Assembly: GCF_937951745.1 (NCBI RefSeq) | Contig: NZ_CALFBQ010000047.1 | Coordinates: 1 to 64,000 of the forward strand | DNA length: 64,000 nt | DNA from: an uncultured Chloroflexus sp. | GTDB lineage: Bacteria > Chloroflexota > Chloroflexia > Chloroflexales > Chloroflexaceae | Direction: 5' to 3' | Shown here: one piece after another, positions 1-64,000 of the stretch | How positions within the stretch are numbered: the first letter of the stretch is position 1 | Layout: each line of letters opens with the position of its first letter | Notes under the pieces: model-generated | The model's input: the letters and a program-made list of their open reading frames with translations, nothing else | The model's database searches: none | What the model was told of the DNA's origin: nothing | Made by a program: the position numbers and the translations under genes

Positions 1-263
1 ATGTAAAGCCAAATGTCGCGATCGGGATCTTCGCTCTCAAGGAAGAGCAACTGGGCGACGATCAGATTAGCGATCTGATCGTCAATTGGTGTGCCCAAAA
101 TCACAATCCGCTCTTTTAACAAGCGCGAATAGATATCAAAGGCGCGTTCGCCGCGGCTCGTGCTCTCGACTACCATCGGAATCAGCAATTCCGGCCGTTG
201 CGAGAGCCACTCTGGGCTGGGCATGCTACGCCAATCATGACTGTAGCGTGTTGACCAATTCAT
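1..263 (-). CDS. clpP: ATP-dependent Clp protease proteolytic subunit, N-terminal part (cut by window edge)
   Basis: Encodes the serine peptidase subunit that forms the barrel of the ClpXP/ClpAP protease in the cytoplasm. Only the first 87 codons are in the window. They show the ClpP N-terminal pattern: [19 protein letters not shown], then [19 protein letters not shown], then [13 protein letters not shown]. The catalytic Ser, His and Asp lie beyond the left edge and cannot be checked. The ATG has a GAGGAG ribosome-binding site 6 nt upstream. It starts 10 nt after the tig stop codon, so the two are almost certainly one operon, the usual tig-clpP order. Confidence 0.93.
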
Positions 264-273
264 ACGGTACTCC

Positions 274-1671
274 TCACGATTCAGTTATTGCACGGCTGGA
301 TTGATCTTCCGTTGCAGTCGTTTCAGAGGCCGGTTCTGCGTCCGGAGCTGCACTCGATTCGCCGCGGGCAATCTCGGCGAGGCGAGCGCGAAGTTTCTTA
401 TCAAGCACCACATTCGCTACCGAGGAGCGCATTTGGGTGTTGAGCATCTCTCTGAGTTGAGGTCGCCGCTCTTCCTCATAGTCGGCCAGAATGCGCTCGA
501 TCTCGGCTGCGATCTCGTCGTCGGTGACGGTCAACCCTTCCTGCTTAATCACTTCGCTGAGCGCCAGCGTCACCTTAGTCTGCCGTTCGGCTTCGGGCAG
601 TAGTTCATCAACCGCCTGATCGTGAGTAATGCCGCGATACTGCAACACCTGCTCGAGGGTGATGCCGTAGCGCGCATACTGCTGCTCTTGGTCGTGCAGC
701 ATCGAGTGCGCCAGATCGCGGATCATCACATCGGGAATATCGAAGGTGGTCTGCTCGACCAATTGCTCAAGGTAGGCGTTGAGCAACGCTTGCTCGGCAC
801 GGCGGCGCTTGGCCTCTTCGAGATCAGCCCGCACCTTGGCCTTCAGCTCGTCGAGCGTACCGGTGAAATTCACCAGCCCCGGCAGCTCTTCCCATGCCGG
901 CACGATCCGGCGTTGAATACCCAACACTTCAACCTTGAACGTCACCTTCTTGCCGCGGATCGACTCTTCGGCATGATCGTCGGGCATCGTCGCGACAATC
1001 TCTTTCTTCTCGCCAACGTTCATGCCGATCAGCCCTTGATACAGCTCATCCACCAGCCGGTTCGGCTCGAGATCAAGCTGCTCTTCCGAGCCGGAAGCCT
1101 CTGGCTCAGCTTCGGATTCGTCGCTGGCCTCGGCCTCATCCTCGTCGCCCTCGACCTTAGTACTGAGCAGCACGCGCAGCCGGTCACCCTGCTGGGCTGG
1201 ACGCGGCTCGTCAAGCTCTTGCAAGATGACGTGTTCTTCGCGCATGCGTTCAAGCTCAAGCTCGACCATCTGATCGGTCACCGGTTCGACGTTCAGCGGC
1301 ACACGGATGCTGCGGTAATCGGCGAGTGTGACCGTCGGCGGCACCGGCACTTTGACCGTAAAGATAAACGGCTCCAGCGAGTCGATCCGTTCGAGGGCCG
1401 GCGGGCCGATCACTTCGATCTGCTCTTGCTGGATGGCCTTCTTATAGGCATTATTGATGAGATCCTCGGTTGCCTCTTCGATCAGCGCCGCGCGCCCGAA
1501 GGTGCGTTCAATAATAAAGCGAGGCGCTTTGCCGGGACGGAAGCCGTGAATGGGAAACTTCTGCGACAGACGGCGCGCCGCCTGCTCGAGGCCGCGCTCG
1601 AACTGATCTCGGTCGATTTCAATCTGCAATGAGATGAGACTCTTTGGCAGTTTTTCGGTCGTAACTTTCAC
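274..1671 (-). CDS. tig: Trigger factor, ribosome-associated chaperone and peptidyl-prolyl isomerase
   Basis: Binds the ribosome exit tunnel and shields nascent chains; 465 aa. The N-terminal ribosome-binding domain carries the signature [13 protein letters not shown] near residue 40. The FKBP-type domain follows and is interrupted near residues 175-210 by a strongly acidic insert ([19 protein letters not shown]), longer than in typical homologues. The helical C-terminal chaperone domain ends in a Ser/Thr/Glu-rich tail. I start it at the GTG at 1671, because AAGGA lies 7 nt upstream and [18 protein letters not shown] is the usual beginning. The frame stays open 11 codons further upstream, without such a site. 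It precedes clpP. Confidence 0.95.
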
Positions 1672-1762
1672 GGTGGTATCCTTAACACAATTCGCTTTGC
1701 GCAACGATCAAGGCGCTGGCACTCAACGTTGAGCGCTGGCATGCTGGCGCGCCGTATGTTGC

Positions 1763-1771
1763 ATTATAGCA
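1763..1771 (-). promoter_or_regulatory. Extended -10 promoter for tig-clpP
   Basis: On the minus strand the sequence reads TGCTATAAT, a perfect extended -10 element, about 90 nt upstream of the tig GTG. No good -35 is visible at 17 nt spacing (TCGCAT), as expected for an extended -10 promoter. Confidence 0.6.
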
Positions 1772-1898
1772 TGTCTGCTTGTGGGATGCGAGAAGTCTAG
1801 GGGGTGGGATGGTTTCGCAGCGCGCCATCGCTCATCGGTTGCCAGCGATGGTCGTTTCACTCGGATGCATACGCCACTCCTTATGCTCCACTCCCCCA

Positions 1899-2321
1899 TC
1901 ACTGCCCTAGCCGGCGTGCCACGCGCTGGAGCAACACGCGCAATTGGCGATACCCAATCTGGCGGATGGCGTCGTTAAGCGGCACCCATGCTGCGGCACG
2001 AATCCCTTCGGCTAGCGCCGGTGTTGGTGGTTCAGGAGCAGCACTAGCCAGAAAAAAGGTAACTTGCTTATCACGCCAGCGCCCGCGCCGGTACACTGGG
2101 TACGTCACCTGATCGAGCCGTTCGGCGAGTGTACAAGTCACCCCCGTCTCCTCAGCCACTTCTCGCACTGCCGCCGCTTCATCACTCTCACCATCATCAA
2201 CATGGCCTTTTGGTAATGTCCAGACCCCTTGCTGATCTTGAATCAATAAGACAAGATGCCGGCCCGTTTCATCACGGGCCAGCACAATACAACCGGCAGC
2301 GCGAATGGGTGTATCCGTCAT
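1899..2321 (-). CDS. Nudix hydrolase (MutT-like)
   Basis: Predicted to hydrolyse a nucleoside diphosphate linked to another moiety, with Mg2+; the substrate cannot be read from the sequence. The 140-residue protein has a complete Nudix box, GHVDDGESDEAAAVREVAEE followed by TG, matching GX5EX7REUXEEXGU near residues 38-60. It starts with ATG behind GAGGA. It is the last gene of a tight minus-strand operon: its start lies 6 nt after the end of the CcdA-like gene. Nudix proteins of this size include NTP pyrophosphatases and Ap4A hydrolases. The WTLPKGH lead-in is common in Ap4A/general MutT-like members, but that is only a hint. Confidence 0.9.
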   Translation of the reverse strand: MTDTPIRAAGCIVLARDETGRHLVLLIQDQQGVWTLPKGHVDDGESDEAAAVREVAEETGVTCTLAERLDQVTYPVYRRGRWRDKQVTFFLASAAPEPPTPALAEGIRAAAWVPLNDAIRQIGYRQLRVLLQRVARRLGQ

Positions 2322-2327
2322 ACGTCC

Positions 2328-3248
2328 TCAGAGCCCAAATAGCCGGCCAATCGCTGCTTCAATTTCGACCCACCACTGCGCCATGGGGGTGGCATTCGCT
2401 TGGTGCGAAATCCACTCTAGCCGCCCAGTCGCCAAGAGCAGGCCCATGACGACCATCAGTGCTCCACTGAGCAGGCTGGTCGTATGCAAGAAGAGTTCGC
2501 GTCCAAAGACGTTGACCGTGAAACCGCGCCCGCGCAGGAATTGCCATGCACGCGAACCGGTGCCGAGCCGCTGAAAGAAGGTGGCAATCAGAATGAGCGG
2601 CAGCCCTAGCCCCAGCGAGTAGATAAACGCCAGCACAGCCCCTTGCAAGATGGCAACGTCACTAGTGGCAGCGAGCAAGGTCAACAAGGCGCCCAAAATC
2701 GGCCCGACGCATGCCGTCCAGCCAAGGGCAAAAGTAGCGCCATAGAGATACGAACCGGCGAAGGTGGCAGCCGGACGCTCTTGCAATTGCGGGCCGGCGA
2801 AGCCTTTGCCGAGCATACCCATGAAGCCGAAGCCGATGATTATCAGGCCTCCCCAGAACGTTAGGGCGCTGCGGTTGGCGAAGAGCAAGCCGCTGAGGGC
2901 GGTAGCGCTGGCACCGAGCAAGGTCATAGTGGTGGCGAGGCCGAGGAAGAAGGCGATGCCCATCGTGGCGACCCGTGCTCGCCCGTGGCCGCTGGCCTGA
3001 AAGGTGAATGCGAAGTACGCCGGCAAGATGGGCAACGTACATGGCGAGAGAAAGCTGAGCACGCCGGCCAGAAAGGCAGGCAGCGCCAGCACCAGCACAC
3101 TGCCGCCGCCGGTGAGGAACCGGGTCTGTTCGCCGGCATCTATGCTCAGCGCCAGCAAAATGAGCAAGAGCAACATTCCCAGCACTGCTAGCGCGATCAG
3201 GCTGCGCTTGCCAAACCGGCGCGGTGAGTCGATTGGTTGTAAGGTCAT
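2328..3248 (-). CDS. ccdA: CcdA/DsbD-family thiol-disulfide membrane transporter
   Basis: Predicted to carry reducing equivalents from cytoplasmic thioredoxin across the membrane, for cytochrome c maturation or extracytoplasmic disulfide reduction. The 306-residue protein has about seven hydrophobic segments. Its two family cysteines are visible: Cys in FLSPCTLPILPAY (about residue 69) and Cys in GWTACVGP (about residue 180). A first hydrophobic segment (about 20-36) followed by a polar loop adds an extra N-terminal helix to the usual six-helix core. Its ATG overlaps the stop of the upstream gene by 4 nt. No thioredoxin-like partner or cytochrome c gene is in the window, so the recipient is unknown. 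Confidence 0.9.
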   Translation of the reverse strand: MTLQPIDSPRRFGKRSLIALAVLGMLLLLILLALSIDAGEQTRFLTGGGSVLVLALPAFLAGVLSFLSPCTLPILPAYFAFTFQASGHGRARVATMGIAFFLGLATTMTLLGASATALSGLLFANRSALTFWGGLIIIGFGFMGMLGKGFAGPQLQERPAATFAGSYLYGATFALGWTACVGPILGALLTLLAATSDVAILQGAVLAFIYSLGLGLPLILIATFFQRLGTGSRAWQFLRGRGFTVNVFGRELFLHTTSLLSGALMVVMGLLLATGRLEWISHQANATPMAQWWVEIEAAIGRLFGL

Positions 3249-3550
3249 ACGGCCCTCGCTTGCAGGGAGCGACCGGTGGGCAGCCGCGGCGCTGCGCGCC
3301 GAATGCGAGCTGCTTCCTCATCGCTGATTGGTGTCGAACCCATAAAGAAGACAACTTCGGTTGGTATATCGTAACGGTAACGCTGGCGTTCCCATTGACC
3401 AGATGTATTCCGGGAGAGCAAGGTTACACGCCAGAACATGCCGTCGGCATCATATTCTTCGGCTTCAATCCAGACCAGCGCCCCGGCAGGAAAGATCGTT
3501 GCCAGTCGTTGGTGGCAAGCGTCACGGCTAGCCGCCATCGCGTCGGCCAT
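3245..3550 (-). CDS. Conserved-looking small protein of unknown function
   Basis: A 101-residue soluble protein, first gene of the operon with the CcdA-like and Nudix genes, overlapping the former by 4 nt (ATGA). It begins MADAMAASRDACHQRLATIF, continues with a beta-rich centre (FWRVTLLSRN, YRYDIPTEVVFFMG) and ends in a basic tail. No signal peptide or membrane segment is seen. I do not recognise the family. The coupling overlap and normal codon use support a real gene, and its position suggests co-expression with the thiol transporter. Confidence 0.65.
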   Translation of the reverse strand: MADAMAASRDACHQRLATIFPAGALVWIEAEEYDADGMFWRVTLLSRNTSGQWERQRYRYDIPTEVVFFMGSTPISDEEAARIRRAAPRLPTGRSLQARAV

Positions 3551-3811
3551 AGTGATGCGTCCTCCGATATATGTGTACTAAGGAGCGAGGGGTGTCTCGC
3601 CGGTTGTGTGTTCGTTCTGGGGGCGAGCAGTGTCTCGCCCTTACTATTATACCGGGTTATCGTAACGGTGATGGCATGGATAGCTATCTCTGCGCGAGAT
3701 TTAGCCGGCGGTTAGCGCACGCTTAACACTGAGCGCATACCGACTTAACACCCGCATTGTATTATGTCGGCAATATTGTAGGATGTCCGCTCTTCGTCTG
3801 GAGCTGATGCC

Positions 3812-4948
3812 ATGCGTGTGGCACTGATTGCGGAAACGTTTCTGCCTGACGTGAATGGCGTGACGACTACCCTCTGCCGACTGCTGGAACATTTGCAGCG
3901 CGCTGGTCATGAGGCGATACTGTTTGCGCCGCAGGGTGCGCCAGCGAGCTATGCTGGCGCTGAAATTGTGCCGTTAAGCGGGATGCCATTGCCGATGTAT
4001 CCTGAAGTAAAATTGACCCCGCCCCAACCCGGCTTGACGGCCCGCCTGCGCAGTTTTCAGCCCGATGTGGTGCATCTGGTAGGGCCGGTGGTGTTGGGGG
4101 CAATTGTGCCCGGCATTGTGCGTCGCCTCGGTTTGCCACTGATCGCCTCGTATCATACCGACTTCGGCGCGTATAGCCGGCACTACGGCTTCGGCTTTTT
4201 GCAGCATGGCGTCAATGCGTGGCTGCGCTGGATCCACAACCGCTGTCGGATCAACCTCTGCCCGTCGAGCTTTACGTTGCGCGTTCTTCGCGCAGCCGGC
4301 TTTCGCCGCTTACGGATTTGGGGGCGTGGGGTTGATGTCGAGCGGTTCCATCCCCGCTATCGTAGTGAGGCATGGCGTGCAGCGGTCGGGGCGCAACCCG
4401 GTGAGCGGATTGTGCTGTACGTTGGCCGCGTCGCCGCCGAAAAGCGAGTCGAATTACTACCTGAAGCGATTCGCGGCCTGCCCAATACGCGGCTGGTGAT
4501 TGTCGGCGATGGCCCCTTCCGACCCGAATTGCAGCGACGCTGCGCTGGCTTGCCGGTGCATTTTACCGGTTATCTGAAGGGAGAGGCACTAGCGGCGGCG
4601 TATGCCAGCGCTGATGCTTTCGTCTTCCCGTCCGATACCGACACCTTCGGTCAGGTCATTCAAGAGGCGCTGGCTTCGGCGCTGCCGGTGGTGGCGGCGC
4701 GAGCCGGCGGTGCGATTGATCTCGTACAGCACGGCCAGAACGGTTTCCTCTTCACCCCCGGCGTTGCCACTGATTTGCGCGCTCGCCTGCGCGAGCTGCT
4801 TGCCGATGACACCCGCCGGATGGCGCAAGGGTTGGCTGGCCGGGCCGCCGCCGAGCGCCGGTCATGGCCGAGCGTGATGGAAGAGTTGATGGGGTATTAC
4901 GGCTATGCGATGCGGCGCCGGCGTGGGATAGCGCACGCAGCAATCTAG
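3812..4948 (+). CDS. GT4-family glycosyltransferase (MgtA/SqdX-like)
   Basis: Predicted to transfer a sugar from a nucleotide donor to a lipid or glycan acceptor at the inner face of the membrane. The 378-residue protein has the two-domain GT-B layout: N-terminal MRVALIAETFLPDVNGVTT, acceptor-side SYHTDFGAYSRHYG, linker RGVDVERFHP, and donor-side VLYVGRVAAEKRVELL, with FPSDTDTFGQVIQEALA as the EX7E-type motif whose first acid is Asp. These features match the MgtA (mannosyl-diacylglycerol) and SqdX/SQD2 (sulfoquinovosyl) branch; which of the two cannot be told here. The ATG follows GGAG by 8 nt. It stands alone, convergent with the next operon. Confidence 0.88.
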   Translation: MRVALIAETFLPDVNGVTTTLCRLLEHLQRAGHEAILFAPQGAPASYAGAEIVPLSGMPLPMYPEVKLTPPQPGLTARLRSFQPDVVHLVGPVVLGAIVPGIVRRLGLPLIASYHTDFGAYSRHYGFGFLQHGVNAWLRWIHNRCRINLCPSSFTLRVLRAAGFRRLRIWGRGVDVERFHPRYRSEAWRAAVGAQPGERIVLYVGRVAAEKRVELLPEAIRGLPNTRLVIVGDGPFRPELQRRCAGLPVHFTGYLKGEALAAAYASADAFVFPSDTDTFGQVIQEALASALPVVAARAGGAIDLVQHGQNGFLFTPGVATDLRARLRELLADDTRRMAQGLAGRAAAERRSWPSVMEELMGYYGYAMRRRRGIAHAAI

Positions 4949-4969
4949 TGGGGAAGTGGTCGCGATTAT

Positions 4970-4992
4970 CCCATAGGGGGACACTAATAGGT
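4970..4992. terminator. Hairpin between convergent genes
   Basis: ATAGGGG and CCCCTAT can pair around an 11-nt loop between the stops of the glycosyltransferase and the minus-strand gene ending at 4997. There is no T-tract on either strand, so this is only a candidate terminator. Confidence 0.35.
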
Positions 4993-4996
4993 GCCC

Positions 4997-5587
4997 CTAT
5001 TGTGCCACGCGCGGAGGGGAAGTGGCGACGTTGAATGGTTCTAACGCCAAGATATCGATCCGTGACCGGCGTACCTCAATCCAATCACCAAGTGCAAGGT
5101 GATCGCGTCCGATATGATCGGCGATGCGTGGTGCACTTAACGTCGTCCGCAAGCCGATGGTCGCCTCGTCAGCCAATGCAATCACCAATTCAGTGTAGAG
5201 CGTCTCGAAGGGGAGATGCTCGCGCTCTACTTCCCACGTCAAAATTGCCGCTACCCGGCCATAGACGATAGGCTCGCTTAAAGGGGTCGCCGGTGTGATG
5301 GATGTTAGCGACGTGAAACCGGCGCGAAACGGCGGGTTTTGCAATTGTACCGTGCTTAGCGCGCAGAGCAGGCGGGCAATGATCACTTGACCTGCGAGCT
5401 CCGGATCGACACGGTGATGGCGATCAACCAGCCACAGTTTGGTATCTGGCGCAGTGTCAGGCCCGGCGTCCAGCGGCGTCATTATTACCTGCGGCAAATA
5501 CCGCCGGCCATCGGGGTGCAGCGCGCCGGGAATGAATTGCTCGTAGCGGCAACGCAGATGGAGTTGGCTCAGAGCGCTAAAGCGCAT
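4997..5587 (-). CDS. Protein of unknown function downstream of a PH-domain membrane protein
   Basis: A 196-residue protein without signal peptide or membrane segments that I do not recognise. It begins MRFSALSQLHLRCRYEQFIP and has a central stretch IVYGRVAAILTWEVEREHLP that looks like a beta-sheet domain. It overlaps the end of the upstream gene by 11 nt, which argues for co-translation. No catalytic motif stands out. The partnership suggests a role related to the PH-domain protein, but that is inference. Confidence 0.6.
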   Translation of the reverse strand: MRFSALSQLHLRCRYEQFIPGALHPDGRRYLPQVIMTPLDAGPDTAPDTKLWLVDRHHRVDPELAGQVIIARLLCALSTVQLQNPPFRAGFTSLTSITPATPLSEPIVYGRVAAILTWEVEREHLPFETLYTELVIALADEATIGLRTTLSAPRIADHIGRDHLALGDWIEVRRSRIDILALEPFNVATSPPRVAQ

Positions 5588-6158
5588 TACTCACCTCCGC
5601 CAACTCTTGTAAGCGTTTGGTGGCCGAAGCGAGCCGTTGCTCATTGAGGGCAGTGATAAAATCGCGGGGCCGGTCAGGGCTGATGATCACGACGGAAGCA
5701 TCGTATCGGGAAATGGCGACAAGCCGTTGCCGGTTGGTGGCAAAGAGCGTCACGCGGCCATAGGGGGCAAGGTGAAACGGCCCCTGATAACCGAATACGC
5801 CGGCGTTGAAAGCGAAGCGCAACCCAAACCGTGGCATATCGGCCAGAGCGGTGGCCGGCGACACGCCACTGATCTGATCAAACCGGATGCGTACCGCCGG
5901 CGCCCAGCGCCGCTCAATCACCAGCGCATCGGGGTCGATCCGGTACGCTTTGGGTTGAAAGGCGTAACTCAGCAAGAGAAACAAGGCCAGCGCCGCCGCT
6001 AATCCCAGCGGGACCTGCAAGCCATTCCAGCGTAGATTGGCGAGATACGCGAAAAATTGCGGCAATACCAGCAAGCCGCCTACATACGCGAGACTGTAGG
6101 TAACTTTGACGGCATACGAGTCGAGCGGCGCTGACGCGAAGCGCGTGGGCGAAGACAT
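5577..6158 (-). CDS. Membrane protein with bacterial PH domain (YdbS/YdbT-like)
   Basis: A 193-residue protein. Two hydrophobic helices come first (about residues 20-40, VTYSLAYVGGLLVLPQFFAY, and 48-68, LQVPLGLAAALALFLLLSYA). A soluble beta-rich region follows, YRIDPDALVIERRWAPAVRI through ISRYDASVVIISPDRPRDFI. This two-helix plus beta-barrel arrangement, with the signature YRID...LVIERR and VIISP.RPRDFI, is typical of bacterial PH-domain (DUF304-type) proteins, whose molecular role is mostly unknown. Its end overlaps the next gene by 11 nt. Confidence 0.75.
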   Translation of the reverse strand: MSSPTRFASAPLDSYAVKVTYSLAYVGGLLVLPQFFAYLANLRWNGLQVPLGLAAALALFLLLSYAFQPKAYRIDPDALVIERRWAPAVRIRFDQISGVSPATALADMPRFGLRFAFNAGVFGYQGPFHLAPYGRVTLFATNRQRLVAISRYDASVVIISPDRPRDFITALNEQRLASATKRLQELAEVSNAL

Positions 6159-6169
6159 ACACCGAATCC

Positions 6170-6403
6170 TTATCTTACTCGTTTATGAACTGCGTTTACG
6201 AATAGCTCTTCGATAGGCGTTCCAGCGGCCCGCGCTTCAGGCCGGTGGGTGCGCGGGCGACTCACTCGCGGGAATGGCCTGCGCCTTGCATTGCGGCCGC
6301 TCGCCTGCATAACAGTTGCCCACAACGCTACCCTTCGATAAGGAGAAGCGCCGAATTGCTGCTCACAACGTATGTCACCAATGAAGATATGCACTGTTTC
6401 CAT
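6170..6403 (-). CDS. Possible small gene, doubtful
   Basis: A 77-codon reading frame beginning METVHIFIGDIRCEQQFGAS, with AGAGAGG 5 nt before the ATG and lying just upstream of the PH-domain gene. The first 25 residues look protein-like, but the rest is Arg/Pro-rich and unconvincing. It may be a real leader gene, a decayed gene or chance. Confidence 0.25.
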   Translation of the reverse strand: METVHIFIGDIRCEQQFGASPYRRVALWATVMQASGRNARRRPFPRVSRPRTHRPEARAAGTPIEELFVNAVHKRVR

Positions 6404-6470
6404 CGCAACCTCTCTCCGCATTATACCCCGCCTTTTCTTTCTGTGCAGTCTTTGCATATAAAACATATCC

Positions 6471-6499
6471 TTGCATTTCATTCGATTTCAGCGCATAAT
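6471..6499 (+). promoter_or_regulatory. Candidate promoter for the alpha/beta hydrolase gene
   Basis: TTGCAT at 6471-6476 and CATAAT at 6494-6499 are separated by exactly 17 nt, ending 55 nt upstream of the ATG at 6555. Both boxes have 5 or 4 matches to the sigma-70 consensus. Confidence 0.45.
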
Positions 6500-6554
6500 A
6501 GCAGCGGGATCTACACTCTTGCCTACCGGCAGCCAACAGACAGGAAGATGCTCT

Positions 6555-7418
6555 ATGACGCAAGAATCGGAGTTACCCCTGTTACCGGTGGCTCCCACCT
6601 ACGTCGGCTGGCGCGATCAACGGATTGCTACGTATCAAGCGGGCGCTGGCCGGCCAGTGCTGCTGATCCATAGCATCAACGCGGCGGCATCGGCGTTCGA
6701 GATGCGCGAGCCGTTTCAGCGGTTGAGCCAGCAGTTTACCGTGCATACGCTCGATCTTATCGGGTATGGCAATTCGAGCCGCCCGCCGTGGCGTTACCGC
6801 GCTGCGATTTATGTCGATCTGATCACGGCGATGCTTGACCGGATCGGCGAACCAACGGCGCTGGTGGCCAGTTCGCTCGGGGCAGCCTATGCGGTGTTAG
6901 CCGCCGCTCGCCGGCCCCAGTTGGTGAGCCGGCTGGTACTGATTTGCCCAACCGGAATTGGCCAGCTTGATCGCGGCCCCGGCATCGCGGCGTACACGGT
7001 CTACCAATTGTTGCGCAGCCCGTTCGGGCGGGCATTCTACGAGGTGCTCACCACGCGCGCCAGCATTCGTCTCTTCCTTGCCAGCCAAGCTTACGCTAAC
7101 CCGGCTAGCATTACTCCTGACCGGCTAGAGGTCTTTTACCAAACGTGCCACCGTCCCGGCGCGTACTATGCGCCGATCTGCTTCCTCAGCGGTTTGCTCA
7201 ATTGCGATATTAGGCCAACCTTCGCAACATTGCCGCAACCCACGCTGGTGGTGTGGGGGAGCGACGCCAAGACCAGCCCACCGGCTTTAGCTAGCAATTT
7301 TGTGCGCGTGCGCGTGGCGACCAAGGTGGTCACGATCAATCAAGCCAGCCTGCTGGTGCAAGACGAGCAACCAGAAGCGTTTATGGCGCAGGTTAGGCCG
7401 TTTTTAGCGTTATCGTGA
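6555..7418 (+). CDS. Alpha/beta-fold hydrolase lacking an obvious catalytic His
   Basis: A 287-residue alpha/beta hydrolase. The oxyanion-side motif is LLIHSINAAASAFEM, the strand-5 turn is LDLIGYGNSSRPPW, the nucleophile elbow is ALVASSLGAAYAVLA (Ser in A-S-S-L-G), and the acid candidate is in VVWGSDAKTSPP. At the C-terminus the usual GHLPHxEQPE segment reads NQASLLVQDEQPEAF, so no His is present at either usual position. The start is the ATG at 6555, because AGGAAG lies 7 nt upstream; the frame is open further upstream without a good site. Substrate unknown. It lies about 65 nt before dinG on the same strand. Confidence 0.85.
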   Translation: MTQESELPLLPVAPTYVGWRDQRIATYQAGAGRPVLLIHSINAAASAFEMREPFQRLSQQFTVHTLDLIGYGNSSRPPWRYRAAIYVDLITAMLDRIGEPTALVASSLGAAYAVLAAARRPQLVSRLVLICPTGIGQLDRGPGIAAYTVYQLLRSPFGRAFYEVLTTRASIRLFLASQAYANPASITPDRLEVFYQTCHRPGAYYAPICFLSGLLNCDIRPTFATLPQPTLVVWGSDAKTSPPALASNFVRVRVATKVVTINQASLLVQDEQPEAFMAQVRPFLALS

Positions 7419-7483
7419 CCCTCGTGGTACAATTGCTCTAAACCGACCGGCAACCATCTGCCCGGCAGACGAGCGATGTACCC

Positions 7484-10297
7484 ATGAATAACCGCATTTA
7501 CGTTGCGATCGATGTTGAAACGACTGGCTTGCAGAGCGGCCTCGATGAGATTATCGAGGTCGCTGCGGTTACGTTTCGCGGGCGTGAGATTCTCGACCGC
7601 TTCGAGCGGTTGGTGCGCCCGCGCCAATCGGTGCCGCTGAAGATTACCCGCCTGACCGGGATCGATCCGGTGGCGCTGGCGAAAGCGCCTCGCTTTAACG
7701 AGATCGGCGCCGAATTGGCCCGCTTTATCGGTAATCGCCCGATTGTCGGCCATTCGATCAGCTTCGATCTGACAATGTTGCGGGCGCAGGGCATGAATTT
7801 TAACCAGCCAGTGTACGATACCTTTGATCTGGCCACCCTACTCTTTCCGCAGGCGACGAGCTATAAACTGTCGGCGCTGGCTGCTCGGCTCGGCATTCCC
7901 CATCCCGACGCTCATCGCGCCCTCAACGACGCCGAGGTGACAGCGCAGCTCTTCGCCAAGTTGACCGAGCGAATGTTGCAGCTCGATTTGGCGACGTTGG
8001 GCGAGATGGTGCGGTTGATGGGCAAGATTGGTTTACCGTTGCGCGATCTGTTTGAAGAGGCGTTGCGCCAGAAGGCACGCAATGCGTTTCATGAGCCGAT
8101 TGCCACTCCGTCCGAACCGGCAGAGGCGCTCGGGCCTGAGCTACCGCCGTTGCGCCCGACCGGCGATACCCGCCCGCTCGACCTTGAGGCGATTGGCGCA
8201 TTTTTCAGCCCCGATGGCCCCTTTGGCCGCGCGTTTCCCGGTTACGAACCGCGCCCGCCGCAGGTTGAGATGGCACGTGCCGTGGCGAAGGCGTTTAATC
8301 AGAGCGAGCCGCTGATCGTTGAGGCTGGCACTGGCACCGGCAAGAGTATGGCATATCTGGTGCCGGCGACAATCTACGCGGTGCAACGCGGCGAGCGGGT
8401 CGTCATTTCGACCAACACGATCAACCTGCAAGATCAGCTCTACAACAAAGATATTCCCGATTTGCAGCGCATTTTTGCCGCTGCCGGCTTGCCCGCCTTT
8501 CGGGCGGCGCTGCTGAAGGGGCGCAGCAACTATCTCTGTCTCAAGCGGTATCACGAGCTGCGCCGCAGCGAACATCTGGCGATCGAAGAGGTGCGTGCGC
8601 TGCTCAAGATTCAACTCTGGCTGCCGACGACCGCTAGCGGCGATCGCACCGAGCTGCCCCTAATCGATCGCGAACAGGCGGCTTGGAATAAAGTAAATGT
8701 TTCGGCGGAGACCTGCACCGGTGCGCGTTGCCCTCATTTCCGCGAGTGTTACTTCTTCCGCGCCCGCCGCGCTGCCGAGGCGGCTCATGTGGTGGTGGTG
8801 AACCATGCCTTGCTGATCGCGGATCTGGCCGCCGCTTCGCAAGTTTTGCCGCCCTACGACCATCTGGTGATTGACGAGGCACACAATTTAGAGGATGTCG
8901 CCACCGAGCAGCTTAGTTTTAATCTCGATCAAGCCGGCTTGCTCGAGTTTCTCGACGATCTGTTCCAGACCGGCGGCGCGCAGGTGGTGAGCGGCTTGCT
9001 CAGTGAGTTGCCGGTTGTCTTGACCGAGTTGGGGGGTGGGGGTGCGGCTGGCGAGCGGATTGCGGCGGCGATTGAGCGCGTGCGCCCAACGTTGATCCGC
9101 GCCCGCACAGCGGTGTACGAGTGCTTTAACCTGCTTACCCGCTTTGTCCAGTTCGATACCGAATCGGGTGGCCAGTACGACCCGCGGTTGCGTTTGACCA
9201 AGAAGGTGCGACAGCAGCCCGAATGGCAAGCAATCGAGCAGGCATGGCAGAACCTGAGCGATATGCTGGCGGCAATCGGCAACGAGCTAGCCGTGATCGA
9301 AGATCAGGTGCGCGAGCTGAATGAGACGAGCGGCGAGCTTGACGATGTGTTGGTGCGCACCGAGGTGTTGCGCCGGTTTGCGACCGATGCCCGCGTGCGT
9401 AGCGGTCACGTGATCTTCGGCGACGACGACAGTATCTGTTGGTTGACGTATGACCGCCAGCGCGATACGCTCACCTTAACCGCCGCGCCGCTGAGCGTGG
9501 CCGAAATCTTGCATAGCCAGCTCTTTACTCAGAAACAGACCAGTGTTCTCGCTTCGGCAACCTTGAGCATCGCCGGCGATTTTGCGTTTGTCAAGAACCG
9601 GATCGGTCTCGCTGAGAGCAATGAGCTGATGCTCGATTCGCCGTTCGATTACGAGCAGCAGGCGTTGGTCTACATTCCTAACGATATTCCCGAACCCAAC
9701 CAACGGGGCTATCAGCAGATGATCGAACGGGCGATCATCGATCTGGCGCTGGCTTCCGGTGGGCGGATGCTGGCGCTGTTTACCGCCTCGAATGCGCTAC
9801 GCCAGACCTACGCCGCAATTCAAGAGACACTTGAAGATCACGGGATCGGCGTAATGGCACAGGGGATTGATGGTTCGCGGCGGGCGCTCGTTGACCGGCT
9901 GAAGGAGTTTCCCCGCTCGGTCTTGCTCGGCACCAACAGCTTCTGGGAAGGGGTGGATGTGGTAGGCGATGCGTTGTCGGTGTTGGTAATCACCAAACTA
10001 CCCTTTGCCGTGCCGACCGACCCGATTGTAGCGGCGCGCAGCGAGCAATTCGCCGACCCCTTCAGCGAGTACAGCGTCCCACAGAGTATTCTGCGCTTTA
10101 AGCAAGGCTTTGGCCGCTTGATCCGGTCGCGTGACGATCGCGGGATTGTGGTGGTGCTCGATCGCCGGTTGCTGACCAAGAAGTACGGTCAGCAATTCCT
10201 CGACTCGCTGCCGCACACGCGGGTGCGCACTGGGCCGCTGGCCAATCTGCCGGGGTTGATAACGCGCTTCTTGCAGGCGAAGAATGGCGGGTCGTAG
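7484..10297 (+). CDS. dinG: DinG-family helicase fused to a DEDDh 3'-5' exonuclease
   Basis: A 937-residue DNA repair enzyme with two activities. Residues 1-170 form a DnaQ-like exonuclease: AIDVETTGL (ExoI), GHSISFDLTML (ExoII) and HRALNDAE (ExoIII). The XPD/DinG superfamily-2 helicase follows: Walker A EAGTGTGKSMAYL (about 280), DEAH box VIDEAHNLED (about 461) and motif VI QGFGRLIRSRDDRGIVVVLD near the end. Four cysteines (NYLC, then TCTGARCPHFREC, about residues 350-425) sit where XPD-type helicases carry an Fe-S cluster. The exonuclease fusion is known in Firmicutes DinG; those often lack the cysteines, so having both is worth noting. It stands alone, ahead of a repeat-bearing gap. Confidence 0.93.
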   Translation: MNNRIYVAIDVETTGLQSGLDEIIEVAAVTFRGREILDRFERLVRPRQSVPLKITRLTGIDPVALAKAPRFNEIGAELARFIGNRPIVGHSISFDLTMLRAQGMNFNQPVYDTFDLATLLFPQATSYKLSALAARLGIPHPDAHRALNDAEVTAQLFAKLTERMLQLDLATLGEMVRLMGKIGLPLRDLFEEALRQKARNAFHEPIATPSEPAEALGPELPPLRPTGDTRPLDLEAIGAFFSPDGPFGRAFPGYEPRPPQVEMARAVAKAFNQSEPLIVEAGTGTGKSMAYLVPATIYAVQRGERVVISTNTINLQDQLYNKDIPDLQRIFAAAGLPAFRAALLKGRSNYLCLKRYHELRRSEHLAIEEVRALLKIQLWLPTTASGDRTELPLIDREQAAWNKVNVSAETCTGARCPHFRECYFFRARRAAEAAHVVVVNHALLIADLAAASQVLPPYDHLVIDEAHNLEDVATEQLSFNLDQAGLLEFLDDLFQTGGAQVVSGLLSELPVVLTELGGGGAAGERIAAAIERVRPTLIRARTAVYECFNLLTRFVQFDTESGGQYDPRLRLTKKVRQQPEWQAIEQAWQNLSDMLAAIGNELAVIEDQVRELNETSGELDDVLVRTEVLRRFATDARVRSGHVIFGDDDSICWLTYDRQRDTLTLTAAPLSVAEILHSQLFTQKQTSVLASATLSIAGDFAFVKNRIGLAESNELMLDSPFDYEQQALVYIPNDIPEPNQRGYQQMIERAIIDLALASGGRMLALFTASNALRQTYAAIQETLEDHGIGVMAQGIDGSRRALVDRLKEFPRSVLLGTNSFWEGVDVVGDALSVLVITKLPFAVPTDPIVAARSEQFADPFSEYSVPQSILRFKQGFGRLIRSRDDRGIVVVLDRRLLTKKYGQQFLDSLPHTRVRTGPLANLPGLITRFLQAKNGGS

Positions 10298-10307
10298 GTT
10301 GTTTACC

Positions 10308-10420
10308 TTGTGTACCGCCGAGGACGCAGAGGATTTCAAACCGCTGTGCATCCTCTGCGGAGCCGGACAGCCGTCCGGCTCGCCGGTGGCTTGGCGTTAA
10401 TACCCTTTGCGCCTTGGCTT
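10308..10420. repeat. Interspersed repeat copy with GAGCCGGAC hairpin core
   Basis: The gap after dinG begins with ACCGCCGAGGACGCAGAGG, holds a perfect hairpin (GAGCCGGAC, loop AGCC, GTCCGGCTC; 10360-10381) and ends with TTTGCGCCTTGGC-type sequence. A second copy lies at about 18575-18665. The rest of the gap to 10563 holds nothing recognised. Confidence 0.65.
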
Positions 10421-10563
10421 CATTGCCGCACCTACGCCCGTTCAATAGCCAATGATTTGCACGAGGTAGCGCACCACCGGTCAGGTGTGGTAAGAATAAG
10501 GTAGCAAGCGCTATGCATGTTGTGGCGATGCTGCTCTCAATCACCACACTAGACAGGAATCTC

Positions 10564-11868
10564 ATGCCGCAGTGGATATGGATCGTCTTGATCGGTTTGG
10601 TAAGTTTGACGGCTTGCGCCAGCGCAACTGGCAATCCGGCTGCGCAACCACCGTTGCCCCCCACGGTGCCTATCATCACGCCGGAACCAATCACGCCAAC
10701 GACCCGACCCACGACGGTGCTGGCCACTGCGCCGGCCAGCTCAGCGCCGTCACCATTGCCAACTACGCCAGCAGCAGTGGTTGACCCGACTCGCCTGACT
10801 TACACGCTCGAACAGATTGCCGACGGCTTTAACCGACCCACTCATCTGACCCATGCCGGTGATGGTAGTGGGCGTCTGTTTGTGGTTGAACAGGCAGGAC
10901 GAGTATGGATACTCCGTGATGGGCAGCGGCTGGACGAACCGTTTCTCGATCTTCGCGCCCTAGTTGGATCGCGCGGTAACGAGCAGGGCTTGCTCAGTAT
11001 CGCCTTCCACCCGCAGTTTGCCGCCAATAGCCGGTTCTTTGTCAACTATACCGATACCGGCGGCGATACGGTGGTGGCCGAATATCGGGTCAGCGCCGAT
11101 CCGAACCGAGCCGATCCAGCCAGCGCGCGTGTGCTGTTGCGAATTGCGCAGCCAGCGGCGAATCACAATGGCGGTCTGTTGCTGTTTGGCCCTGACGGCC
11201 ACCTCTACATCGGCACTGGCGACGGCGGCAGCGCCGGTGACCCGCTCGATGCCGGGCAGCGGCTCGATACGCTCTTGGGCAAACTCTTGCGGATTGATAT
11301 AGATAACGGCCAGCCATACGCCATTCCCCCCGATAACCCCTTCCTCAACCGTACCGGCGCACTGCCAGAGATCTGGGCCTACGGTTTGCGCAACCCATGG
11401 CGTTTTGCCTTTGATCCGGTCGCCGGTCTGCTCTTCATTGCCGACGTGGGCCAAAATGCGTGGGAAGAGGTGAATGTTGCACCAGTAAACGCTGCCGGTC
11501 TCAATTACGGCTGGCGCTTGATGGAAGGCAATCAATGCTACCGGCCAACCAATTGTGATCCGAGCGGGTTAATGCTGCCGGTAGCAGTGTATGGCCACGA
11601 CAACGCCACCGGCGGTTGTTCGGTGACTGGTGGCGAGGTCTATCGCGGCACGCGCCAGCCGGCGCTGGTTGGCGTCTATTTCTACGCCGACTTCTGCACC
11701 GGCAATTTATGGGCCTTGTGGGCGAATGCCGGTGAATGGCAGCACGCGCTCGTGGCGCGGCTCAACATTCAGACCACCTCGTTTGGCGTTGATGAGGAGG
11801 GTGAGATCTATCTGCTAGATCGGGCGGGTGGCGTCTACCGGTTAGCCGGTCAAAAACTGCCGGATTAA
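10564..11868 (+). CDS. PQQ-dependent sugar dehydrogenase-type lipoprotein (GSDH/Yli family)
   Basis: Predicted to oxidise aldose sugars outside the cytoplasm, with PQQ as cofactor. The 434-residue protein starts with a lipoprotein signal (MPQWIWIVLIGLVSLTAC, Cys18), then a Pro/Thr/Ala-rich tether to about residue 75. The beta-propeller carries GSDH/Yli motifs: GLLSIAFHPQFAANSRFF, NHNGGLLLFGPDGHLYIGTG, NPWRFAFDP, ADVGQNAWEEVN and LNYGWRLMEGNQCY. I start at the ATG at 10564 because AGGA is 6 nt upstream and it gives a clean lipoprotein signal; an ATG at 10513 is the alternative. Its 3' end overlaps the convergent hydrolase by 27 nt. Confidence 0.88.
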   Translation: MPQWIWIVLIGLVSLTACASATGNPAAQPPLPPTVPIITPEPITPTTRPTTVLATAPASSAPSPLPTTPAAVVDPTRLTYTLEQIADGFNRPTHLTHAGDGSGRLFVVEQAGRVWILRDGQRLDEPFLDLRALVGSRGNEQGLLSIAFHPQFAANSRFFVNYTDTGGDTVVAEYRVSADPNRADPASARVLLRIAQPAANHNGGLLLFGPDGHLYIGTGDGGSAGDPLDAGQRLDTLLGKLLRIDIDNGQPYAIPPDNPFLNRTGALPEIWAYGLRNPWRFAFDPVAGLLFIADVGQNAWEEVNVAPVNAAGLNYGWRLMEGNQCYRPTNCDPSGLMLPVAVYGHDNATGGCSVTGGEVYRGTRQPALVGVYFYADFCTGNLWALWANAGEWQHALVARLNIQTTSFGVDEEGEIYLLDRAGGVYRLAGQKLPD

Positions 11869-12606
11869 CTGGATCAACACCGCTGGTCGGTCATCTTGAA
11901 TACTATGGCCGCTATTGGCGACAAACTCAAGGCGGCAATTAGGAATAGCGGCGGCCAGCCGGCGCACATCTTCCGGCAAATTATTCCGCTCGCCATCGCC
12001 GTTGATCAACAACGCGGGGCAACGGATCTGCGGTGCTTCGCGTAAGCAAATATCACCGCCAGCAGCGACGATCGCCTCCGCTGCTCGCACCCAGCCTTCG
12101 ATCATCGGTTCGAGCTGCTCGCGTCCATGCAGCTTGATAATCTCTTGCCGCCAAGCGGCGCGCTGTTCATCCCATGCTGACACCGGCAACCAATCTTGCA
12201 CAGCATCAACCATTGCTTGGCTCATCACGCCAGCTACACCCCACGCCACGACGCCACGCAGCAAATCAGGCCGGCGTGCTGCCAGCACCAACGCGCTCTC
12301 AGCGCCATCGCTAAACCCCAGCGCCACCACCGGCCCCGGCTGAATGATACCGAGCAGTTCGGCCAGATCGGCGGCATCGCGCTGGTAAAAATCGGGTGGG
12401 AAGGTGCGATTGGGTGGGCGGCTGGCGCCATAGCCACGCAAATCGGGCGCAATCACGCGGTAATCACGACTGAGGTCATCGATCAGCAACCCCATGTGCG
12501 AGCGAGCCGTGCCGGTGAAGCCGTGGATGAGCAGTAACGGCAGACCGCTGCCGAGATCGTGATACGCCAAACGAGCGCCATCGTGGAGCATAACATGGTG
12601 CAGCAT
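11842..12606 (-). CDS. Alpha/beta-fold hydrolase
   Basis: A 254-residue hydrolase with a complete triad: oxyanion HGFTGTARSHMG, DLRGYGASRPP, nucleophile Ser in ALGFSDGAESALVLA (G-F-S-D-G), acid in LLINGDGERNN, and His in FVANSGHSIQDDRPA. Substrate unknown; esterases, lactonases and haloperoxidase-like enzymes share this architecture. The ATG at 12606 is preferred; the frame extends to a TTG at 12648, but the extra residues do not fit the family. Its tail overlaps the PQQ-dehydrogenase gene, and its start diverges from a CRP-type regulator. Confidence 0.85.
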   Translation of the reverse strand: MLHHVMLHDGARLAYHDLGSGLPLLLIHGFTGTARSHMGLLIDDLSRDYRVIAPDLRGYGASRPPNRTFPPDFYQRDAADLAELLGIIQPGPVVALGFSDGAESALVLAARRPDLLRGVVAWGVAGVMSQAMVDAVQDWLPVSAWDEQRAAWRQEIIKLHGREQLEPMIEGWVRAAEAIVAAGGDICLREAPQIRCPALLINGDGERNNLPEDVRRLAAAIPNCRLEFVANSGHSIQDDRPAVLIQLIRQFLTG

Positions 12607-12675
12607 AAAAGTCTCTATAATGGTGATGAGAAACAATGCCGGATCCAACGACGATCGAAGATTGAGAGCAGCGCA

Positions 12676-13326
12676 ATGACGATTGAAGACCTGCGCGCCA
12701 TTCCATTATTTGCCAGCCTTGATGAAACAACACTGGCCGACACGGCGCGGCGCGTCCATATCTGCCACTACCGGCCCGGCCAACATATCATACACGAAGA
12801 TCAGCCGGCGCATGCCATCTTTTTTGTGGTGCGCGGGCGGGTGCGTCTCTCGCGCACGGCGCCTGATGGCCGCGAGCAAGTGCTGGCCATGGCAGGGCCG
12901 GGCGAGTATTTCAATGCGGTGCCGATCTTTGACGGTGGCCTGAGCCCGGCAACAGCACGGGCTATGAGCCATGTGACCTGTTTGTTGTTAGCCCGCGACG
13001 ATCTGCTGGCACTAATCCGCAAACATCCTGATCTGGCACTGGCCGCGCTCTCGGACTTGGCCGGCCAATTACGCGAATTAGTAACGCTGGTTGAAGACCT
13101 CGCCTTTCGTTCGGTGCGGGCGCGCTTAGCACGGCTATTGTTGGCTGAGGCCGCAGGTGGGGCTGCCGAAATGACCCATCAAGAGTTAGCCGAGCGCACC
13201 GGTACCGTGCGCGAGATCGCCGGGCGAGCGTTACGCCAGATGGCTGAAGAGCGGTTAGTGAAGTTGGAGCGGGGGCGGGTGATTGTGCTTGATCGGGCAC
13301 GATTGGCTAAGGTGGCGGAAGAATAA
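12676..13326 (+). CDS. CRP/FNR-family transcriptional regulator
   Basis: A 216-residue regulator. Residues 10-125 form a cyclic-nucleotide-binding fold (RPGQHIIHEDQPAHAIFFVV, RVRLSRTAPDGREQVLAMAG, PGEYFNAVPIFDGG). A dimer helix follows, then a winged helix-turn-helix (MTHQELAERTGTVREIAGRA, residues about 170-190). There is no N-terminal cysteine cluster, so an FNR-like Fe-S sensor is unlikely; the effector is unknown. The ATG at 12676 gives the usual start (MTIEDLRAIPLFASLDE). It is divergent from the hydrolase gene with about 70 nt between, so it may control it. Confidence 0.9.
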   Translation: MTIEDLRAIPLFASLDETTLADTARRVHICHYRPGQHIIHEDQPAHAIFFVVRGRVRLSRTAPDGREQVLAMAGPGEYFNAVPIFDGGLSPATARAMSHVTCLLLARDDLLALIRKHPDLALAALSDLAGQLRELVTLVEDLAFRSVRARLARLLLAEAAGGAAEMTHQELAERTGTVREIAGRALRQMAEERLVKLERGRVIVLDRARLAKVAEE

Positions 13327-13373
13327 TCTCAAGGCGCGAAGATAATCAACATTGATATCTTGGTGCCTTGAGA
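13327..13373. terminator. Long imperfect hairpin between convergent genes
   Basis: TCTCAAGGC (13327-13335) pairs with GCCTTGAGA (13365-13373), and inside it AAGATA pairs with TATCTT. It lies directly after the CRP gene's stop and before the end of the Flp pilin gene, so it can serve both strands. No strong T-tract. Confidence 0.45.
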
Positions 13374-13402
13374 CCTCATTACAATGAATTCCACACTAAT
13401 AC

Positions 13403-13585
13403 TTATTGGAAAATGGCCGCCACCGTAGTGATCATGTCAGACAAGGATCCGCCGATAGCGCTAATCGCTAACACACAAACTAGTGCAATTAAGGTAATAA
13501 TCAACTCGTATTCGGCTAACCCTTGCCCGCGCTCACGGTACAATTGCGCAACGATGATCGTTTTCTGCCATTGATTCAAGAACAT
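13403..13585 (-). CDS. Flp/Fap-type pilin subunit
   Basis: A 60-residue prepilin of the Flp family, which forms the thin pili of Tad systems. The processing and hydrophobic region GQGLAEYELIITLIALV is clear: cleavage is expected after the Gly, with Glu at +5 and Tyr at +6 of the mature end. The remaining chain is a single hydrophobic helix (ALVCVLAISAIGGSLSDM). The ribosome-binding site AAAGGAGGTGA, 7 nt before the ATG, is near-perfect, consistent with an abundant product. No tad/cpa assembly gene is in the window. Confidence 0.88.
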   Translation of the reverse strand: MFLNQWQKTIIVAQLYRERGQGLAEYELIITLIALVCVLAISAIGGSLSDMITTVAAIFQ

Positions 13586-13732
13586 GAGCCTTCACCTCCT
13601 TTCTGTTTGGATTGTATGGATCTACTGTACCGTGAAAAATGGCGTCATGCAACAAGGATCAGGTACTATTACGCCGTGGTACCAACCCTCATTGCCAATT
13701 GCAGCACGTAACAATAGTGTAGGAGTAACGGA

Positions 13733-14866
13733 ATGACCATCACATGGCGGGTGCCGTTTGGCAATTTGCAGCGCAGTCATCAAGCCTTGCAAGCCGAATT
13801 GCTTGCTGCTGCCGAGCGGGTAATTGCGAGCGGCTGGTATATCTTGGGCGCTGAAGTGGCCGGTTTCGAGCGCGAATTCGCCACGTTGTGCGGTGTTGAG
13901 CACTGTGTAGGTGTCGCCAGCGGCGCCGAAGCGCTCTATTTAGCGTTAGCCGCGGCCGGAGTCGGGCCGGGTGACGAGGTCATCACGGTGGCGAACGCTT
14001 GTATGTATGATGTCGCGGCGATCCTCCAAGCCGGCGCGCGGCCAGTGTTAGTGGAGATCGATCCGGTGACGCAAACCATGGATCCGGCGGCATTGGCGGC
14101 AGCGATCACCCCGCGAACCAAGGCAGTCATCCCAGTACATTTGTTTGGGCGGCTGGCCGATATGGCGGCAATTATGGCAGTGGCCGAACAGTATGGGCTG
14201 ACGGTGATTGAAGACGCGGCGCAGGCACACGGCGCATGGCGGCTCGATGCCGGCGCCGCGCCGCGCATGGCCGGGCAGTGGGGGCATTTGGCTGCGTTTA
14301 GCTTCTACCCCAGCAAGAATCTCGGTGCATTGGGTGATGGCGGCGCGGTTGTGACAAATAATCCTGAATTGGCCGAACGGCTGCGCCGCCTGCGGATGTA
14401 CGGCTGGGAACGTAAGTATTACACGACGGAAGCCGGCGGGCGCAACTCGCGGCTTGATGAACTGCAAGCGGCGTTGCTACGGGTGAAGTTGCCTCGCCTT
14501 GCCGCTGCCAATGCCGCGCGGCGCGAACGGGCTAGTTGGTACGCCGCCGCGCTAGCTGATTTACCGGTTGGCTTGCCAGTTGATGAACCGGGCCACGTCT
14601 ATCATCTCTACGTGATCACGCTTGCTGACCGGGCGACCCGCGATCGCTTGCGCGAACACCTGCTAGCGCACGGGATTGGATGTGATGTTCATTATCCGGC
14701 GCCAACCCATCTACAACCGGCCTATGCCGATCTTGGCTATCATTCGGGCAGTTTGCCGGTCACTGAGGATTTGGCCGGGCGGATTCTGTCGCTGCCAATG
14801 TATCCGGAATTGAGCTATGACGACGTGATGACAGTCGCCGAAACGATACGCATGGGGTTCGTATGA
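13733..14866 (+). CDS. DegT/DnrJ/EryC1/StrS-family sugar aminotransferase
   Basis: PLP-dependent transfer of an amino group to a 3- or 4-keto nucleotide sugar. The 377-residue protein has the family hallmarks: GVASGAEALYLAL, VIPVHLFGRLADM, VIEDAAQAHGA, the Schiff-base Lys in SFYPSKNLGALGDGG (about residue 198) and NSRLDELQAALLRVKL. AGGAGT is 7 nt upstream of the ATG. It overlaps the next gene by ATGA and leads a four-gene nucleotide-sugar cassette. The exact sugar cannot be read. Confidence 0.92.
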   Translation: MTITWRVPFGNLQRSHQALQAELLAAAERVIASGWYILGAEVAGFEREFATLCGVEHCVGVASGAEALYLALAAAGVGPGDEVITVANACMYDVAAILQAGARPVLVEIDPVTQTMDPAALAAAITPRTKAVIPVHLFGRLADMAAIMAVAEQYGLTVIEDAAQAHGAWRLDAGAAPRMAGQWGHLAAFSFYPSKNLGALGDGGAVVTNNPELAERLRRLRMYGWERKYYTTEAGGRNSRLDELQAALLRVKLPRLAAANAARRERASWYAAALADLPVGLPVDEPGHVYHLYVITLADRATRDRLREHLLAHGIGCDVHYPAPTHLQPAYADLGYHSGSLPVTEDLAGRILSLPMYPELSYDDVMTVAETIRMGFV

Positions 14867-15876
14867 TTGATCGCACGATATTTGCCGGCTCACAGGTGTT
14901 AATTACCGGTGGGCTAGGGTTTATTGGTTCAAATTTAGCCCATCGCTTGGTTGATCTAGGCGCTAAGGTGACACTAGTCGACTCACTGATCCCGGAATAC
15001 GGTGGTAATCTCTACAATATCGCCGGGATCGAGGATCAGGTGCGGGTAAATATTGCCGATGTGCGCGATGAATACTCGATGGATTATCTGGTGCAGGGGC
15101 ACGATTTTCTCTTTAATCTGGCCGGCCAGACCAGTCATCTCGACTCAATGCGCAACCCGTATATCGATCTTGATATCAATTGCCGAGCGCAACTTTCGAT
15201 TCTCGAAGCTTGCCGCAAAAACAATCCACGGATTACGATTGTATATGCTTCCACCCGCCAGATCTACGGCAAACCCGACTATCTGCCGGTCGATGAACGC
15301 CATCTGCTCCATCCGGTGGATGTCAATGGGATCAACAAGATGGCCGGCGAGTGGTACCACATTCTCTACAATAATGTCTACGGCATTCGCGCCTGCGCCT
15401 TGCGCCTGACCAACACCTACGGCCCGCGTATGCGGGTGAAAGATGCACGCCAAACCTTTCTTGGCATTTGGATCAAGAATGTTATCGAAGGAAAACCGAT
15501 ACAGGTGTGGGGCGACGGTATGCAATTGCGCGATTTTACCTATGTGGATGATTGTGTAGAGGCGATGTTGCTGGCTGCCGTCCATCCGGCAGCCGCCGGA
15601 CAGATTTTCAATCTAGGCGGTCTTGAGGTGATCAACCTGCGCGATCTGGCAGCGCTAATGGTCGAAGTGGCGGGCGGTGGCAGTTTTGAGATCATTCCTT
15701 ACCCGGACGATCGCAAACCGATCGATATTGGTGACTACTACGCCGATGATCGCCGCATTCGGAGCATGCTTGGCTGGCAGCCGCGCATTGATCTCCGCAC
15801 TGGCTTGGCGCGAACCATTGCCTTCTATCGCGAGCACCGCCAATACTACTGGGATTCATCTGATGCAAGATGTTAA
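14863..15876 (+). CDS. Extended SDR nucleotide-sugar epimerase/dehydratase with altered catalytic Tyr
   Basis: A 337-residue NAD(P)-binding protein with the Rossmann motif TGGLGFIGSNLAHRL (residues 11-25), DVRDEYSMDYLVQGHDFLFN, STRQIYG (Ser/Thr of the active site) and RDFTYVDDCVEAML. Where extended SDRs have YxxxK, it reads NGINKMAGEW, so the Lys is kept but the Tyr is Asn. It is translationally coupled to the aminotransferase by a 4-nt overlap, so the two probably act in one pathway. Reaction uncertain: it may be an epimerase or dehydratase using another acid/base, or a subfamily with unusual chemistry. Confidence 0.88.
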   Translation: MIDRTIFAGSQVLITGGLGFIGSNLAHRLVDLGAKVTLVDSLIPEYGGNLYNIAGIEDQVRVNIADVRDEYSMDYLVQGHDFLFNLAGQTSHLDSMRNPYIDLDINCRAQLSILEACRKNNPRITIVYASTRQIYGKPDYLPVDERHLLHPVDVNGINKMAGEWYHILYNNVYGIRACALRLTNTYGPRMRVKDARQTFLGIWIKNVIEGKPIQVWGDGMQLRDFTYVDDCVEAMLLAAVHPAAAGQIFNLGGLEVINLRDLAALMVEVAGGGSFEIIPYPDDRKPIDIGDYYADDRRIRSMLGWQPRIDLRTGLARTIAFYREHRQYYWDSSDARC

Positions 15877-15960
15877 TAACTAACAGCCGGATGTTCATCA
15901 GACCTTCACGATAAACGGCTACAATACCCACTGATAGCGATACTAAGGAGAACTTCAGTT

Positions 15961-16911
<951 letters not shown>

Positions 16912-16943
16912 TCGGCGTGAGCAATGGTTAGAGGAGCGAGACG

Positions 16944-17474
16944 ATGCGGTTTATGCCCACTGAGCTGAAAGATGCGTACATCATCGAGCCAGAGTTGTAC
17001 GAAGACAATCGCGGGTTCTTTGCCCGCGTTTGGGCTCAAAACGAGTTTGCCGAGCATGGGTTGGTCAATCGGGTTGTGCAGATGAACCTTTCGTACAACC
17101 GAGTGGCGGGAACCCTGCGTGGCATGCATTTCCAGCACGCACCCTACGCCGAAACCAAGCTGGTGCGCTGTATTCGGGGCGCAATTTACGATGTGATTAT
17201 CGACTTGCGACCCGATTCGCCCACCTACAAGCGTTGGATTGGGGTGAAGCTGACGGCAGCTAACCGGTTGGCGCTGTACGTCCCCGAAGGGTTTGCTCAC
17301 GGCTTTCAAACGCTCGAAGATGACACCGAGGTCTTCTATCAGGTGTCGCAATACTACACCCCAAGCGCCGAGGGCGGCGTGCGCTACAATGATCCGGCGT
17401 TTGGTATTATCTGGCCGTTGCCGGTCACCGAGATGAGCGAGAAGGATAAGCGTTGGCAACCCTTTACGGGCTAA
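16944..17474 (+). CDS. rfbC: dTDP-4-dehydrorhamnose 3,5-epimerase family (RmlC-like)
   Basis: A 176-residue cupin epimerase acting on a 4-keto nucleotide sugar. Motifs: EPELYEDNRGFFARVW, the active-site His in GTLRGMHFQ (about residue 60), the Lys/Arg stretch ETKLVRCIRGAIYDVIIDLR, PEGFAHGFQTLEDDTEVFYQ and YNDPAFGIIWP. The length fits the family. It closes the sugar cassette. No rmlA, rmlB or rmlD is nearby, so rhamnose is not assured; it may epimerise another 4-keto sugar made by the neighbours. Confidence 0.88.
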   Translation: MRFMPTELKDAYIIEPELYEDNRGFFARVWAQNEFAEHGLVNRVVQMNLSYNRVAGTLRGMHFQHAPYAETKLVRCIRGAIYDVIIDLRPDSPTYKRWIGVKLTAANRLALYVPEGFAHGFQTLEDDTEVFYQVSQYYTPSAEGGVRYNDPAFGIIWPLPVTEMSEKDKRWQPFTG

Positions 17475-17490
17475 CTGAGATAGCAGGACT

Positions 17491-17520
17491 CAACCGGGGA
17501 TAGCACACTATCCCCGGTTG
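17491..17520 (+). terminator. Terminator-like hairpin after the sugar cassette
   Basis: A perfect 13-bp stem, CAACCGGGGATAG pairing with CTATCCCCGGTTG around a CACA loop, begins 17 nt after the rfbC stop. It is followed by TTGGGT, a weak T-stretch. Confidence 0.7.
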
Positions 17521-17711
17521 TTGGGTATCGCTAGGAAACAAGTTGCGAGTGATCGTTTATCTCTGGATAGTTGAAATTGTCTCCGTTCCATACATCCACT
17601 TGCTCCTCGCGCCCGTAAAGAGTAGTGAAGCCGGAAATTGTGCAAGATATTTGCAAAGAATTGCCAATACCGGTACGTGAGGAAGCGTTGTATTGTAGGG
17701 AGGAGACATCC

Positions 17712-18500
17712 GTGTTTCGCAAGCTGTCGATTGCCCTGACCACTGCCCTCTTGTTCGCCCTGTTGGTTGTGCCAGCTGCCTTTGCCCAGAGCGGCGCGGC
17801 GAAAGTGCGTGTGATCCACGCTTCGCCCGACGCGCCGGCAGTGGATGTGTTCGTCAACGGGAATGCAGTATTGACCAACGTCGGATTCTTTGCTGCGAGC
17901 CCTTACCTTGATCTGCCAGCGGGCACTTATCGCGTGCAGGTCGCGCCAACGGGTGCCGGCGCCGGTTCGGCGGTGATCGATGCCAACGTGACGATCGAGG
18001 CGGGCAAGGCCTACACTATCGCTGCGGTTGGCCCGGTGGCCAGCATCAAGCCGCAGGTGATCGTTGATGATTTGCGCGCTCCGGCGGCTGGCCAAGCCAA
18101 GGTACGGGTGTACCACTTCTCGCCCGATGCCCCGGCGGTAGATGTCAAGCTGGCTAATGGTACGACCCTGATCAGCAACTTGGCCTTTCCCGATGCCAGC
18201 AACTATCTCGAAGTTCCGGCAGGCACCTACGATCTGCAGGTGACTCCGGCTGGCGGTGATGCGGTGGTGATCAACTTGGCGGGCACGACTGTCAATGCTG
18301 GTCAGATCTACAGTGTCTTTGCCACCAACTTCGTTGCCAACATCACCCCGCAGCTCGCAGTGACCGCGCCGGTAACCACGGCAGCGCCAGCGGTGCTGCC
18401 CACCACAAGTGGTGAGACGCTGCCGCTGGCGGCGCTAGCCCTGACCGCGTTGGCCCTGACCGCGTTGGGTGGGATGGTGGTGCGCCGCAGTATGCGGTAA
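17712..18500 (+). CDS. Secreted DUF4397 repeat protein with C-terminal membrane anchor
   Basis: A 262-residue surface protein. A Sec signal peptide (VFRKLSIALTTALLFALLVV, cleaved about AFAQS) precedes two DUF4397 repeats, beginning KVRVIHASPDAPAVDVFVNG (about 37) and KVRVYHFSPDAPAVDVKLAN (about 137). The C-terminus has the layout of a cell-wall sorting signal: LPTTSGE, a hydrophobic helix, then RRSMR, though the motif is LPTTS rather than LPxTG. I start at GTG 17712 because GGGAGGAGA lies just upstream. DUF4397 proteins are extracellular, of unknown role. It follows the nucleotide-sugar cassette but is separated by a terminator. Confidence 0.87.
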   Translation: MFRKLSIALTTALLFALLVVPAAFAQSGAAKVRVIHASPDAPAVDVFVNGNAVLTNVGFFAASPYLDLPAGTYRVQVAPTGAGAGSAVIDANVTIEAGKAYTIAAVGPVASIKPQVIVDDLRAPAAGQAKVRVYHFSPDAPAVDVKLANGTTLISNLAFPDASNYLEVPAGTYDLQVTPAGGDAVVINLAGTTVNAGQIYSVFATNFVANITPQLAVTAPVTTAAPAVLPTTSGETLPLAALALTALALTALGGMVVRRSMR

Positions 18501-18520
18501 ATCAAGCGATATGTTCGGTT

Positions 18521-18547
18521 GAGGGCGGCTGCAATGCAGCCGCCCTC
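18521..18547 (+). terminator. Terminator hairpin after the DUF4397 gene
   Basis: GAGGGCGGCTG pairs with CAGCCGCCCTC around a CAATG loop, 20 nt after the stop, followed by GTTACGTTTT. Confidence 0.65.
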
Positions 18548-18574
18548 GTTACGTTTTGGACGGTTTCGTATCTG

Positions 18575-19000
18575 TTTACCGCAGAGGACGCAGAGGGTTT
18601 GAACGCAAAGATGCAGGAGAGCCGGACGGCTGTCCGGCTCCACCAAGGTGCAAAGGGTTGAGAATGGAATTATCCCGCGCCCTCCACGGTAGCAACCGCT
18701 AGGAGCAGGCTCACCCCTCATCTCCTTCCCTCGCTGGGTGAGGGGGATGGGGATGAAGACCACCACTAAGGCGCAGAGAACGCAGCGGGCGTTTGGGAAT
18801 GATCCCCTCACCCCCAATCCTCCCCTGCTGAGAGCGAGAGCAAGTTGCCCCCTCCCCGCTGGGGGAGGAGGATAGGGAATAGGGGCGACTTCGGGAGAAG
18901 GGCCGGGGGAGAGAGCCACTACCAAGGCGCAGCGGGTGGTACCGCCAAGGCGCAGCGCATGCAGAGGGGAGGAAATGAGTCGCATTTTCGGCGTCCGCTA
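18575..19000. repeat. Repeat-filled gap of several short families
   Basis: No gene is supported here. It holds a copy of the repeat seen at 10308-10420 (ACCGCAGAGGACGCAGAGG with hairpin GAGCCGGAC, loop GGCT, GTCCGGCTC; 18619-18640). It also holds CCTTCCCTCGCTGGGTGAGG and CCCCTCCCCGCTGGGGGAGG-type hairpins, and several CCAAGGCGCAGCG/ACTAAGGCGCAGAG stretches. Confidence 0.65.
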
Positions 19001-19013
19001 CGGGAACAACCAC

Positions 19014-19042
19014 TTGACAACCCGATACAAATAGTGTAAAAT
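19014..19042 (+). promoter_or_regulatory. Near-consensus sigma-70-type promoter
   Basis: TTGACA (19014-19019), a spacer of exactly 17 nt, then TAAAAT (19037-19042). Among the strongest promoter matches in the window. It drives the 63-residue membrane protein at 19122. Confidence 0.8.
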
Positions 19043-19046
19043 TGAC

Positions 19047-19062
19047 ACTATACTAGTATAGT
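19047..19062. promoter_or_regulatory. 16-bp perfect palindrome at the expected transcription start (operator candidate)
   Basis: ACTATACTAGTATAGT is its own reverse complement and sits 4 nt after the -10 box, over the predicted start site. A bound dimer would block initiation. A further hairpin, GGCACT-CATT-AGTGCC (19076-19091), lies in the leader before AAGGAGG. Confidence 0.6.
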
Positions 19063-19121
19063 ACATTTTTCAACCGGCACTCATTAGTGCCAATGAGACA
19101 TTTACAAGGAGGCGCGCCATA

Positions 19122-19313
19122 ATGACCATCTTTCTATTGGGGCTGACGGCGCTGGTAGGTGTAACGGTAGCCAGCGCGGCGCTACCGCTGCCCACACCGC
19201 CGCCAGTGGTCTATCTGCGTGCCGAAACTCCAGCAGAGTCAGGTGGCGGTGACATAGGGTTTGCGTTACTTATCTTTGTGATATTGGCGTTGGTGGTGGC
19301 GATGGCGGTGTGA
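19122..19313 (+). CDS. 63-residue membrane protein of unknown function
   Basis: A short protein with two hydrophobic stretches: residues 1-20 (MTIFLLGLTALVGVTVASAA) and 44-63 (GFALLIFVILALVVAMAV). They are joined by a Pro-rich linker (LPLPTPPPVVYLRAE). The first may be a signal peptide. AAGGAGG precedes the ATG by 10 nt, and the strong promoter and palindrome upstream show it is a dedicated transcription unit. It converges with the ATPase gene, 14 nt away. I do not recognise the family. Confidence 0.7.
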   Translation: MTIFLLGLTALVGVTVASAALPLPTPPPVVYLRAETPAESGGGDIGFALLIFVILALVVAMAV

Positions 19314-19327
19314 TGAGCGCGCAACAT

Positions 19328-20383
19328 TCACCCCTCCCCGCGTCGCCAGTTCCAAATGATGACTGAGAGGTAGCCAGCGGCGCCAATCGCGATTCCGACC
19401 GGCCACGAGTTGCTGGCTTGCATGCCGACCAAACCGGCGAGCAACGGCCCGACTGCGGCCAAAAGCGGGCGTAGATCGTCGCTGGGGGTGAGGCTAGCGC
19501 GGCGGCGCGGGAGCGACGACGTTTCGGTCGGCGGTAATTCAGCTTGCACGGTTTCGTCATCATCTTCGTCATCGTCTTCGGCCTCGAAGATGGCCGGCGG
19601 GAGCGGGTTCTCGACCGGCGGATTTTCGCGCAGTTCGGCGCGGTAAGCTTTGCGCCAGCGATAGGTTGGCCGGCGGCGCGTTTCGTAGAGGTGGTAGGCG
19701 GCGCGCTGCAAGAAAGCCGGCTGGCCGGCGCTGAGCACCATCAGTTCACGCACTTCGTCGGCGCTAAAGAGCGGTTCGCCTTCCTCAAGGTAGCTGTCGA
19801 GCAGCATACGCGCTTCAGCAAAGCTGAGCGGGCCGAGCCGCACGGTGGCGAACGGTTCGCTGAGCGTCGGCGGCGCCCCGCGCACGGCCCCAACCACCAT
19901 CAGATCGTAGGCCATGCTCTGACCGGTCGGCCCGGCGACGCCGTGGTAGCCGGGGGAACTGCGCCGGGCCAGCCGGCCTAATCGTTCGAGCAGGTCTTCG
20001 CCCCAACCGGCGGCGATTGCCGACTCAACCCCATCGAGGCAGATCAGCACCGGACGCCCATTGGCGGCCAACCGCCGTTCAAGCGCAGCGATAGTCGGTT
20101 CGCTGCCGCCGAGTGCGCGCACGATCAGGCCATAGGTGGTGGCGGCGTCGGGCAACACGGCCAGATCGAGATAGAAGGCGTTGAGATTGGGAATTTCGAG
20201 CACTGCGCCGGCAGCTTGGGCGAGATGGGTGAGCAGCGACGAGCGCCCGCTACCGCTCGGCCCATACAGCAAAATTGGCCGCCGCCGTTCGAGTTGCTCA
20301 CATGCCGCGCCAAGCTCACGCCACCGCCCAACAAATTTGCCCGGATCGACGATGCGCCCGCGTTCGCTAAAGGGGTTGGTCAT
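19328..20383 (-). CDS. AAA-type ATPase-like membrane protein with Arg in the Walker A
   Basis: A 351-residue protein. The N-terminal P-loop region reads FVGRWRELGAACEQLERRRP then YGPSGSGRSSLLTHLAQ (residues 41-57), a Walker A in which the usual Lys is Arg. Walker B is VLICLDGVESAI, and a winged-helix-like segment follows (ELMVLSAGQPAFLQRAAYHL). An acidic stretch (FEAEDDDEDDDETVQAE) leads to two C-terminal hydrophobic segments (LLAAVGPLLAGLVGM and PVGIAIGAAGYLSVIIW). It resembles STAND/Orc-like ATPases that begin NPFxxRG.I.....FVGR. The ATG at 20383 is chosen for its AGGTGG site. Function unknown. Confidence 0.75.
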   Translation of the reverse strand: MTNPFSERGRIVDPGKFVGRWRELGAACEQLERRRPILLYGPSGSGRSSLLTHLAQAAGAVLEIPNLNAFYLDLAVLPDAATTYGLIVRALGGSEPTIAALERRLAANGRPVLICLDGVESAIAAGWGEDLLERLGRLARRSSPGYHGVAGPTGQSMAYDLMVVGAVRGAPPTLSEPFATVRLGPLSFAEARMLLDSYLEEGEPLFSADEVRELMVLSAGQPAFLQRAAYHLYETRRRPTYRWRKAYRAELRENPPVENPLPPAIFEAEDDDEDDDETVQAELPPTETSSLPRRRASLTPSDDLRPLLAAVGPLLAGLVGMQASNSWPVGIAIGAAGYLSVIIWNWRRGEG

Positions 20384-20459
20384 ACGTTCCACCTAATATA
20401 GAGAGGCAGGGAGTGGGCAGACAGGGGATGTTCACGCACGGCTTCCTCTTGCCTACTGC

Positions 20460-22169
20460 CTACCGTTCTAAATACCACCGTTCAATATTCCACAAATACC
20501 GCGGCGTACTCAGATCGATCGGGCCATCGAGCGTGCGAAAGCGACTATCGAGTACCACCGCCGCGCGATCAACCCACAGGTACAAATAGGGCAACTCGCT
20601 GGCAAGGCGGGCCTGCGTCTGGGCAATCGCACTGCGCCGCTCGTCTCGGCCATAGAGTTGGCGGGCAATCAGCGCCTGTTCATCGTAGACCGGATCGTTA
20701 AAACCAACAAAGTTGCGCGTGGCCCGCGTATCACCCGGACCCTGTGCGAGCTGGCTGGAATGGAAGAGAGCGAAATCGTCGGGGTCGTAGAACATAGTAT
20801 CGGCGAAAGCCGGATCGCCGGCGCCGTTGATCCAACTGCCTAGCAAGAGGTCGAAATCGTAAGGCGCGACATAACGGGCGAGAATGACGGTAGCAAAGTC
20901 GGCTGGTTCAACCACAATCTGAATGCCGATGCTGGCAGCGATTTCGGCAATGCGCCGCGCCGCCACCAACCGCCGTTCGTCGTCGTTGCGCACGTAGAGG
21001 CGGGCAATCAGCGGCACACCCTCGCGTTGGCGAATCGTCGCCCCTGCCGGCAACGTCCAGCCGGCAGCGTCAAGGATTTCACGCGCCGCCGGCAAGTCGC
21101 CGGCTGTCATCGGCGGGGTCAGGTCGGCCCAACTTCCCGGCAATGCGCCGTTGCCAACCGGGATGCCGGCGCCTTTGGTGGCCGTCTCGACCAGCCGGGG
21201 CAGATCGATGGCAGTAGCTATTGCTTGCCGCAAGCGGACATCGGCAAAGGGCCGTCCGGGGCGCAAATTGAAGGCTAAAAAATACACGCCGTTTTCGGGG
21301 ATGCTACCGCTGCGCAGGGTGGTCACATCGGCGAGGGCATCTTGGCTGCCCCACGGCAATTCGGCGGCTTGCAACCGGCCATCGCGCAGCGCGCTCTGGG
21401 TGAGGCTAGTTTCAGGCATAACGGTCAAGACCACGCGATCGAGCAGCGGCGCGCCGTGGTGATACTGTTCAAACCGATCGAGAACGAGACTACCGTTGGT
21501 TTGCCGTTCGGTCAGGCGAAACGGCCCACTGCCAATCGGCTGATTCAAGAAATTAATCTGGCTCAGCTCGCGCCCGGCGAAGAGGTGGCGGGGCAGGATC
21601 GGCACAGCCAGCAAACTGAGCATCGGCGCATACCGGCTGCGCAGCTCGATCACCACGGTGCGTTCATCAGGGGCAGAGGCGGTGGCAATGTAGCGCAGAT
21701 CGGCTAACAACGCCGTGCTGGTTTCGGGTAAACTACGCAACGCTTCGAGGGTAAAGAGCACATCAGCCGCGGTCAGCGGTTGGCCGTCGTGCCAGCGCAG
21801 ATCAGGGCGCAGAGTAACGGTGAGCGTCCGGCCTTCGGCATCGATATCGAGCCGTTCGGCTAGATCAGGAGTAGGCCAGAGATCAGCGTCGAGGCGCATC
21901 AAACCGCTGTACAGCAAGCCGATCAGATGTTCTTCGCCGCGCGATCGCGGTTGCCACGGGCGCAGATCGGTAATATTGGCAGCAATCCGCAGATTTAGTG
22001 TGCCGCCGCGTGGCAGTGGCGTCGCGGTTGGCAGCGGCGTCGCGGTTGGCGGCAGCGTGCTGATCGGTGTTGGCGTTGCCGGCGCCGCACAAGCAGCCAA
22101 CCAGATGCTCAACCCCACCCACCATACGATCCGGAACCAGCGCTGCCAAAGAGGGTTGCGATGCTTCAT
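20460..22169 (-). CDS. Peptide/nickel-type ABC transporter substrate-binding lipoprotein (SBP family 5)
   Basis: A 569-residue extracytoplasmic binding protein. It has a lipoprotein signal with lipobox LAAC (Cys27), a Thr/Pro tether (PTPISTLPPTATPLPTATPL) and the SBP_bac_5 fold: LRPDLRWHDGQPLTAADVLF, NQPIGSGPFRLTERQTNGSL, NGVYFLAFNLRPGRPFADVR and LYVRNDDERRLVAARRIAEI. Ligand unknown; family members bind oligopeptides, nickel or other solutes. No permease or ATPase gene is adjacent. It is divergent from a CRP/FNR-type regulator, so it may be its target. Confidence 0.88.
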   Translation of the reverse strand: MKHRNPLWQRWFRIVWWVGLSIWLAACAAPATPTPISTLPPTATPLPTATPLPRGGTLNLRIAANITDLRPWQPRSRGEEHLIGLLYSGLMRLDADLWPTPDLAERLDIDAEGRTLTVTLRPDLRWHDGQPLTAADVLFTLEALRSLPETSTALLADLRYIATASAPDERTVVIELRSRYAPMLSLLAVPILPRHLFAGRELSQINFLNQPIGSGPFRLTERQTNGSLVLDRFEQYHHGAPLLDRVVLTVMPETSLTQSALRDGRLQAAELPWGSQDALADVTTLRSGSIPENGVYFLAFNLRPGRPFADVRLRQAIATAIDLPRLVETATKGAGIPVGNGALPGSWADLTPPMTAGDLPAAREILDAAGWTLPAGATIRQREGVPLIARLYVRNDDERRLVAARRIAEIAASIGIQIVVEPADFATVILARYVAPYDFDLLLGSWINGAGDPAFADTMFYDPDDFALFHSSQLAQGPGDTRATRNFVGFNDPVYDEQALIARQLYGRDERRSAIAQTQARLASELPYLYLWVDRAAVVLDSRFRTLDGPIDLSTPRYLWNIERWYLER

Positions 22170-22218
22170 AAGATTATTATACCAATGCTCATTTTATTAG
22201 GGGCGATGAACGAAAGCT

Positions 22219-22235
22219 TATGGTACAATACCATA
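22219..22235. promoter_or_regulatory. 17-bp hyphenated palindrome over a TACAAT box
   Basis: TATGGTACAATACCATA: arms TATGGTA and TACCATA around CAA. It covers a possible -10 (TACAAT) about 60 nt upstream of the regulator at 22289 and between two divergent genes, so autoregulation is plausible. Confidence 0.5.
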
Positions 22236-22288
22236 GCAATGAAACGCTCCACATTGGCCGGTCGAGATGGCGCGGAAAGGGATAAGGC

Positions 22289-22945
22289 ATGGCATCACGG
22301 CTGCATGAAGCGGAATCCTTCGTCTGGCATCGCCTAGCCCCATTAGGGCAGGCGCAGTCATTCCGCCGGCACAGCACCATCTATACTCCAGCCCAACCGG
22401 CACAGATGATCTATTTGTTGGCCAATGGGCAGGTTGGCTTGCACCTTGCTTCGCGGGAAGGAAGGTTGCTGACCGTGCGCGTCGTTGAGAGCGGCCAAGT
22501 GTTTGGCTTGAGCGCCCTAGAGCGCGAAGCAACCTACGACACCTTTGCCGAGGCGTTGACACCGGTGCGCGCGTTGGCCGTGCCGCGGGCCGAGGCGCTG
22601 CATGCGATCGCGAATGATGGCGCGTTGGCGACGGCAATGCTCGAATTGCTCGGTCAGCAACGACTGATTGTCAGCCGCCGGATCGAAGAGGTGGCGTTCA
22701 AGTCGGTACCGGCCCGTTTGGCTTCGGTGCTACTCGAGATGTCTGAGACCCATCCGGTCGCGACGCCGCAACCGGCCCGGCTGCCGCGCCGTACCCATCA
22801 GCAACTAGCCGACATGATCAATGCCTATCGCGAAACTGTCACCAAAGTCATTAACCAGTTCCGCGATGCGCGCCTGCTCGATGTGGACAGCTCCGGCATC
22901 ACGCTGCTCAACCCGTCTCGGTTGCGTGAATTGGCTCAAAGTTAG
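22289..22945 (+). CDS. CRP/FNR-family transcriptional regulator
   Basis: A 218-residue regulator. The effector-binding fold covers residues 15-125 (QSFRRHSTIYTPAQPAQMIY, GQVFGLSALEREATYDTFAE). A long helix follows, then a winged helix (RTHQQLADMINAYRETVTKV, about 170-190, and ARLLDVDSSGITLLN). The two CRP-like proteins of this window are not close copies. The effector pocket is too divergent to predict cAMP. Divergent to the family-5 binding protein gene, with a palindrome between. Confidence 0.9.
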   Translation: MASRLHEAESFVWHRLAPLGQAQSFRRHSTIYTPAQPAQMIYLLANGQVGLHLASREGRLLTVRVVESGQVFGLSALEREATYDTFAEALTPVRALAVPRAEALHAIANDGALATAMLELLGQQRLIVSRRIEEVAFKSVPARLASVLLEMSETHPVATPQPARLPRRTHQQLADMINAYRETVTKVINQFRDARLLDVDSSGITLLNPSRLRELAQS

Positions 22946-22956
22946 CTTACGGCGTT

Positions 22957-23721
22957 TCAGCGCGTCGTCTGCTCAACCTCGGTTTGGGCGCGGGTTTTGC
23001 GTTTGCGCAGATGCTCGCGCCGCACCACCAACTTCCACCACAATTCAATCAACTGCACAAACGTGCGCCATAGCCGCGGGAAGTTGAAGAACTGGCTCTT
23101 GCCGTAAGTACGGTGATAGTGATGCACCGGCACTTCAGCGAACCGGTAGCCGGAGTCTTGCAATTTCTTGACTAGTTCGAGACAAATGGTACCGCTGTCT
23201 GATTCCAGCTCGATGTTGTCAAAGACGTGGCGGCGAATCAGGCGGAAATCGCAATCGACGTCGCGTAACTTGAAGCCGAAGAGAAATTTAACGGTGTGGT
23301 GATAGATCCGCCCGATAATAACGCGGTGCAACGGATCGCCGCGATCGATCTTCCAACCGTTGACAATATCGACATCCTCGCGCAGCGCTGGCAAGAGTAG
23401 CTTGAGTTCACGTGGATCGTACTGAGCATCGCCATCGGTGTAGAAGATGAGGTCTTTCGTTGCCTTGGCGAAGCCAACCCGCAGTGCGCCGCCATAACCG
23501 AGCGCCTGCCGGTGGGTGTAAACCCGCAGCTTGTCGTAGCGTTTGGCCAGCGACTCGAGCACTTCGACAGTGTAGTCGGTGCTGCCGTTTTCGACCACAA
23601 TTACTTCGTAGTCGTCGGTGATCTCTTCGAGCGTCTCGATCGCTGCGACTACCATACTGCCGATAGTGCCGGCGTCATTGCAAGCGGGGAAGAAGACGCT
23701 GATACTGGGCCGATTGTCCAT
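22957..23721 (-). CDS. Family 2 glycosyltransferase (polyprenyl-phosphate sugar transferase type)
   Basis: A 254-residue GT-A enzyme: SVFFPACNDAGTIGSMVVAA, VIVVENGSTDYTVEVLE, GALRVGFAKATKDLIFYTDG with the metal-binding DGDAQYDP, and DCDFRLIRRHVFDNIELESD. These match the DPM1/GtrB-like branch that charges dolichol- or undecaprenyl-phosphate with a sugar. There are no C-terminal membrane helices; the tail is basic (VRREHLRKRKTRAQ), which suggests peripheral membrane attachment. It converges with the CRP gene 11 nt away. Confidence 0.88.
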   Translation of the reverse strand: MDNRPSISVFFPACNDAGTIGSMVVAAIETLEEITDDYEVIVVENGSTDYTVEVLESLAKRYDKLRVYTHRQALGYGGALRVGFAKATKDLIFYTDGDAQYDPRELKLLLPALREDVDIVNGWKIDRGDPLHRVIIGRIYHHTVKFLFGFKLRDVDCDFRLIRRHVFDNIELESDSGTICLELVKKLQDSGYRFAEVPVHHYHRTYGKSQFFNFPRLWRTFVQLIELWWKLVVRREHLRKRKTRAQTEVEQTTR

Positions 23722-23949
23722 GCTGTAAAACTCCCTGCGCCATTGGGTTCGTTGCCGGCTGATTATAACATAGGGTCTGCGGTCGTGACGGTGAGGGCGC
23801 AGCGTATCCCATGACGATCCCTGCGCACCGTCGTGTGCGCTGCGGCGTTACCTTTAACCCTTTGCACCGTTGGGTTGACCAGACAGCGCCGTGCCAGCGC
23901 AAGTGTGTTATCATGCCTCTGCAATGTAGCGGACATAGCGAGGATGGCT

Positions 23950-24300
23950 ATGGCGACACTGCTTTCGTGGCTCCTGCTGCTGATGATTCTGCTGTCAATC
24001 TGGTATGTGATCGCATATCTGGTCGCGTTTGTTCATCTACGCGAACGGATGCTGTTCCTGCCGATTGTGCAGTGGATCCTCGTCGGGATAGGGCTCGGTT
24101 CGATTGTACTTACCAATGGCACGCCAGTACTGGTGTGGGTCATGACACCACTCTTGATCGGGTTGGCGCTAGCTGGAATTTGGCGGCGGCATCCGCGCGG
24201 GTTAGCGCTTATCTTGCGGTCATACCCCCGTGGCACGCTCGACGTACTCTCGTTTCGGCGTCCGGTTATTGACCTTAAGCGCCGGGTGCGCACGAAGTAG
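23950..24300 (+). CDS. Small membrane protein of unknown function
   Basis: A 116-residue protein with three hydrophobic helices (LLSWLLLLMILLSIWYVIAY, FLPIVQWILVGIGLGSIVL, PVLVWVMTPLLIGLALAGI) and a basic C-terminal tail (LRSYPRGTLDVLSFRRPVID). The second of two nearby ATGs (23950) is preferred because AGG lies at a suitable distance; the other is at 23944. It is 60 nt upstream of glcD on the same strand. No known family recognised. Confidence 0.6.
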   Translation: MATLLSWLLLLMILLSIWYVIAYLVAFVHLRERMLFLPIVQWILVGIGLGSIVLTNGTPVLVWVMTPLLIGLALAGIWRRHPRGLALILRSYPRGTLDVLSFRRPVIDLKRRVRTK

Positions 24301-24360
24301 TGTTCAACCGGTTGGTTACCGTTCCTTGGCTGTGACGGCAGCGAGAGGTTTACGAAGGTT

Positions 24361-25806
24361 ATGAGAGATGATCTTGTCGCTGCACTGCTGCGCGTAGTTG
24401 ATCCGGCCATCGTATTACGCCGGCCTGAAGAGCTGATGCTCTACGAGTACGATGGTTCGGTGCTCGATCAAGGGATGCCGGAGGTGGTGGTAGTGCCGCG
24501 CACCACTGACGAGGTGGCAGCCTGCGTCAAGGTGGCGTTCCAGCTCGGCGCGCCGATCGTGGCGCGGGGCGCCGGTACCGGTTTAGCCGGTGGTTCGGTG
24601 CCCGAACAGGGCGGGCTGGTCATTTCCCTCGCTCGATTGAACCGCATCCTCGCGATTGATCCGGTTGCCCGCACTGCCCGCGTGCAAGCCGGCGTGGTCA
24701 ATACCGATCTGAGTCTTGCCGCCGCTCGCTACGGTCTCCATTTCGCCCCTGATCCAAGCAGCCAGCGTTCGAGCACAATTGGCGGCAATATTGCTACCAA
24801 TGCTGGTGGGCCACATTGCTTGAAGTATGGTGTAACCACCAACCATATTTTGGCCGCTACCGTCGTGTTGGCCGATGGCCGGGTGGTGGAGCTAGGCCAC
24901 GCCGCGCTCGATGCCCCCGGCTACGATCTGCTTGGGGTGATGATTGGCAGCGAAGGCACTCTTGGCATTGTCACCGAGGCGCTGGTCAAGCTGACGCCAA
25001 ACCCGGAAGCGGTGCGCACATTCCTTGCGATTTACGACGATCTCGATGCCGCGAGCACGACCGTATCGGCCATCATTGCCCACGGCATTCTGCCCGCGGC
25101 GCTCGAGATGCTGGTCGGGCAGGGGATTGCGGCGGTGGAAGCAGCGGTGCAGGCCGGTTACCCAGCCGAGGCGCGGGCGGTGTTATTGATTGAGATTGAC
25201 GGTTTGGGTGAAGAGGTAGCGGCGCAGGCTGAGCAGATCGCGGCGTTGTGCCGGCAGTATGGTGCGCGTGAGTTGCGCGCCGCCCAAGATGAAGTGCAGC
25301 GAGCGAAGTTGTGGGCCGGGCGCAAGGGTGCGTTAGCCGCCTGCGCTCGGATTGCGCCCCACTATCACATTCAAGATGGGGTGGTGCCGCGTTCGCGGTT
25401 GCCCGAATTGTTGCGGCTCACCGAAGAGGTCGCGACGCGCCATCAGATCACCATTGTCAATATCTTTCATGCCGGTGACGGCAATCTGCATCCATTGTTG
25501 CTGTTCGATCTGCGTCATCCCGGTGCGCTCGAGCGGGCAGTGGCGGCGAGTGAAGAGATTTTGCAGGCCTGTGTCGCGGCTGGCGGCACCATTAGCGGCG
25601 AACACGGGGTCGGGATCGAGAAGCGCGATTATTTGGGATGGATCTTCGGCCCGGCAGATTTGGCCGCTTTTGCCGATGTGCGGGCGGTCTTCGATCCTGT
25701 TGGCGTGATGAATCCGTGCAAGTTGTTGCCGAGCGGCAGCAGTTGCGCTGATATTCGTCACGCGCGCGGTGCGTTGCGCGCAGTTGATCGCGGGGCATGG
25801 ATCTGA
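24361..25806 (+). CDS. glcD: Glycolate oxidase subunit GlcD (FAD-linked)
   Basis: Oxidises glycolate (or lactate) to the 2-oxoacid at the membrane with FAD. The 481-residue protein has the FAD-binding PCMH domain (VARGAGTGLAGGSVPEQGGL, GGNIATNAGGPHCLKYG) and the C-terminal FAD oxidase domain (VNIFHAGDGNLHPLLLFD, GGTISGEHGVGIEKRDYLG). These match GlcD/D-lactate dehydrogenase relatives. Pairing with glcE 21 nt downstream supports the glycolate reading. In a phototroph this would handle 2-phosphoglycolate-derived glycolate, though the window gives no proof. Confidence 0.92.
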   Translation: MRDDLVAALLRVVDPAIVLRRPEELMLYEYDGSVLDQGMPEVVVVPRTTDEVAACVKVAFQLGAPIVARGAGTGLAGGSVPEQGGLVISLARLNRILAIDPVARTARVQAGVVNTDLSLAAARYGLHFAPDPSSQRSSTIGGNIATNAGGPHCLKYGVTTNHILAATVVLADGRVVELGHAALDAPGYDLLGVMIGSEGTLGIVTEALVKLTPNPEAVRTFLAIYDDLDAASTTVSAIIAHGILPAALEMLVGQGIAAVEAAVQAGYPAEARAVLLIEIDGLGEEVAAQAEQIAALCRQYGARELRAAQDEVQRAKLWAGRKGALAACARIAPHYHIQDGVVPRSRLPELLRLTEEVATRHQITIVNIFHAGDGNLHPLLLFDLRHPGALERAVAASEEILQACVAAGGTISGEHGVGIEKRDYLGWIFGPADLAAFADVRAVFDPVGVMNPCKLLPSGSSCADIRHARGALRAVDRGAWI

Positions 25807-25827
25807 TGGCGGCGCAAAGGCATAACG

Positions 25828-27009
25828 ATGAACGTTGAATCTCTTCAACCAACGCCTCAAACCGCTGCGTATGCGTTTGGTGATTGCTGGCCACGCCAAG
25901 TGGCGCAACCGATGACCGTGGCCGAAGTGGCCGAGGTGCTCGCTGCCGCATCCCGCGCGCAAGCGGCAGTGGTGCCGTGGGGCGCCGGCACACGCCAGTT
26001 TTTGATGAACCCGCCTCCACGCTACGATCTGGCCCTCGATTTACGCCGGCTCGATCGGGTGATCGAGTATCATCCCGCCGATCTGGTCGTGATGGTTGAG
26101 GCCGGCATCACTTTGGGCGCATTGCAGGCCGTGCTGGCCGAGCACGGGCAATGGCTGCCGTGGGATCCGCCGACGTCTGATACCGCTCCTATCGGTGGCT
26201 TGTTGGCGACAGCGGCGTGGGGGCCGTTGCGGCTCGGCTATGGCGGGCCGCGCGATTGGCTGCTCGGCATGCGGGTGGTGCTCGGCGATGGCCGGATCGT
26301 CCAGAGCGGCGGGCGGGTGGTTAAGAATGTAGCCGGTTATGATAATCACAAATTACACCTCGGCGCTTTCGGTACGCTCGGCGTCATCGCTGCCGTCACC
26401 TTTAAAGTCGCGCCGTTGCCAGAACGCATCGCCTCGGTGCGGGCCGTCTTTGCCACCCCGGCCGCGGCGCTGCACGCCGCTACTGCCATCCGGCAACCGC
26501 CAACGCAACCGGTTGCGTTGGCCATCACTGTGGCCGAGACGGTCACGCTGGCGGTTCGGTTTGCCGGCGTCGCAGCAGCCGTCGAGCGCCAGCTTGGATT
26601 GGCGACCGCTGCTTGTGCGTTGGCGGAAGCGGTGACGCTGAGTACCGATGATCGTGAACTGTGGGCAGTGCCCTCCGCGCCGGACGATGCTCTTGTGCTG
26701 CGCATTGGTGTGCCTGAGCGGATGCTGGCGGCGGCGATCGATGCGGTAACGGCGCTGGCTCCTTCCCACCTCGCCATCTTCCCCGGTCTTGGCCTGATGG
26801 TTGGGCGCTGGTCAATGGCGGCAGCAACGCACCTGCCCGCTCTCCGTCAAACCCTCGCCGAGATGGATGGCTACGCCGTGGTTGAACGCGGCCCCGCCGG
26901 GATCGATCGCTGGGGGCCGCCACCGCCAACGATCGATTTGATGCGTGCGTTGCGCCAGCGTTGGGATCCGGCGGGTATTCTCAATCCGGGACGGTGGCTG
27001 GTGGAGTAG
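25828..27009 (+). CDS. glcE: Glycolate oxidase subunit GlcE (FAD-binding)
   Basis: A 393-residue FAD-binding partner of GlcD. It shows the PCMH fold motifs VVPWGAGTRQFL, TLGALQAVLAEHGQWLPWDP, GGLLATAAWGPLRLGYGGPR, and the GlcE-specific GGRVVKNVAGYDNHKLHLGA. It ends with the typical DPAGILNPGRW. It directly follows glcD. The third subunit, the iron-sulfur GlcF, is absent: the next genes are a small membrane protein and gpmI. Confidence 0.92.
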   Translation: MNVESLQPTPQTAAYAFGDCWPRQVAQPMTVAEVAEVLAAASRAQAAVVPWGAGTRQFLMNPPPRYDLALDLRRLDRVIEYHPADLVVMVEAGITLGALQAVLAEHGQWLPWDPPTSDTAPIGGLLATAAWGPLRLGYGGPRDWLLGMRVVLGDGRIVQSGGRVVKNVAGYDNHKLHLGAFGTLGVIAAVTFKVAPLPERIASVRAVFATPAAALHAATAIRQPPTQPVALAITVAETVTLAVRFAGVAAAVERQLGLATAACALAEAVTLSTDDRELWAVPSAPDDALVLRIGVPERMLAAAIDAVTALAPSHLAIFPGLGLMVGRWSMAAATHLPALRQTLAEMDGYAVVERGPAGIDRWGPPPPTIDLMRALRQRWDPAGILNPGRWLVE

Positions 27010-27065
27010 CTCGTTGAGATTGCGCCCCGTTCGTGTGATTAGGGTTCGCAGATAAGGAGAAGCAA

Positions 27066-27314
27066 ATGGCGCTGCTTGGTTCATTGATTGCGTTGGGTGC
27101 GGCGCTGGTCTTTGCAGCGTTAGCGATCGCTACCCTCTGGGGTGGTTGGCAGGCGGTGCAGCGCGAACTCGTGCGCGGCTTTGTGAGTACCAATCCTCCC
27201 GTGGGCGAACGTATTTGGAGCATCCTCTTAACTATTGTTCCGCTCTTAGGTGCGGCGCTGCTTGGCCTGCTGGCGGCATGGCGAATCGCGCAAGTAGCCT
27301 TTGGGCTTGGATAA
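27066..27314 (+). CDS. Small two-helix membrane protein of unknown function
   Basis: An 82-residue protein with hydrophobic segments at about residues 3-27 (LLGSLIALGAALVFAALAIA) and 52-78 (ILLTIVPLLGAALLGLLAAW). Between them lies a loop with RELVRGFVSTNPPVGERIW. AAGGAG is 7 nt upstream of the ATG. It lies 56 nt after glcE, and its end is 13 nt before gpmI, whose ribosome-binding site overlaps its stop codon, so they are likely co-transcribed. Confidence 0.65.
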   Translation: MALLGSLIALGAALVFAALAIATLWGGWQAVQRELVRGFVSTNPPVGERIWSILLTIVPLLGAALLGLLAAWRIAQVAFGLG

Positions 27315-27327
27315 GGAGCAAAACCGT

Positions 27328-28947
27328 ATGACCAGTCCCCGTCCGGTGGTGTTAATTATTATGGATGGCTGGGGCGTCGCCCCTCCCGGCCCCGGCAATG
27401 CGGCTGATCTGGCCGATACGCCGCATGTTGATGAGTGGATGGCGACTTGCCCCTTCACGACCTTGGGTGCATCTGGGCTGGATGTCGGCTTGCCGGCAGG
27501 CCAGATTGGCAACTCGGAAGTCGGCCATCTCAATATCGGCGCCGGCTTCGTTGTCTATCAAGAGCTGACCCGCATCAGTAAAGCGATTGCCGACGGCGAT
27601 TTCTTTACCAATCCGGCCCTATTGCAGGCGATTGAGCACGTCAAACAACGTGACTCGGCCCTGCACCTGATGGGCCTCTTCGGCCCCGGCGGCGTCCATG
27701 CCCACGAGGATCACCTGCATGCCTTGCTTGAATTAGCCCATCGCCACCAACTGCACCGTGTCTACCTGCATCTCTTCCTCGACGGGCGCGATGTGTTGCC
27801 GCGCAGCGCGCTTGGCTTTCTCGATACACTCGAAGGCGTGATTGCCCGGCTCGGCACCGGCGTGATCGCGACGGTGTCGGGGCGCTACTACGCGATGGAT
27901 CGCGATAAGCGCTGGGAGCGCACCGGTAAGGCGTATGCGGCGTTAGTCGATGGCGTCGGCGAGAAAGCACCCTCGGCGCGGGCTGCGATTGAAGCCTCGT
28001 ATGCAAAGGATGTTAGCGATGAGTTTGTTTTGCCGACGGTCATCGTCGATGCTAATGGCGCACCGATCGCCACTGTGCGCGACGGCGATGCAGTAATCTT
28101 CACCAACTTCCGCCCCGACCGGGGCCGCCAGTTGACCCGTGCTTTCGTCGATCCGGAGTTGAACGAGCGCATTCGCCAGCATTACGAGCGGCAAAAAGCT
28201 GAGGGCCAGCCGCTGCCGCCGCAGATTTGGCAGCGTGATCGCCAGTTGCGCGATCTGTGCTTCGTGACGATGACCCAATACGAAGAGGGTTTGCCGGTAT
28301 TGATCGCCTTCCCGCCACGCTACGTCACTAGCCCGCTGGCGGCAGTGATTAGCCAAGCCGGTATGCGCCAATTCCACATCGCTGAAACCGAGAAGTACCC
28401 ACACGTCACCTTCTTCCTCAACGGCGGGCGTGAAGAGCCGTTCCCCGGTGAAGATCGCCAGCTCATTCCCTCGCCGAAAGTCGCTACGTATGATCTCAAG
28501 CCGGAGATGAGCGCGCCGGAAGTGACCGAGGCGCTCTTGCAGGCGATCGAGAGCGACCAGTACGATTTCATTGTGGTCAACTATGCGAACCCGGATATGG
28601 TTGGTCATACCGGCAGTATTCCCGCCGTGATCAAGGCTTGCGAAGCGGTCGATGCCGGGTTGGCGAAGGTGGTGCCGGCGATTTTGGCCCGCGGCGGGGT
28701 GGCATTGGTGATTGCCGATCACGGCAACGCCGAGCAGATGATTGATCCGGAGACGGGTGGCCCGCACACTGCCCATACGACCAACCCCGCGCCTTGTTTC
28801 TTGATCGGCGGCCCCGGTTACGGCAAAGATGCGGTGAGCCTGCGTAGCGGCGGGCGCTTGGCCGATGTTGCGCCGACGTTGTTGGATCTGTTGGGGTTGC
28901 CGCCGGCTGCCGATATGACCGGGCAAAGCCTGATTGTGCGCCGGTAG
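27328..28947 (+). CDS. gpmI: 2,3-bisphosphoglycerate-independent phosphoglycerate mutase
   Basis: Interconverts 3- and 2-phosphoglycerate using two Mn2+ ions; 539 residues, a little longer than the usual ~510. Motifs: VLIIMDGWGVAP (metal Asp), GNSEVGHLNIGAG (phosphoserine nucleophile, about residue 65), GPGGVHAHEDHLHALLELA, LFLDGRDVLPRSA, FTNFRPDRGRQLTRAF and VIADHGNAEQM (metal ligands). The start at 27328 has AAGGAG 9 nt upstream; the reading frame extends 9 codons further without support. With glcDE upstream it may link glycolate salvage to glycolysis. Confidence 0.95.
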   Translation: MTSPRPVVLIIMDGWGVAPPGPGNAADLADTPHVDEWMATCPFTTLGASGLDVGLPAGQIGNSEVGHLNIGAGFVVYQELTRISKAIADGDFFTNPALLQAIEHVKQRDSALHLMGLFGPGGVHAHEDHLHALLELAHRHQLHRVYLHLFLDGRDVLPRSALGFLDTLEGVIARLGTGVIATVSGRYYAMDRDKRWERTGKAYAALVDGVGEKAPSARAAIEASYAKDVSDEFVLPTVIVDANGAPIATVRDGDAVIFTNFRPDRGRQLTRAFVDPELNERIRQHYERQKAEGQPLPPQIWQRDRQLRDLCFVTMTQYEEGLPVLIAFPPRYVTSPLAAVISQAGMRQFHIAETEKYPHVTFFLNGGREEPFPGEDRQLIPSPKVATYDLKPEMSAPEVTEALLQAIESDQYDFIVVNYANPDMVGHTGSIPAVIKACEAVDAGLAKVVPAILARGGVALVIADHGNAEQMIDPETGGPHTAHTTNPAPCFLIGGPGYGKDAVSLRSGGRLADVAPTLLDLLGLPPAADMTGQSLIVRR

Positions 28948-28971
28948 GAGGTTCAGTAGCGGGTGGCGTGA

Positions 28972-29000
28972 GTCAGGGCGGGTTTGCAACCCGCCCTGAC
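28972..29000. terminator. Perfect 13-bp hairpin between convergent genes (repeat family)
   Basis: GTCAGGGCGGGTT pairs with AACCCGCCCTGAC around a TGC loop, 24 nt after the gpmI stop and before the end of the histidine kinase gene. The GGGCGGGTTT/CAACCCGCCC core recurs at 51951 and 51999, so it is a repeat as well as a likely terminator. Confidence 0.6.
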
Positions 29001-29041
29001 CACTATCCGGCTATCCATGCCGTCCGTATCATAGATAACGC

Positions 29042-32000
29042 TCATCTCACCAACGTGCGCACCAAAGCGAGCAAATCACTGCGCCGGTAGCGACCCTTTT
29101 GCAACACAGTTGCGCCGATGTTGGCGAGCGCACTCAGCTCGTCGTGATGGAGCGTTTTGGCAGTGACGACCACAACTGGCGTCGTCATTGTTTGGCGTAA
29201 ATGGTGCAAGAGGGCCAAACCATCGCCATCAGGCAGCATCAGATCAAGAATCACTAGCGCCGGCTTTGCACTGAGCCAGATCGTTTTCCCAGTGACGCCA
29301 TCGCCAGCTTCAATCACATGCCAACCCTCGCTTTCTAACGCACGCCGGATCATCAAGCGCGTTGGTGGATCGTCTTCAATCAATAAAATGGCATTTGAGT
29401 TCTGTTGTGGTCGGGGCAGTACTGTCTTCACGGTGCGAATAACTGCTTCCACATCACCCGGCCACCGCGCGCAAAGCATCGTGCACTCACCACTATCAGC
29501 ATGGCACAGCCAGATCACGGGGACGGTATCCCAACCAGCGGCCAGCAGCATCTCCTCTACTGGCGCGCGCTCGCGCGTGAAATCGATCAGCAACGCGGAT
29601 GGCGGCCGGCGCACGTGCGCGATTGCTTCGGCCAATGACGCTGCCCGCTGCACCTGCCAGCCCACTTGTTCGAGCGCGTTTTGGAGGGCGCGGGCTTCAA
29701 TGGCTGTCACCAACACGATATCGGGTTGCGGCCAATAGTGGGTTTGCGCAACGGGGTCATCAGGCTCACGTGATAACGTGATCGGTATTTGAATCGTGAA
29801 ACTGATGCCGGCCGGCGTGCGTGGATGGGCTGCCAGTACACCTCCCATCAACTCGCACAATTGGCGACTTAACGCTAACCCTTCCCCTTCATCGGCACGA
29901 CGCGATCCGGCGGGCGGTAGCACGAATGGCGTGAGCAGGGTTTGGAGGTGGCGTTCGCTCAACGTTGCGCCGGTATCGTTGATGGTGACTGCAAGCACAT
30001 CTCGTTGCGCGTCAGCCGTTTGTCGCTGCACTTGCACCGTGATAGCGCCATGACGAGTCGTGGCGGCAGCAAAACGCAGCGGATGGATCAACACGTGGCG
30101 TAGCCGGTTCAGATCAGCGACGATCAAGCCCAAGTTCGACGGTCGCTCAATTTCGAGCCGGTTATGGTTATGGCGAATCAGCGGTTCAATCTCGCTCAGC
30201 ACATCATCAAGCAAGGTATCGAGCGAGAACGGTTCAGGCTGTAAGGTCAGCATCCCCGACTCGATCTTGGCGCTATCGAGCAGAATATTGAGCCGGCCTA
30301 GCAAACGCCGACCAGCGCGGGCAATCGTGCCAGCATCAGCAGAAGCTGCTGGGCGGTCGGTAAGCGCCTCGCGCAACATTTCGCCCATCGCAATAATCGT
30401 GTTGAGCGGGTTGCGCACATCATGGTCGAGGCGGGCCAGAAAGGCGCTGCGCTCGCGATTAATGGCTTCGGCGGCCTCTTTGGCTTGTTGCAACGACCCC
30501 ACCAACCGCACGCGAGTCAGTGCCTGTCCGGCCAAGCGCGCGGCAATGCCTACATAGGCGATCTCGTCGTCGGTAAAAGCGTTGGGTTGCGGGCGATACA
30601 GGGTCAACAGAGCGTAATCTTGCTGATCCAAGTGGATCGTCGCTGCCACCACCGATCCCTGTAGAGCGGGTAAACTCGGAAATGAATAAGCGCTCAGATC
30701 GGCGATATAGCACGGGTTGGCACGCGCCTCTTCGAGAGCCTTGGGCGCGACTAATTTGAGGAAAGGATCGCGTTGGTGGCCATGCGTGACTTGCGGAGTC
30801 CAGAACGCCCCGTCTGCTTCACGGGTGTAAATACCGATGCGATCATCGGGTTCTTTGCCGGTAGCCAATGTATTAACTACACACTGACAGATCGCCGCTT
30901 CATCAGACAGATGACTTAAGGCAAGGCTCAGATCAATCAGAATCTGTTCGCTACGGCTGCGCCGACGTTCTTGAGCAAGCAAGGCCTCATTTTGGGAGAG
31001 CGCACGTTGCAATTGGATAGTGCGCTGAGCTACCCGATCTTCAAGTTTAGCAATGGTTTCATTCAATTCATTGGTGAGCCGGGCGAGCGCACGGGACAGA
31101 TCGCCGATCTCGTCAGCGCCAACAATTGGGATCGGTGTTTCACGCCAGCCGCTGGCCACCCGTTTGGCCGCGTAGGTCAATGTGGTCAACGGGCGAGTGA
31201 CATGACGATTGATGAGCCAGCCGAGCGTCACAAAGATCGTGGTACTGCTGCCGATCATCCAGAGGATTAAGCCATAACTCATCCAGTCCGCCAGATTGAG
31301 CATCGCAGCCGCCTGATCTTGTTCGGTCGCTATCGCCTGCTGGATGCCATCAATGGCGCGCAGCATATCATCGGTGTGATACCGCAAGGTGATGGCATAC
31401 TGTTGCAGTTCCCAATCAAGCGTAGTCAATTGCAAGAAGGTGTTGAGATAGGCAGTCAACCGCTGTTGGAGGAGGGTGCGCTCTGGTGCGGGCAAGCCCA
31501 TAGTCGCCGTTTGCAATTGATTAATCTGGATGCGCACCCCATCAATGTATTCCTGCCGGCGAGTAGTCAGATACGACTGCTCTTCCAGCGCGAGCCGCAA
31601 ACCTCGTTCGCGGAAAGTGCTCTCGTGCTGATCGAGCGTTAACCACAAGGCGCGCTGCGCTTCACGAAGCTGATACTCAATCCCATCGATACGGCGGCGT
31701 TGTTCGATCTGGGCCGTAATCTGCGCAAGGGTGACTTGATACGTATTGAGGATCTGTCCCAGTTCTTGTACAAATGGTGTGAGCGAGGTGAATTCGGTGC
31801 TCAGCGTCTCAAGCTTGCCAAACGCTTGGCGTACTTCTTGCAAGGTGGTAGTGTAAGCAACGACCGTGAGCGGTTCGATGGGTTGGTTGCGATACGCAAG
31901 TTCGAGGAGAGCACTATCATGGCGGTGCGCCATTACCAAGGCAATATTGAGTGACAATGCCGCTTCGCGGGCTTGTGCTGCACGCTGAAGGCGCTCGGTG

Positions 32001-32122
32001 GTGTGTTGGTGCAGCGCTGCTTGGATCCACAAGCCGCCGATTAACACCACCAGCGAAAGCATGATTGCGCTCGCGATACCGAAAGTTAGCCAGCGGCGCA
32101 AGGAAGGGGAAGGATCATTCAT
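29042..32122 (-). CDS. Hybrid sensor histidine kinase with two receiver domains
   Basis: A 1026-residue membrane sensor. Order: TM helix (about 12-36), a roughly 245-residue extracytoplasmic helical sensor, TM helix (about 282-306), HAMP (NRHVTRPLTTLTYAAKRVAS), coiled coil, a GAF-like region (about 400-545), HisKA with the phospho-acceptor His in LDHDVRNPLN (about 566), an HATPase domain, a receiver-like domain without the usual Asp pocket (about 790-900), and a complete C-terminal receiver (ILLIEDDPPTRLMI, phospho-Asp in VILDLMLPDGDG, about 957). The HATPase N-box reads RLRHVLIHPLRFA, lacking its usual Asn residues. The ATG overlaps the stop of the binding-protein gene by 4 nt. Confidence 0.9.
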   Translation of the reverse strand: MNDPSPSLRRWLTFGIASAIMLSLVVLIGGLWIQAALHQHTTERLQRAAQAREAALSLNIALVMAHRHDSALLELAYRNQPIEPLTVVAYTTTLQEVRQAFGKLETLSTEFTSLTPFVQELGQILNTYQVTLAQITAQIEQRRRIDGIEYQLREAQRALWLTLDQHESTFRERGLRLALEEQSYLTTRRQEYIDGVRIQINQLQTATMGLPAPERTLLQQRLTAYLNTFLQLTTLDWELQQYAITLRYHTDDMLRAIDGIQQAIATEQDQAAAMLNLADWMSYGLILWMIGSSTTIFVTLGWLINRHVTRPLTTLTYAAKRVASGWRETPIPIVGADEIGDLSRALARLTNELNETIAKLEDRVAQRTIQLQRALSQNEALLAQERRRSRSEQILIDLSLALSHLSDEAAICQCVVNTLATGKEPDDRIGIYTREADGAFWTPQVTHGHQRDPFLKLVAPKALEEARANPCYIADLSAYSFPSLPALQGSVVAATIHLDQQDYALLTLYRPQPNAFTDDEIAYVGIAARLAGQALTRVRLVGSLQQAKEAAEAINRERSAFLARLDHDVRNPLNTIIAMGEMLREALTDRPAASADAGTIARAGRRLLGRLNILLDSAKIESGMLTLQPEPFSLDTLLDDVLSEIEPLIRHNHNRLEIERPSNLGLIVADLNRLRHVLIHPLRFAAATTRHGAITVQVQRQTADAQRDVLAVTINDTGATLSERHLQTLLTPFVLPPAGSRRADEGEGLALSRQLCELMGGVLAAHPRTPAGISFTIQIPITLSREPDDPVAQTHYWPQPDIVLVTAIEARALQNALEQVGWQVQRAASLAEAIAHVRRPPSALLIDFTRERAPVEEMLLAAGWDTVPVIWLCHADSGECTMLCARWPGDVEAVIRTVKTVLPRPQQNSNAILLIEDDPPTRLMIRRALESEGWHVIEAGDGVTGKTIWLSAKPALVILDLMLPDGDGLALLHHLRQTMTTPVVVVTAKTLHHDELSALANIGATVLQKGRYRRSDLLALVRTLVR

Positions 32123-33168
32123 CGCCGCACCTCCGCCCAAGCGGCACGGTAGAGTTGATACGTCGCCGAGTCAACATCGACTAAACGGAACAACCGCCCC
32201 TCTTGTTCAAGAGCTTGATAGCGTTGGATCAAGCGTCGCAGATCGTCATCAAGACGGTCAAAGGCTGCGCGATTCGGTGAAATATAGCGGGTCTTGTTCG
32301 CTAAAGCCGCACCGTGTTCAGCCGTCAAGATAAAATTGATAAACTGCTCGGCGGCGACGTGGTTAGCGGCATTGGCGAGCACACACATACTATCAGCCGC
32401 GAAAATGGCACCCTCGGCCGGAACTTCAAACTGGATGTCAGGATCAATGATCGCTATTTGGAGAATATCGCCACTCCATTCGATCGCAACATCGGCTTCG
32501 TTGCTCGCCAAGAAGGTTTGCCCATCATTACCGGCAAAACGAACGATGCGCCCGGCGTGCGAGCGCAACCAATCACGGGCAGCGCCAATGGCGGCCGGAT
32601 CACTTGTGTTTGGGCTAAATCCTAGCTTGATCAATGCTAATCCGATCCCAAAGCGGGCGTCGTCAACCATAACCACGCGATTACTGCGAGCCGGATCGAA
32701 CACATCGTCCCAACTGGTAATCGATTGGCGCTGGGCTGATTGGCGATAGCCAAAGCCAAGCACACCCCACAGATATGGCACGCAGAACCGATTGACTGGA
32801 TCGCCTGCAATCCGATTAAATGCCGGAGCAAGATTGGCCAGATTAGGGATTCGTCCACGGTTCAGCACGGCCAGCCGCTGCTCACGGAGCAGGCGATCGA
32901 TGAGCACATCGCTGACGATCACTAAATCGTACGGTTCTTTGGCGGTGGTTAGAATGTTGTACAGCTCTTCGTTGTTGCTATAGGTGTGGTAGACAATGAC
33001 AATGCCGATCTCGTCAGTAAACGCATCGAGTAATGCAGGATCAATATAGGTGTCTCGATTGAGGATACGGAGCAGGGCAGGGGTCGGTGACACTAGCGGT
33101 GATGGTGGCGACGCGCAACCGATCAACATCCAACTTAAAAATAGCAGTTTGATGAAGCGTGATTTCAT
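32119..33168 (-). CDS. PotD/F-type polyamine (or iron) substrate-binding lipoprotein
   Basis: A 349-residue extracytoplasmic binding protein with lipobox LIGC (Cys18). Motifs: LRILNRDTYIDPALLDAFTD, YDLVIVSDVLIDRLLREQRL, NRFCVPYLWGVLGFGYR, ADVAIEWSGDILQIAI, and FEVPAEGAIFAADSMCVLAN. These match PotD/PotF-like spermidine/putrescine binders. The ATG at 33168 gives the clean lipoprotein signal; an ATG at 33216 is possible. No permease or ATPase gene adjoins. It is coupled by ATGA to the hybrid kinase, so it may serve as its ligand receptor rather than in uptake. Confidence 0.88.
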   Translation of the reverse strand: MKSRFIKLLFLSWMLIGCASPPSPLVSPTPALLRILNRDTYIDPALLDAFTDEIGIVIVYHTYSNNEELYNILTTAKEPYDLVIVSDVLIDRLLREQRLAVLNRGRIPNLANLAPAFNRIAGDPVNRFCVPYLWGVLGFGYRQSAQRQSITSWDDVFDPARSNRVVMVDDARFGIGLALIKLGFSPNTSDPAAIGAARDWLRSHAGRIVRFAGNDGQTFLASNEADVAIEWSGDILQIAIIDPDIQFEVPAEGAIFAADSMCVLANAANHVAAEQFINFILTAEHGAALANKTRYISPNRAAFDRLDDDLRRLIQRYQALEQEGRLFRLVDVDSATYQLYRAAWAEVRR

Positions 33169-33341
33169 TGGACAGAAATCTGGGCGTAACGATTCAGCAT
33201 TCGCCGCGGTATTCATAATAGCACGATGATATTACCAACCGGCAATCATTCCGTGCCAATACGGCATTCATACAGGCAGGGTGAAAGCGGAGTATAATAA
33301 TTGCCGCCTGCACTCTGCCGCTCACGACAGGAGTGATGCGT

Positions 33342-35063
33342 ATGTCAGCTCGCCGCCAACGCTGGGAATTCCGCCCGCCAGCGCCTGCCGATGTTAGCGA
33401 ACGTCTTGGTCTGCCTCCGTTACTGGCGACGTTGCTTTACCAGCGTGGCTTGCATGATCCCGCCGCGGCCAGCGCCTTTCTCGCCGCCGATTACGCTGCC
33501 GGTCTGCACGATCCATTTCAAATGCGCGGTATGGCTGAGGCCGCGGCCCGGATCGCCGCAGCCATCGATCGCGGTGAGTTGATGACGGTCTATGGCGATT
33601 TTGATGTTGATGGGGTGACGGCAGTCGCGTTGGTAACCCAAGCGATTGGCGCAATGGGCGGGCGGATCCGACCATACATTCCGCATCGCGCTCGCGAGGG
33701 GTATGGCTTGAACAACGTTGCGATCGGCCAGTTGGCCGCCGATGGAGTGCGCCTGCTGATTACGGTTGATTGCGGCATCTCGAATCACGCCGAAGTGGCC
33801 GATGCGAACCGGTTGGGGATCGACGTGATTGTCACCGACCACCACCATCCGCCTACCGAACTGCCGCCAGCGTTGGCAGTCGTTAATCCCAAGCAACCCG
33901 ATTGCGCGTATCCATTTAAAGAGTTAGTCGGTGTTGGGATTGCGTTCAAGCTCATCCAAGCATTGGCGCGCAACGGCAAGCGTCCGGCCAATTTGCGCGG
34001 GCGCGATATGCTCGATCTGGTGGCGCTGGGAACGGTGGCCGATATGGGGCCATTGCTCGACGAGAATCGGGTCTTAGTGCGGGCCGGCCTCATCGCGCTG
34101 AACGAGACGACGCGTCCCGGCGTGCGTGCGCTGATGGCCGCCGCCGGATTAGCGCCGGGGTTGATCGATAGCGGCGCAATCGCGTTTGCGCTGGCCCCGC
34201 GCCTCAATGCCGCCGGCCGGCTCGCTGAAGCTCGCCGCGCCTACGAGTTGTTGCTGGCCAGCGATCGGGAAACTGCCGATGGGTTAGCCGCCGAATTGAA
34301 TGCGACCAATCGCGAGCGACAGGCGCTCACTCGCCAGTTACAGGCGCGAGCCGAAGAGCTGGTCGCGCAGAGCGGGCGGGCCAAGCAACCGTTGATTGTG
34401 CTCGCCAGCCCTGAATTCAACGCCGGTGTGATCGGGCTCGTCGCGGCTCGTATCGTCGAGACCTACTACCGGCCGGTGGTGGTGATCGAGCAAGGTAGCG
34501 AAACCTCACGCGGTTCGGCTCGCTCGATCCCCGGTTTGAGTATCATCGATATCTTCGATCAATGTGCCGACCTATTCGTGCGCTACGGCGGCCATGCTGC
34601 GGCAGCCGGCTTTACCATTACCACTGCGCAGATTCCGGTGCTCGAACAGCGATTGATCGCTCTAAGCCGGCAATATGTGCGCGATGACCAACTGGTGCCA
34701 CGGCTGATGATTGACGCAGTAGTACCGCTGACCGAGCTATCGTGGGAACTATACGCCGGCATCCAGCAGCTTGAGCCGTTTGGGCAAGGCAACCCGCAGC
34801 CGATCTTGATGGCGCCAAACGTGACTGCCATTGACCCCCAGCCGACCAGCGATGGCGCCCATCTGCGCATGCGGGTGCGCGCCGGCACGAGCATGTTCGA
34901 GGCGATTGGCTTTCACTTTGGCCACTTCGCCGAGGCGTTGCAGCGATACCCAACGATTGATCTCGCCTATCAACTAGCCGTTGATGAATGGAACGGGCAA
35001 CGGCGCATGCGGTTGCTGGTGCGTGATTTTCGGCGCGCGGGAGGCGGGCGGAACGGTGGCTGA
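33342..35063 (+). CDS. recJ: Single-stranded-DNA-specific exonuclease RecJ
   Basis: 5'-3' exonuclease on single-stranded DNA in recombination and repair; 573 residues. DHH phosphoesterase motifs: GDFDVDGVTAVAL (about 84), LLITVDCGISNHAE, VTDHHHPPTELP (DHH at about 163), LVALGTVADMGPL and LAPRLNAAGRL. The DHHA1 motif GGHAAAAGFT and a C-terminal OB-type segment follow. The ATG at 33342 has ACAGGAG 8 nt upstream; a GTG at 33333 and an ATG at 33336 are closer to that site and less likely. Monocistronic by layout. Confidence 0.94.
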   Translation: MSARRQRWEFRPPAPADVSERLGLPPLLATLLYQRGLHDPAAASAFLAADYAAGLHDPFQMRGMAEAAARIAAAIDRGELMTVYGDFDVDGVTAVALVTQAIGAMGGRIRPYIPHRAREGYGLNNVAIGQLAADGVRLLITVDCGISNHAEVADANRLGIDVIVTDHHHPPTELPPALAVVNPKQPDCAYPFKELVGVGIAFKLIQALARNGKRPANLRGRDMLDLVALGTVADMGPLLDENRVLVRAGLIALNETTRPGVRALMAAAGLAPGLIDSGAIAFALAPRLNAAGRLAEARRAYELLLASDRETADGLAAELNATNRERQALTRQLQARAEELVAQSGRAKQPLIVLASPEFNAGVIGLVAARIVETYYRPVVVIEQGSETSRGSARSIPGLSIIDIFDQCADLFVRYGGHAAAAGFTITTAQIPVLEQRLIALSRQYVRDDQLVPRLMIDAVVPLTELSWELYAGIQQLEPFGQGNPQPILMAPNVTAIDPQPTSDGAHLRMRVRAGTSMFEAIGFHFGHFAEALQRYPTIDLAYQLAVDEWNGQRRMRLLVRDFRRAGGGRNGG

Positions 35064-35065
35064 GA

Positions 35066-35101
35066 CAAAAACCGCCCTGCCTTGATGATCGGCAGGGCGG
35101 T
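35066..35101 (-). terminator. Rho-independent terminator for the gmd operon
   Basis: A perfect 11-bp stem, ACCGCCCTGCC with GGCAGGGCGGT around a 9-nt loop. Read on the minus strand it is followed by TTTTTG, the expected T-tract, 24 nt after the stop of the small gene at 35125. It also lies 7 nt after the recJ stop but lacks T's on that strand. Confidence 0.82.
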
Positions 35102-35124
35102 GCATAGAGACCGGATGCGAGCGA

Positions 35125-36305
<1,181 letters not shown>

Positions 36306-36321
36306 TTATCCTCTCACATGA

Positions 36322-36873
<552 letters not shown>

Positions 36874-36874
36874 C

Positions 36875-38017
36875 CTACAACTCGCCGCGGGCCGCCGCCA
36901 CTGCCTTCTGGGCGCCTTCGGCCAACGTGGCCGCTGGGATCAGCTTAGAACCGGCCAACAGTGCCCGTCCAGCTTCTTCATTGGTGCCAACCAGCCGTGC
37001 CACCATCGGCACGTCGGTGGGCACCTCTTCGAGAGCAGCAAGGATGCCGCGCGCGACTTCGTCAACGCGGGTGATGCCGCCAAAGATGTTGAACAATACC
37101 GCCTTGACGTTCGGATCAGAGAGGATGATCTGCAACGCTGCTTTGACCTTCTCTTTGCCGGCCCCGCCGCCGATATCGAGGAAATTGGCCGGCTCGCCGC
37201 CCGACAGCTTGATCACATCCATCGTCGCCATCGCCAACCCGGCGCCGTTGACCATACAGCCGATGTTGCCGTCGAGTTTGATGTACGTAATATCGGCCTC
37301 GCGCGCGCGCCGTTCGGCTTCCGGCTCAGCAGAGGGATCGCGAAGCGCTGCTAGTTCGGGGTGGCGGAAGAGGGCGCTCTCGTCGAGCAGCACTTTCGAG
37401 TCGAGCGCAAGCAGGCTGCCGTCAGCTTTCACCACCAGCGGGTTGATCTCGGCCAGCGAAGCGTCGTTCTCGACAAAGGCCCGATACAGCGCACTGGCGA
37501 TCTGAGCGAATTGGCGAGCTTGCTTACCGTCGCGCAGCCCGATGCGGAAGGCTAGCTCACGGGCTTGAAAATCGAGCAAGCCCATCGTCGGGTGGGCGGA
37601 AATCTTGATAATTGCTTCAGGGTTCGTCTTAGCAACCTCTTCGATCTCGACGCCGCCTTCGGCTGAGGCGATCATCGTGATCCGCTTGCTGCCGCGATCC
37701 AGAATGGCTGACAGATAGATCTCGCGCTCGTAACTGACCGCTTCGGCAACCAGCACCTTCTCAACGGTCAACCCTTTGATATTCATGCCCAAAATCTGCC
37801 CAGCCACCTGCTCGGCCTCGGCTGGAGTTTGGGCCAACTTCACGCCACCCGCCTTGCCGCGCCCACCGACATGCACTTGCGCTTTCACCACCACCGGCCC
37901 GCCAATTTGTTCGGCGATGGCGCGCGCCTCGGCTGGCGTGACCGCCACTCCGCCGCCGGTCACCGGAATGCCGTAGCGCGCCAAGAGTTCGCGCGCCTGA
38001 TATTCATGCAACTTCAT
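36875..38017 (-). CDS. sucC: Succinate--CoA ligase (ADP-forming) beta subunit
   Basis: TCA-cycle enzyme that links succinyl-CoA to nucleotide phosphorylation; 380 residues. ATP-grasp domain: [79 protein letters not shown]. CoA-ligase domain: [60 protein letters not shown]. The alpha subunit gene sucD, usually directly downstream, is not here: the next gene is on the other strand. In Chloroflexia the pair may also serve the 3-hydroxypropionate bi-cycle side reactions, which is inference. Confidence 0.95.
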
Positions 38018-38102
38018 GCCAGCTCTCCACTACCCGCCGTGGGCTTGTTTCGTCGTTTAGACACAACCATGCAACTGAGATCTGTGCGTGATAACTTCGG
38101 GA

Positions 38103-38132
38103 ATAGTAGCACAGAAATCGGCGAACTGTCAA
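38103..38132 (-). promoter_or_regulatory. Strong promoter for sucC
   Basis: On the minus strand: TTGACA (38132-38127), 18 nt spacer, TACTAT (38108-38103) preceded by TGC, so it has both a perfect -35 and an extended -10. The predicted start lies about 80 nt before the sucC ATG. Confidence 0.78.
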
Positions 38133-38141
38133 ATATTTTGC

Positions 38142-38159
38142 TTGTGCAAAAGTTGTGCA
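38142..38159. promoter_or_regulatory. Direct repeats upstream of the sucC -35
   Basis: TTGTGCA occurs at 38142-38148 and again at 38153-38159, 11 bp apart (one helical turn), 9 bp upstream of the -35 box. The placement fits an activator-binding site. Confidence 0.4.
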
Positions 38160-38239
38160 TGAGGTAGATCTTTCCCTGATCCCATGCCTTGCTGCGCAGC
38201 AAAAGGATACCGCAAAATGTTTGACACTTCAAGCGTCAT

Positions 38240-39181
38240 TCAGTCGCTGGCGAGATCGTACCGCGCCACGATGCCGGTGGGAAAGCTACACGCGATCAAC
38301 TCTTCGACCAGCCCGCGCCGTTTGCCGTCACAGTTGATTTTGCGGCTGGCCAGCACCACATCCACCTCATAGGCATTGTCATATAATTGATGGGCTAGCG
38401 TCGTCGATGAATTGGAAAGCATCACGTAACAGCCGCGCGCTGCTAGTTGGTGGAAGACGGCGGCTAACCGGCGCTGCTCGGTTTCGTCGAACCCGCGCCG
38501 GGTGTAGCTGGTAAACGAAGCGGTGGGGCTGACGGGGACGTAAGGCGGGTCGAAGTAGATGAAATCTCTCGCTTGGGCATAGTCGAGCACGGCGGCGAAG
38601 TCGGCAACGCGCAGTTCGGCGTGGCGCAAGGCTCGGCTCACTTCGCGCAGGTTGTCGCTATCGACGATCAGCGGGTTTTTGTAGTAGCCGAACGGCGCGT
38701 TGAATTGGCCTTTGTTGTTGAGGCGGTAAAGGCCGTTGTAGCACGTGCGGTTGAGAAAGATGGTGCGGGCAGCGCGTTCGACAAGCGAGCGCTGGGCGAA
38801 GTCGGGCCGGCGATCCCAGCCGCGAATCTCGTAGAAGAAGTCGCGGTCGGTCGCATACGGGCGCAGACTCTGGAGCAGGTCGATCAACTCTTCGGCCTGA
38901 TCTCGCACGGCCCGATAACAATCGATCAGCTCCGGGTTCACATCGCTCAAGATCGCGCCATGCTGCAAGCGGCCTTGATTCCAGAGGTAGAAGAAGAGAG
39001 CGCCGCCGCCCACGAATGGCTCGTGATAGCGGCCAAAGCGTTCGGGAATCCGCCGTGATAGCTCTGGCAAGAGTTGGCTTTTACCGCCAGCCCACTTTAA
39101 AAATGGACGCGCAGGCACACATGGCTCCCCGGCAGGCGCGGCGGGCGCGCCCGTCCCCCAAACGCGATCGTAGGAACGCAT
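38240..39181 (-). CDS. dam: D12-class N6-adenine DNA methyltransferase (Dam-like)
   Basis: Transfers methyl from S-adenosylmethionine to adenine in DNA. The 313-residue protein has motif I FLKWAGGKSQLLPEL (about 27-41), the FVGGGALFFYL loop, DVNPELIDCYRAV, the CYNGLYRLNNKGQFNAPFG stretch typical of Dam/M.DpnIIA, and catalytic motif IV FIYFDPPYVP (DPPY at about 213). GATC is the likely target by family but is not proven. No restriction endonuclease adjoins. Its ATG overlaps the preceding TAA (TAATG), so it is translationally coupled to the DUF885 peptidase gene. Confidence 0.92.
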   Translation of the reverse strand: MRSYDRVWGTGAPAAPAGEPCVPARPFLKWAGGKSQLLPELSRRIPERFGRYHEPFVGGGALFFYLWNQGRLQHGAILSDVNPELIDCYRAVRDQAEELIDLLQSLRPYATDRDFFYEIRGWDRRPDFAQRSLVERAARTIFLNRTCYNGLYRLNNKGQFNAPFGYYKNPLIVDSDNLREVSRALRHAELRVADFAAVLDYAQARDFIYFDPPYVPVSPTASFTSYTRRGFDETEQRRLAAVFHQLAARGCYVMLSNSSTTLAHQLYDNAYEVDVVLASRKINCDGKRRGLVEELIACSFPTGIVARYDLASD

Positions 39182-40761
39182 TATAGCATATCGGTTACCG
39201 CCAGCAGCCGGCTAAGCACTGGCAAGGGCGGCGCGCCAAATGACAGTACGGCGTCGTGAAAGCGGCGTAGCGAAAAGTGTTCGCCCCAGCGTTGTTGCAT
39301 CCGTTCGCGTAGTCGCATGATCGCCAAGCGACCCACGGTATAGCAGATGACCCCCGGATCGAGCGCTGCCCGGCGCGCTTCGCGCATAGCGAGCGGTGGC
39401 TCTAGCCCGGCTTCGGCGCGAAATCGCTCGGTGGCGGCGGCGAGATCGGTCGCGCCGGTGTGCAGATCCACCGCCACGACCAGCCGGCAGGCGCGCAAGA
39501 GGGCCTCGCCAGCCACCGCCGCTGTGAGCCGGAGATCTTCTCCATCAAAGCCAGCAGCTACTGTCATCTGTTCGACATAATGCGCCCAGCCTTCGAGATG
39601 GCACACACTCCAGAAGTGGCGGGCCAACCGGCCCGGCGCGCGCGCGATAAAGGCAAGGTGCAGGTAATGGCCGGGGTAGGCTTCGTGGAGGGCGGCGACT
39701 GCCAGCGCTGGCCGGCCAAAGGCGCGCAACCATGCCGCTTGCTCGTGAACTGGCCATGTTGGATCAGGCAGGCTGACGGCCACTTGCGCTAGCCCGCTCC
39801 GCCCCGGTGGGATGAGGCTCAGCGCCGTCCAGCGGGCAAACGGCGGCGCGATCGTCACCTGTGGTAACGTTGTGTCGATCAGACTCACCAGCTCGTAGCG
39901 AGCGAGCAGGGTGCGCGCATGGGCAATCCAGCCACGCAATTCGGCTAACACCTGCTCAGCCGGCGGATGGTCGGCGGCCAGTTTGTGCAGCAGCCGGCGG
40001 TAGTCGCGGTACGGTGCGAGCGCACTCAAGATATCACGCTGCCGGCGCAGCTCAGTTTCACCCAAGGCGCGCAGCCGTTCCGGCGATAGGCTAATCTGTT
40101 CAGCCAGCCGCAGCCAATCGCTGAAGTAGGCGGCGCCAAGACCCACTTCCTCAATGGCAGCAGGCAGGTGTTCTACCTGTAAAAAATGGCTAAACGCCGC
40201 CAGCGCAGTGAGCGCTGCACGCGCAGCAGCCCGCAACTCGCGGTTGGGCAGATGGGTGCTATTGAGCGTAGCGGCGGTGAGTTGGAGTGCAATCAGCGCC
40301 TCTTCGATCGCTAGCCGGCTAAGGGGACGGCGGAGGTTGGCGCGCGCGGTTTCCAACAGGCCGGGAATAGCGCGCAGTTCGGCCAAGAGCACGTCACATT
40401 CGGCTTCATCACTGGTCTCTAACCGGCGCGGGTCAAGAAACGCCAGCCCAGCATAGTAACGGGGATCGCGGCGGTGCAGTTGTAACGTGCTCAGTTGCCA
40501 GATGGCCCATTCGAGCTGCCAACTCAACAAGGCGTGGTCGAGCTGTTCGGCGACGGTTTGGGGCGTAAGGTGCTGCAACGCCACAGCTAAAGCCCGGTAA
40601 CGGGCCAGCCGCGCCGCGATTGCCACCGGGCTATGTTCGCCGATCACCGGCGGCGGCGGCAATCCGCTCGCAGCGGCTTGCGCTGGGTGTGCTGCGGTAT
40701 ATTCGGCCAAAAAGTCATCGATCAGGCCGCTAAGAGTTGTCGCAGAGAGTGGCGCAACCAC
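39181..40761 (-). CDS. DUF885-family putative metallopeptidase
   Basis: A 526-residue, mostly helical protein of the DUF885 family. The zinc-binding region is clear: ALHEAYPGHYLHLAF (about residue 350), then CHLEGWAHYVEQMTVAAGF about 30 residues on. Conserved C-terminal stretches follow (DPGVICYTVGRLAIMRLRER, FHDAVLSFGAPPLPVLSRLL). Family members are predicted peptidases, some possibly carboxypeptidase-like; substrates are mostly unknown. No signal peptide is seen here, although many homologues are secreted. Start is a GTG with GGAGG about 10 nt upstream. It is coupled to the DNA methylase gene. Confidence 0.87.
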   Translation of the reverse strand: MVAPLSATTLSGLIDDFLAEYTAAHPAQAAASGLPPPPVIGEHSPVAIAARLARYRALAVALQHLTPQTVAEQLDHALLSWQLEWAIWQLSTLQLHRRDPRYYAGLAFLDPRRLETSDEAECDVLLAELRAIPGLLETARANLRRPLSRLAIEEALIALQLTAATLNSTHLPNRELRAAARAALTALAAFSHFLQVEHLPAAIEEVGLGAAYFSDWLRLAEQISLSPERLRALGETELRRQRDILSALAPYRDYRRLLHKLAADHPPAEQVLAELRGWIAHARTLLARYELVSLIDTTLPQVTIAPPFARWTALSLIPPGRSGLAQVAVSLPDPTWPVHEQAAWLRAFGRPALAVAALHEAYPGHYLHLAFIARAPGRLARHFWSVCHLEGWAHYVEQMTVAAGFDGEDLRLTAAVAGEALLRACRLVVAVDLHTGATDLAAATERFRAEAGLEPPLAMREARRAALDPGVICYTVGRLAIMRLRERMQQRWGEHFSLRRFHDAVLSFGAPPLPVLSRLLAVTDML

Positions 40762-41198
40762 GAATGGTAGACCTCCGAGCGCAGGTGGTTTCTAGCTCTC
40801 GATGGCACGCGAAAAGGTTGCCGGCTACTGGTCGGTTACAGCGTATGGCGGTCAAGCTGTTGTATGCCATCTCGTATCTCTAGTATCAAGATAAATGGGG
40901 GTGTCTGTCAACAGGGTTTGTTCACGGTTTTTACGATGAAGGGGAAGCTATTTCCGTTGTAACAGACTATTACCGCCAACAGGAGCGATTACTTGGGGCT
41001 GCGCCCCCTCGCCTTGACCGCCGATTACGCCCCGCTCCCCACCTGTCATTGCGAGCCGCGCTCTGCGCGGTGAAGCAAGCTCCCACAAGTACGGATTCAG
41101 CTCGCTGAGGGGGATTGCTGCGGTCGGGCGCTCACAGTCAAGCTGGGCACCGCTCCCTCGCCCTGACCGCCGATCACGCCCCGCTGTTCCCCCGTTGT
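40762..41198. repeat. Gene-free gap with duplicated 31-bp element and a GTCATTGCGAG repeat
   Basis: No gene supported. A 31-bp element containing TTGACCGCCGATTACGCCCC (41006-41036) recurs at 41155-41185 with two C/T differences. Between them lies a TGTCATTGCGAG...GAAGCAA element with inner hairpin CCGCGC/GCGCGG (about 41044-41078). A related TGTCATTGCGAG element is at 49704. The first 200 bp (40762-40980) hold nothing recognised. Confidence 0.6.
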
Positions 41199-41207
41199 TG
41201 CTATAAT
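41199..41207 (+). promoter_or_regulatory. Extended -10 promoter for the GNAT gene
   Basis: TGCTATAAT, identical to the tig element, 47 nt before the ATG at 41255; GAGGAC is the ribosome-binding site. No clear -35. Confidence 0.55.
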
Positions 41208-41254
41208 TCGGCGTAGTTCTTCAGGCAGCAATCACATATATTATTGAGGACACC

Positions 41255-42028
41255 ATGCAGATCACTATCCGGCCAGTAGCCACATACGCCGAGTATCAGG
41301 CCTGCGAACAACTTCAGCAATTGGTGTGGGGCGATGAGTTTGTGGTACCGCTCAACCTGCTGGTAACGGTGCAGCGCAATGGTGGGTTGGTGCTGGGCGC
41401 ATTTGCAGGCGACGAACTGGTGGGCTTCGTGTTTGGTTTTTTGGCCCGCACTGCCGATGGCCGCTTGAAGCATGCCTCGCATATGGCGGCGGTACGGCCC
41501 GATCTGCGCGATGCGCGCATTGGCGAGCGGCTCAAGCGGGCGCAGCGTGAGTTTGCCTTGGCGCAAGACCTTGAATTGATGACGTGGACGTATGACCCGC
41601 TGTTGGCGCGCAATGCCCATCTTAATATCCACAAACTGGGCGCGATCTGCCGCACCTATTTGCGCAATGTATATGGGCCGGAGCCAGAGCTGGTTGATGG
41701 TACGTTGCCTAGCGATCGGTTTCAGGTCGAGTGGTGGTTGGTGCAATCACCGGTGGCGCGCCCGTCTGCCGAGCAGGTAGCGGCAGCTCCTCTGATCAAT
41801 CCGTCACTCGATGCGCTGCCAGTCATTGCTGGTGAACTGGTCGCGCGTTTGCGCATTCCGCTTGATTTTAGCGCCGTGCAGCAACGCGATCCTAGCGCAG
41901 CGCAGGCGTGGCGTTACCATTTCCGGGCCTGCGCCGAAGCTGCTTTTGCCGCCGGGTATGTGGTGGTTGATTTTGGCCGCGCCGATCACCAACATGGCCA
42001 ATATACCTTGGTGCGGCCCACGTCGTAA
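41255..42028 (+). CDS. GNAT-superfamily acetyltransferase-like protein
   Basis: A 257-residue protein with an N-terminal GNAT fold: ITIRPVATYAEYQACEQLQQ, LVLGAFAGDELVGFVFGFLA and the acetyl-CoA site region HMAAVRPDLRDARIGERLKR. A family-specific part follows (LELMTWTYDPLLARNAHLNI, KLGAICRTYLRNVYG). The layout matches the predicted GNAT family often annotated COG3375, of unknown substrate. Monocistronic, between two repeat-rich or decayed regions. Confidence 0.82.
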   Translation: MQITIRPVATYAEYQACEQLQQLVWGDEFVVPLNLLVTVQRNGGLVLGAFAGDELVGFVFGFLARTADGRLKHASHMAAVRPDLRDARIGERLKRAQREFALAQDLELMTWTYDPLLARNAHLNIHKLGAICRTYLRNVYGPEPELVDGTLPSDRFQVEWWLVQSPVARPSAEQVAAAPLINPSLDALPVIAGELVARLRIPLDFSAVQQRDPSAAQAWRYHFRACAEAAFAAGYVVVDFGRADHQHGQYTLVRPTS

Positions 42029-42109
42029 GGTCGTCGTAGGGGCGCAGCGTGCTGCGTTCCTACAGCGCGGTCGGGGGGCTGGTAAGGCCGGCGGCGCGGT
42101 CGGGGGCTC

Positions 42110-44000
42110 GTGGGTGGCAACAGAATGCCATCGCGCGCACGCGCATAGTTCAGGTCGCCGTTGATTGCGCCGTGGTAGCCGATATGCGGGCAATTGGCCC
42201 GATCGAGCACGATTGAGGCATCGATGCCGACCTATTTGTTGGCATCTACCACCTGCCGTACCCATACTGCTCCGTTCGGATATGCATAGATAAGCACGCC
42301 ATTCGTGGCATCACAGTAGGCGACATGTGACCGTCCGGCTCTGTCAAGGGCCAGCGAAGCGTACCGACCCACATCACCTTCGGCAACTACCGTCTCGATT
42401 TGCCAGCCATTGCCGTTCCAACGGGCATAGTGCAAATCGCTATTCGTGGCGTCATAGTAGGCGAAGTGCAGCCAATCGTTACTATCGAGCGCCAACGTGA
42501 CACACTCGCCCACTTGACCGTAGCTATCCACCCGTTGTTGCTCCCAGCGATTGGCGCGCCGGCGCGCATACTTGAGATCGGCGTTGGTCGCATCGTAATA
42601 GGTAATATACGGCTGATCGGCACGATCGAGCGCAAGCTGGACAAACTGCCCGCTTGGCGGCGCTTGATCGACAGTCTAAACTACCCAGTACGCACCCGTC
42701 CACGCAGCGTCAGCCAGATTGCCGCTAGTGATGTGTAATACGCTAGATACGGCCGTTCGGCGCTGTCAAGGGCGAGCGAGGCGTAGCGGCCAACCAGACC
42801 GGATTGTTCAACCAGCTCGATCTGCCAGAAGCCATTGCTCGGGCGGGCATACCAGAGAGCGTTCTGATCTCAACGGTATTCGGTAAACAAGCTGAGCTGC
42901 GGTTAGTTATCTGCATCAAGGTCAAGACTGAGGGCACGGATGGCGTTGTTGGCAGCGATGACAGTTTGTTGTTGCCATGCGGCGCCATTCCAGAAGGCAT
43001 ATTGCAGGCTTGATTGCGCGACGTAGTATTCAATATGCGGCTGATCGCGCGTATCAAACGCCAGCGTCACATACCAGCCGGTGATGTCTCTGTCATCAAC
43101 GACTTGGATCATCCACCACGATCCATCCCAGTACGCATATTTCAGAACAGCATTGGCCGTGTCATAGTAGGCAAGATGAGGGTGGCCCTACCGGTCGAGG
43201 GCTTATGACAAAAATTGTCCGGCGTAGCGATCAACCGTTTGCACCTGCCACGCGCTTCCTGTCTACAGAGCATGCTGTAATGTCGCTGTCACTGCGGCAA
43301 AAAAAGCTGATGTGCGGGCGATCACTAGTGTCAAGGGCAAGGGCAACGGCGATGCCGGTATCGTGCTGGTCGACAGTCCGAATCTGCCAACGTTATCCAT
43401 CCCAGCGCGCCTACTTCAGCGCGCTATGCGTCCAGTCATAGTACGCAATATGCGCATAGCCGGTACGACCAAGGGCGGGGTATTGGCAGTGTGCGTAGTG
43501 TTGTCAACAATTGTGATCTGCCAGCCGTTAGCGGTGCGATAGGCATATTTCAACGCGCCGTTAAACCAGTCGTAGTACCCGATGTGCGGTTAATTGGCGT
43601 GATCAAGTGCGCGGGCAGCATATTCACCCACCCCGGCATTGTCATCAACGACCTCAATCCGCCAGCCGGCGGCTTCGGCATAGGCGTAATAGAGCGCGTC
43701 GCCACCAAAAGCGAGATGCGGTTGCCCGGCGGGGTTGATGCGCAAGGTACGATCACGCCGGCGGGTGAAATGGTATGGCCAATCGACCGTCGCAATCTCC
43801 CACGTTATCGTTGGAGCAGGTGAAGGCACAGGCGTGATGCCAGCCAATATCCGGCCATCGCAAATACCCACAAGTGCGAGGATAAAAGAGTCTGAAGTTT
43901 TAAAACGTTCCCCTCCCCGTCCAAATACCCACAAGTGCGAGGATAAAAGCCGTGGACAACACAATGCGCAACAACTGCGAATTCTCACAGACAGTTGTCC
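42110..44000 (-). pseudogene. Decayed secreted repeat protein
   Basis: Read on the minus strand this stretch encodes many copies of a unit of about 47 residues. One well-kept unit is LALDSNDWLHFAYYDATNSD followed by LHYARWNGNGWQIETVV; others keep PHIGYYDWFNGALKYAYR, RSHVAYCDATNGVLIYAY and PHIEYYVAQSSLQYAFWN. No frame is intact: at about 43591 a CAA codon has become TAA (DHAN-stop-PHIGYY), further on LK-stop-ARWDG-stop-RWQ occurs, and the units jump between frames. The 5' end holds a hydrophobic leader (LSTAFILALVGI) broken by a 61-bp duplication. The units look like beta-propeller blades of a secreted protein. Function of the ancestor unknown. Confidence 0.85.
43861..43949. repeat. 28-bp direct repeat, 61-bp period, inside the pseudogene leader
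   Basis: The 28 bp starting CAAATACCCACAAGTGCGAG (43861-43888) recur exactly at 43922-43949. The extra 61 bp are not a multiple of 3, so the event shifts the frame of the signal-peptide region. Confidence 0.85.
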
Positions 44001-44085
44001 TGCGCACAGCCGGGGATGCGGGAGAACAAGCAATAGTAGTACAGCACAAGGCCAATGAACCCAATCAGTACCGTGTGCAACCAGT

Positions 44086-44114
44086 TTGACACATCCCGCC
44101 GAGCACCGTACAAT
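44086..44114 (+). promoter_or_regulatory. Promoter of the glgE-treY cluster
   Basis: TTGACA (44086-44091), a 17-nt spacer, and TACAAT (44109-44114); predicted start about 44121, leaving a 68-nt leader before the glgE ATG. Confidence 0.8.
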
Positions 44115-44188
44115 CGAAAGTGGGGAAGGGTGAACGAGGCATCACCCCACGCGCAAAGTCACGATGTGTCACATTTCGAGGAGGCTCC

Positions 44189-46228
44189 ATGACCGTCAAG
44201 GCGCCACGTTCTCAATCGCGTCGCGCAGCGGCGGCAGTCGCTCCTGATCTGGCAGCAGTAGGTGAAGGGCGGCGCCGGGTTATTATCGAGGCGGTTGAAC
44301 CGGCAATCGATGGTGGCCGGTATCCGGTTAAGCGGATTGTGGGTGATGTACTGACGGTGCGGTGCGATCTGTTTGCCGACGGTCATGACGAGTTGGCAGC
44401 GGTGGTGCGCCACCGTCCGGTCGGGGCCGAGGCGTGGCACGAAGCGCCGTTGCGCCCGCTGGTCAACGATCGTTGGGAGGGCCAATTTACCCTCAATAGC
44501 ATTGGCCGCCACGAGTTTCAGATTGTGGCGTGGATCGATCGCTTTGCGACGTGGGTGCATCAGCTTGAGAAGCGGCTAGCTGCCGGCCAAGATGTGCGGG
44601 TTGATTTGCAAATCGGGGCGGCACTCGTCGGCGAAGCGGCGCACCATGCCAGCGGCGCCGATTCGGCGGTGTTGCACGTGGCTGAGGCGGCGCTGATTGC
44701 CGGTGATGTCGATACCGCTTTTGCCAGCGAGATCCATTCATTAATGGCCGTCCATTTACCACGCCGCTTTGCCACTGAATCCGAAGTGTATCCAGTGACG
44801 GTCGAGCGTGAGCGGGCGCGGTTTTCAGCGTGGTACGAGTTGTTCCCCCGTTCGACTGCCGATGAGCCGGGCCGTCATGGTACCTTTCGTGATGTGATCA
44901 AGCGCCTGCCCTACGTGGCCGAATTGGGCTTTGATGTGCTCTATCTGCCGCCGATCCATCCGATCGGCTACACCTTCCGCAAAGGCCGAAACAACAGCCT
45001 CACCGCCGGCCCCAGCGATCCGGGCAGCCCGTGGGCGATCGGCAATGCCGACGGCGGCCATATGAGCGTCCATCCCGAATTGGGCACGCTCGAGGATTTT
45101 CGAGCGCTGGTAGCGGCAGCGCGTACCTACGGCATCGAGGTAGCGCTCGACATCGCCTTCCAGTGTTCGCCAGATCATCCGTATGTACGCGAGCATCCGC
45201 AGTGGTTCCGCGCTCGCCCTGATGGCACCATTCAGTACGCTGAGAATCCGCCCAAGAAGTACCAAGATATCTATCCGTTTGATTTTGAGTCGGATGACTG
45301 GCAGGGGTTGTGGCAAGAGCTACGCCGGATCTTTGCCTTCTGGATCGAGCAGGGAGTACGTATCTTCCGGGTCGATAATCCGCACACCAAGAATTTGCGC
45401 TTCTGGGAGTGGTGCCTCAGCTCGCTCAAGGCCGAGCATCCCGACCTGATCTTTCTCTCAGAGGCGTTTACGCGGCCAAAGGTAATGTACCATCTGGCCA
45501 AGATCGGCTTTACTCAGAGCTATACCTACTACACGTGGCGCACGACCAAGCACGAGATTACCCAGTATCTGCTGGAATTGACCACACCGCCGGTGAGCGA
45601 TCTCTTTATCCCTAACTTCTGGCCAAACACGCCCGACATTCTGACCCCGCAGTTCTATGCCGGCCAGCGTTCCGTCTTTCTGACGCGGGCGGCGATGGCG
45701 GCAACGCTGACGGCGAGTTGGGGGATGTACGGCCCGGCCTACGAGTTGATGGAGCATATTCCGGTGCCGGGGCGCGAAGAGTATATCGACAACGAGAAGT
45801 ACGAGATCAAGCGGTGGCACCTCGATGCGCCGCATAGTCTACGCGGCTTTATTGCTCAACTCAACCGGATTCGCCGTGAGCATCCCGCGTTGCACCGCAA
45901 CGATACGCTGCGCTTCCACCGGGTTGACATTGACTTCCATGAGCACGAGTGGTTGTTGGCCTATAGCAAAACTTCACCCGATGGCCAAGATATTATTCTA
46001 GTGGTGGTCAACCTCGATCCCGAACGTATCCAGCGCGGTTGGGTGCAGGTGCCGGTGGCAGAGTGGGGCCTCAATAGTGTGTACCAAGCCCACGACTTAT
46101 TGACCGATGCTCGCTATACGTGGTCGGGCGAATTTAACTATGTCGAACTCAGCCCGCAAGCGCCAGTGCATATCTTCTGCATTCGCCGCTTGCGCCGCGA
46201 TGAGCGCGGGTTTGAGTATTTCGCCTAA
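44189..46228 (+). CDS. glgE: Alpha-1,4-glucan:maltose-1-phosphate maltosyltransferase
   Basis: Adds maltosyl units from maltose-1-phosphate to the non-reducing end of alpha-1,4-glucans; GH13 subfamily 3, 679 residues. The N-terminal domain is followed by family motifs YELFPRSTADEPGRHGTFRD, GFDVLYLPPIHPIGYTFRKG and GRNN. The catalytic Asp is in VRIFRVDNPHTKNL (about 394), the Glu in LIFLSEAFTRPKVM (about 423), and FTQSYTYYTWR follows. The start at 44189 has GAGGAGG just upstream. First gene of the cluster, 75 nt before the treS-maltokinase fusion that supplies its substrate. Confidence 0.95.
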   Translation: MTVKAPRSQSRRAAAAVAPDLAAVGEGRRRVIIEAVEPAIDGGRYPVKRIVGDVLTVRCDLFADGHDELAAVVRHRPVGAEAWHEAPLRPLVNDRWEGQFTLNSIGRHEFQIVAWIDRFATWVHQLEKRLAAGQDVRVDLQIGAALVGEAAHHASGADSAVLHVAEAALIAGDVDTAFASEIHSLMAVHLPRRFATESEVYPVTVERERARFSAWYELFPRSTADEPGRHGTFRDVIKRLPYVAELGFDVLYLPPIHPIGYTFRKGRNNSLTAGPSDPGSPWAIGNADGGHMSVHPELGTLEDFRALVAAARTYGIEVALDIAFQCSPDHPYVREHPQWFRARPDGTIQYAENPPKKYQDIYPFDFESDDWQGLWQELRRIFAFWIEQGVRIFRVDNPHTKNLRFWEWCLSSLKAEHPDLIFLSEAFTRPKVMYHLAKIGFTQSYTYYTWRTTKHEITQYLLELTTPPVSDLFIPNFWPNTPDILTPQFYAGQRSVFLTRAAMAATLTASWGMYGPAYELMEHIPVPGREEYIDNEKYEIKRWHLDAPHSLRGFIAQLNRIRREHPALHRNDTLRFHRVDIDFHEHEWLLAYSKTSPDGQDIILVVVNLDPERIQRGWVQVPVAEWGLNSVYQAHDLLTDARYTWSGEFNYVELSPQAPVHIFCIRRLRRDERGFEYFA

Positions 46229-46303
46229 CAGCACGCGCAACGCTGCGCCGATACGACGATGTTGGATGAGGGGAGTAAGCTAAACGAACGATGAGGACGC
46301 ATC

Positions 46304-49300
46304 ATGAGCCGTACCCGCCCAGCCAAGGCGCCGACGATTCTGGCCGATGATCCGCTCTGGTATAAAGATGCGGTGATCTACGAGCTGCATGTCCGTGCCT
46401 TTTGCGACAGCAACGGCGATGGAATTGGCGATTTTCCCGGCCTGACCGGTAAGCTCGATTATTTGCAGGATCTGGGGGTGACGGCGATCTGGCTACTTCC
46501 GTTCTATCCTTCGCCACTGCGTGATGATGGCTACGACATCGCTGACTATACCAACATCCACCCTAACTACGGCACTCTCGCCGACTTCAAAGTCTTTATT
46601 CGCGAGGCCCACCGTCGTGGCCTGCGCGTGATTACCGAGCTGGTCTGTAACCACACCTCTGATCAACATCCGTGGTTTCAGCGCGCCCGCCGCGCCAAGC
46701 CCGGCTCCTCGGCACGTAATTTTTATGTGTGGTCGGATACGCCCGACCGCTACAAAGACGCGCGGATTATCTTCAAAGATTTCGAGACCAGCAATTGGAC
46801 ATGGGACCCGGTGGCGCAGGCGTATTACTGGCACCGTTTCTACAGCCACCAGCCTGACCTCAACTTTGAGAATCCGGCGGTGCAACGGGCCATGTTCAAG
46901 GCGATGGAGTTCTGGCTCGATCTCGGCGTCGATGGTATGCGGCTCGACGCTATCCCCTATCTCTATGAGGCTGAGGGTACTAATTGCGAGAATTTGCCGG
47001 AAACGCACGCCTTCCTCAAGCGGCTACGCCGGCACATGGATGAGAAGTACCATGGGCGGATGTTTCTGGCCGAGGCGAATCAGTGGCCGGAAGACGCGGT
47101 CGCCTATTTCGGTGATGGCGATGAGTGCCACATGGCTTTCCAATTCCCGGTCATGCCGCGGCTCTTTATGTCGGTGCATCTTGAGGATCGCTATCCTATC
47201 ATTGACATTATGCGGCAGACGCCGCCGATTCCCGATACTTGCCAGTGGGCGATCTTCTTGCGCAACCACGATGAGTTGACCCTCGAAATGGTGACCGATG
47301 AAGAGCGCGATTATATGTACCGGGTCTACGCCCGTGATCCGCAGGCGCGCATCAATCTTGGCATTCGCCGCCGGCTGGCCCCGCTACTCGGCAATCACCG
47401 GCGCAAAATTGAGCTGATGAACGGCCTGCTCTTTTCGTTGCCGGGCACGCCGGTGCTGTATTACGGCGACGAGATCGGCATGGGCGATAACATCTACCTT
47501 GGCGATCGCAACGGGGTGCGCACGCCGATGCAGTGGAGCGGCGACCGCAATGCCGGTTTTTCCCGCGCCAACCCGCAGCAACTCTACCTGCCGGTGATTA
47601 CCGATCCCGAATATCACTACGAGACGGTCAATGTCGAAACGCAGAGCGCCAACCAGCACTCGCTACTCTGGTGGATGAAGCGACTGATCGCACTGCGCAA
47701 GCGATATGCGGCGTTTGGTCGCGGCACGCTTGAGTTTCTCTACCCCGAAAACCGCAAGGTACTCTGTTTCTTGCGCAAGACCGAAGACCAAATCCTGCTC
47801 GCGGTCTTCAATTTGTCGCGGTTTGTGCAAGGCGTCGAACTCGACCTCTCGCCGTACCGCAGCCTGATGCCGGTGGAGCTGTTTGGGCAAGTCGAGTTTC
47901 CGCCGATTGGTGACCAACCCTATTTCCTCACCCTTGGCCCGCATAGCTTCTACTGGTTTACGCTGGTGCCGCAGCGTGTCGAGGGGGTGCGGTTGGCAGC
48001 GCCGCAACCTGAAACCGAGCTGGCGCAGATACCGGTTGACGCGATCGAGTGGGATGCCATCTTTTACGACGGTCGCCAAGAGCGGCTAGAACGGGTCTTG
48101 CCCGTTTATTTGCGCAACCGGCGCTGGTTTGGCGCCAAGACGCGCAAGATTAAGCAGGTCAGCATCAACGAATTTGTTCGGCTCGATTATGCCGGCGGCC
48201 CGGCCTATCTCACGCTGCTGAATGTGCAGTATGTTGAGGGCAGCCCTGAAATGTATCTGCTACCGATGGCCTATGCCGAAGGTGAGCGGGCCGATCAGAT
48301 AGTGGCCGATCAGCGCCATTTGGCGATTGCCCGCCTGAAGGTGGGGCGACGGCCTGAAGCGGGGGTGCTGTACGATCCGATCGGCGAGCGGCGCTTTCCG
48401 GCGGCGCTCCTCGAACTGACGATAGGTCGCCGGCGCTTGCGCGGCGAGGCTGGCGGCGAGCTGGTGGGAGGTACGACTCGCGCTTTGCGGAAGTTGCTGA
48501 GCGGCAGTGATGGCCTTGAACCGAGCCTGATGCGCGGCGAGCAGAGCAATTCGTCAATCAATTTCGGCGCCCGGCTGATCATGAAGCTGTTCCGCAAGAT
48601 CGAGCCGGGCCGCAACCCCGATCTTGAACTAGGCCGCTATTTGACCGAAGAGGCTGGGTTTGCCCACACGCCGCCAGTGGCCGGCTACATCGAATACTTG
48701 CGCGGCAAAGACGAGCCGCTAACGCTGGCGATTGTGCAGGGTTATGTGCAAAACGAGGGTGACGCCTTCGATTACGCGCTCGATGTGGTGCGGCGCTATT
48801 ACGATACGGTGCTCACCCGGCCCGATTTGACCCCGCCGGTGGTGAAGGGGAGCGTAGCCGAGCTGTTGGCAGCTGCTGCACAACCGCTGGCGCCGTTAGC
48901 CGAAGAGCTGATCGGCGGCTACCTTGAAGCAGCACGCTTGCTTGGCCAGCGCACCGCCGAGATGCATCAGGCGTTGGCAAAAGGGAGCGGGCCGGCTATG
49001 GCGCCAGAACCCTTCTCAACCCTCTACCAACGCTCGATCTATCAGAGCATCCGCAGCCTGATCGGGCGCACCCTGCAAGACCTGCGCAAGCAGTTGCCAT
49101 CCTTGCCGGCGACAGTGCGCCCCGCCGCCGAACGCGTCGCGCAAAGTGAAGACGCCTTGCTAGCCCGGCTACATCGCATTACCAGCGATAAAATCGAGAC
49201 CGTGCGCATCCGCATTCACGGCGATTATCATCTTGAGCAGGTGCTCTTTACCGGCAAAGATTATGTAATTATCGACTTCGAGGGTGAACCGCTGCGCCCG

Positions 49301-49666
49301 ATCAGCGAGCGGCGGATTAAGCGGTCGCCGCTGCGCGATGTGGCCGGCATGCTGCGCTCGTACCAGTACGCCGCGTATGCTGTTCTCTTTGCGCGTGATG
49401 GGGCGGCCAGCAGCGCTGATGAGTTCGAGCGGCTGCAACATTGGGCCGATTTCTGGAGCTTCTGGGTTTGCGCTGCGTTCCTGCACGGCTACCTCGCTAC
49501 AGCGGGTCACGAACCGTTTGTGCCCGCCAATCGCGCCGATTTGGAAGCGTTGCTTGAGACCTTTGTGGTCGAAAAAGCGATCTACGAACTGGCGTATGAA
49601 ATGAATAATCGCCCGGATTGGTTGCCCATTCCGATCAACGGGATCTTGCGCCAGCTTGAGCAGTAG
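46304..49666 (+). CDS. treS: Trehalose synthase fused to maltokinase (TreS-Pep2)
   Basis: A 1120-residue bifunctional enzyme. Residues 1-560 form a GH13 trehalose synthase: [20 protein letters not shown], catalytic Asp in [13 protein letters not shown] (about 210), Glu in [12 protein letters not shown] (about 255), [11 protein letters not shown] (about 321). Residues about 595-1110 form maltokinase, which makes maltose-1-phosphate from maltose and [39 protein letters not shown], catalytic loop [15 protein letters not shown] (about 969), metal site IIDFEGEP (about 989). It channels trehalose to the GlgE substrate. Confidence 0.95.
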
Positions 49667-49669
49667 CAG

Positions 49670-49905
49670 TGTACCGCAGAGAATACCGAGTGCGCAGCAC
49701 GTTTGTCATTGCGAGGGCGTACAGCAGCCGAAGCAATCTCCCGCTTCAGCAGAATACATGCCTGAGCGGGCGACTTCCGCCCTCGCGCGGAATTGCTGCG
49801 CCTCCGCGCCCTCGACGCACGCTGCGGGAAAACCAAAAGCTGCATTACAATAGCCTACGAGTTGCGCGTGAGCGCAGCCATCAATACCCACAAGAGGAAC
49901 CACCC
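49670..49905. repeat. Gap with GTCATTGCGAG-type repeat
   Basis: Holds TACCGCAGAGAATACCGAG and a GTCATTGCGAG...GAAGCAATCTCCCGCTTCAG element (about 49704-49750), related to the one near 41044. No separate promoter was recognised. The glgB frame is open across this gap, but no ribosome-binding site supports an earlier start. Confidence 0.5.
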
Positions 49906-51942
49906 ATGAGCGATACTGAAAAACCGCGCCGTACCCGTCGCAAGAAAGAAACGCCGGTTGAAGAAGCGACTGCGCCGATGATTGCGCCGCATACCGCTAC
50001 ACCCGCCGCAGTGGCCGAAGAGCCGTCGGCGGCGACCAAAGCGATGATGGCTAGCATCCTCAGTGAAGATGATATTTATCTCTTCAATCAAGGCACCCAT
50101 TACCGCCTGTACAATAAATTCGGTGCCCAACCGGTAACGATCGAAGGCGTTTCCGGTACGTACTTTGCAGTCTGGGCGCCCAACGCCGAATATGTGGCTG
50201 TAATCGGCGATTGGAATAACTGGGACGCTGGGGCCAACCCGTTGCGCCAGCGCGGCTTTTCCGGCGTGTGGGAAGGGTTCATCCCCCACGTCGGCAAAGG
50301 AATGCGCTATAAGTTCCACATCGCCTCGCGCTACTATGGCTACCGTGAAGACAAGACCGATCCCTTCGGTAGCTACTTTGAAGTCGCACCGCAGACGGCG
50401 GCAATTGTCTGGGATCGCGACTATACATGGTCGGATCAGCAATGGATGGCCGAGCGCGGCCAGCGCCATCGGCTCGACGTACCAATCTCGATCTATGAAG
50501 TGCATCTTGGGTCGTGGCGACGTAAGCTCGAAGAGGATAACCGCCCGCTCAATTACCGTGAGCTTGCGCACGAGCTGGCCGAGCACGTCAAGGAGTGCGG
50601 CTTTACCCACATCGAGTTGTTACCGGTAACTGAACACCCCTTTTACGGCTCGTGGGGTTACCAGTCAACCGGGATGTTTGCGCCGACGAGCCGTTACGGT
50701 ACGCCGCAAGATTTTATGTACTTTGTTGATTACCTGCACCAGAACGGGATCGGTGTGATTCTCGACTGGGTGCCGAGTCACTTCCCCACCGACGGCCATG
50801 GTCTGGCCTACTTCGACGGCACCCATCTCTACGAACATGCTGACCCGCGCAAGGGCTATCACCCTGATTGGGGGAGCTATATCTACAACTACGGGCGCAA
50901 TGAGGTGCGCAGCTTCCTGATCAGCTCAGCCCTCTGCTGGCTTGATAAGTTTCATATTGACGGCCTGCGGGTTGACGCGGTGGCGAGCATGCTCTACCTC
51001 GACTACTCGCGCCGGCCCGGTGAGTGGATTCCTAACGAGTACGGCGGCAATGAGAACCTTGAAGCGATTAGCTTCCTGCGCGAATTGAATACCCAAATCT
51101 ACAAGTACTATCCCGACGTACAGACGATCGCCGAAGAGAGCACGGCATGGCCAATGGTCTCGCGTCCGGTCTACGTCGGCGGGTTAGGCTTTGGCTTTAA
51201 GTGGGATATGGGGTGGATGCACGATACGCTGCAATACTTCCGCCGCGACCCGATCTATCGCCGTTTCCACCACAACGAGCTGACCTTCCGCGGCCTCTAT
51301 ATGTTCACCGAAAACTACGTGCTGCCGCTCTCGCACGATGAGGTGGTGCATGGCAAGGGGTCGCTACTCGATAAAATGGCGGGTGATGTGTGGCAGAAGT
51401 TTGCTAATCTGCGCCTGCTCTACAGCTACATGTTCGCCCAACCCGGCAAGAAGCTGCTCTTTATGGGCGGCGAGTTCGGCCAGTGGCGCGAATGGTCGCA
51501 TGACACCAGCCTTGACTGGCACCTGTTGATGTTCCCTTCGCATCAAGGGGTGCTGCGCACGATCAGCGATCTCAACCGGCTCTACCGCAGCGAGCCGGCG
51601 CTACACGAGTTCGACTGCGATCCGAAGGGGTTTGAGTGGGTGGATGCCAATGATGCCGACGCCAGCGTTTACAGTTTCTTGCGCAAGAGCCGGCATGGTG
51701 AAACGATTCTGGTGGTACTGAATGCGACGCCGGTGGTGCGCGAGGATTATCGAGTCGGCGTGCCGGCGGGCGGCTGGTGGCGCGAGTTGTTTAACAGCGA
51801 CTCTGAGTACTATTGGGGCAGCGGGCAAGGCAATGCCGGCGGGGTAATAATGGCCGAAGAGACGCCATCGCATGGCCGGCCATATTCGTTACGGCTGCGC
51901 CTGCCGCCATTGGGGGCGCTGTTCTTTAAACATAATGGATAA
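49906..51942 (+). CDS. glgB: 1,4-alpha-glucan branching enzyme
   Basis: Introduces alpha-1,6 branches into alpha-glucan; 678 residues. A basic/acidic leader ([17 protein letters not shown]) precedes a CBM48 domain (about 75-165; [20 protein letters not shown]). The GH13 barrel has [10 protein letters not shown], catalytic Asp in [20 protein letters not shown] (about 352), Glu in [11 protein letters not shown] (about 407), and [20 protein letters not shown] (about 475). The ATG at 49906 has AGAGGA 8 nt upstream. It acts on the chains made by GlgE. Confidence 0.96.
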
Positions 51943-51950
51943 ATGAGAGG

Positions 51951-52019
51951 GGGCGGGTTTTCAAACCGCCCCACCGGCTCGCACATTGTGGCAACACAGG
52001 GCGAGTTTTCAACCCGCCC
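51951..52019. repeat. Two tandem hairpin repeats between glgB and treZ
   Basis: GGGCGGGTTTTCAAACCGCC (51951-51970, plus one C) and GGGCGAGTTTTCAACCCGCC (51999-52018, plus one C), 48 bp apart. Each folds on itself, and both match the hairpin at 28974. Confidence 0.7.
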
Positions 52020-52044
52020 TACGAATTCGAACCGTGGAATCTCT

Positions 52045-53820
52045 ATGTTTGATTTACCCCTGCCCGGCGCGGTCTACCGGGCCGATGGTACAACCGCGTT
52101 CACACTATGGGCGCCAACGGCGACAACTGTTGAGCTGATCGTGCTCGATGCGCAGCCGCATGCGGTGGCGATGCAGCCGATCGGCTACGGTTGTTGGCAT
52201 GTGATCACGGCAGCACCTCCCGGCACGCGCTACCGCTACCGGATCGACGGAGCGCGCGAGCGGCCCGATCCGGCGTCGCGCTGCCAACCCGACGGTGTGC
52301 ATGGCCCGTCGGCGGTGGTGGATCATCGCTTTGACTGGAGCGATACGACGTGGCGCGGAGTTCCGCTCGCCGATCTGGTGATCTACGAGCTGCACGTAGG
52401 CACCTTCACGCCGGAAGGCACCTTCGAGGCGATTATTCCCCACCTACCCATGCTGCGCGATCTCGGCATCACCGCGATCGAGCTGATGCCAGTGGCTCAC
52501 TTCCCCGGTGCGCGCAACTGGGGCTACGATGGCGTCTACCTCTATGCGCCGCATACCACCTACGGCGGCGTAACGGGCCTCAAGCGACTGGTTGATGCCG
52601 CCCATGCTCACGGCATGGCTGTGCTGCTCGATGTGGTCTATAACCATTTTGGTCCCGAAGGCAACTATTTATGGGACATCGCGCCGCCGGCGTTTACCGA
52701 TCGTTACCGCACACCGTGGGGGGCGGCGATCAACTATGACGGGGCCGAGAGTGATCTGGTGCGCTGGTTGATCATCGAAAATGCACTTGAGTGGCTGCGC
52801 GAGTACCACATTGACGGCTTGCGCCTCGATGCAACCCATGCTATTTTTGATATATCGCCCTACCACGTGCTCGAAGAGCTAGCCGATCGGGTACGGGCGC
52901 AAGCGTTGCGATTGGGCCGTCCGGCCTACCTCTTCGCCGAGCATCCACTCAATGATCCGCGCTTTGCCCGCCCTAAAGAGCTGGGTGGATATGGCTTGAC
53001 TGGTATCTGGTCAGACGATTTCCACCACGCGCTGCACACCCTGCTCACCGGCGAGCAACAAGGGTACTACGAGGGCTTTGGCAGCATCGAGCAGATGGCG
53101 ACAGCAATTGAGCGGAGTTTCGTCTTTGCTGGCGAATATTCACCCCATGCGCGCCGCCGGTTTGGTCGTAATCCGTCGGATTTGACCGTCGAGCAGTTTG
53201 TGGTCTTTGCCCAAAACCATGATCAAGTCGGCAATCGCGCGGTTGGTGATCGGCTCGGCGCGACGCTCAGCGAGGCGCAGATGCGCTTGGCGGCGGCGAC
53301 GGTACTGCTCAGCCCGTATACGCCGTTGATCTTTATGGGGGAAGAGTACAACGAACCAGCGCCGTTCCAATATTTTACCGATCATAGTGATCCGGCGTTG
53401 ATCACCGGCGTGCGCGAGGGGCGCAAACGCGAATTTGCCTACTTCCTCCATCCCGGCCAAGCTGTGCCCGATCCGCAAGACCCAGCAACGTTCATGCGCT
53501 CAAAGCTGAATCATAGTTTGCGTGCGGTAGGGCGGCACGCGGCGCATCAAGCTTTCTACCGCGAACTGTTACGCATCCGGCGCGAACTGCCGGGGTTGCG
53601 GCAGCGCCCACGCACCCGTGTGCAAGGGCAGGTGATTATCGTCGAGTGGCCGGGCATCCGGTTACTGCTCAATTTCGGCCTCGATCCGGCGCAGATCGAT
53701 CTACCGGCGCAAGCGTGGCAGATTCGGCTCGATAGCGCCGATCCGCCGGCAGCGAATCTAAAACGGGCCAGCGTCGTGTGCGCTGGCCACAGCGCGGTGC
53801 TGTTGGTAGCAACCGCCTAG
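52045..53820 (+). CDS. treZ: Malto-oligosyltrehalose trehalohydrolase
   Basis: Releases trehalose from maltooligosyl trehalose; GH13 subfamily 10, 591 residues. N-terminal E-set domain (AVYRADGTTAFTLWAPTATT), YELHVGTFTPEGTFEAIIPH, DVVYNHFGPEGNYL, catalytic Asp in DGLRLDATHAIFD (about 257), Glu in YLFAEHPLNDPRFARPKELG (about 296), and FAQNHDQVGNRAVGDRL (about 389). The start MFDLPLPGAVYRADG at 52045 follows a weak TGGAA site; the frame is open upstream through the hairpin repeats. Works with TreY, two genes downstream. Confidence 0.94.
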   Translation: MFDLPLPGAVYRADGTTAFTLWAPTATTVELIVLDAQPHAVAMQPIGYGCWHVITAAPPGTRYRYRIDGARERPDPASRCQPDGVHGPSAVVDHRFDWSDTTWRGVPLADLVIYELHVGTFTPEGTFEAIIPHLPMLRDLGITAIELMPVAHFPGARNWGYDGVYLYAPHTTYGGVTGLKRLVDAAHAHGMAVLLDVVYNHFGPEGNYLWDIAPPAFTDRYRTPWGAAINYDGAESDLVRWLIIENALEWLREYHIDGLRLDATHAIFDISPYHVLEELADRVRAQALRLGRPAYLFAEHPLNDPRFARPKELGGYGLTGIWSDDFHHALHTLLTGEQQGYYEGFGSIEQMATAIERSFVFAGEYSPHARRRFGRNPSDLTVEQFVVFAQNHDQVGNRAVGDRLGATLSEAQMRLAAATVLLSPYTPLIFMGEEYNEPAPFQYFTDHSDPALITGVREGRKREFAYFLHPGQAVPDPQDPATFMRSKLNHSLRAVGRHAAHQAFYRELLRIRRELPGLRQRPRTRVQGQVIIVEWPGIRLLLNFGLDPAQIDLPAQAWQIRLDSADPPAANLKRASVVCAGHSAVLLVATA

Positions 53821-53910
53821 AAGTAATACAGGGGCGCAAAGGTGTAAACAATCTGTAGCAGAGCGTCTTTGCGCCAACGCAAACGAAGCTGAAACAACGG
53901 AGTACCTCCT

Positions 53911-56349
53911 ATGGCCGAGCGGCTGATCTGCATTCACGGCCACTTTTACCAACCGCCACGGGAAAATCCATGGCTTGAAGCGGTTGAACAGCAAGACTCG
54001 GCATACCCCTATCACGACTGGAACGAGCGGATTACTGCCGAATGCTACGAGGCAAATGCCGCCTCACGCATTCTCGATAGCCAAAATCAAATTGTCCGCA
54101 TCGTCAACAACTACAGCCGGATCAGCTTCAACTTTGGGCCAACCCTCTTGACGTGGCTGGCCGCCCATGCGCCGCAGGTCTATCATGCCATCCTTCAAGC
54201 TGATCAAGAGAGCCAGCGCTATTTCGGCGTCGGCTCGGCGATGGCGCAGTGCTACAACCACATGATTATGCCGCTAGCCTCGCGGCGCGATAAGGTGACG
54301 CAAGTCATCTGGGGCATCCGCGACTTTGTCTACCGGTTTGGCCGTCAGCCGGAAGGGATGTGGTTGCCTGAAACGGCGGTTGATCTCGAAACGCTCGATA
54401 TCATGGCCGAGCATGGCATCCGCTTTACGATCTTGGCCCCGATCCAAGCTAGTCATGTGCGCAAAATCGGCGAGATGATCTGGCACGATGTCAGTGGCGG
54501 ACGGATCGATCCGACCCAGCCGTATCTGGTGAAACTGGCGAGCGGGCGGGCGATCACCGTCTTCTTCTACGATGGGCCGGTGTCGCAGGCCGTCGCCTTC
54601 GAGCGCCTGCTCAGCAGCGGGGTCGGTTTTGCCAACCGATTGGCCAGTATTTTCAACGACCAGCGCCCGTGGCCGCAACTTGCCCACATCGCCACCGACG
54701 GCGAGACCTACGGCCACCACCATCGCTACGGCGACATGGCGCTAGCATACGCTATGCACTACATCGAAGAGACCGGCTTGGCTAAGCTGACCAATTATGC
54801 CTCGTACTTGCAACGCTACCGCCCCACCCACGAAGTGCAGATCATCGAACGCACCTCGTGGAGTTGCGCGCACGGCGTGGGGCGCTGGTCAACCGATTGC
54901 GGCTGCAATACTGGCGGCAATCCGGGTTGGAATCAGGCATGGCGGGCGCCGCTGCGCGCTGCGCTCGACTGGCTGCGCGATACAATTGCCCCTCGCTTCG
55001 AGGGTTATGCTCGCCGGTTGCTGGTTGATCCATGGGCAGCGCGCGATGACTATATCAACGTGATTCTCGATCGCTCGCCGGAGAATGTCGCTGCCTTTAT
55101 TGGCCGGCATGGCCGGGGGCGGCTCGATGAGGGCCAGCGGATTGCGGTGCTGAAGCTGATGGAGTTGCAGCGCCATCTGATGTTGATGTACACCTCGTGC
55201 GGCTGGTTTTTCGATGATCTGAGTGGAATCGAAACGATACAAGTGATGATGTATGCCGGGCGGGCGCTCCAACTGGCCCACGAGCTGTTTGGCGAAGAGT
55301 TTGAAGTGGAATTTCTCGACCGGCTGGCGCAGGCGCGCAGCAATGTGCCGGCGCGCGGCACTGGCCGCGACCTCTACGAGCGCCACGTGCGCCCAGCAAT
55401 GGTCGATCTGCGCAAAGTCGGCGCGCACTACGCGATGACCTCGCTCTTCAATGGCGTCGGAGAACGTGAGCGAATTTATGCTTATACGGTCGATCGCGAA
55501 GATTATCATCTGCTCTTGGCGGGGAAATCCCGCTTGGCGCTTGGTCGGATTCGGATCGAGTCGAATGTCACCGGCGAATCAACTCGGCTCAGCTTCGGCG
55601 TGCTTCATCTTGGCGATCACAATATTTCAGGTGGTGTACGCGAATATCAGAGCGAGCAAAGCTATCAGCGGCTGATCGAAGATCTGAGTGAGCTTTTCCT
55701 ACGTGCTGATATTCCCGGTGTGATCCGTCTCGTTGACCGCAATTTCGGCCAAGAGCAGTATTCGCTCAAACTGCTCTTTGGTGATGAACAGCGCCAAATC
55801 CTCAACCGCATTCTAACCTCGAGTTTGGCCGATGCCGAGGCCGCGTACCGGCAAATTTACGAGAATCATGCCCCCTTGATGCGTTTCTTGGCGAGCATGG
55901 GTATGCCGGTGCCGCAAGAGTTTCAAATTGCCGCTAAGTTTGCTATCAATACCGAACTACGCCGTTTGTTCGAGGCTGATCCGCTCGATTTTGACCGGAT
56001 TAATAGCCTGTTACGTGAAGCAAAGCGTTCTGGCGTTTCTCTCGATGCCGAAGGATTGAGTTATACGTTGGCACGCACCATCCGGCGTATTAGCGAGCAT
56101 TTTCAAGTCAAGCCTGAGGATCGGGCGCTGTTGGCGCAGCTCGACACAGCAGTCGGCTTAGCCCGCAATCTACCCTTCGAGGTTGATGTCTGGCACACCC
56201 AAAATGTCTATTACGAGTTGTTGCAGTCTGTTTATCCGCAGATGAAGGCGGAAGCCGAGACAGGATACGCCGATGCCCATACGTGGGTGCGGCTGTTCCG
56301 CGCGCTCGGTGCAAAATTGCGCTTTCGTCTGCCGCCGGGAGAACCATGA
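53911..56349 (+). CDS. GH57-family glycoside hydrolase with DUF3536 domain
   Basis: An 812-residue enzyme. GH57 motifs: HGHFYQPPRENPWLE near the start, the nucleophile region PEGMWLPETAVDLE (about 147-160) and IATDGETYGHHHRYGDMALA (about 262-281). The C-terminal half is the helical DUF3536 region (RLLFGDEQRQILNRILTSSL-like). GH57 enzymes of this type are annotated as alpha-amylase or 4-alpha-glucanotransferase; the true reaction is not known. Its stop overlaps the treY ATG by 4 nt. Position between treZ and treY suggests it trims or rearranges the glucan chains that TreY uses, perhaps replacing the absent debranching enzyme TreX. Confidence 0.88.
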   Translation: MAERLICIHGHFYQPPRENPWLEAVEQQDSAYPYHDWNERITAECYEANAASRILDSQNQIVRIVNNYSRISFNFGPTLLTWLAAHAPQVYHAILQADQESQRYFGVGSAMAQCYNHMIMPLASRRDKVTQVIWGIRDFVYRFGRQPEGMWLPETAVDLETLDIMAEHGIRFTILAPIQASHVRKIGEMIWHDVSGGRIDPTQPYLVKLASGRAITVFFYDGPVSQAVAFERLLSSGVGFANRLASIFNDQRPWPQLAHIATDGETYGHHHRYGDMALAYAMHYIEETGLAKLTNYASYLQRYRPTHEVQIIERTSWSCAHGVGRWSTDCGCNTGGNPGWNQAWRAPLRAALDWLRDTIAPRFEGYARRLLVDPWAARDDYINVILDRSPENVAAFIGRHGRGRLDEGQRIAVLKLMELQRHLMLMYTSCGWFFDDLSGIETIQVMMYAGRALQLAHELFGEEFEVEFLDRLAQARSNVPARGTGRDLYERHVRPAMVDLRKVGAHYAMTSLFNGVGERERIYAYTVDREDYHLLLAGKSRLALGRIRIESNVTGESTRLSFGVLHLGDHNISGGVREYQSEQSYQRLIEDLSELFLRADIPGVIRLVDRNFGQEQYSLKLLFGDEQRQILNRILTSSLADAEAAYRQIYENHAPLMRFLASMGMPVPQEFQIAAKFAINTELRRLFEADPLDFDRINSLLREAKRSGVSLDAEGLSYTLARTIRRISEHFQVKPEDRALLAQLDTAVGLARNLPFEVDVWHTQNVYYELLQSVYPQMKAEAETGYADAHTWVRLFRALGAKLRFRLPPGEP

Positions 56350-59306
56350 TTGACGTAGAACCACACATTCCACGCGCAACCTACCGCTTGCAGTTGAACG
56401 CTGATCTGACCTTCACCGATGTAGCTGAGCTGGTTCCTTATTTCGCTGAACTTGGGATTAGCGATCTGTACTTCTCACCGATTCTGACCCCGCGCGCCGG
56501 TAGTCGGCACGGCTACGATATCACCGATCATTCGCAATTAAATCCTGAATTAGGTGGTGAAGCGGCTTTTGCCCGTCTCGCTGAGGTTCTCCGTGCCCAT
56601 CAATTGGGGTTGATCCTCGATGTAGTGCCCAATCACATGGGTATTGGCGATCTGCGCAACTATTGGTGGCGCGATGTGCTTGAAAATGGGCCGAGTTCGG
56701 TGTTTGCCCCCTACTTCGATATCGATTGGGATCCGGTGCCGCCCGAACTGCACGGCAAGGTGTTGCTGCCGGTGCTCGGCGATCAATACGGCGTGATCCT
56801 CGAACGGGGCGAGTTGCGCTTGTCCTACGATGATGATGGCGGGTTTAGCTTGGGTTACTGGGAACACCGCTTCCCGCTCAATCCGCGCAGTTATGCCGAT
56901 ATTCTGGCTCACCGGCTCGACGATCTGCTGAGCGAGCTAGGGCCGGATCATCCCGACGCGATTGAGTTGCAGAGCATCATAACGGCAATCGGCTATCTGC
57001 CGGCGCGTCACGAGACGGCGCCTGATCGGGTGATCGAGCGCAACCGAGAGAAAGAAGTTATCAAGCGACGAATCGCAACGCTGGTGGCAGCGAGCGAACC
57101 GGTGCGCCGCATGATTGAGCAGGCACTGGCCGATTACAACGGCGATCCCGCCGATCCGAAAAGTTTTGACTTGCTTGATGCGTTGATTGCCCGCCAATCG
57201 TACCGGCTGGCTTTCTGGCGGGTGGCGACCGAAGAGATCAACTACCGTCGCTTTTTCGATATTAACGATCTTGCGGCTATCCGGGTTGAGCTGCCGGAGG
57301 TCTTGCAAGCGACCCACGATCTGATCTTGCGCTTGTTGGCGGAAGGAGTTGCTACCGGTGCCCGTATCGATCACCCTGATGGGTTATGGCAGCCGGCGGC
57401 CTACTTCCGTCAATTGCAAGAGAGTTATTTGCGCTATGCGGCGGCATATCGCTTTGGTGGCAGTGCCCCGGCTGATCTCGATGAACAGATTCGCGAGCGG
57501 TTGGCGCAGGCCGAACGCGGCGAACGACTGTGGCCGCTCTACGTGGTGGCCGAGAAGATTCTCAGCCACGGTGAACCGTTGCCCGCTGATTGGGCAGTGG
57601 CCGGCACCACCGGCTACGATTTTCTCAACCAAATCGGCGGCGCTTTGATTGATCGCAGCAGTCAACGCGCGCTCAACCGTCTATACAGCCAGTTTGCCGG
57701 GCCGCAACCCACCTTCGCCAATTTGGTCAACAGCAAAAAGAAAGAGATCATGCTGGTCGCGCTCGCCAGCGAAGTCAATACGCTCAGCCATTTACTCGAC
57801 CGACTGGCCGAACGCACCCGCCGCTATCGCGACTTTACGCTTAACAGTCTGACGTTTGCGATCCGTGAAGTAATTGCCGGGATGCCGGTCTACCGCACGT
57901 ACATCAGCACTGACGGTATCGTTAGCGAACGAGATGAGCAGGCGATCCGCTTCGCAGTGAGGGAAGCGAAACGGCGCAACCCGCGCACTGCCGCCCAAAT
58001 CTTCGACTTTATCGAAGAAACATTGCTTTTGCGTAATCTTGACCACTTTGCACCAGAAGTGCGCGATGATGTGGTGCGCTTTGTGATGAAGTTTCAGCAA
58101 CTAAGTGGGCCAGTGATGGCCAAGGGGGTGGAAGACACGGCCTTCTACGTCTATAACCGGCTGGTCGCGCTCAATGAGGTGGGCGGACACCCCGAACTCT
58201 TTGGCAACGATGTGGCCGATCTGCATCAGGCTGCTCAAGCTCGGCAGCAACACTGGCCGCACAGTATGGTGACAACCTCAACCCACGATACGAAGCGTAG
58301 TGAAGACGTGCGCGCCCGCATCAGCGTGCTGAGTGAGCTGCCCGATGAATGGCGCAAGCACGTGCTGCAATGGAGCCGACTGAATGCGGCGAAACGCAGC
58401 CAGCTTGAGGGCGGAATGGCGCCTAGTCGCAACGATGAGTATCTGCTCTACCAGACGTTAGTAGGTACGTGGGAAGGGATGGAGCAGCTTGCTCACTTTA
58501 CCGAGCGGATTGCCGCGTATATGGAAAAGGCCACTCGCGAGGCCAAGGTGAATACGAGCTGGATCAATCCGAACGCGGCGTATGATGCCGCTGTGCAACG
58601 GTTTGTGACGGGTATTCTCGACCCACGCCGTTCGCGCCGGTTCCTCGAAAGCCTTGATGCGTTTGCTAAGCGGATCGCGTTTTTTGGCCGCTTCAACAGC
58701 CTGACCCAAACTCTCGTGCGGCTGGCGACGCCGGGGGTGCCTGATCTCTATCAGGGATGCGAGTTGTGGGATTTGAGTCTGGTCGATCCCGACAACCGGC
58801 GACCGGTAGACTTCCAGCGCCGGGTGGCGCTGCTGGCCGAGTTGCGCGCGCAGCGAGCCGAACGCGGGGCGCAGGCATTGGCGGAAGAACTGCTGGCTAC
58901 CGCCGCCGATGGCCGGATCAAGCTCTACACCATCGCCACTGCGCTGGCCTGCCGGCGCGAGCGGATCGATCTCTTCCGCACCGGTGCCTACTTGCCGCTC
59001 ACCCCGACCGGGCCGGCTACCGAGTACGTTATCGCCTTTGCTCGCCGCCATCCCACTGCCGGCGAAGTGCTTGCAGTCGCCCCCCGGCTCACGGCCCGGC
59101 TTAGCGGCGGGAAGGAAACGCCGCCGATCGGTGAGTTGTGGGGTGAGACGTGGCTGCCGTTGCCTGAAGTGGCGCCGGGAACGCACTACCGCAATCTGTT
59201 TACCGATGAGTGCCTGACTGTCGCCGATCATCCGGCGGGACCGGGGCTGGCGCTGGCTGATGTCTTGCGGCGCTGGCCAGTGGCGTTGGCGGTGCGGGAA
59301 CCGTGA
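56346..59306 (+). CDS. treY: Malto-oligosyltrehalose synthase
   Basis: Converts the reducing-end glucose pair of a malto-oligosaccharide to a trehalose linkage; GH13 subfamily 26, 986 residues (family about 700-1000). Motifs: [70 protein letters not shown] (about 339), [20 protein letters not shown] (about 398), [13 protein letters not shown] and [18 protein letters not shown] (about 641). The ATG overlaps the GH57 stop by ATGA. Last gene of the cluster. Confidence 0.95.
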
Positions 59307-59493
59307 CGGCTGCGGCCATCCGCAAACCGGCATTTTCGGCTATACTATTCATGGTAGCCTGAATACACGATCGCCGTCGATGGGGACGGAACGTAAGCGT
59401 TTACGAGCGTGCGCCTGCGTTGTCGCGCCCCGCTACGGCGAACCGTGGCGGGAATTTGGTATTGGCGCGTAAATCAAGAGGGAGGTAGTATCA

Positions 59494-60522
59494 ATGACCG
59501 TCTCGATCAACGAAATCAGCGCCAGTCCGGGATTTGGGCACGATCTGCCGCCGCATACGTTGCAAGACATGCTGCGGTATATGATGTTAGCGCGGGCGCT
59601 CGATGAGCGAATGTGGGTGCTCAACCGGGCCGGCAAGGCACCGTTTGTGATTAGTTGCCAAGGGCACGAAGCGGCACAAGTAGGGGCCGCATTTGCGCTC
59701 AGCCGAGGCAAGGATTTTGTGTTGCCCTACTATCGTGGCTTGGCGACGGTGCTCGTGATGGGGATGACTCCAACCGAAGTGATGCTGGGCCTCTTTGCCC
59801 GCGCCACCGATCCGAGTTCGGGGGGTAGACAGATGCCGGCTCATTACGGTTGCCGCCGCCTAAAAATTGTGACCCAATCGTCGCCGGTGGGGACGCAAAT
59901 TGCGCACGCCGCTGGGATTGGCCTCGCTGAGAAGATCAAAGGTGGTGATGCGGTAGCGTGGGTATCCTTCGGCGAGGGCACCACCAGCCAAGGCGACTTT
60001 CATGAAGCACTGAATCTGGCAGCCGTTCACCGGCTGCCGGTCATTTTCCAGTGCGAGAACAACGAATACGCGATTAGTGTTCACCAACGCCAACAGATGG
60101 CAGTAGCCAGCGTGGCCGACCGCGGGCCGGCCTATGGCATTCCCGGCATTAGCGTCGATGGCACCGATGTGCTGGCCGTCTACGAAGTCACCCGCCGCGC
60201 TGTCGAGCGCGCGCGCCGTGGCGATGGTCCCACGCTGATCGAGGCCCGCGTGGTGCGCATGACGGCCCACTCTAGCGACGATAACGACCGCACCTATCGT
60301 CCGCCGCACGAACTGACGCTCGTGCGCCACCAAGACCCGATTGTGCGCTTTGTCGCCCAACTGCGCGAGCACGGCATCTTGAGCGAAGCTGAAGAGCAGG
60401 CGATGCGCGCCGAAGTGGCGGCGATCGTTGACCGCGCGACCGAAGAGGCCGAACGCGCGCCGATGCCCGAACCCGAAACGCTCTACGACCATGTGTATGC
60501 GCCGGCACGGCCACGCCGGTAA
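59494..60522 (+). CDS. pdhA: 2-oxoacid dehydrogenase E1 component, alpha subunit
   Basis: Thiamine-diphosphate-dependent decarboxylation of pyruvate or a branched-chain 2-oxoacid; 342 residues. Motifs: RALDERMWVLNRAGKAPFVI, CQGHEAAQVGAAFAL, HYGCRRLKIVTQSSPVGTQI, and the cofactor motif VSFGEGTTSQGDFHEALNLA ending CENNEYAIS (about 150-190). The usual GDG is GEG here, a variant seen in some E1 families. The phosphorylation-loop-like MTAHSSDDNDRTYR is typical of the branched-chain-type clade. GGGAGG precedes the ATG. First of three complex genes; E3 is not in the window. Confidence 0.92.
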   Translation: MTVSINEISASPGFGHDLPPHTLQDMLRYMMLARALDERMWVLNRAGKAPFVISCQGHEAAQVGAAFALSRGKDFVLPYYRGLATVLVMGMTPTEVMLGLFARATDPSSGGRQMPAHYGCRRLKIVTQSSPVGTQIAHAAGIGLAEKIKGGDAVAWVSFGEGTTSQGDFHEALNLAAVHRLPVIFQCENNEYAISVHQRQQMAVASVADRGPAYGIPGISVDGTDVLAVYEVTRRAVERARRGDGPTLIEARVVRMTAHSSDDNDRTYRPPHELTLVRHQDPIVRFVAQLREHGILSEAEEQAMRAEVAAIVDRATEEAERAPMPEPETLYDHVYAPARPRR

Positions 60523-60640
60523 CGCAACATCGCAACGGCGCAGAGGATAGTGGAGTATGGCGCAAACGCGCCGGGGGCGACCATCCAAAAACCGTCGCGT
60601 CCTTGGCGTCCTTAGCGGCTTTGCGTTAAACACAGTCATT
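60523..60640. repeat. Interspersed repeat-like gap between E1 alpha and E1 beta
   Basis: Contains CGGCGCAGAGGATAGTGGAG and GTCCTTGGCGTCCTTAGCGG, ending GCTTTGCGTTAAACAC. These resemble parts of the repeats at 10308 and 18575. Confidence 0.45.
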
Positions 60641-60650
60641 GGAGGATGTC

Positions 60651-61634
60651 ATGCCAGAGATGAACCTGCTCGAAGCGATCCGGCAGGGCCTCGACGAGGC
60701 GATGGCTGCCGATACACGGGTCTTTATTTTTGGTGAAGATGTCGGTAAGCGCGGCGGCGTCTTCCGCGTCACCGAAGGCTTATACGACAAATACGGCCCC
60801 ATGCGCGTGATCGACTCGCCGCTGGCCGAGAGCGTGATCGTCGGCGCGTGCATTGGCGCGGCGATGAACGACACGCTGCCGATCGCCGAAATCCAATTCG
60901 CCGACTTTATTGCGCCCGCCTTCAACCAAATCGTGCAAGAGGCGGCCCGGATTCACTACCGCTCGAACGGCGATTGGGAGGTACCACTCGTGATCCGTAC
61001 TCCCTATGGTGGCGGCATCCACGGCGCACTCTACCACAGCCAGAGCGTGGAAGCCTTCTTTGCCCACGTGCCCGGCCTCAAGGTGGTAACGCCATCAACT
61101 CCCTACGACGCCAAGGGCTTGCTCAAGAGCGCGATCGAAGACCCGAACCCGGTGCTGTTCCTCGAACACAAGAAGACCTATCGCCTTATCAAAGGCTTTG
61201 TGCCCGAAGAGGATTACCGCGTGCCGATCGGCCCCGCCGATATCAAGCGTCCCGGTGAGGATATATCGGTCTTTGCCTATGGTCTGATGCTGCACTACTG
61301 CCTCGAGGCGGCCCAGACCCTCGCCGCCGAAGGGGTGAGCGTCGAGGTGGTCGATCTGCGCACGCTACGCCCGCTCGACACCGAGACGATCCTCGCCAGC
61401 GTGCGCCGTACCGGCAAGGCGCTGATCGTCCACGAAGACAATCTGTTTGGCGGGTTTGGCGGCGAGGTAGCGGCAATTATCGCCGAGCATGCCTTCGAGG
61501 ATCTCGACGGACCGGTCATGCGGATCGGCGGGCCGGATGTGCCGGCGATGCCGTTTGCCCATTCGCTCGAAGCGGCGTTTATGCCTTCGCCAGCATCGAT
61601 CGCCACCGCTATGCGCCGGTTAGCAGCGTATTGA
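60651..61634 (+). CDS. pdhB: 2-oxoacid dehydrogenase E1 component, beta subunit
   Basis: A 327-residue partner of E1 alpha that completes the thiamine-diphosphate site. Motifs: NLLEAIRQGLDEAMAADTRV, FGEDVGKRGGVFRVTEGLYD, IDSPLAESVIVGACIGAAMN, EIQFADFIAPAFNQIVQEAA, RTPYGGGIHGALYHSQSVEA and VHEDNLFGGFGGEVAAIIAE. The ATG at 60651 has GGAGG 6 nt upstream; an earlier in-frame start at 60639 overlaps that site. It follows E1 alpha by 128 nt of repeat-like sequence. Confidence 0.94.
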   Translation: MPEMNLLEAIRQGLDEAMAADTRVFIFGEDVGKRGGVFRVTEGLYDKYGPMRVIDSPLAESVIVGACIGAAMNDTLPIAEIQFADFIAPAFNQIVQEAARIHYRSNGDWEVPLVIRTPYGGGIHGALYHSQSVEAFFAHVPGLKVVTPSTPYDAKGLLKSAIEDPNPVLFLEHKKTYRLIKGFVPEEDYRVPIGPADIKRPGEDISVFAYGLMLHYCLEAAQTLAAEGVSVEVVDLRTLRPLDTETILASVRRTGKALIVHEDNLFGGFGGEVAAIIAEHAFEDLDGPVMRIGGPDVPAMPFAHSLEAAFMPSPASIATAMRRLAAY

Positions 61635-61655
61635 ACATCACACGGGTCGTACCGA

Positions 61656-61680
61656 AGGGACACAGCGCCGCTGTGTCCCT
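61656..61680 (+). terminator. Hairpin between E1 beta and E2
   Basis: AGGGACACAG pairs with CTGTGTCCCT around CGCCG. There is no T-tract (CTGATCG follows), so it may be an mRNA processing or attenuation element rather than a full stop. Confidence 0.45.
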
Positions 61681-61715
61681 CTGATCGATGCATAACGTAT
61701 GAGCAGGTGAGATCC

Positions 61716-63062
61716 ATGATCGACATCAAAATGCCCCAATTGGGCGAGAGCGTCACCGAAGGCACCGTTGGGCGCTGGCTCAAGCAACCCGGCGATGCAG
61801 TGGCGAAATACGAGCCATTGCTAGAAGTCGTGACCGATAAAGTTGACACAGAGGTGCCCGCTCCTGAAGCTGGCATCCTGCACGAGATACTGGTGCCCGA
61901 AGGCGAGACGGTGCGGGTCGGCACGGTAATTGCCCGGCTCGCTCCGGCTGGGGCAGCGGTTGCCGCGCCGGCCCCAGCGGCTAGCCCGGTGGTAGCGACC
62001 GTTGCCGCGCCGGCAGTGGTCGCCGCTGCCGCCACGACCACGACTGCCGCACCGCCAGCTACACCGCCAGCTACCGATGGACGCAATGCCTATCTCTCGC
62101 CGGTCGTGGCCCGGCTATTGGCTGAACACAACCTTGACCCGGCCCAAATCCGTGGCAGCGGACAAGGTGGGCGGATCACCAAACAAGATGTACTGCGCTT
62201 CCTCGCCGAACGTGAGCGCCAACCGGCTGCGCCGACTCCGGCAGTTGCCCCTGCGCCGGTTGCGGCTGCTCCAGTCCCTACACCAGTTGCGGCAGTTGCA
62301 CCTGCGTCAGCGGTGGCTTCCGCTCCGGCCTCGGCAGTCGAGCCAGCTCCGGCCCCGGTCGAGATCCCTGCCGACGCCGAACTCATACCGCTCACCCCAA
62401 TGCGACGCAGCATTGCCGAACACATGACTCGTTCGGTACGCACCGCGCCGCATGCGACTACCGTGATGGAGGTCGATTTGAGCCGAGTGCTTGCACACCG
62501 TGCTGCCCATCAAGAAGCTTTCAACCGGCAAGGCGTGCGCTTGACCCTTACCCCCTACTTTGTGATGGCGACGGTGGCCGGTTTGCAAGCAGTACCGGTC
62601 TTCAACGGCAGCTTCACCGAGCAGGGCATCGTGCTGCACCGCCGGATCAACATCGGGATTGCGGTGGCGCTGAACGAAGGCTTGCTGGTGCCGGTCATTC
62701 CTGACGCCGACGAGAAAAATCTGCTCGGTCTGGCCCGCGCCGTCAACGACCTCGCCGAACGAGCGCGCACCAAACGGCTGCGGCCCGAAGAGACCCATGG
62801 CGGTACCTTTACTATCACCAACCATGGCGTCACCGGCAGCCTGTTTGCCACGCCGATCATCAACCAACCGCAAGCCGGTATTCTCGGCATCGGCGCCGTG
62901 GTTAAGCGTCCGGTAGTCATCACTCAAAACGGGCTTGATGCCATCGCCATTCGCCCACTGTGCTACCTCTCGTTTACTTTCGACCACCGGATAGCCGACG
63001 GCGCTACCGCCGATCGCTTCCTCGCTACGGTCAAGCAGCGACTCGAACAGTGGGAGGGATGA
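61716..63062 (+). CDS. 2-oxoacid dehydrogenase E2 component, dihydrolipoyl acyltransferase
   Basis: A 448-residue core subunit. Lipoyl domain at residues 1-76 with lipoyl Lys42 in VVTDKVDTEV. An Ala/Pro/Thr linker follows, then a peripheral-subunit-binding domain (about 128-165, YLSPVVARLLAEHNLDPAQI), a second long Ala/Pro/Val linker, and the acyltransferase domain with the catalytic FDHRIADG (about 421). The start at 61716 follows AGGTGA. The linkers are unusually repetitive. The acyl specificity (acetyl, succinyl, branched) cannot be fixed; single lipoyl domain and E1 type suggest pyruvate or branched-chain. Confidence 0.93.
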   Translation: MIDIKMPQLGESVTEGTVGRWLKQPGDAVAKYEPLLEVVTDKVDTEVPAPEAGILHEILVPEGETVRVGTVIARLAPAGAAVAAPAPAASPVVATVAAPAVVAAAATTTTAAPPATPPATDGRNAYLSPVVARLLAEHNLDPAQIRGSGQGGRITKQDVLRFLAERERQPAAPTPAVAPAPVAAAPVPTPVAAVAPASAVASAPASAVEPAPAPVEIPADAELIPLTPMRRSIAEHMTRSVRTAPHATTVMEVDLSRVLAHRAAHQEAFNRQGVRLTLTPYFVMATVAGLQAVPVFNGSFTEQGIVLHRRINIGIAVALNEGLLVPVIPDADEKNLLGLARAVNDLAERARTKRLRPEETHGGTFTITNHGVTGSLFATPIINQPQAGILGIGAVVKRPVVITQNGLDAIAIRPLCYLSFTFDHRIADGATADRFLATVKQRLEQWEG

Positions 63063-63082
63063 GCAGATCATAAGCCAACACG

Positions 63083-63125
63083 CCACGCGAAGATGGTATT
63101 GCTTAACCTTGCCGTCTTCGCGTGG
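63083..63125. terminator. Hairpin between the E2 gene and the convergent GmrSD-like gene
   Basis: CCACGCGAAGA pairs exactly with TCTTCGCGTGG around a 21-nt loop, 20 nt after the E2 stop and 13 nt beyond the end of the minus-strand gene. Confidence 0.5.
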
Positions 63126-63137
63126 TTGCCTCTAGTT

Positions 63138-64000
63138 TTAACCCACATCAATCCGCAAAACCATCGTAGCAATGCGCACCAGATCACGTTGGCGGCGTTC
63201 GAGCAACTCCATTGTCCATTCCTCTGGCGCTAGTTCGGCAATGTTTTTGGTCAATTGATAAGTGCTCTGCTGGTAAATGCTCACCTTCTCGCGATAACTG
63301 GCATTCCTAGCGCGCCGGTTGGCCGCTGCCCGGAGCAGAGTGAGATTTCCTAAGCGGTAAACAGCAGCTTCCCACTGTGATTGAGGAAACGTCTGTTCCC
63401 ATTCTTGGCTCGGATTTTCAAGCAGAATATGTTCAATTGAAGCCGGATCAGTATCAGGATCACATCAACAAGGTATATTTGACCAGTTTCTTGCGTTGGC
63501 CATTCATTGAAATGGCCAAAGTAGCAAAATCGTGCTCGAATTTATGGTCTGAAACATAAATCGGACGCAATAGTTCAAATACTGTCGCCGGCGTTTTGGC
63601 TTGATGAGAGATAATAGCTTTTGCTGCTTCGTGATATACCGGTTCCAATCCATTAGGATTTAATGCGCTGACCACGGTATAGCGAAACGAGATAATTGAA
63701 ACCATCCTGAGAATACTGACAAAATTCGCGGGATTGTCAGGCATCCACTGTTCCCAAGCGGCAAACAGCACCGGTGTCATCTGGCGCACACGAAACAGGT
63801 TGAGTTCGCGAATGTATGGTCGCACCTCACTGAGATCAAACCAGAGTCCGTGATGTGGATCTGACAAGGCGGCGAATAATTCGGCCCGCGCCTCAAGCGC
63901 GGTGAGCAGCGCGAATACTTTAACCGGATCGCGCACTCGTTCACGAATGAGTTTAAAGAGCCGTTGACTACGCACTTGCGGCAGAACAATGGAACAGCGG
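63138..64000 (-). pseudogene. GmrSD-like DUF262/DUF1524 protein, frameshifted and cut by window edge
   Basis: The minus-strand frame is open from the right edge (RCSIVLPQVRSQRLFKLIRE) to 63460, covering the helical linker of DUF262 proteins (YIRELNLFRVRQMTPVLFAA, VFELLRPIYVSDHKFEHDFA, KKLVKYTLLM-stop). One base later, in another frame, the protein continues as DPDTDPASIEHILLENPSQE, LGNLTLLRAAANRRARNASY and WTMELLERRQRDLVRIA, to a TAA at 63138. That is the DUF1524 HNH-like domain (IEHIL, LGNLTLL). A single-base frameshift thus splits the gene near 63460. GmrSD enzymes cut modified phage DNA. The N-terminal ParB-like DUF262 part lies outside the window. Confidence 0.82.

What the first reader, a model, noticed from the sequence alone, without database searches (positions are those of the whole stretch)
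19014..19313. 63-residue membrane protein with its own near-consensus promoter and a perfect 16-bp operator-like palindrome
TTGACA-17-TAAAAT is one of the best promoters in the window; ACTATACTAGTATAGT sits over the expected start site; a second hairpin and AAGGAGG follow in the leader. Such dense control for a tiny two-helix protein suggests a tightly switched product (toxin-like, stress or envelope peptide).
Basis: partly seen in the sequence, partly recalled or inferred. Interest (0 to 1): 0.6.

Follow-up and report, generated by a model that had tools for sequence, protein, structure and literature searches.

The report
NAD-regulated small membrane protein gene
The gene makes a tiny two-helix membrane protein that appears to be switched by the same repressor that controls the cell's NAD-making genes; the control is of a known kind, but we found no description of this membrane protein or of the hairpin-containing leader in front of it.

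Summary
The promoter (TTGACA-17-TAAAAT), Shine-Dalgarno, 63-codon ORF and perfect 16-bp palindrome are present. The palindrome is not the operator: it occurs once in the genome and is not conserved. The conserved palindrome is TAGTGT-N7-ACACTA at 19032-19050, over the -10, with a decayed second copy at 19085-19103.

That motif marks a small NAD regulon. In this genome it precedes NAPRT, nadA-nadB, a nicotinamidase candidate and a Nudix/winged-helix repressor (NrtR), plus this gene and a 56-codon ORF; across the family it recurs before nrtR, pncA, nadA and NAPRT genes.

The protein is under purifying selection. All 12 close homologues (five genera) have boxes upstream; none of 22 distant paralogues examined does.

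In relatives, and before nadA in other genera, a terminator-like hairpin lies between boxes, its base 17-21 nt before the next box (37 of 43 intervals; shuffled mean 8.5). In this strain that hairpin has decayed.

Best reading: an NrtR-repressed membrane accessory protein made when the NAD pool is disturbed. Regulon membership is well supported but untested at the bench; the protein's activity is inference. Toxin-like is unsupported.

The parts
19014..19019 (+). -35 hexamer TTGACA
   Evidence: present at the same place in all 7 leaders of the genus recovered, own included
19037..19042 (+). -10 hexamer TAAAAT, inside NrtR box 1
   Evidence: the N7 of box 1 supplies a TATAAT-like -10 in the relatives
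19032..19050 (.). NrtR box 1, TAGTGTAAAATTGACACTA (exact TAGTGT-N7-ACACTA)
   Evidence: the same motif upstream of NAPRT, nadA, pncA and nrtR
   Evidence: (single place in genome)
19051..19070 (+). position of the inter-box hairpin (TACTA-GTA-TAGTA) and T5 run; strong in relatives, weak here
   Evidence: -1.1 kcal/mol here against -11.9 (G007) and -8.2 (G003)
19076..19091 (+).
   Evidence: read; similar pairing visible only in the closest congeners
19085..19103 (.). NrtR box 2, decayed here (TAGTGCCAATGAGACATTT, 3 mismatches); TAGTGTCAATAAGACACTT in close congeners
19106..19112 (+). Shine-Dalgarno AAGGAGG
19122..19313 (+). 63-aa two-helix membrane protein, motif PPVVYLRAE between the helices

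Best explanation
The ORF is a member of the NrtR (Nudix-related repressor) NAD regulon. NrtR, encoded elsewhere in the genome (G000 contig C76) behind a box of the same kind, binds TAGTGT-N7-ACACTA over the -10 and blocks initiation; in relatives a second box downstream, and a terminator-like hairpin between the boxes, add a further layer that has partly decayed here. When the NAD pool changes, NrtR lets go and the two-helix membrane protein is made together with nadA-nadB, the nicotinamidase candidate and nicotinate phosphoribosyltransferase. The protein most likely works as a small membrane accessory (stabiliser or modulator of a larger membrane protein) in niacin acquisition or NAD(H)-linked membrane metabolism. 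Shown by sequence: ORF conservation, box, motif shared with NAD genes, NrtR present. Inferred: that NrtR is what binds the box, the effector, the direction of response, the protein's partner and activity. I put regulon membership at about 0.9 and the accessory role at about 0.4.
For: Own genome: all 6 places with the motif at 0-1 mismatch lie before NAPRT, a 56-codon ORF, this ORF, nrtR, nadA-nadB and an isochorismatase-family nicotinamidase candidate. The regulator has Pfam NUDIX (1.2e-26) plus NrtR_WHD (1.3e-21); its best solved relatives are 3gz5/3gz6 (4.5e-43). Family: 108 exact sites in 33 genomes of other genera against 13 for the reversed pattern; of 31 exact sites examined in 27 fetched loci, 25 have NrtR, PncA, NadA or NAPRT directly downstream. 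NrtR_WHD in 119 of 158 genomes of the class. Small protein: dN/dS 0.15-0.43 over 15 pairs; all 12 homologues scoring at least 70 bits have 2-3 boxes upstream, the own box 2 being decayed; 0 of 22 weaker paralogues do. The one congener lacking the gene (G006) shows no double box while keeping nrtR and the neighbouring AAA and SBP genes.
Against: No binding or expression data. NrtR_WHD was not found in two genomes that have boxes (G001, 82% complete, and G011, 100%). Within the genus the exact motif is less clean against its control (26 against 10 in 8 genomes). Nothing ties the protein's sequence to NAD chemistry: no Pfam or NCBIfam hit, and a wider set of paralogues has no box, so the fold itself need not be about NAD. 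Neighbouring genes differ between genera. Own box 2 and hairpin are decayed.
Confidence: 0.75

Rival explanations
1. The box-hairpin-box leader is itself the key device: each terminator-like hairpin is placed so that an NrtR dimer on the next box touches RNA polymerase at the terminator, so repressor occupancy and early termination are coupled (roadblock-assisted termination, or the reverse, protection from it). This can be true together with the best explanation.
For: Hairpin base to next box is 17-21 nt in 37 of 43 intervals against a mean of 8.5 (maximum 15) in 40 shuffles; 12 of 14 when one interval per genus and gene class is taken; terminator score 22.98 against 15.35 with sd 0.51; swapped-arm control 16.55 against 10.19 in small-protein leaders and 20.50 against 11.47 in the 262-aa-ORF leaders; nadA leaders of several genera carry three boxes and two hairpins in tandem.
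Against: The swapped-arm control is uninformative for nadA leaders (11.19 against 10.44); a dimer covering about 25 bp (figure for the relative BtAraR) would stop polymerase before it finishes the U-run, so simple holding in the U-run does not fit; intervals are related by descent; 29 of 43 intervals, not all, have more T after the stem than A before it; in this strain the hairpin is gone.
Confidence: 0.35
2. The peptide is a toxin of a type I toxin-antitoxin pair or another growth-stopping envelope peptide.
For: Small and hydrophobic, with a strong promoter; a weak promoter-like site on the opposite strand at 19093-19065 (9 of 12).
Against: The opposite-strand site is of a class expected about five times in the region by chance; one match per genome in own and 5 of 7 congeners; co-regulated with NAD synthesis; 12 of 12 close homologues follow NrtR boxes. 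No antisense RNA could be looked for.
Confidence: 0.05
3. The 16-bp palindrome ACTATACTAGTATAGT is the operator of a different, dedicated regulator.
For: Perfect symmetry at the expected start site.
Against: One place in the genome within 2 mismatches; absent from the six congener leaders recovered, where a hairpin of other sequence takes its place; palindromes of this length are expected about once per window.
Confidence: 0.04
4. The protein belongs to a general envelope family and its NAD control is incidental, for example adjusting the membrane to the metabolic state; its partner has nothing to do with niacin or NAD.
For: Paralogues of the same build (PPQVIYVQ...GCLPL) without boxes occur in many genomes of the family, sometimes several per genome.
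Against: The boxed group is distinct (motif RAE, at least 70 bits) and keeps its boxes in five genera.
Confidence: 0.35

Closest known systems
NrtR regulons of NAD metabolism (Shewanella, Synechocystis, Corynebacterium NdnR, Mycobacterium MsNrtR)
   Same: Nudix plus winged-helix regulator with a box before its own gene, palindromic operator with a 7-bp centre as in Mycobacterium (GTTTTCGA-N7-TCGAAAAC, passage of PMC6800001), targets nadA-nadB, pncA and NAPRT.
   Different: Operator AGTGT-N7-ACACT; includes a 63-aa membrane protein and a 56-aa protein; double or triple boxes separated by terminator-like hairpins; Nudix signature intact in 11 of 11 NrtRs examined, whereas a paper passage calls it impaired in NAD NrtRs (PMC4666351).
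RegPrecise Chloroflexi collection
   Same: A curated Chloroflexi regulog collection exists (passages of PMC3840689).
   Different: Whether it lists an NrtR regulog with this gene could not be read; only the paper's passages were seen.
Small membrane regulators such as MgtS, KdpF or AcrZ (recalled, no call)
   Same: Tiny hydrophobic proteins that act on larger membrane proteins, some under metabolite-responsive control.
   Different: No sequence relation tested; two predicted helices here; partner unknown.
Roadblock termination by DNA-bound proteins (review PMC10310618, passages)
   Same: A DNA-bound protein in the path of polymerase affects early elongation.
   Different: Here the box follows a terminator-like hairpin at constant distance; that coupling is not mentioned in the passages seen.

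Membership tests
NrtR NAD regulon | Regulator with Nudix domain and NrtR winged-helix domain encoded in the genome | tested here: met
   L036:2514-3233, PF00293 and PF21906 above cut-off; NCBIfam NF050029 matched at 6.2e-58 but 196 bits, below its cut-off of 400
NrtR NAD regulon | Shared palindromic box upstream of NAD genes and of the regulator itself | tested here: met
NrtR NAD regulon | The gene in question carries the box at its promoter, conserved in orthologues | tested here: met
   box 1 exact over the -10; 12 of 12 homologues scoring at least 70 bits have boxes
NrtR NAD regulon | NrtR binds the box and is released by an NAD-derived effector | not testable with these tools
   needs a gel shift; effector in Shewanella/Synechocystis is ADP-ribose, NAD for NdnR (passage of PMC4666351)
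NrtR NAD regulon | Impaired Nudix signature (described for NAD NrtRs, not strictly defining) | tested here: not met
   intact G-x5-E-x7-REUxEExGU in 11 of 11 sequences examined
Type I toxin | Antisense RNA antitoxin | tested here: inconclusive
   only a chance-level promoter-like site on the opposite strand; no transcript data
Type I toxin | Multi-copy, mobile or sporadic distribution | tested here: not met
   single match in own genome; present in 5 of 7 congeners, one match each
Known protein families (Pfam, NCBIfam) | Match above chance | tested here: not met
   0 families at E up to 1
Intrinsic-terminator attenuator | GC hairpin followed by T-run in the leader | tested here: inconclusive
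   met in relatives, not met in this strain
Riboswitch or other Rfam leader | Rfam match in the leader | tested here: not met
   0 matches in 13 loci of relatives at gathering thresholds; the window itself was not scanned

The most novel reading that the evidence does not exclude
In Chloroflexota the NAD repressor NrtR works through repeated operator-terminator modules: NrtR boxes are preceded, at a fixed 17-21 nt, by an early intrinsic terminator, so repressor occupancy sets whether polymerase terminates a few dozen bases after starting; one output of this device is a previously undescribed family of NAD-controlled two-helix membrane proteins.
Probability: 0.3. Interest if true: 0.7.

Novelty: new variant of a known kind. 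Interest (0 to 1): 0.5.

Why it matters
It gives an unannotated small membrane protein a regulatory home (NAD homeostasis) and hence a direct test, and points to a membrane component of NAD control in these bacteria. The constant hairpin-to-operator spacing across genera and across different genes suggests a repressor coupled to early termination, which can be checked with purified parts.

Tried and rejected
The 16-bp palindrome as operator: rejected. Toxin: no support. Known family for the peptide: none in Pfam or NCBIfam. A scan of genome contigs with the single peptide found no relative, so named organisms were not obtained. Rfam leaders: none. The 262-aa ORF between boxes and small protein in G041 looked to me like a cysteine hydrolase, but BLAST against the pncA candidate, Pfam, NCBIfam and PDB gave nothing, so I call it unknown; in G042 and G017, which have the boxes and that ORF, the small protein was not found beside it. 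DNA looping by helical phasing of the two boxes: total spacing runs from 48 to 61, so not favoured. Box 2 as a second promoter: no consistent -35/-10 seen by eye. Simple holding of polymerase in the U-run by NrtR: the distance is a few bases short, by my arithmetic from the 25-bp figure.

Rows dropped: of 32 leaders given, own (box 2 too decayed) and G086 (spacing over the limit) gave no interval; three loci (L053, L076, L077) were not given because their repeats did not look like the box, and matches without a locus were not given either. Own was added back by hand for the swapped-arm control (44 items). L203 was left out of the 22 paralogues because its frame was not resolved; L094 is counted although the script read its frame wrongly, because its upstream stretch was covered. 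Hits without a locus were not examined for boxes. In one search three of ten fragments (L079, L082, L052) were cut at coordinates that missed the inter-box hairpin and say nothing about it.

Full report
What is there. The window lies in a 4.25-Mb genome whose nearest held relatives (G001-G007) are of the same genus. At 19014-19313 there are a TTGACA-17-TAAAAT promoter, the best promoter-like site of the 11 kb scanned, a leader with several inverted repeats, AAGGAGG, and a 63-codon ORF.

ACTATACTAGTATAGT (19047-19062) is perfect, but the window holds two perfect palindromes of at least 16 bp where about one is expected, and the whole genome holds this one once even with two mismatches allowed. 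In congeners its place is taken by a hairpin of different sequence. As RNA it is no better than shuffles. I conclude that it is a strain-specific form, or remnant, of a leader hairpin.

The conserved operator. Comparison of seven leaders of the genus shows TAGTGT-N7-ACACTA over the -10 (19032-19050 here) and again 53-57 bp downstream (19085-19103 here, with three mismatches). In the own genome all six places with at most one mismatch precede: nicotinate phosphoribosyltransferase, a 239-aa Nudix plus NrtR_WHD protein, nadA-nadB, an isochorismatase-family protein read as nicotinamidase, a 56-codon ORF, and the present ORF. In 33 genomes of other genera of the family the exact motif occurs 108 times against 13 for the reversed pattern (sums made by hand from its table). 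In the genus itself the figures are 26 and 10 in 8 genomes, a weaker contrast. Of 31 exact sites in 27 loci fetched from other genera, 25 have NrtR, PncA, NadA or a NAPRT immediately downstream; of the six others, one has a protein with a weak QRPTase_N match (L170; just below its cut-off) and one a similar-looking ORF (L176), two have HSP70-like ORFs (L158 confirmed by Pfam, L161 by likeness) and two at one place (L162) are unexplained. NrtR_WHD is found in 119 of 158 genomes of the class. This is what an NrtR regulon looks like; the Mycobacterium NrtR operator also has two arms around a 7-bp centre (passage of PMC6800001).

The protein. Full-length homologues occur in 5 of 7 congeners (54-90% identity); in G005 the leader and first codons run off a contig end; G006 shows neither the gene nor a double box although nrtR and the neighbouring AAA and solute-binding genes are in place. 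dN/dS is 0.15-0.43 over all 15 pairs. A profile of 11 homologues finds 12 genomes in five genera at 70 bits or more; all 12 have two or three boxes upstream (own box 2 being the decayed one). More distant paralogues (below 45 bits, typically PPQVIYVQ...GCLPL) are common in the family; none of the 22 examined has a box. In G041 the small gene follows a 262-aa ORF behind three boxes. AlphaFold2 gives helices 2-19 and 45-62 with an unstructured link, mean pLDDT 78, pTM 0.37. No Pfam or NCBIfam family matches.

The leader hairpin. A search for two boxes 30-60 bp apart in 158 genomes gave matches in 31 and brought in leaders of the small protein, of nadA in other genera, and a few others. In 43 box-to-box intervals from 30 leaders, a terminator-like hairpin is the rule: mean score 22.98 against 15.35 (sd 0.51) for shuffled spacers. 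Its base lies 17-21 nt before the next box in 37 of 43, against a mean of 8.5 and a maximum of 15 in 40 shuffles; taking one interval per genus and gene class, 12 of 14. Exchanging hairpin arms between leaders lowers the stem score from 16.55 to 10.19 for small-protein leaders and from 20.50 to 11.47 for the 262-aa-ORF leaders, but hardly for nadA leaders (11.19 to 10.44), so paired change is supported only for the first two. T-richness follows the stem on the sense strand (4.5 T of 8 after against 2.8 A of 8 before; T greater than A in 29 of 43, ties in 7). Several nadA leaders carry three boxes with two hairpins in a row behind a good promoter. In the present strain hairpin and box 2 have both decayed, so whatever this layer does is probably weak or lost here.

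How it most likely works. Box 1 covers the -10, so NrtR binding should block initiation; that is inference from anatomy. The hairpin between boxes, where intact, is most simply an early terminator or a 5' mRNA structure. The constant distance to the next box suggests coupling with the repressor. A dimer covering about 25 bp (the figure for the relative BtAraR, passage) on the downstream box would meet polymerase slightly before the end of the U-run, so bound repressor and polymerase at the terminator must interfere; whether this promotes or prevents termination I cannot say. The protein's job is unknown; with its regulon and build, a membrane accessory for niacin uptake or an NAD(H)-linked membrane enzyme is my first guess, at about 0.4.

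Literature. Searches for NrtR with Chloroflexi, Chloroflexus, NAD, palindrome and ADP-ribose, and for Chloroflexus with small membrane protein, transcriptome and nicotinate, listed no paper on this regulon or peptide in the held library; a search for roadblock with intrinsic terminator, repressor binding and attenuation gave a review whose passages I read. The 2008 NrtR paper is not held (one search used the DOI of its companion paper, also not held). RegPrecise has a Chloroflexi collection (passages) that may already list part of the regulon; I could not read it. The claim of novelty is limited to that.

Noticed in passing
L035:4146-4316 (G000 contig C44:34945-35112): A 56-aa small protein (MYSTWLELTAAEVHQRD...) found in 8 of 8 genomes of the genus and in none of the 33 others of the family; 6 of 8 have an NrtR box (0-2 mismatches) at a near-constant distance upstream.
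   Followed up: partly
L052, L061, L062, L063, L064, L065, L067 (nadA leaders of other genera): Three NrtR boxes alternating with two terminator-like hairpins between promoter and nadA.
   Followed up: partly
L158:243-1817 (-) and L161: HSP70-like ORFs directly behind an exact NrtR box (PF00012, 2.1e-56 for L158); also suggested at L075 and L078.
   Followed up: no
L036:2514-3233 and ten other NrtR loci: The Nudix catalytic signature is intact in 11 of 11 NrtRs examined, unlike the impaired signature described for NAD NrtRs: these regulators may still hydrolyse their ligand.
   Followed up: partly
L083-L090, L093, L189-L202: A set of unannotated two-helix small proteins (PPQVIYVQ ... GCLPL) in the family, sometimes several per genome, without NrtR boxes.
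   Followed up: partly
L112:9329-10117 (-): 262-aa ORF of no known family between three NrtR boxes and a small-protein homologue in G041; also behind boxes in G042 and G017.
   Followed up: partly
window 26499-26522: A perfect 24-bp palindrome GCCAACGCAACCGGTTGCGTTGGC, the longest in the window.
   Followed up: no
window 17625-18500: The upstream neighbour is a DUF4397 protein (PF14344, 2.3e-53) whose like also neighbours the small gene in G002.
   Followed up: no

Follow-up and report, generated by a model that had tools for sequence, protein, structure and literature searches.

What does a solute-binding lipoprotein do when its gene is joined to that of a histidine kinase-like receptor and no transporter genes lie beside it? 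The question is raised by a gene pair in the 64,000-nucleotide stretch of Chloroflexus DNA analyzed here (the window). An earlier sequence-only reading had proposed the lipoprotein to be the ligand-sensing arm of a hybrid histidine kinase. The sensing part of that proposal is retained as likely, given the pairing and gene overlap, the presence of a separate potABCD system, a second module of binding proteins and kinase, and a predicted TorS/McpS-like sensor domain; against it stands the fact that the pairing is not universal. On balance, we favor a sensory unit in which the lipoprotein serves as a TorT-TorS-like arm and feeds a non-catalytic, DivL/ChpT-like output.

Organization and conservation of the gene pair

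The features of the locus are listed in Table 1. The junction of the two genes reads CGGCGATGAATGAT, such that the TGA stop codon of the lipoprotein gene shares bases with the ATG start codon of the receptor gene, as had been noted earlier. The GAGGT portion of the ribosome-binding-site-like stretch for the receptor is kept in Chloroflexus relatives. The pair is flanked by recJ and gpmI, names that were assigned from the translations. The earlier statement that no permease or ATPase gene follows also holds: none was found on either side of the pair in the 64-kb window, nor beside the pair in relatives, and transport via an adjacent permease was rejected on this basis. A promoter scan gave no candidate upstream of the lipoprotein gene, the number of matches being not above chance.

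Table 1 Features of the lipoprotein-receptor locus (window coordinates)
Feature	Position	Strand	Remarks
recJ	33333-35063	plus	
PotD/PotF-type solute-binding lipoprotein gene	33168-32119	minus	349 aa; lipobox LIGC, Cys18
GGAGGTG ribosome-binding-site-like stretch, receptor	32134-32128	minus	read from sequence; within 3' end of lipoprotein gene
ATGA start-stop overlap of lipoprotein and receptor genes	32119-32122	minus	read from sequence
Receptor gene	32122-29042	minus	1026 aa
Extracytoplasmic domain, aa 37-280	31283-32014	minus	all-helical, bimodular, McpS/TorS-like (predicted structure)
HAMP linker, aa 303-354	31061-31216	minus	E 4.8e-11
HisKA/DHp, aa 558-623	30254-30451	minus	candidate phospho-acceptor His567 (codon 30422-30424)
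Degenerate HATPase, aa 670-781	29780-30115	minus	Phe684 (codon 30071-30073); G1 box DTGAT
Degenerate intermediate receiver, about aa 800-905	29408-29723	minus	N-terminal acidic pocket lost
Terminal receiver, intact	29042-29399	minus	Asp917, Asp960, Thr987, Lys1009
gpmI	27301-28947	plus	

The pair is kept in most Chloroflexus genomes, and the start-stop overlap (ATGA or GTGA) is present in all six of those with a readable junction; in one further genome the lipoprotein gene lies at a contig end. Such conservation of the overlap is more than chance. Adjacent pairs also occur in two genomes of a sister genus, ZM16-3, and in relatives the pair sits beside recJ and/or gpmI. The conserved pairing expected from the earlier reading thus holds for these genomes and fails in three, G003, G062, and G012, where the receptor is kept and the lipoprotein is absent. 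The partnership is therefore not obligatory, and the receptor may also sense alone, like McpS. Upstream of the receptor gene in G003 there is a residual GAGGTG...ATGA stretch, which may be either the remnant of a lipoprotein gene since lost or a plain ribosome-binding site.

No fusion of lipoprotein and receptor was seen among the matches listed for relatives. The pair was confined to the two genera in a survey of 41 family genomes plus ten loci from named genomes, and the remaining matches examined in this wider search lay in potABCD operons or unrelated neighborhoods. When the sensor domain was searched against the whole phylum, most matches covered HAMP alone. Beyond the two genera, a single near-full-length sensor match was among those listed, and it has no solute-binding protein (SBP) neighbor; its genome (G413) belongs to another class, and the protein is a distant relative of the sensor. 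There is, in addition, a second genus-wide module composed of one or two SBP lipoproteins, a dCache hybrid kinase, and a response regulator.

The lipoprotein

As proposed earlier, the lipoprotein is PotD/F-like: it carries a lipobox and matches the SBP_bac_8 family profile at 7.8e-21. Among proteins of solved structure, its sequence is matched best by a PotD-like protein from Listeria (1.3e-47) and by Escherichia coli PotD (4e-45). The AF2 model (pLDDT 88) has as its top Foldseek match the E. coli PotD-spermidine complex (TM 0.84/0.91, 2.3 Å). Both family sequence and fold place the protein within the PotD/PotF (SBP_bac_8) family, with scores under the NCBIfam PotD and PotF equivalog cut-offs. 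It is not encoded with PotABC components. Indeed, a complete potABCD set, with its own PotD and an intact spermidine pocket, is present on another contig of the same genome, and the PotD-family matches checked in other related genomes are mostly inside potABCD operons.

The polyamine contacts of E. coli PotD, namely W34, Y37, D168, E171, W229, W255, D257, and Y293, were compared by alignment, from which the G007 lipoprotein was left out. The window lipoprotein retains the equivalents of Y37, D168, W229, D257, and Y293, and has Arg, Phe, and Ala in place of W34, E171, and W255, respectively; the sister-genus lipoproteins retain W34 and W255. The polyamine suggested previously is thus an uncertain ligand, favored by the conserved D168, D257, and Y293 and disfavored by the three replacements. 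Iron, the other suggestion, was rejected: nothing speaks in its favor, and in both sequence and structure the best matches are to polyamine proteins. An amine or some other small cation is the probable ligand.

The receptor

The receptor consists of TM1, a helical extracytoplasmic domain, TM2, HAMP, a GAF-like domain, HisKA, a degenerate HATPase, a degenerate receiver, and a second receiver. The large extracytoplasmic domain recognized earlier is confirmed and is predicted to be all-helical, like those of McpS and TorS. Its model (pLDDT 84) superimposes on McpS with a Z-score of 18.7 (2.4 Å over 210 residues) and on TorS from the TorS-TorT complex with a Z-score of 15.6 (2.6 Å over 214 residues), values to be read against scores of up to 14 for unrelated helical bundles. 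According to the predicted structure, a helical bimodular domain lies between two transmembrane segments and is followed by HAMP, as in TorS.

In known histidine kinases the N-box asparagine of the HATPase domain coordinates Mg-ATP and is required for catalysis. It is replaced by phenylalanine in seven of seven Chloroflexus orthologues, the G1 box is broken in all seven (DTGAT versus DxGxG in the window receptor, with the second glycine gone), and the first receiver is degenerate in the seven orthologues read. The sole profile match of this receiver in the window protein is VpsR receiver-like (2.8e-5). The phospho-acceptor His567 is kept in 5/7 genomes; at this position G004 has Tyr and G003 has Gln. 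By comparison, the N-box asparagine is present in 49/49 other HATPase domains read from the same genome (50 surveyed, L109 not counted). The sister-genus orthologues are intact, with the N-box asparagine in both and an intact intermediate receiver. The terminal receiver is intact throughout, Asp917, Asp960, and Lys1009 being kept in all relatives, with Thr or Ser at position 987.

The window receptor therefore has the HisKA and HATPase homology of a transmitter and lacks the motifs of a competent ATPase domain, so that the label of hybrid histidine kinase given to it earlier is not supported. To judge from its residues, it looks like a pseudo-histidine kinase of the DivL/ChpT/RcsD kind, that is, a kinase architecture maintained under selection with its catalytic residues lost. 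Because the residues needed for ATP use are gone, the receptor probably signals without kinase activity of its own.

Purifying selection acts on the pair. The receptor has a dN/dS of 0.15-0.24 and the lipoprotein one of 0.15-0.21, compared with 0.02-0.21 for neighboring genes and 0.08-0.11 for the kinase of the second module. The dead ATPase part of the receptor gives 0.16-0.27; among close relatives the strongest constraint falls on HisKA (0.02-0.10). Receptor frames are full-length, at about 1025-1030 residues and ∼50% identity across the genus. Two single-genome lesions were observed: codon 241 of the G002 receptor gene is an in-frame TAA, and the G007 lipoprotein gene has a frame break directly after the lipobox.

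Proposed mechanism and alternatives

The two genes would together specify a single sensory unit. Held at the membrane by its lipid anchor, the PotD-family protein would capture a small ligand on the outside and would dock on the receptor's helical outer domain, by analogy with TorT on TorS. From the outer domain the signal would travel via TM2 and HAMP to the dimer helices in the cytoplasm. The sister-genus receptor, with its two receivers, would respond as an ordinary hybrid histidine kinase. In the Chloroflexus receptor both the ATPase module and the first receiver appear dead yet remain under selection, and therefore the output is most likely non-catalytic. Binding by the receptor could control another kinase or response regulator, or phosphate from another kinase could pass between His567 and the terminal receiver in a DivL- or ChpT-like manner. 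We advance more tentatively the fuller scheme in which the lipoprotein gates a conserved-pseudokinase receptor that controls a separate kinase allosterically or takes part with it in a phosphate relay, the catalytically intact form surviving in the sister genus.

A hybrid histidine kinase of the ordinary type, SBP-dependent and catalytically active, as first envisaged, is very improbable. The retention of His567 in most genomes, the constraint on HisKA, and the intact sister-genus orthologues would suit it, but the N-box asparagine is needed for catalysis and is lost from every Chloroflexus orthologue, along with the second G1 glycine and a functional first receiver, and His567 itself is replaced in two genomes. 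It is also improbable that the system is a decaying relic whose function was lost in the Chloroflexus ancestor. The dead motifs, the lesions in G002 and G007, and the missing lipoprotein gene in G003 could mark piecemeal loss under way; however, dN/dS is far under 1 across the lipoprotein and the receptor, dead ATPase part included, the frames are full-length genus-wide, and the terminal receiver is intact in all.

That the two genes are mere neighbors is unlikely. The receptor would then sense directly, in an McpS-like manner, with the lipoprotein serving another transporter, perhaps PotABC, or scavenging independently. The three genomes with a receptor and no lipoprotein, and the distant G413 sensor without a nearby SBP, are in accord with such an arrangement. 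There is also a precedent in Pseudomonas aeruginosa, where the SBP_bac_8 proteins that are genomic neighbors of AgtS and AruS showed no interaction with the sensor domains of those kinases (PMC11113362). By analogy this is a published counter-example to a sensing role of adjacent SBPs. The likeness lies in PotF-like SBPs encoded next to sensor kinases, but the sensor domains there are SBP_bac_3 and CHASE5, and a transporter operon lies next to AgtS (PMC11113362). Against mere adjacency are the overlap conserved in six genomes, the dedicated PotD of PotABC, and the paralogous SBP-kinase module.

If the fuller scheme is correct, it would represent a ligand-driven DivL/ChpT-like receptor. To our knowledge, few pseudo-histidine kinases have been studied so far, and neither DivL nor ChpT is known to have a solute-binding lipoprotein partner or such a helical outer domain. 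The putative transmembrane pseudo-histidine kinase described here has both a candidate input, the binding lipoprotein, and a sister-genus relative with intact motifs, and the switch from catalytic to non-catalytic output is therefore testable by comparing the two. PotD-type sensor arms are suggested in a phototroph lineage in which none seems to have been described before. Note that an annotation of hybrid histidine kinase based on domain matches can mask a dead kinase.

Relationship to known systems

TorS acts through the binding protein TorT in the sensing of TMAO. The pair resembles TorT-TorS in its adjoining genes for a binding protein and a hybrid kinase-type receptor and in its predicted all-helical, bimodular sensor domain. 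It differs in that the lipoprotein is PotD-type (SBP_bac_8) rather than TorT-type, the sensor sequence identity is about 11%, and the Chloroflexus transmitter, by its ATPase motifs, appears dead. In the polyamine-sensing NspS-MbaA systems of Vibrio cholerae and Sinorhizobium meliloti, the genes overlap by 3-16 bp (PMC9993111). There, too, a PotD-family binding protein is used for sensing, and the receptor has a periplasmic domain, two transmembrane segments, and HAMP, but MbaA ends in GGDEF-EAL, whereas HisKA, HATPase, and receiver domains were found in the window receptor. For the output, the closest parallels are the Caulobacter pseudo-histidine kinase DivL, with Tyr at the His site, and ChpT, with a degenerate ATPase domain (PMC4211667, PMC9981736). 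Both retain the histidine kinase architecture with catalysis lost. DivL differs in having kept its N and G boxes, and its Tyr matches that of the G004 receptor.

Genomic context and ligand of the lipoprotein

Overlap of the lipoprotein and receptor genes by ATGA, as stated in the sequence-only reading, was confirmed, and a GGAGGTG motif in the 3' end of the former is positioned five bases ahead of the receptor start. The pair is flanked by recJ and gpmI, and, again in agreement with that reading, no permease, ATPase, or other transporter component was found in the gene neighborhood within the window. The assignment of the lipoprotein to the PotD/PotF family likewise holds from both its sequence and its predicted fold, which matches the PotD-spermidine structure with TM scores of 0.84/0.91. 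The window also encodes a second orphan lipoprotein, an oligopeptide-type solute-binding protein (SBP_bac_5, 1.7e-66) with no permease alongside, whose neighbors are AAA-type ATPase and Crp-like open reading frames.

Coordinates of the genes and regions discussed
Feature	Location	Positions	Strand
Lipoprotein gene (349 aa)	window	33168-32119	-
Receptor gene (1026 aa)	window	32122-29042	-
Oligopeptide-type lipoprotein	window	20460-22169	-
AAA-type ATPase ORF	window	19328-20392	
Crp-like ORF	window	22289-22945	
G002 receptor gene	L028	8901-11999	+
G007 lipoprotein gene	L026	8564-9800	-
G027 intergenic spacer	L031	6680-7169	
G413 773-aa protein	L106	5597-7918	-
C19 lipoprotein-kinase module	L036	3044-10581	

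The potABC genes of this genome are located on contig C83 together with their own PotD, which retains all eight residues that form the main polyamine contacts of PotD (W34, Y37, D168, E171, W229, W255, D257, and Y293). The window lipoprotein is thus probably not a subunit of the PotABC transporter. It retains five of the eight, including D168, D257, and Y293, whereas the equivalents of W34, E171, and W255 are substituted; W34 and W255 are kept in the sister-genus lipoproteins. Given these three replacements, an amine is a plausible ligand, but the sequence does not establish spermidine. In SBP_bac_8 proteins, GABA or 5-aminovalerate can take the place of the predicted polyamine as ligand (PMC11113362).

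Conservation and selection

The genome belongs to a relative of Chloroflexus; Chloroflexus islandicus isl-2 (88% identity) and one Chloroflexota MAG (90%) are among the named records with matching loci. The neighborhood search upheld the expected pairing in six Chloroflexus genomes (that of the window, G002, and G004 to G007), all with an ATGA or GTGA overlap, and in two of the sister genus, where the genes are separated by 33 bases (G034) or ∼490 bases (G027). In G001 the lipoprotein gene sits at a contig end. The pairing failed in Chloroflexus G003 and sister-genus G062 and G012, which carry the receptor gene (divided between two contigs in G012) but no lipoprotein orthologue elsewhere at the threshold used. 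The pairing is therefore old and mostly retained in Chloroflexus, but not obligatory. The G027 spacer contains short direct repeats, in contrast to the other paired genomes.

Nei-Gojobori dN/dS values were counted with a custom script between the window genome and G005/G007, leaving out more distant pairs, which are saturated at synonymous sites. They were 0.21/0.15 for the lipoprotein and 0.24/0.15 for the receptor as a whole, with 0.10/0.05 in its HisKA part and 0.27/0.16 in its dead ATPase part. Neighboring genes gave 0.02-0.21 and the kinase encoded on contig C19 0.08-0.11. These ratios point to real constraint on both proteins, weaker than on housekeeping genes, and to selection rather than decay. 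In G002, codon 241 of the receptor gene, toward the end of the outer-domain region, is an in-frame TAA, and the lipoprotein frame of G007 (C. islandicus) is broken in the proline-rich linker right behind the lipobox. Each could be a sequencing error or a true loss; for the G007 break, a switchable tract is a third possibility.

Receptor domains

The outer domain, modeled with AlphaFold2 on an alignment of eight relatives, is predicted to be all-helical (pLDDT 84, pTM 0.60). The structures that it matches best are the ligand-binding domain of McpS (Z 18.7, 2.4 Å over 210 residues) and TorS, both alone (Z 15.7) and in the TorS-TorT complex (Z 15.6, 2.6 Å over 214 residues); unrelated helical bundles score up to Z 14, aligned over only ∼150 residues. 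The crystallized McpS domain held small ligands and the binding partner of TorS is a protein, TorT, and thus the modeled fold would permit either mode of sensing. A near-full-length relative of this domain occurs, with no SBP, in a 773-aa protein of G413, a distant phylum member, adjoining a ParA-like ATPase and a histidine-kinase-like open reading frame.

In an alignment of nine orthologues, the hybrid histidine kinase of the sequence-only reading looks like a pseudokinase. All seven Chloroflexus receptors have Phe in place of the N-box Asn (Phe684 in the window protein) and Thr, Ser, or Ala in place of the final glycine of the G1 box DxGxG, and the N-terminal acidic residues of their intermediate receiver are missing. 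In both sister-genus receptors these parts are intact, with NLLSNACKFT or NVLSNACKFT as the N-box, the motifs DTGIG and GTGLGL, and two good receivers. As a control, the Asn is present in all 49 other readable HATPase domains of the genome, which are the better-scoring ones; the window receptor ranks 66 of 80 against this family (43 bits). The phospho-acceptor His567 is retained in five of the seven, with Tyr in G004 and Gln in G003. The terminal receiver retains Asp917, Asp960, Thr987, and Lys1009, of which both Asp residues and the Lys are invariant across relatives.

Proposed mechanism

The liganded lipoprotein would engage the outer helical bundle of the receptor, and the resulting motion would reach the dimer helices by way of TM2 and HAMP. 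Since the receptor would have no ATPase activity of its own, its output would be either binding-based or a relay that draws phosphate from a separate kinase and involves His567 and the terminal receiver. That two species have lost the His favors binding as the common denominator. Pseudo-histidine kinases are already known. Precedents for such non-catalytic output are DivL, with Tyr at the His site and no kinase activity (PMC4211667), and ChpT, a histidine phosphotransferase with a degenerate ATPase (PMC9981736). Approximately ten binding-protein-driven kinases have been characterized (PMC9602780), and NspS-MbaA is a PotD-type sensor with overlapping genes (PMC9993111). No report joining binding-protein-driven sensing with a pseudo-histidine kinase, nor any on the Chloroflexus system, was found in the open-access literature searched.

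A second lipoprotein-kinase module

On contig C19 of the same genome, two further PotD-family lipoproteins in tandem lie upstream of a dCache hybrid kinase, a single-receiver response regulator, and a receiver-PAS-GGDEF-EAL protein. Further Chloroflexus genomes contain versions of this module that have either one or two lipoproteins, and thus, counting the window pair, PotD-type lipoproteins have been placed next to sensor kinases more than once in the genus. The motifs SHELRTPL and NLLSNAAKF of its kinase are conserved in each of the six relatives examined. The module may link small-molecule sensing to c-di-GMP, in a manner reminiscent of NspS-MbaA.
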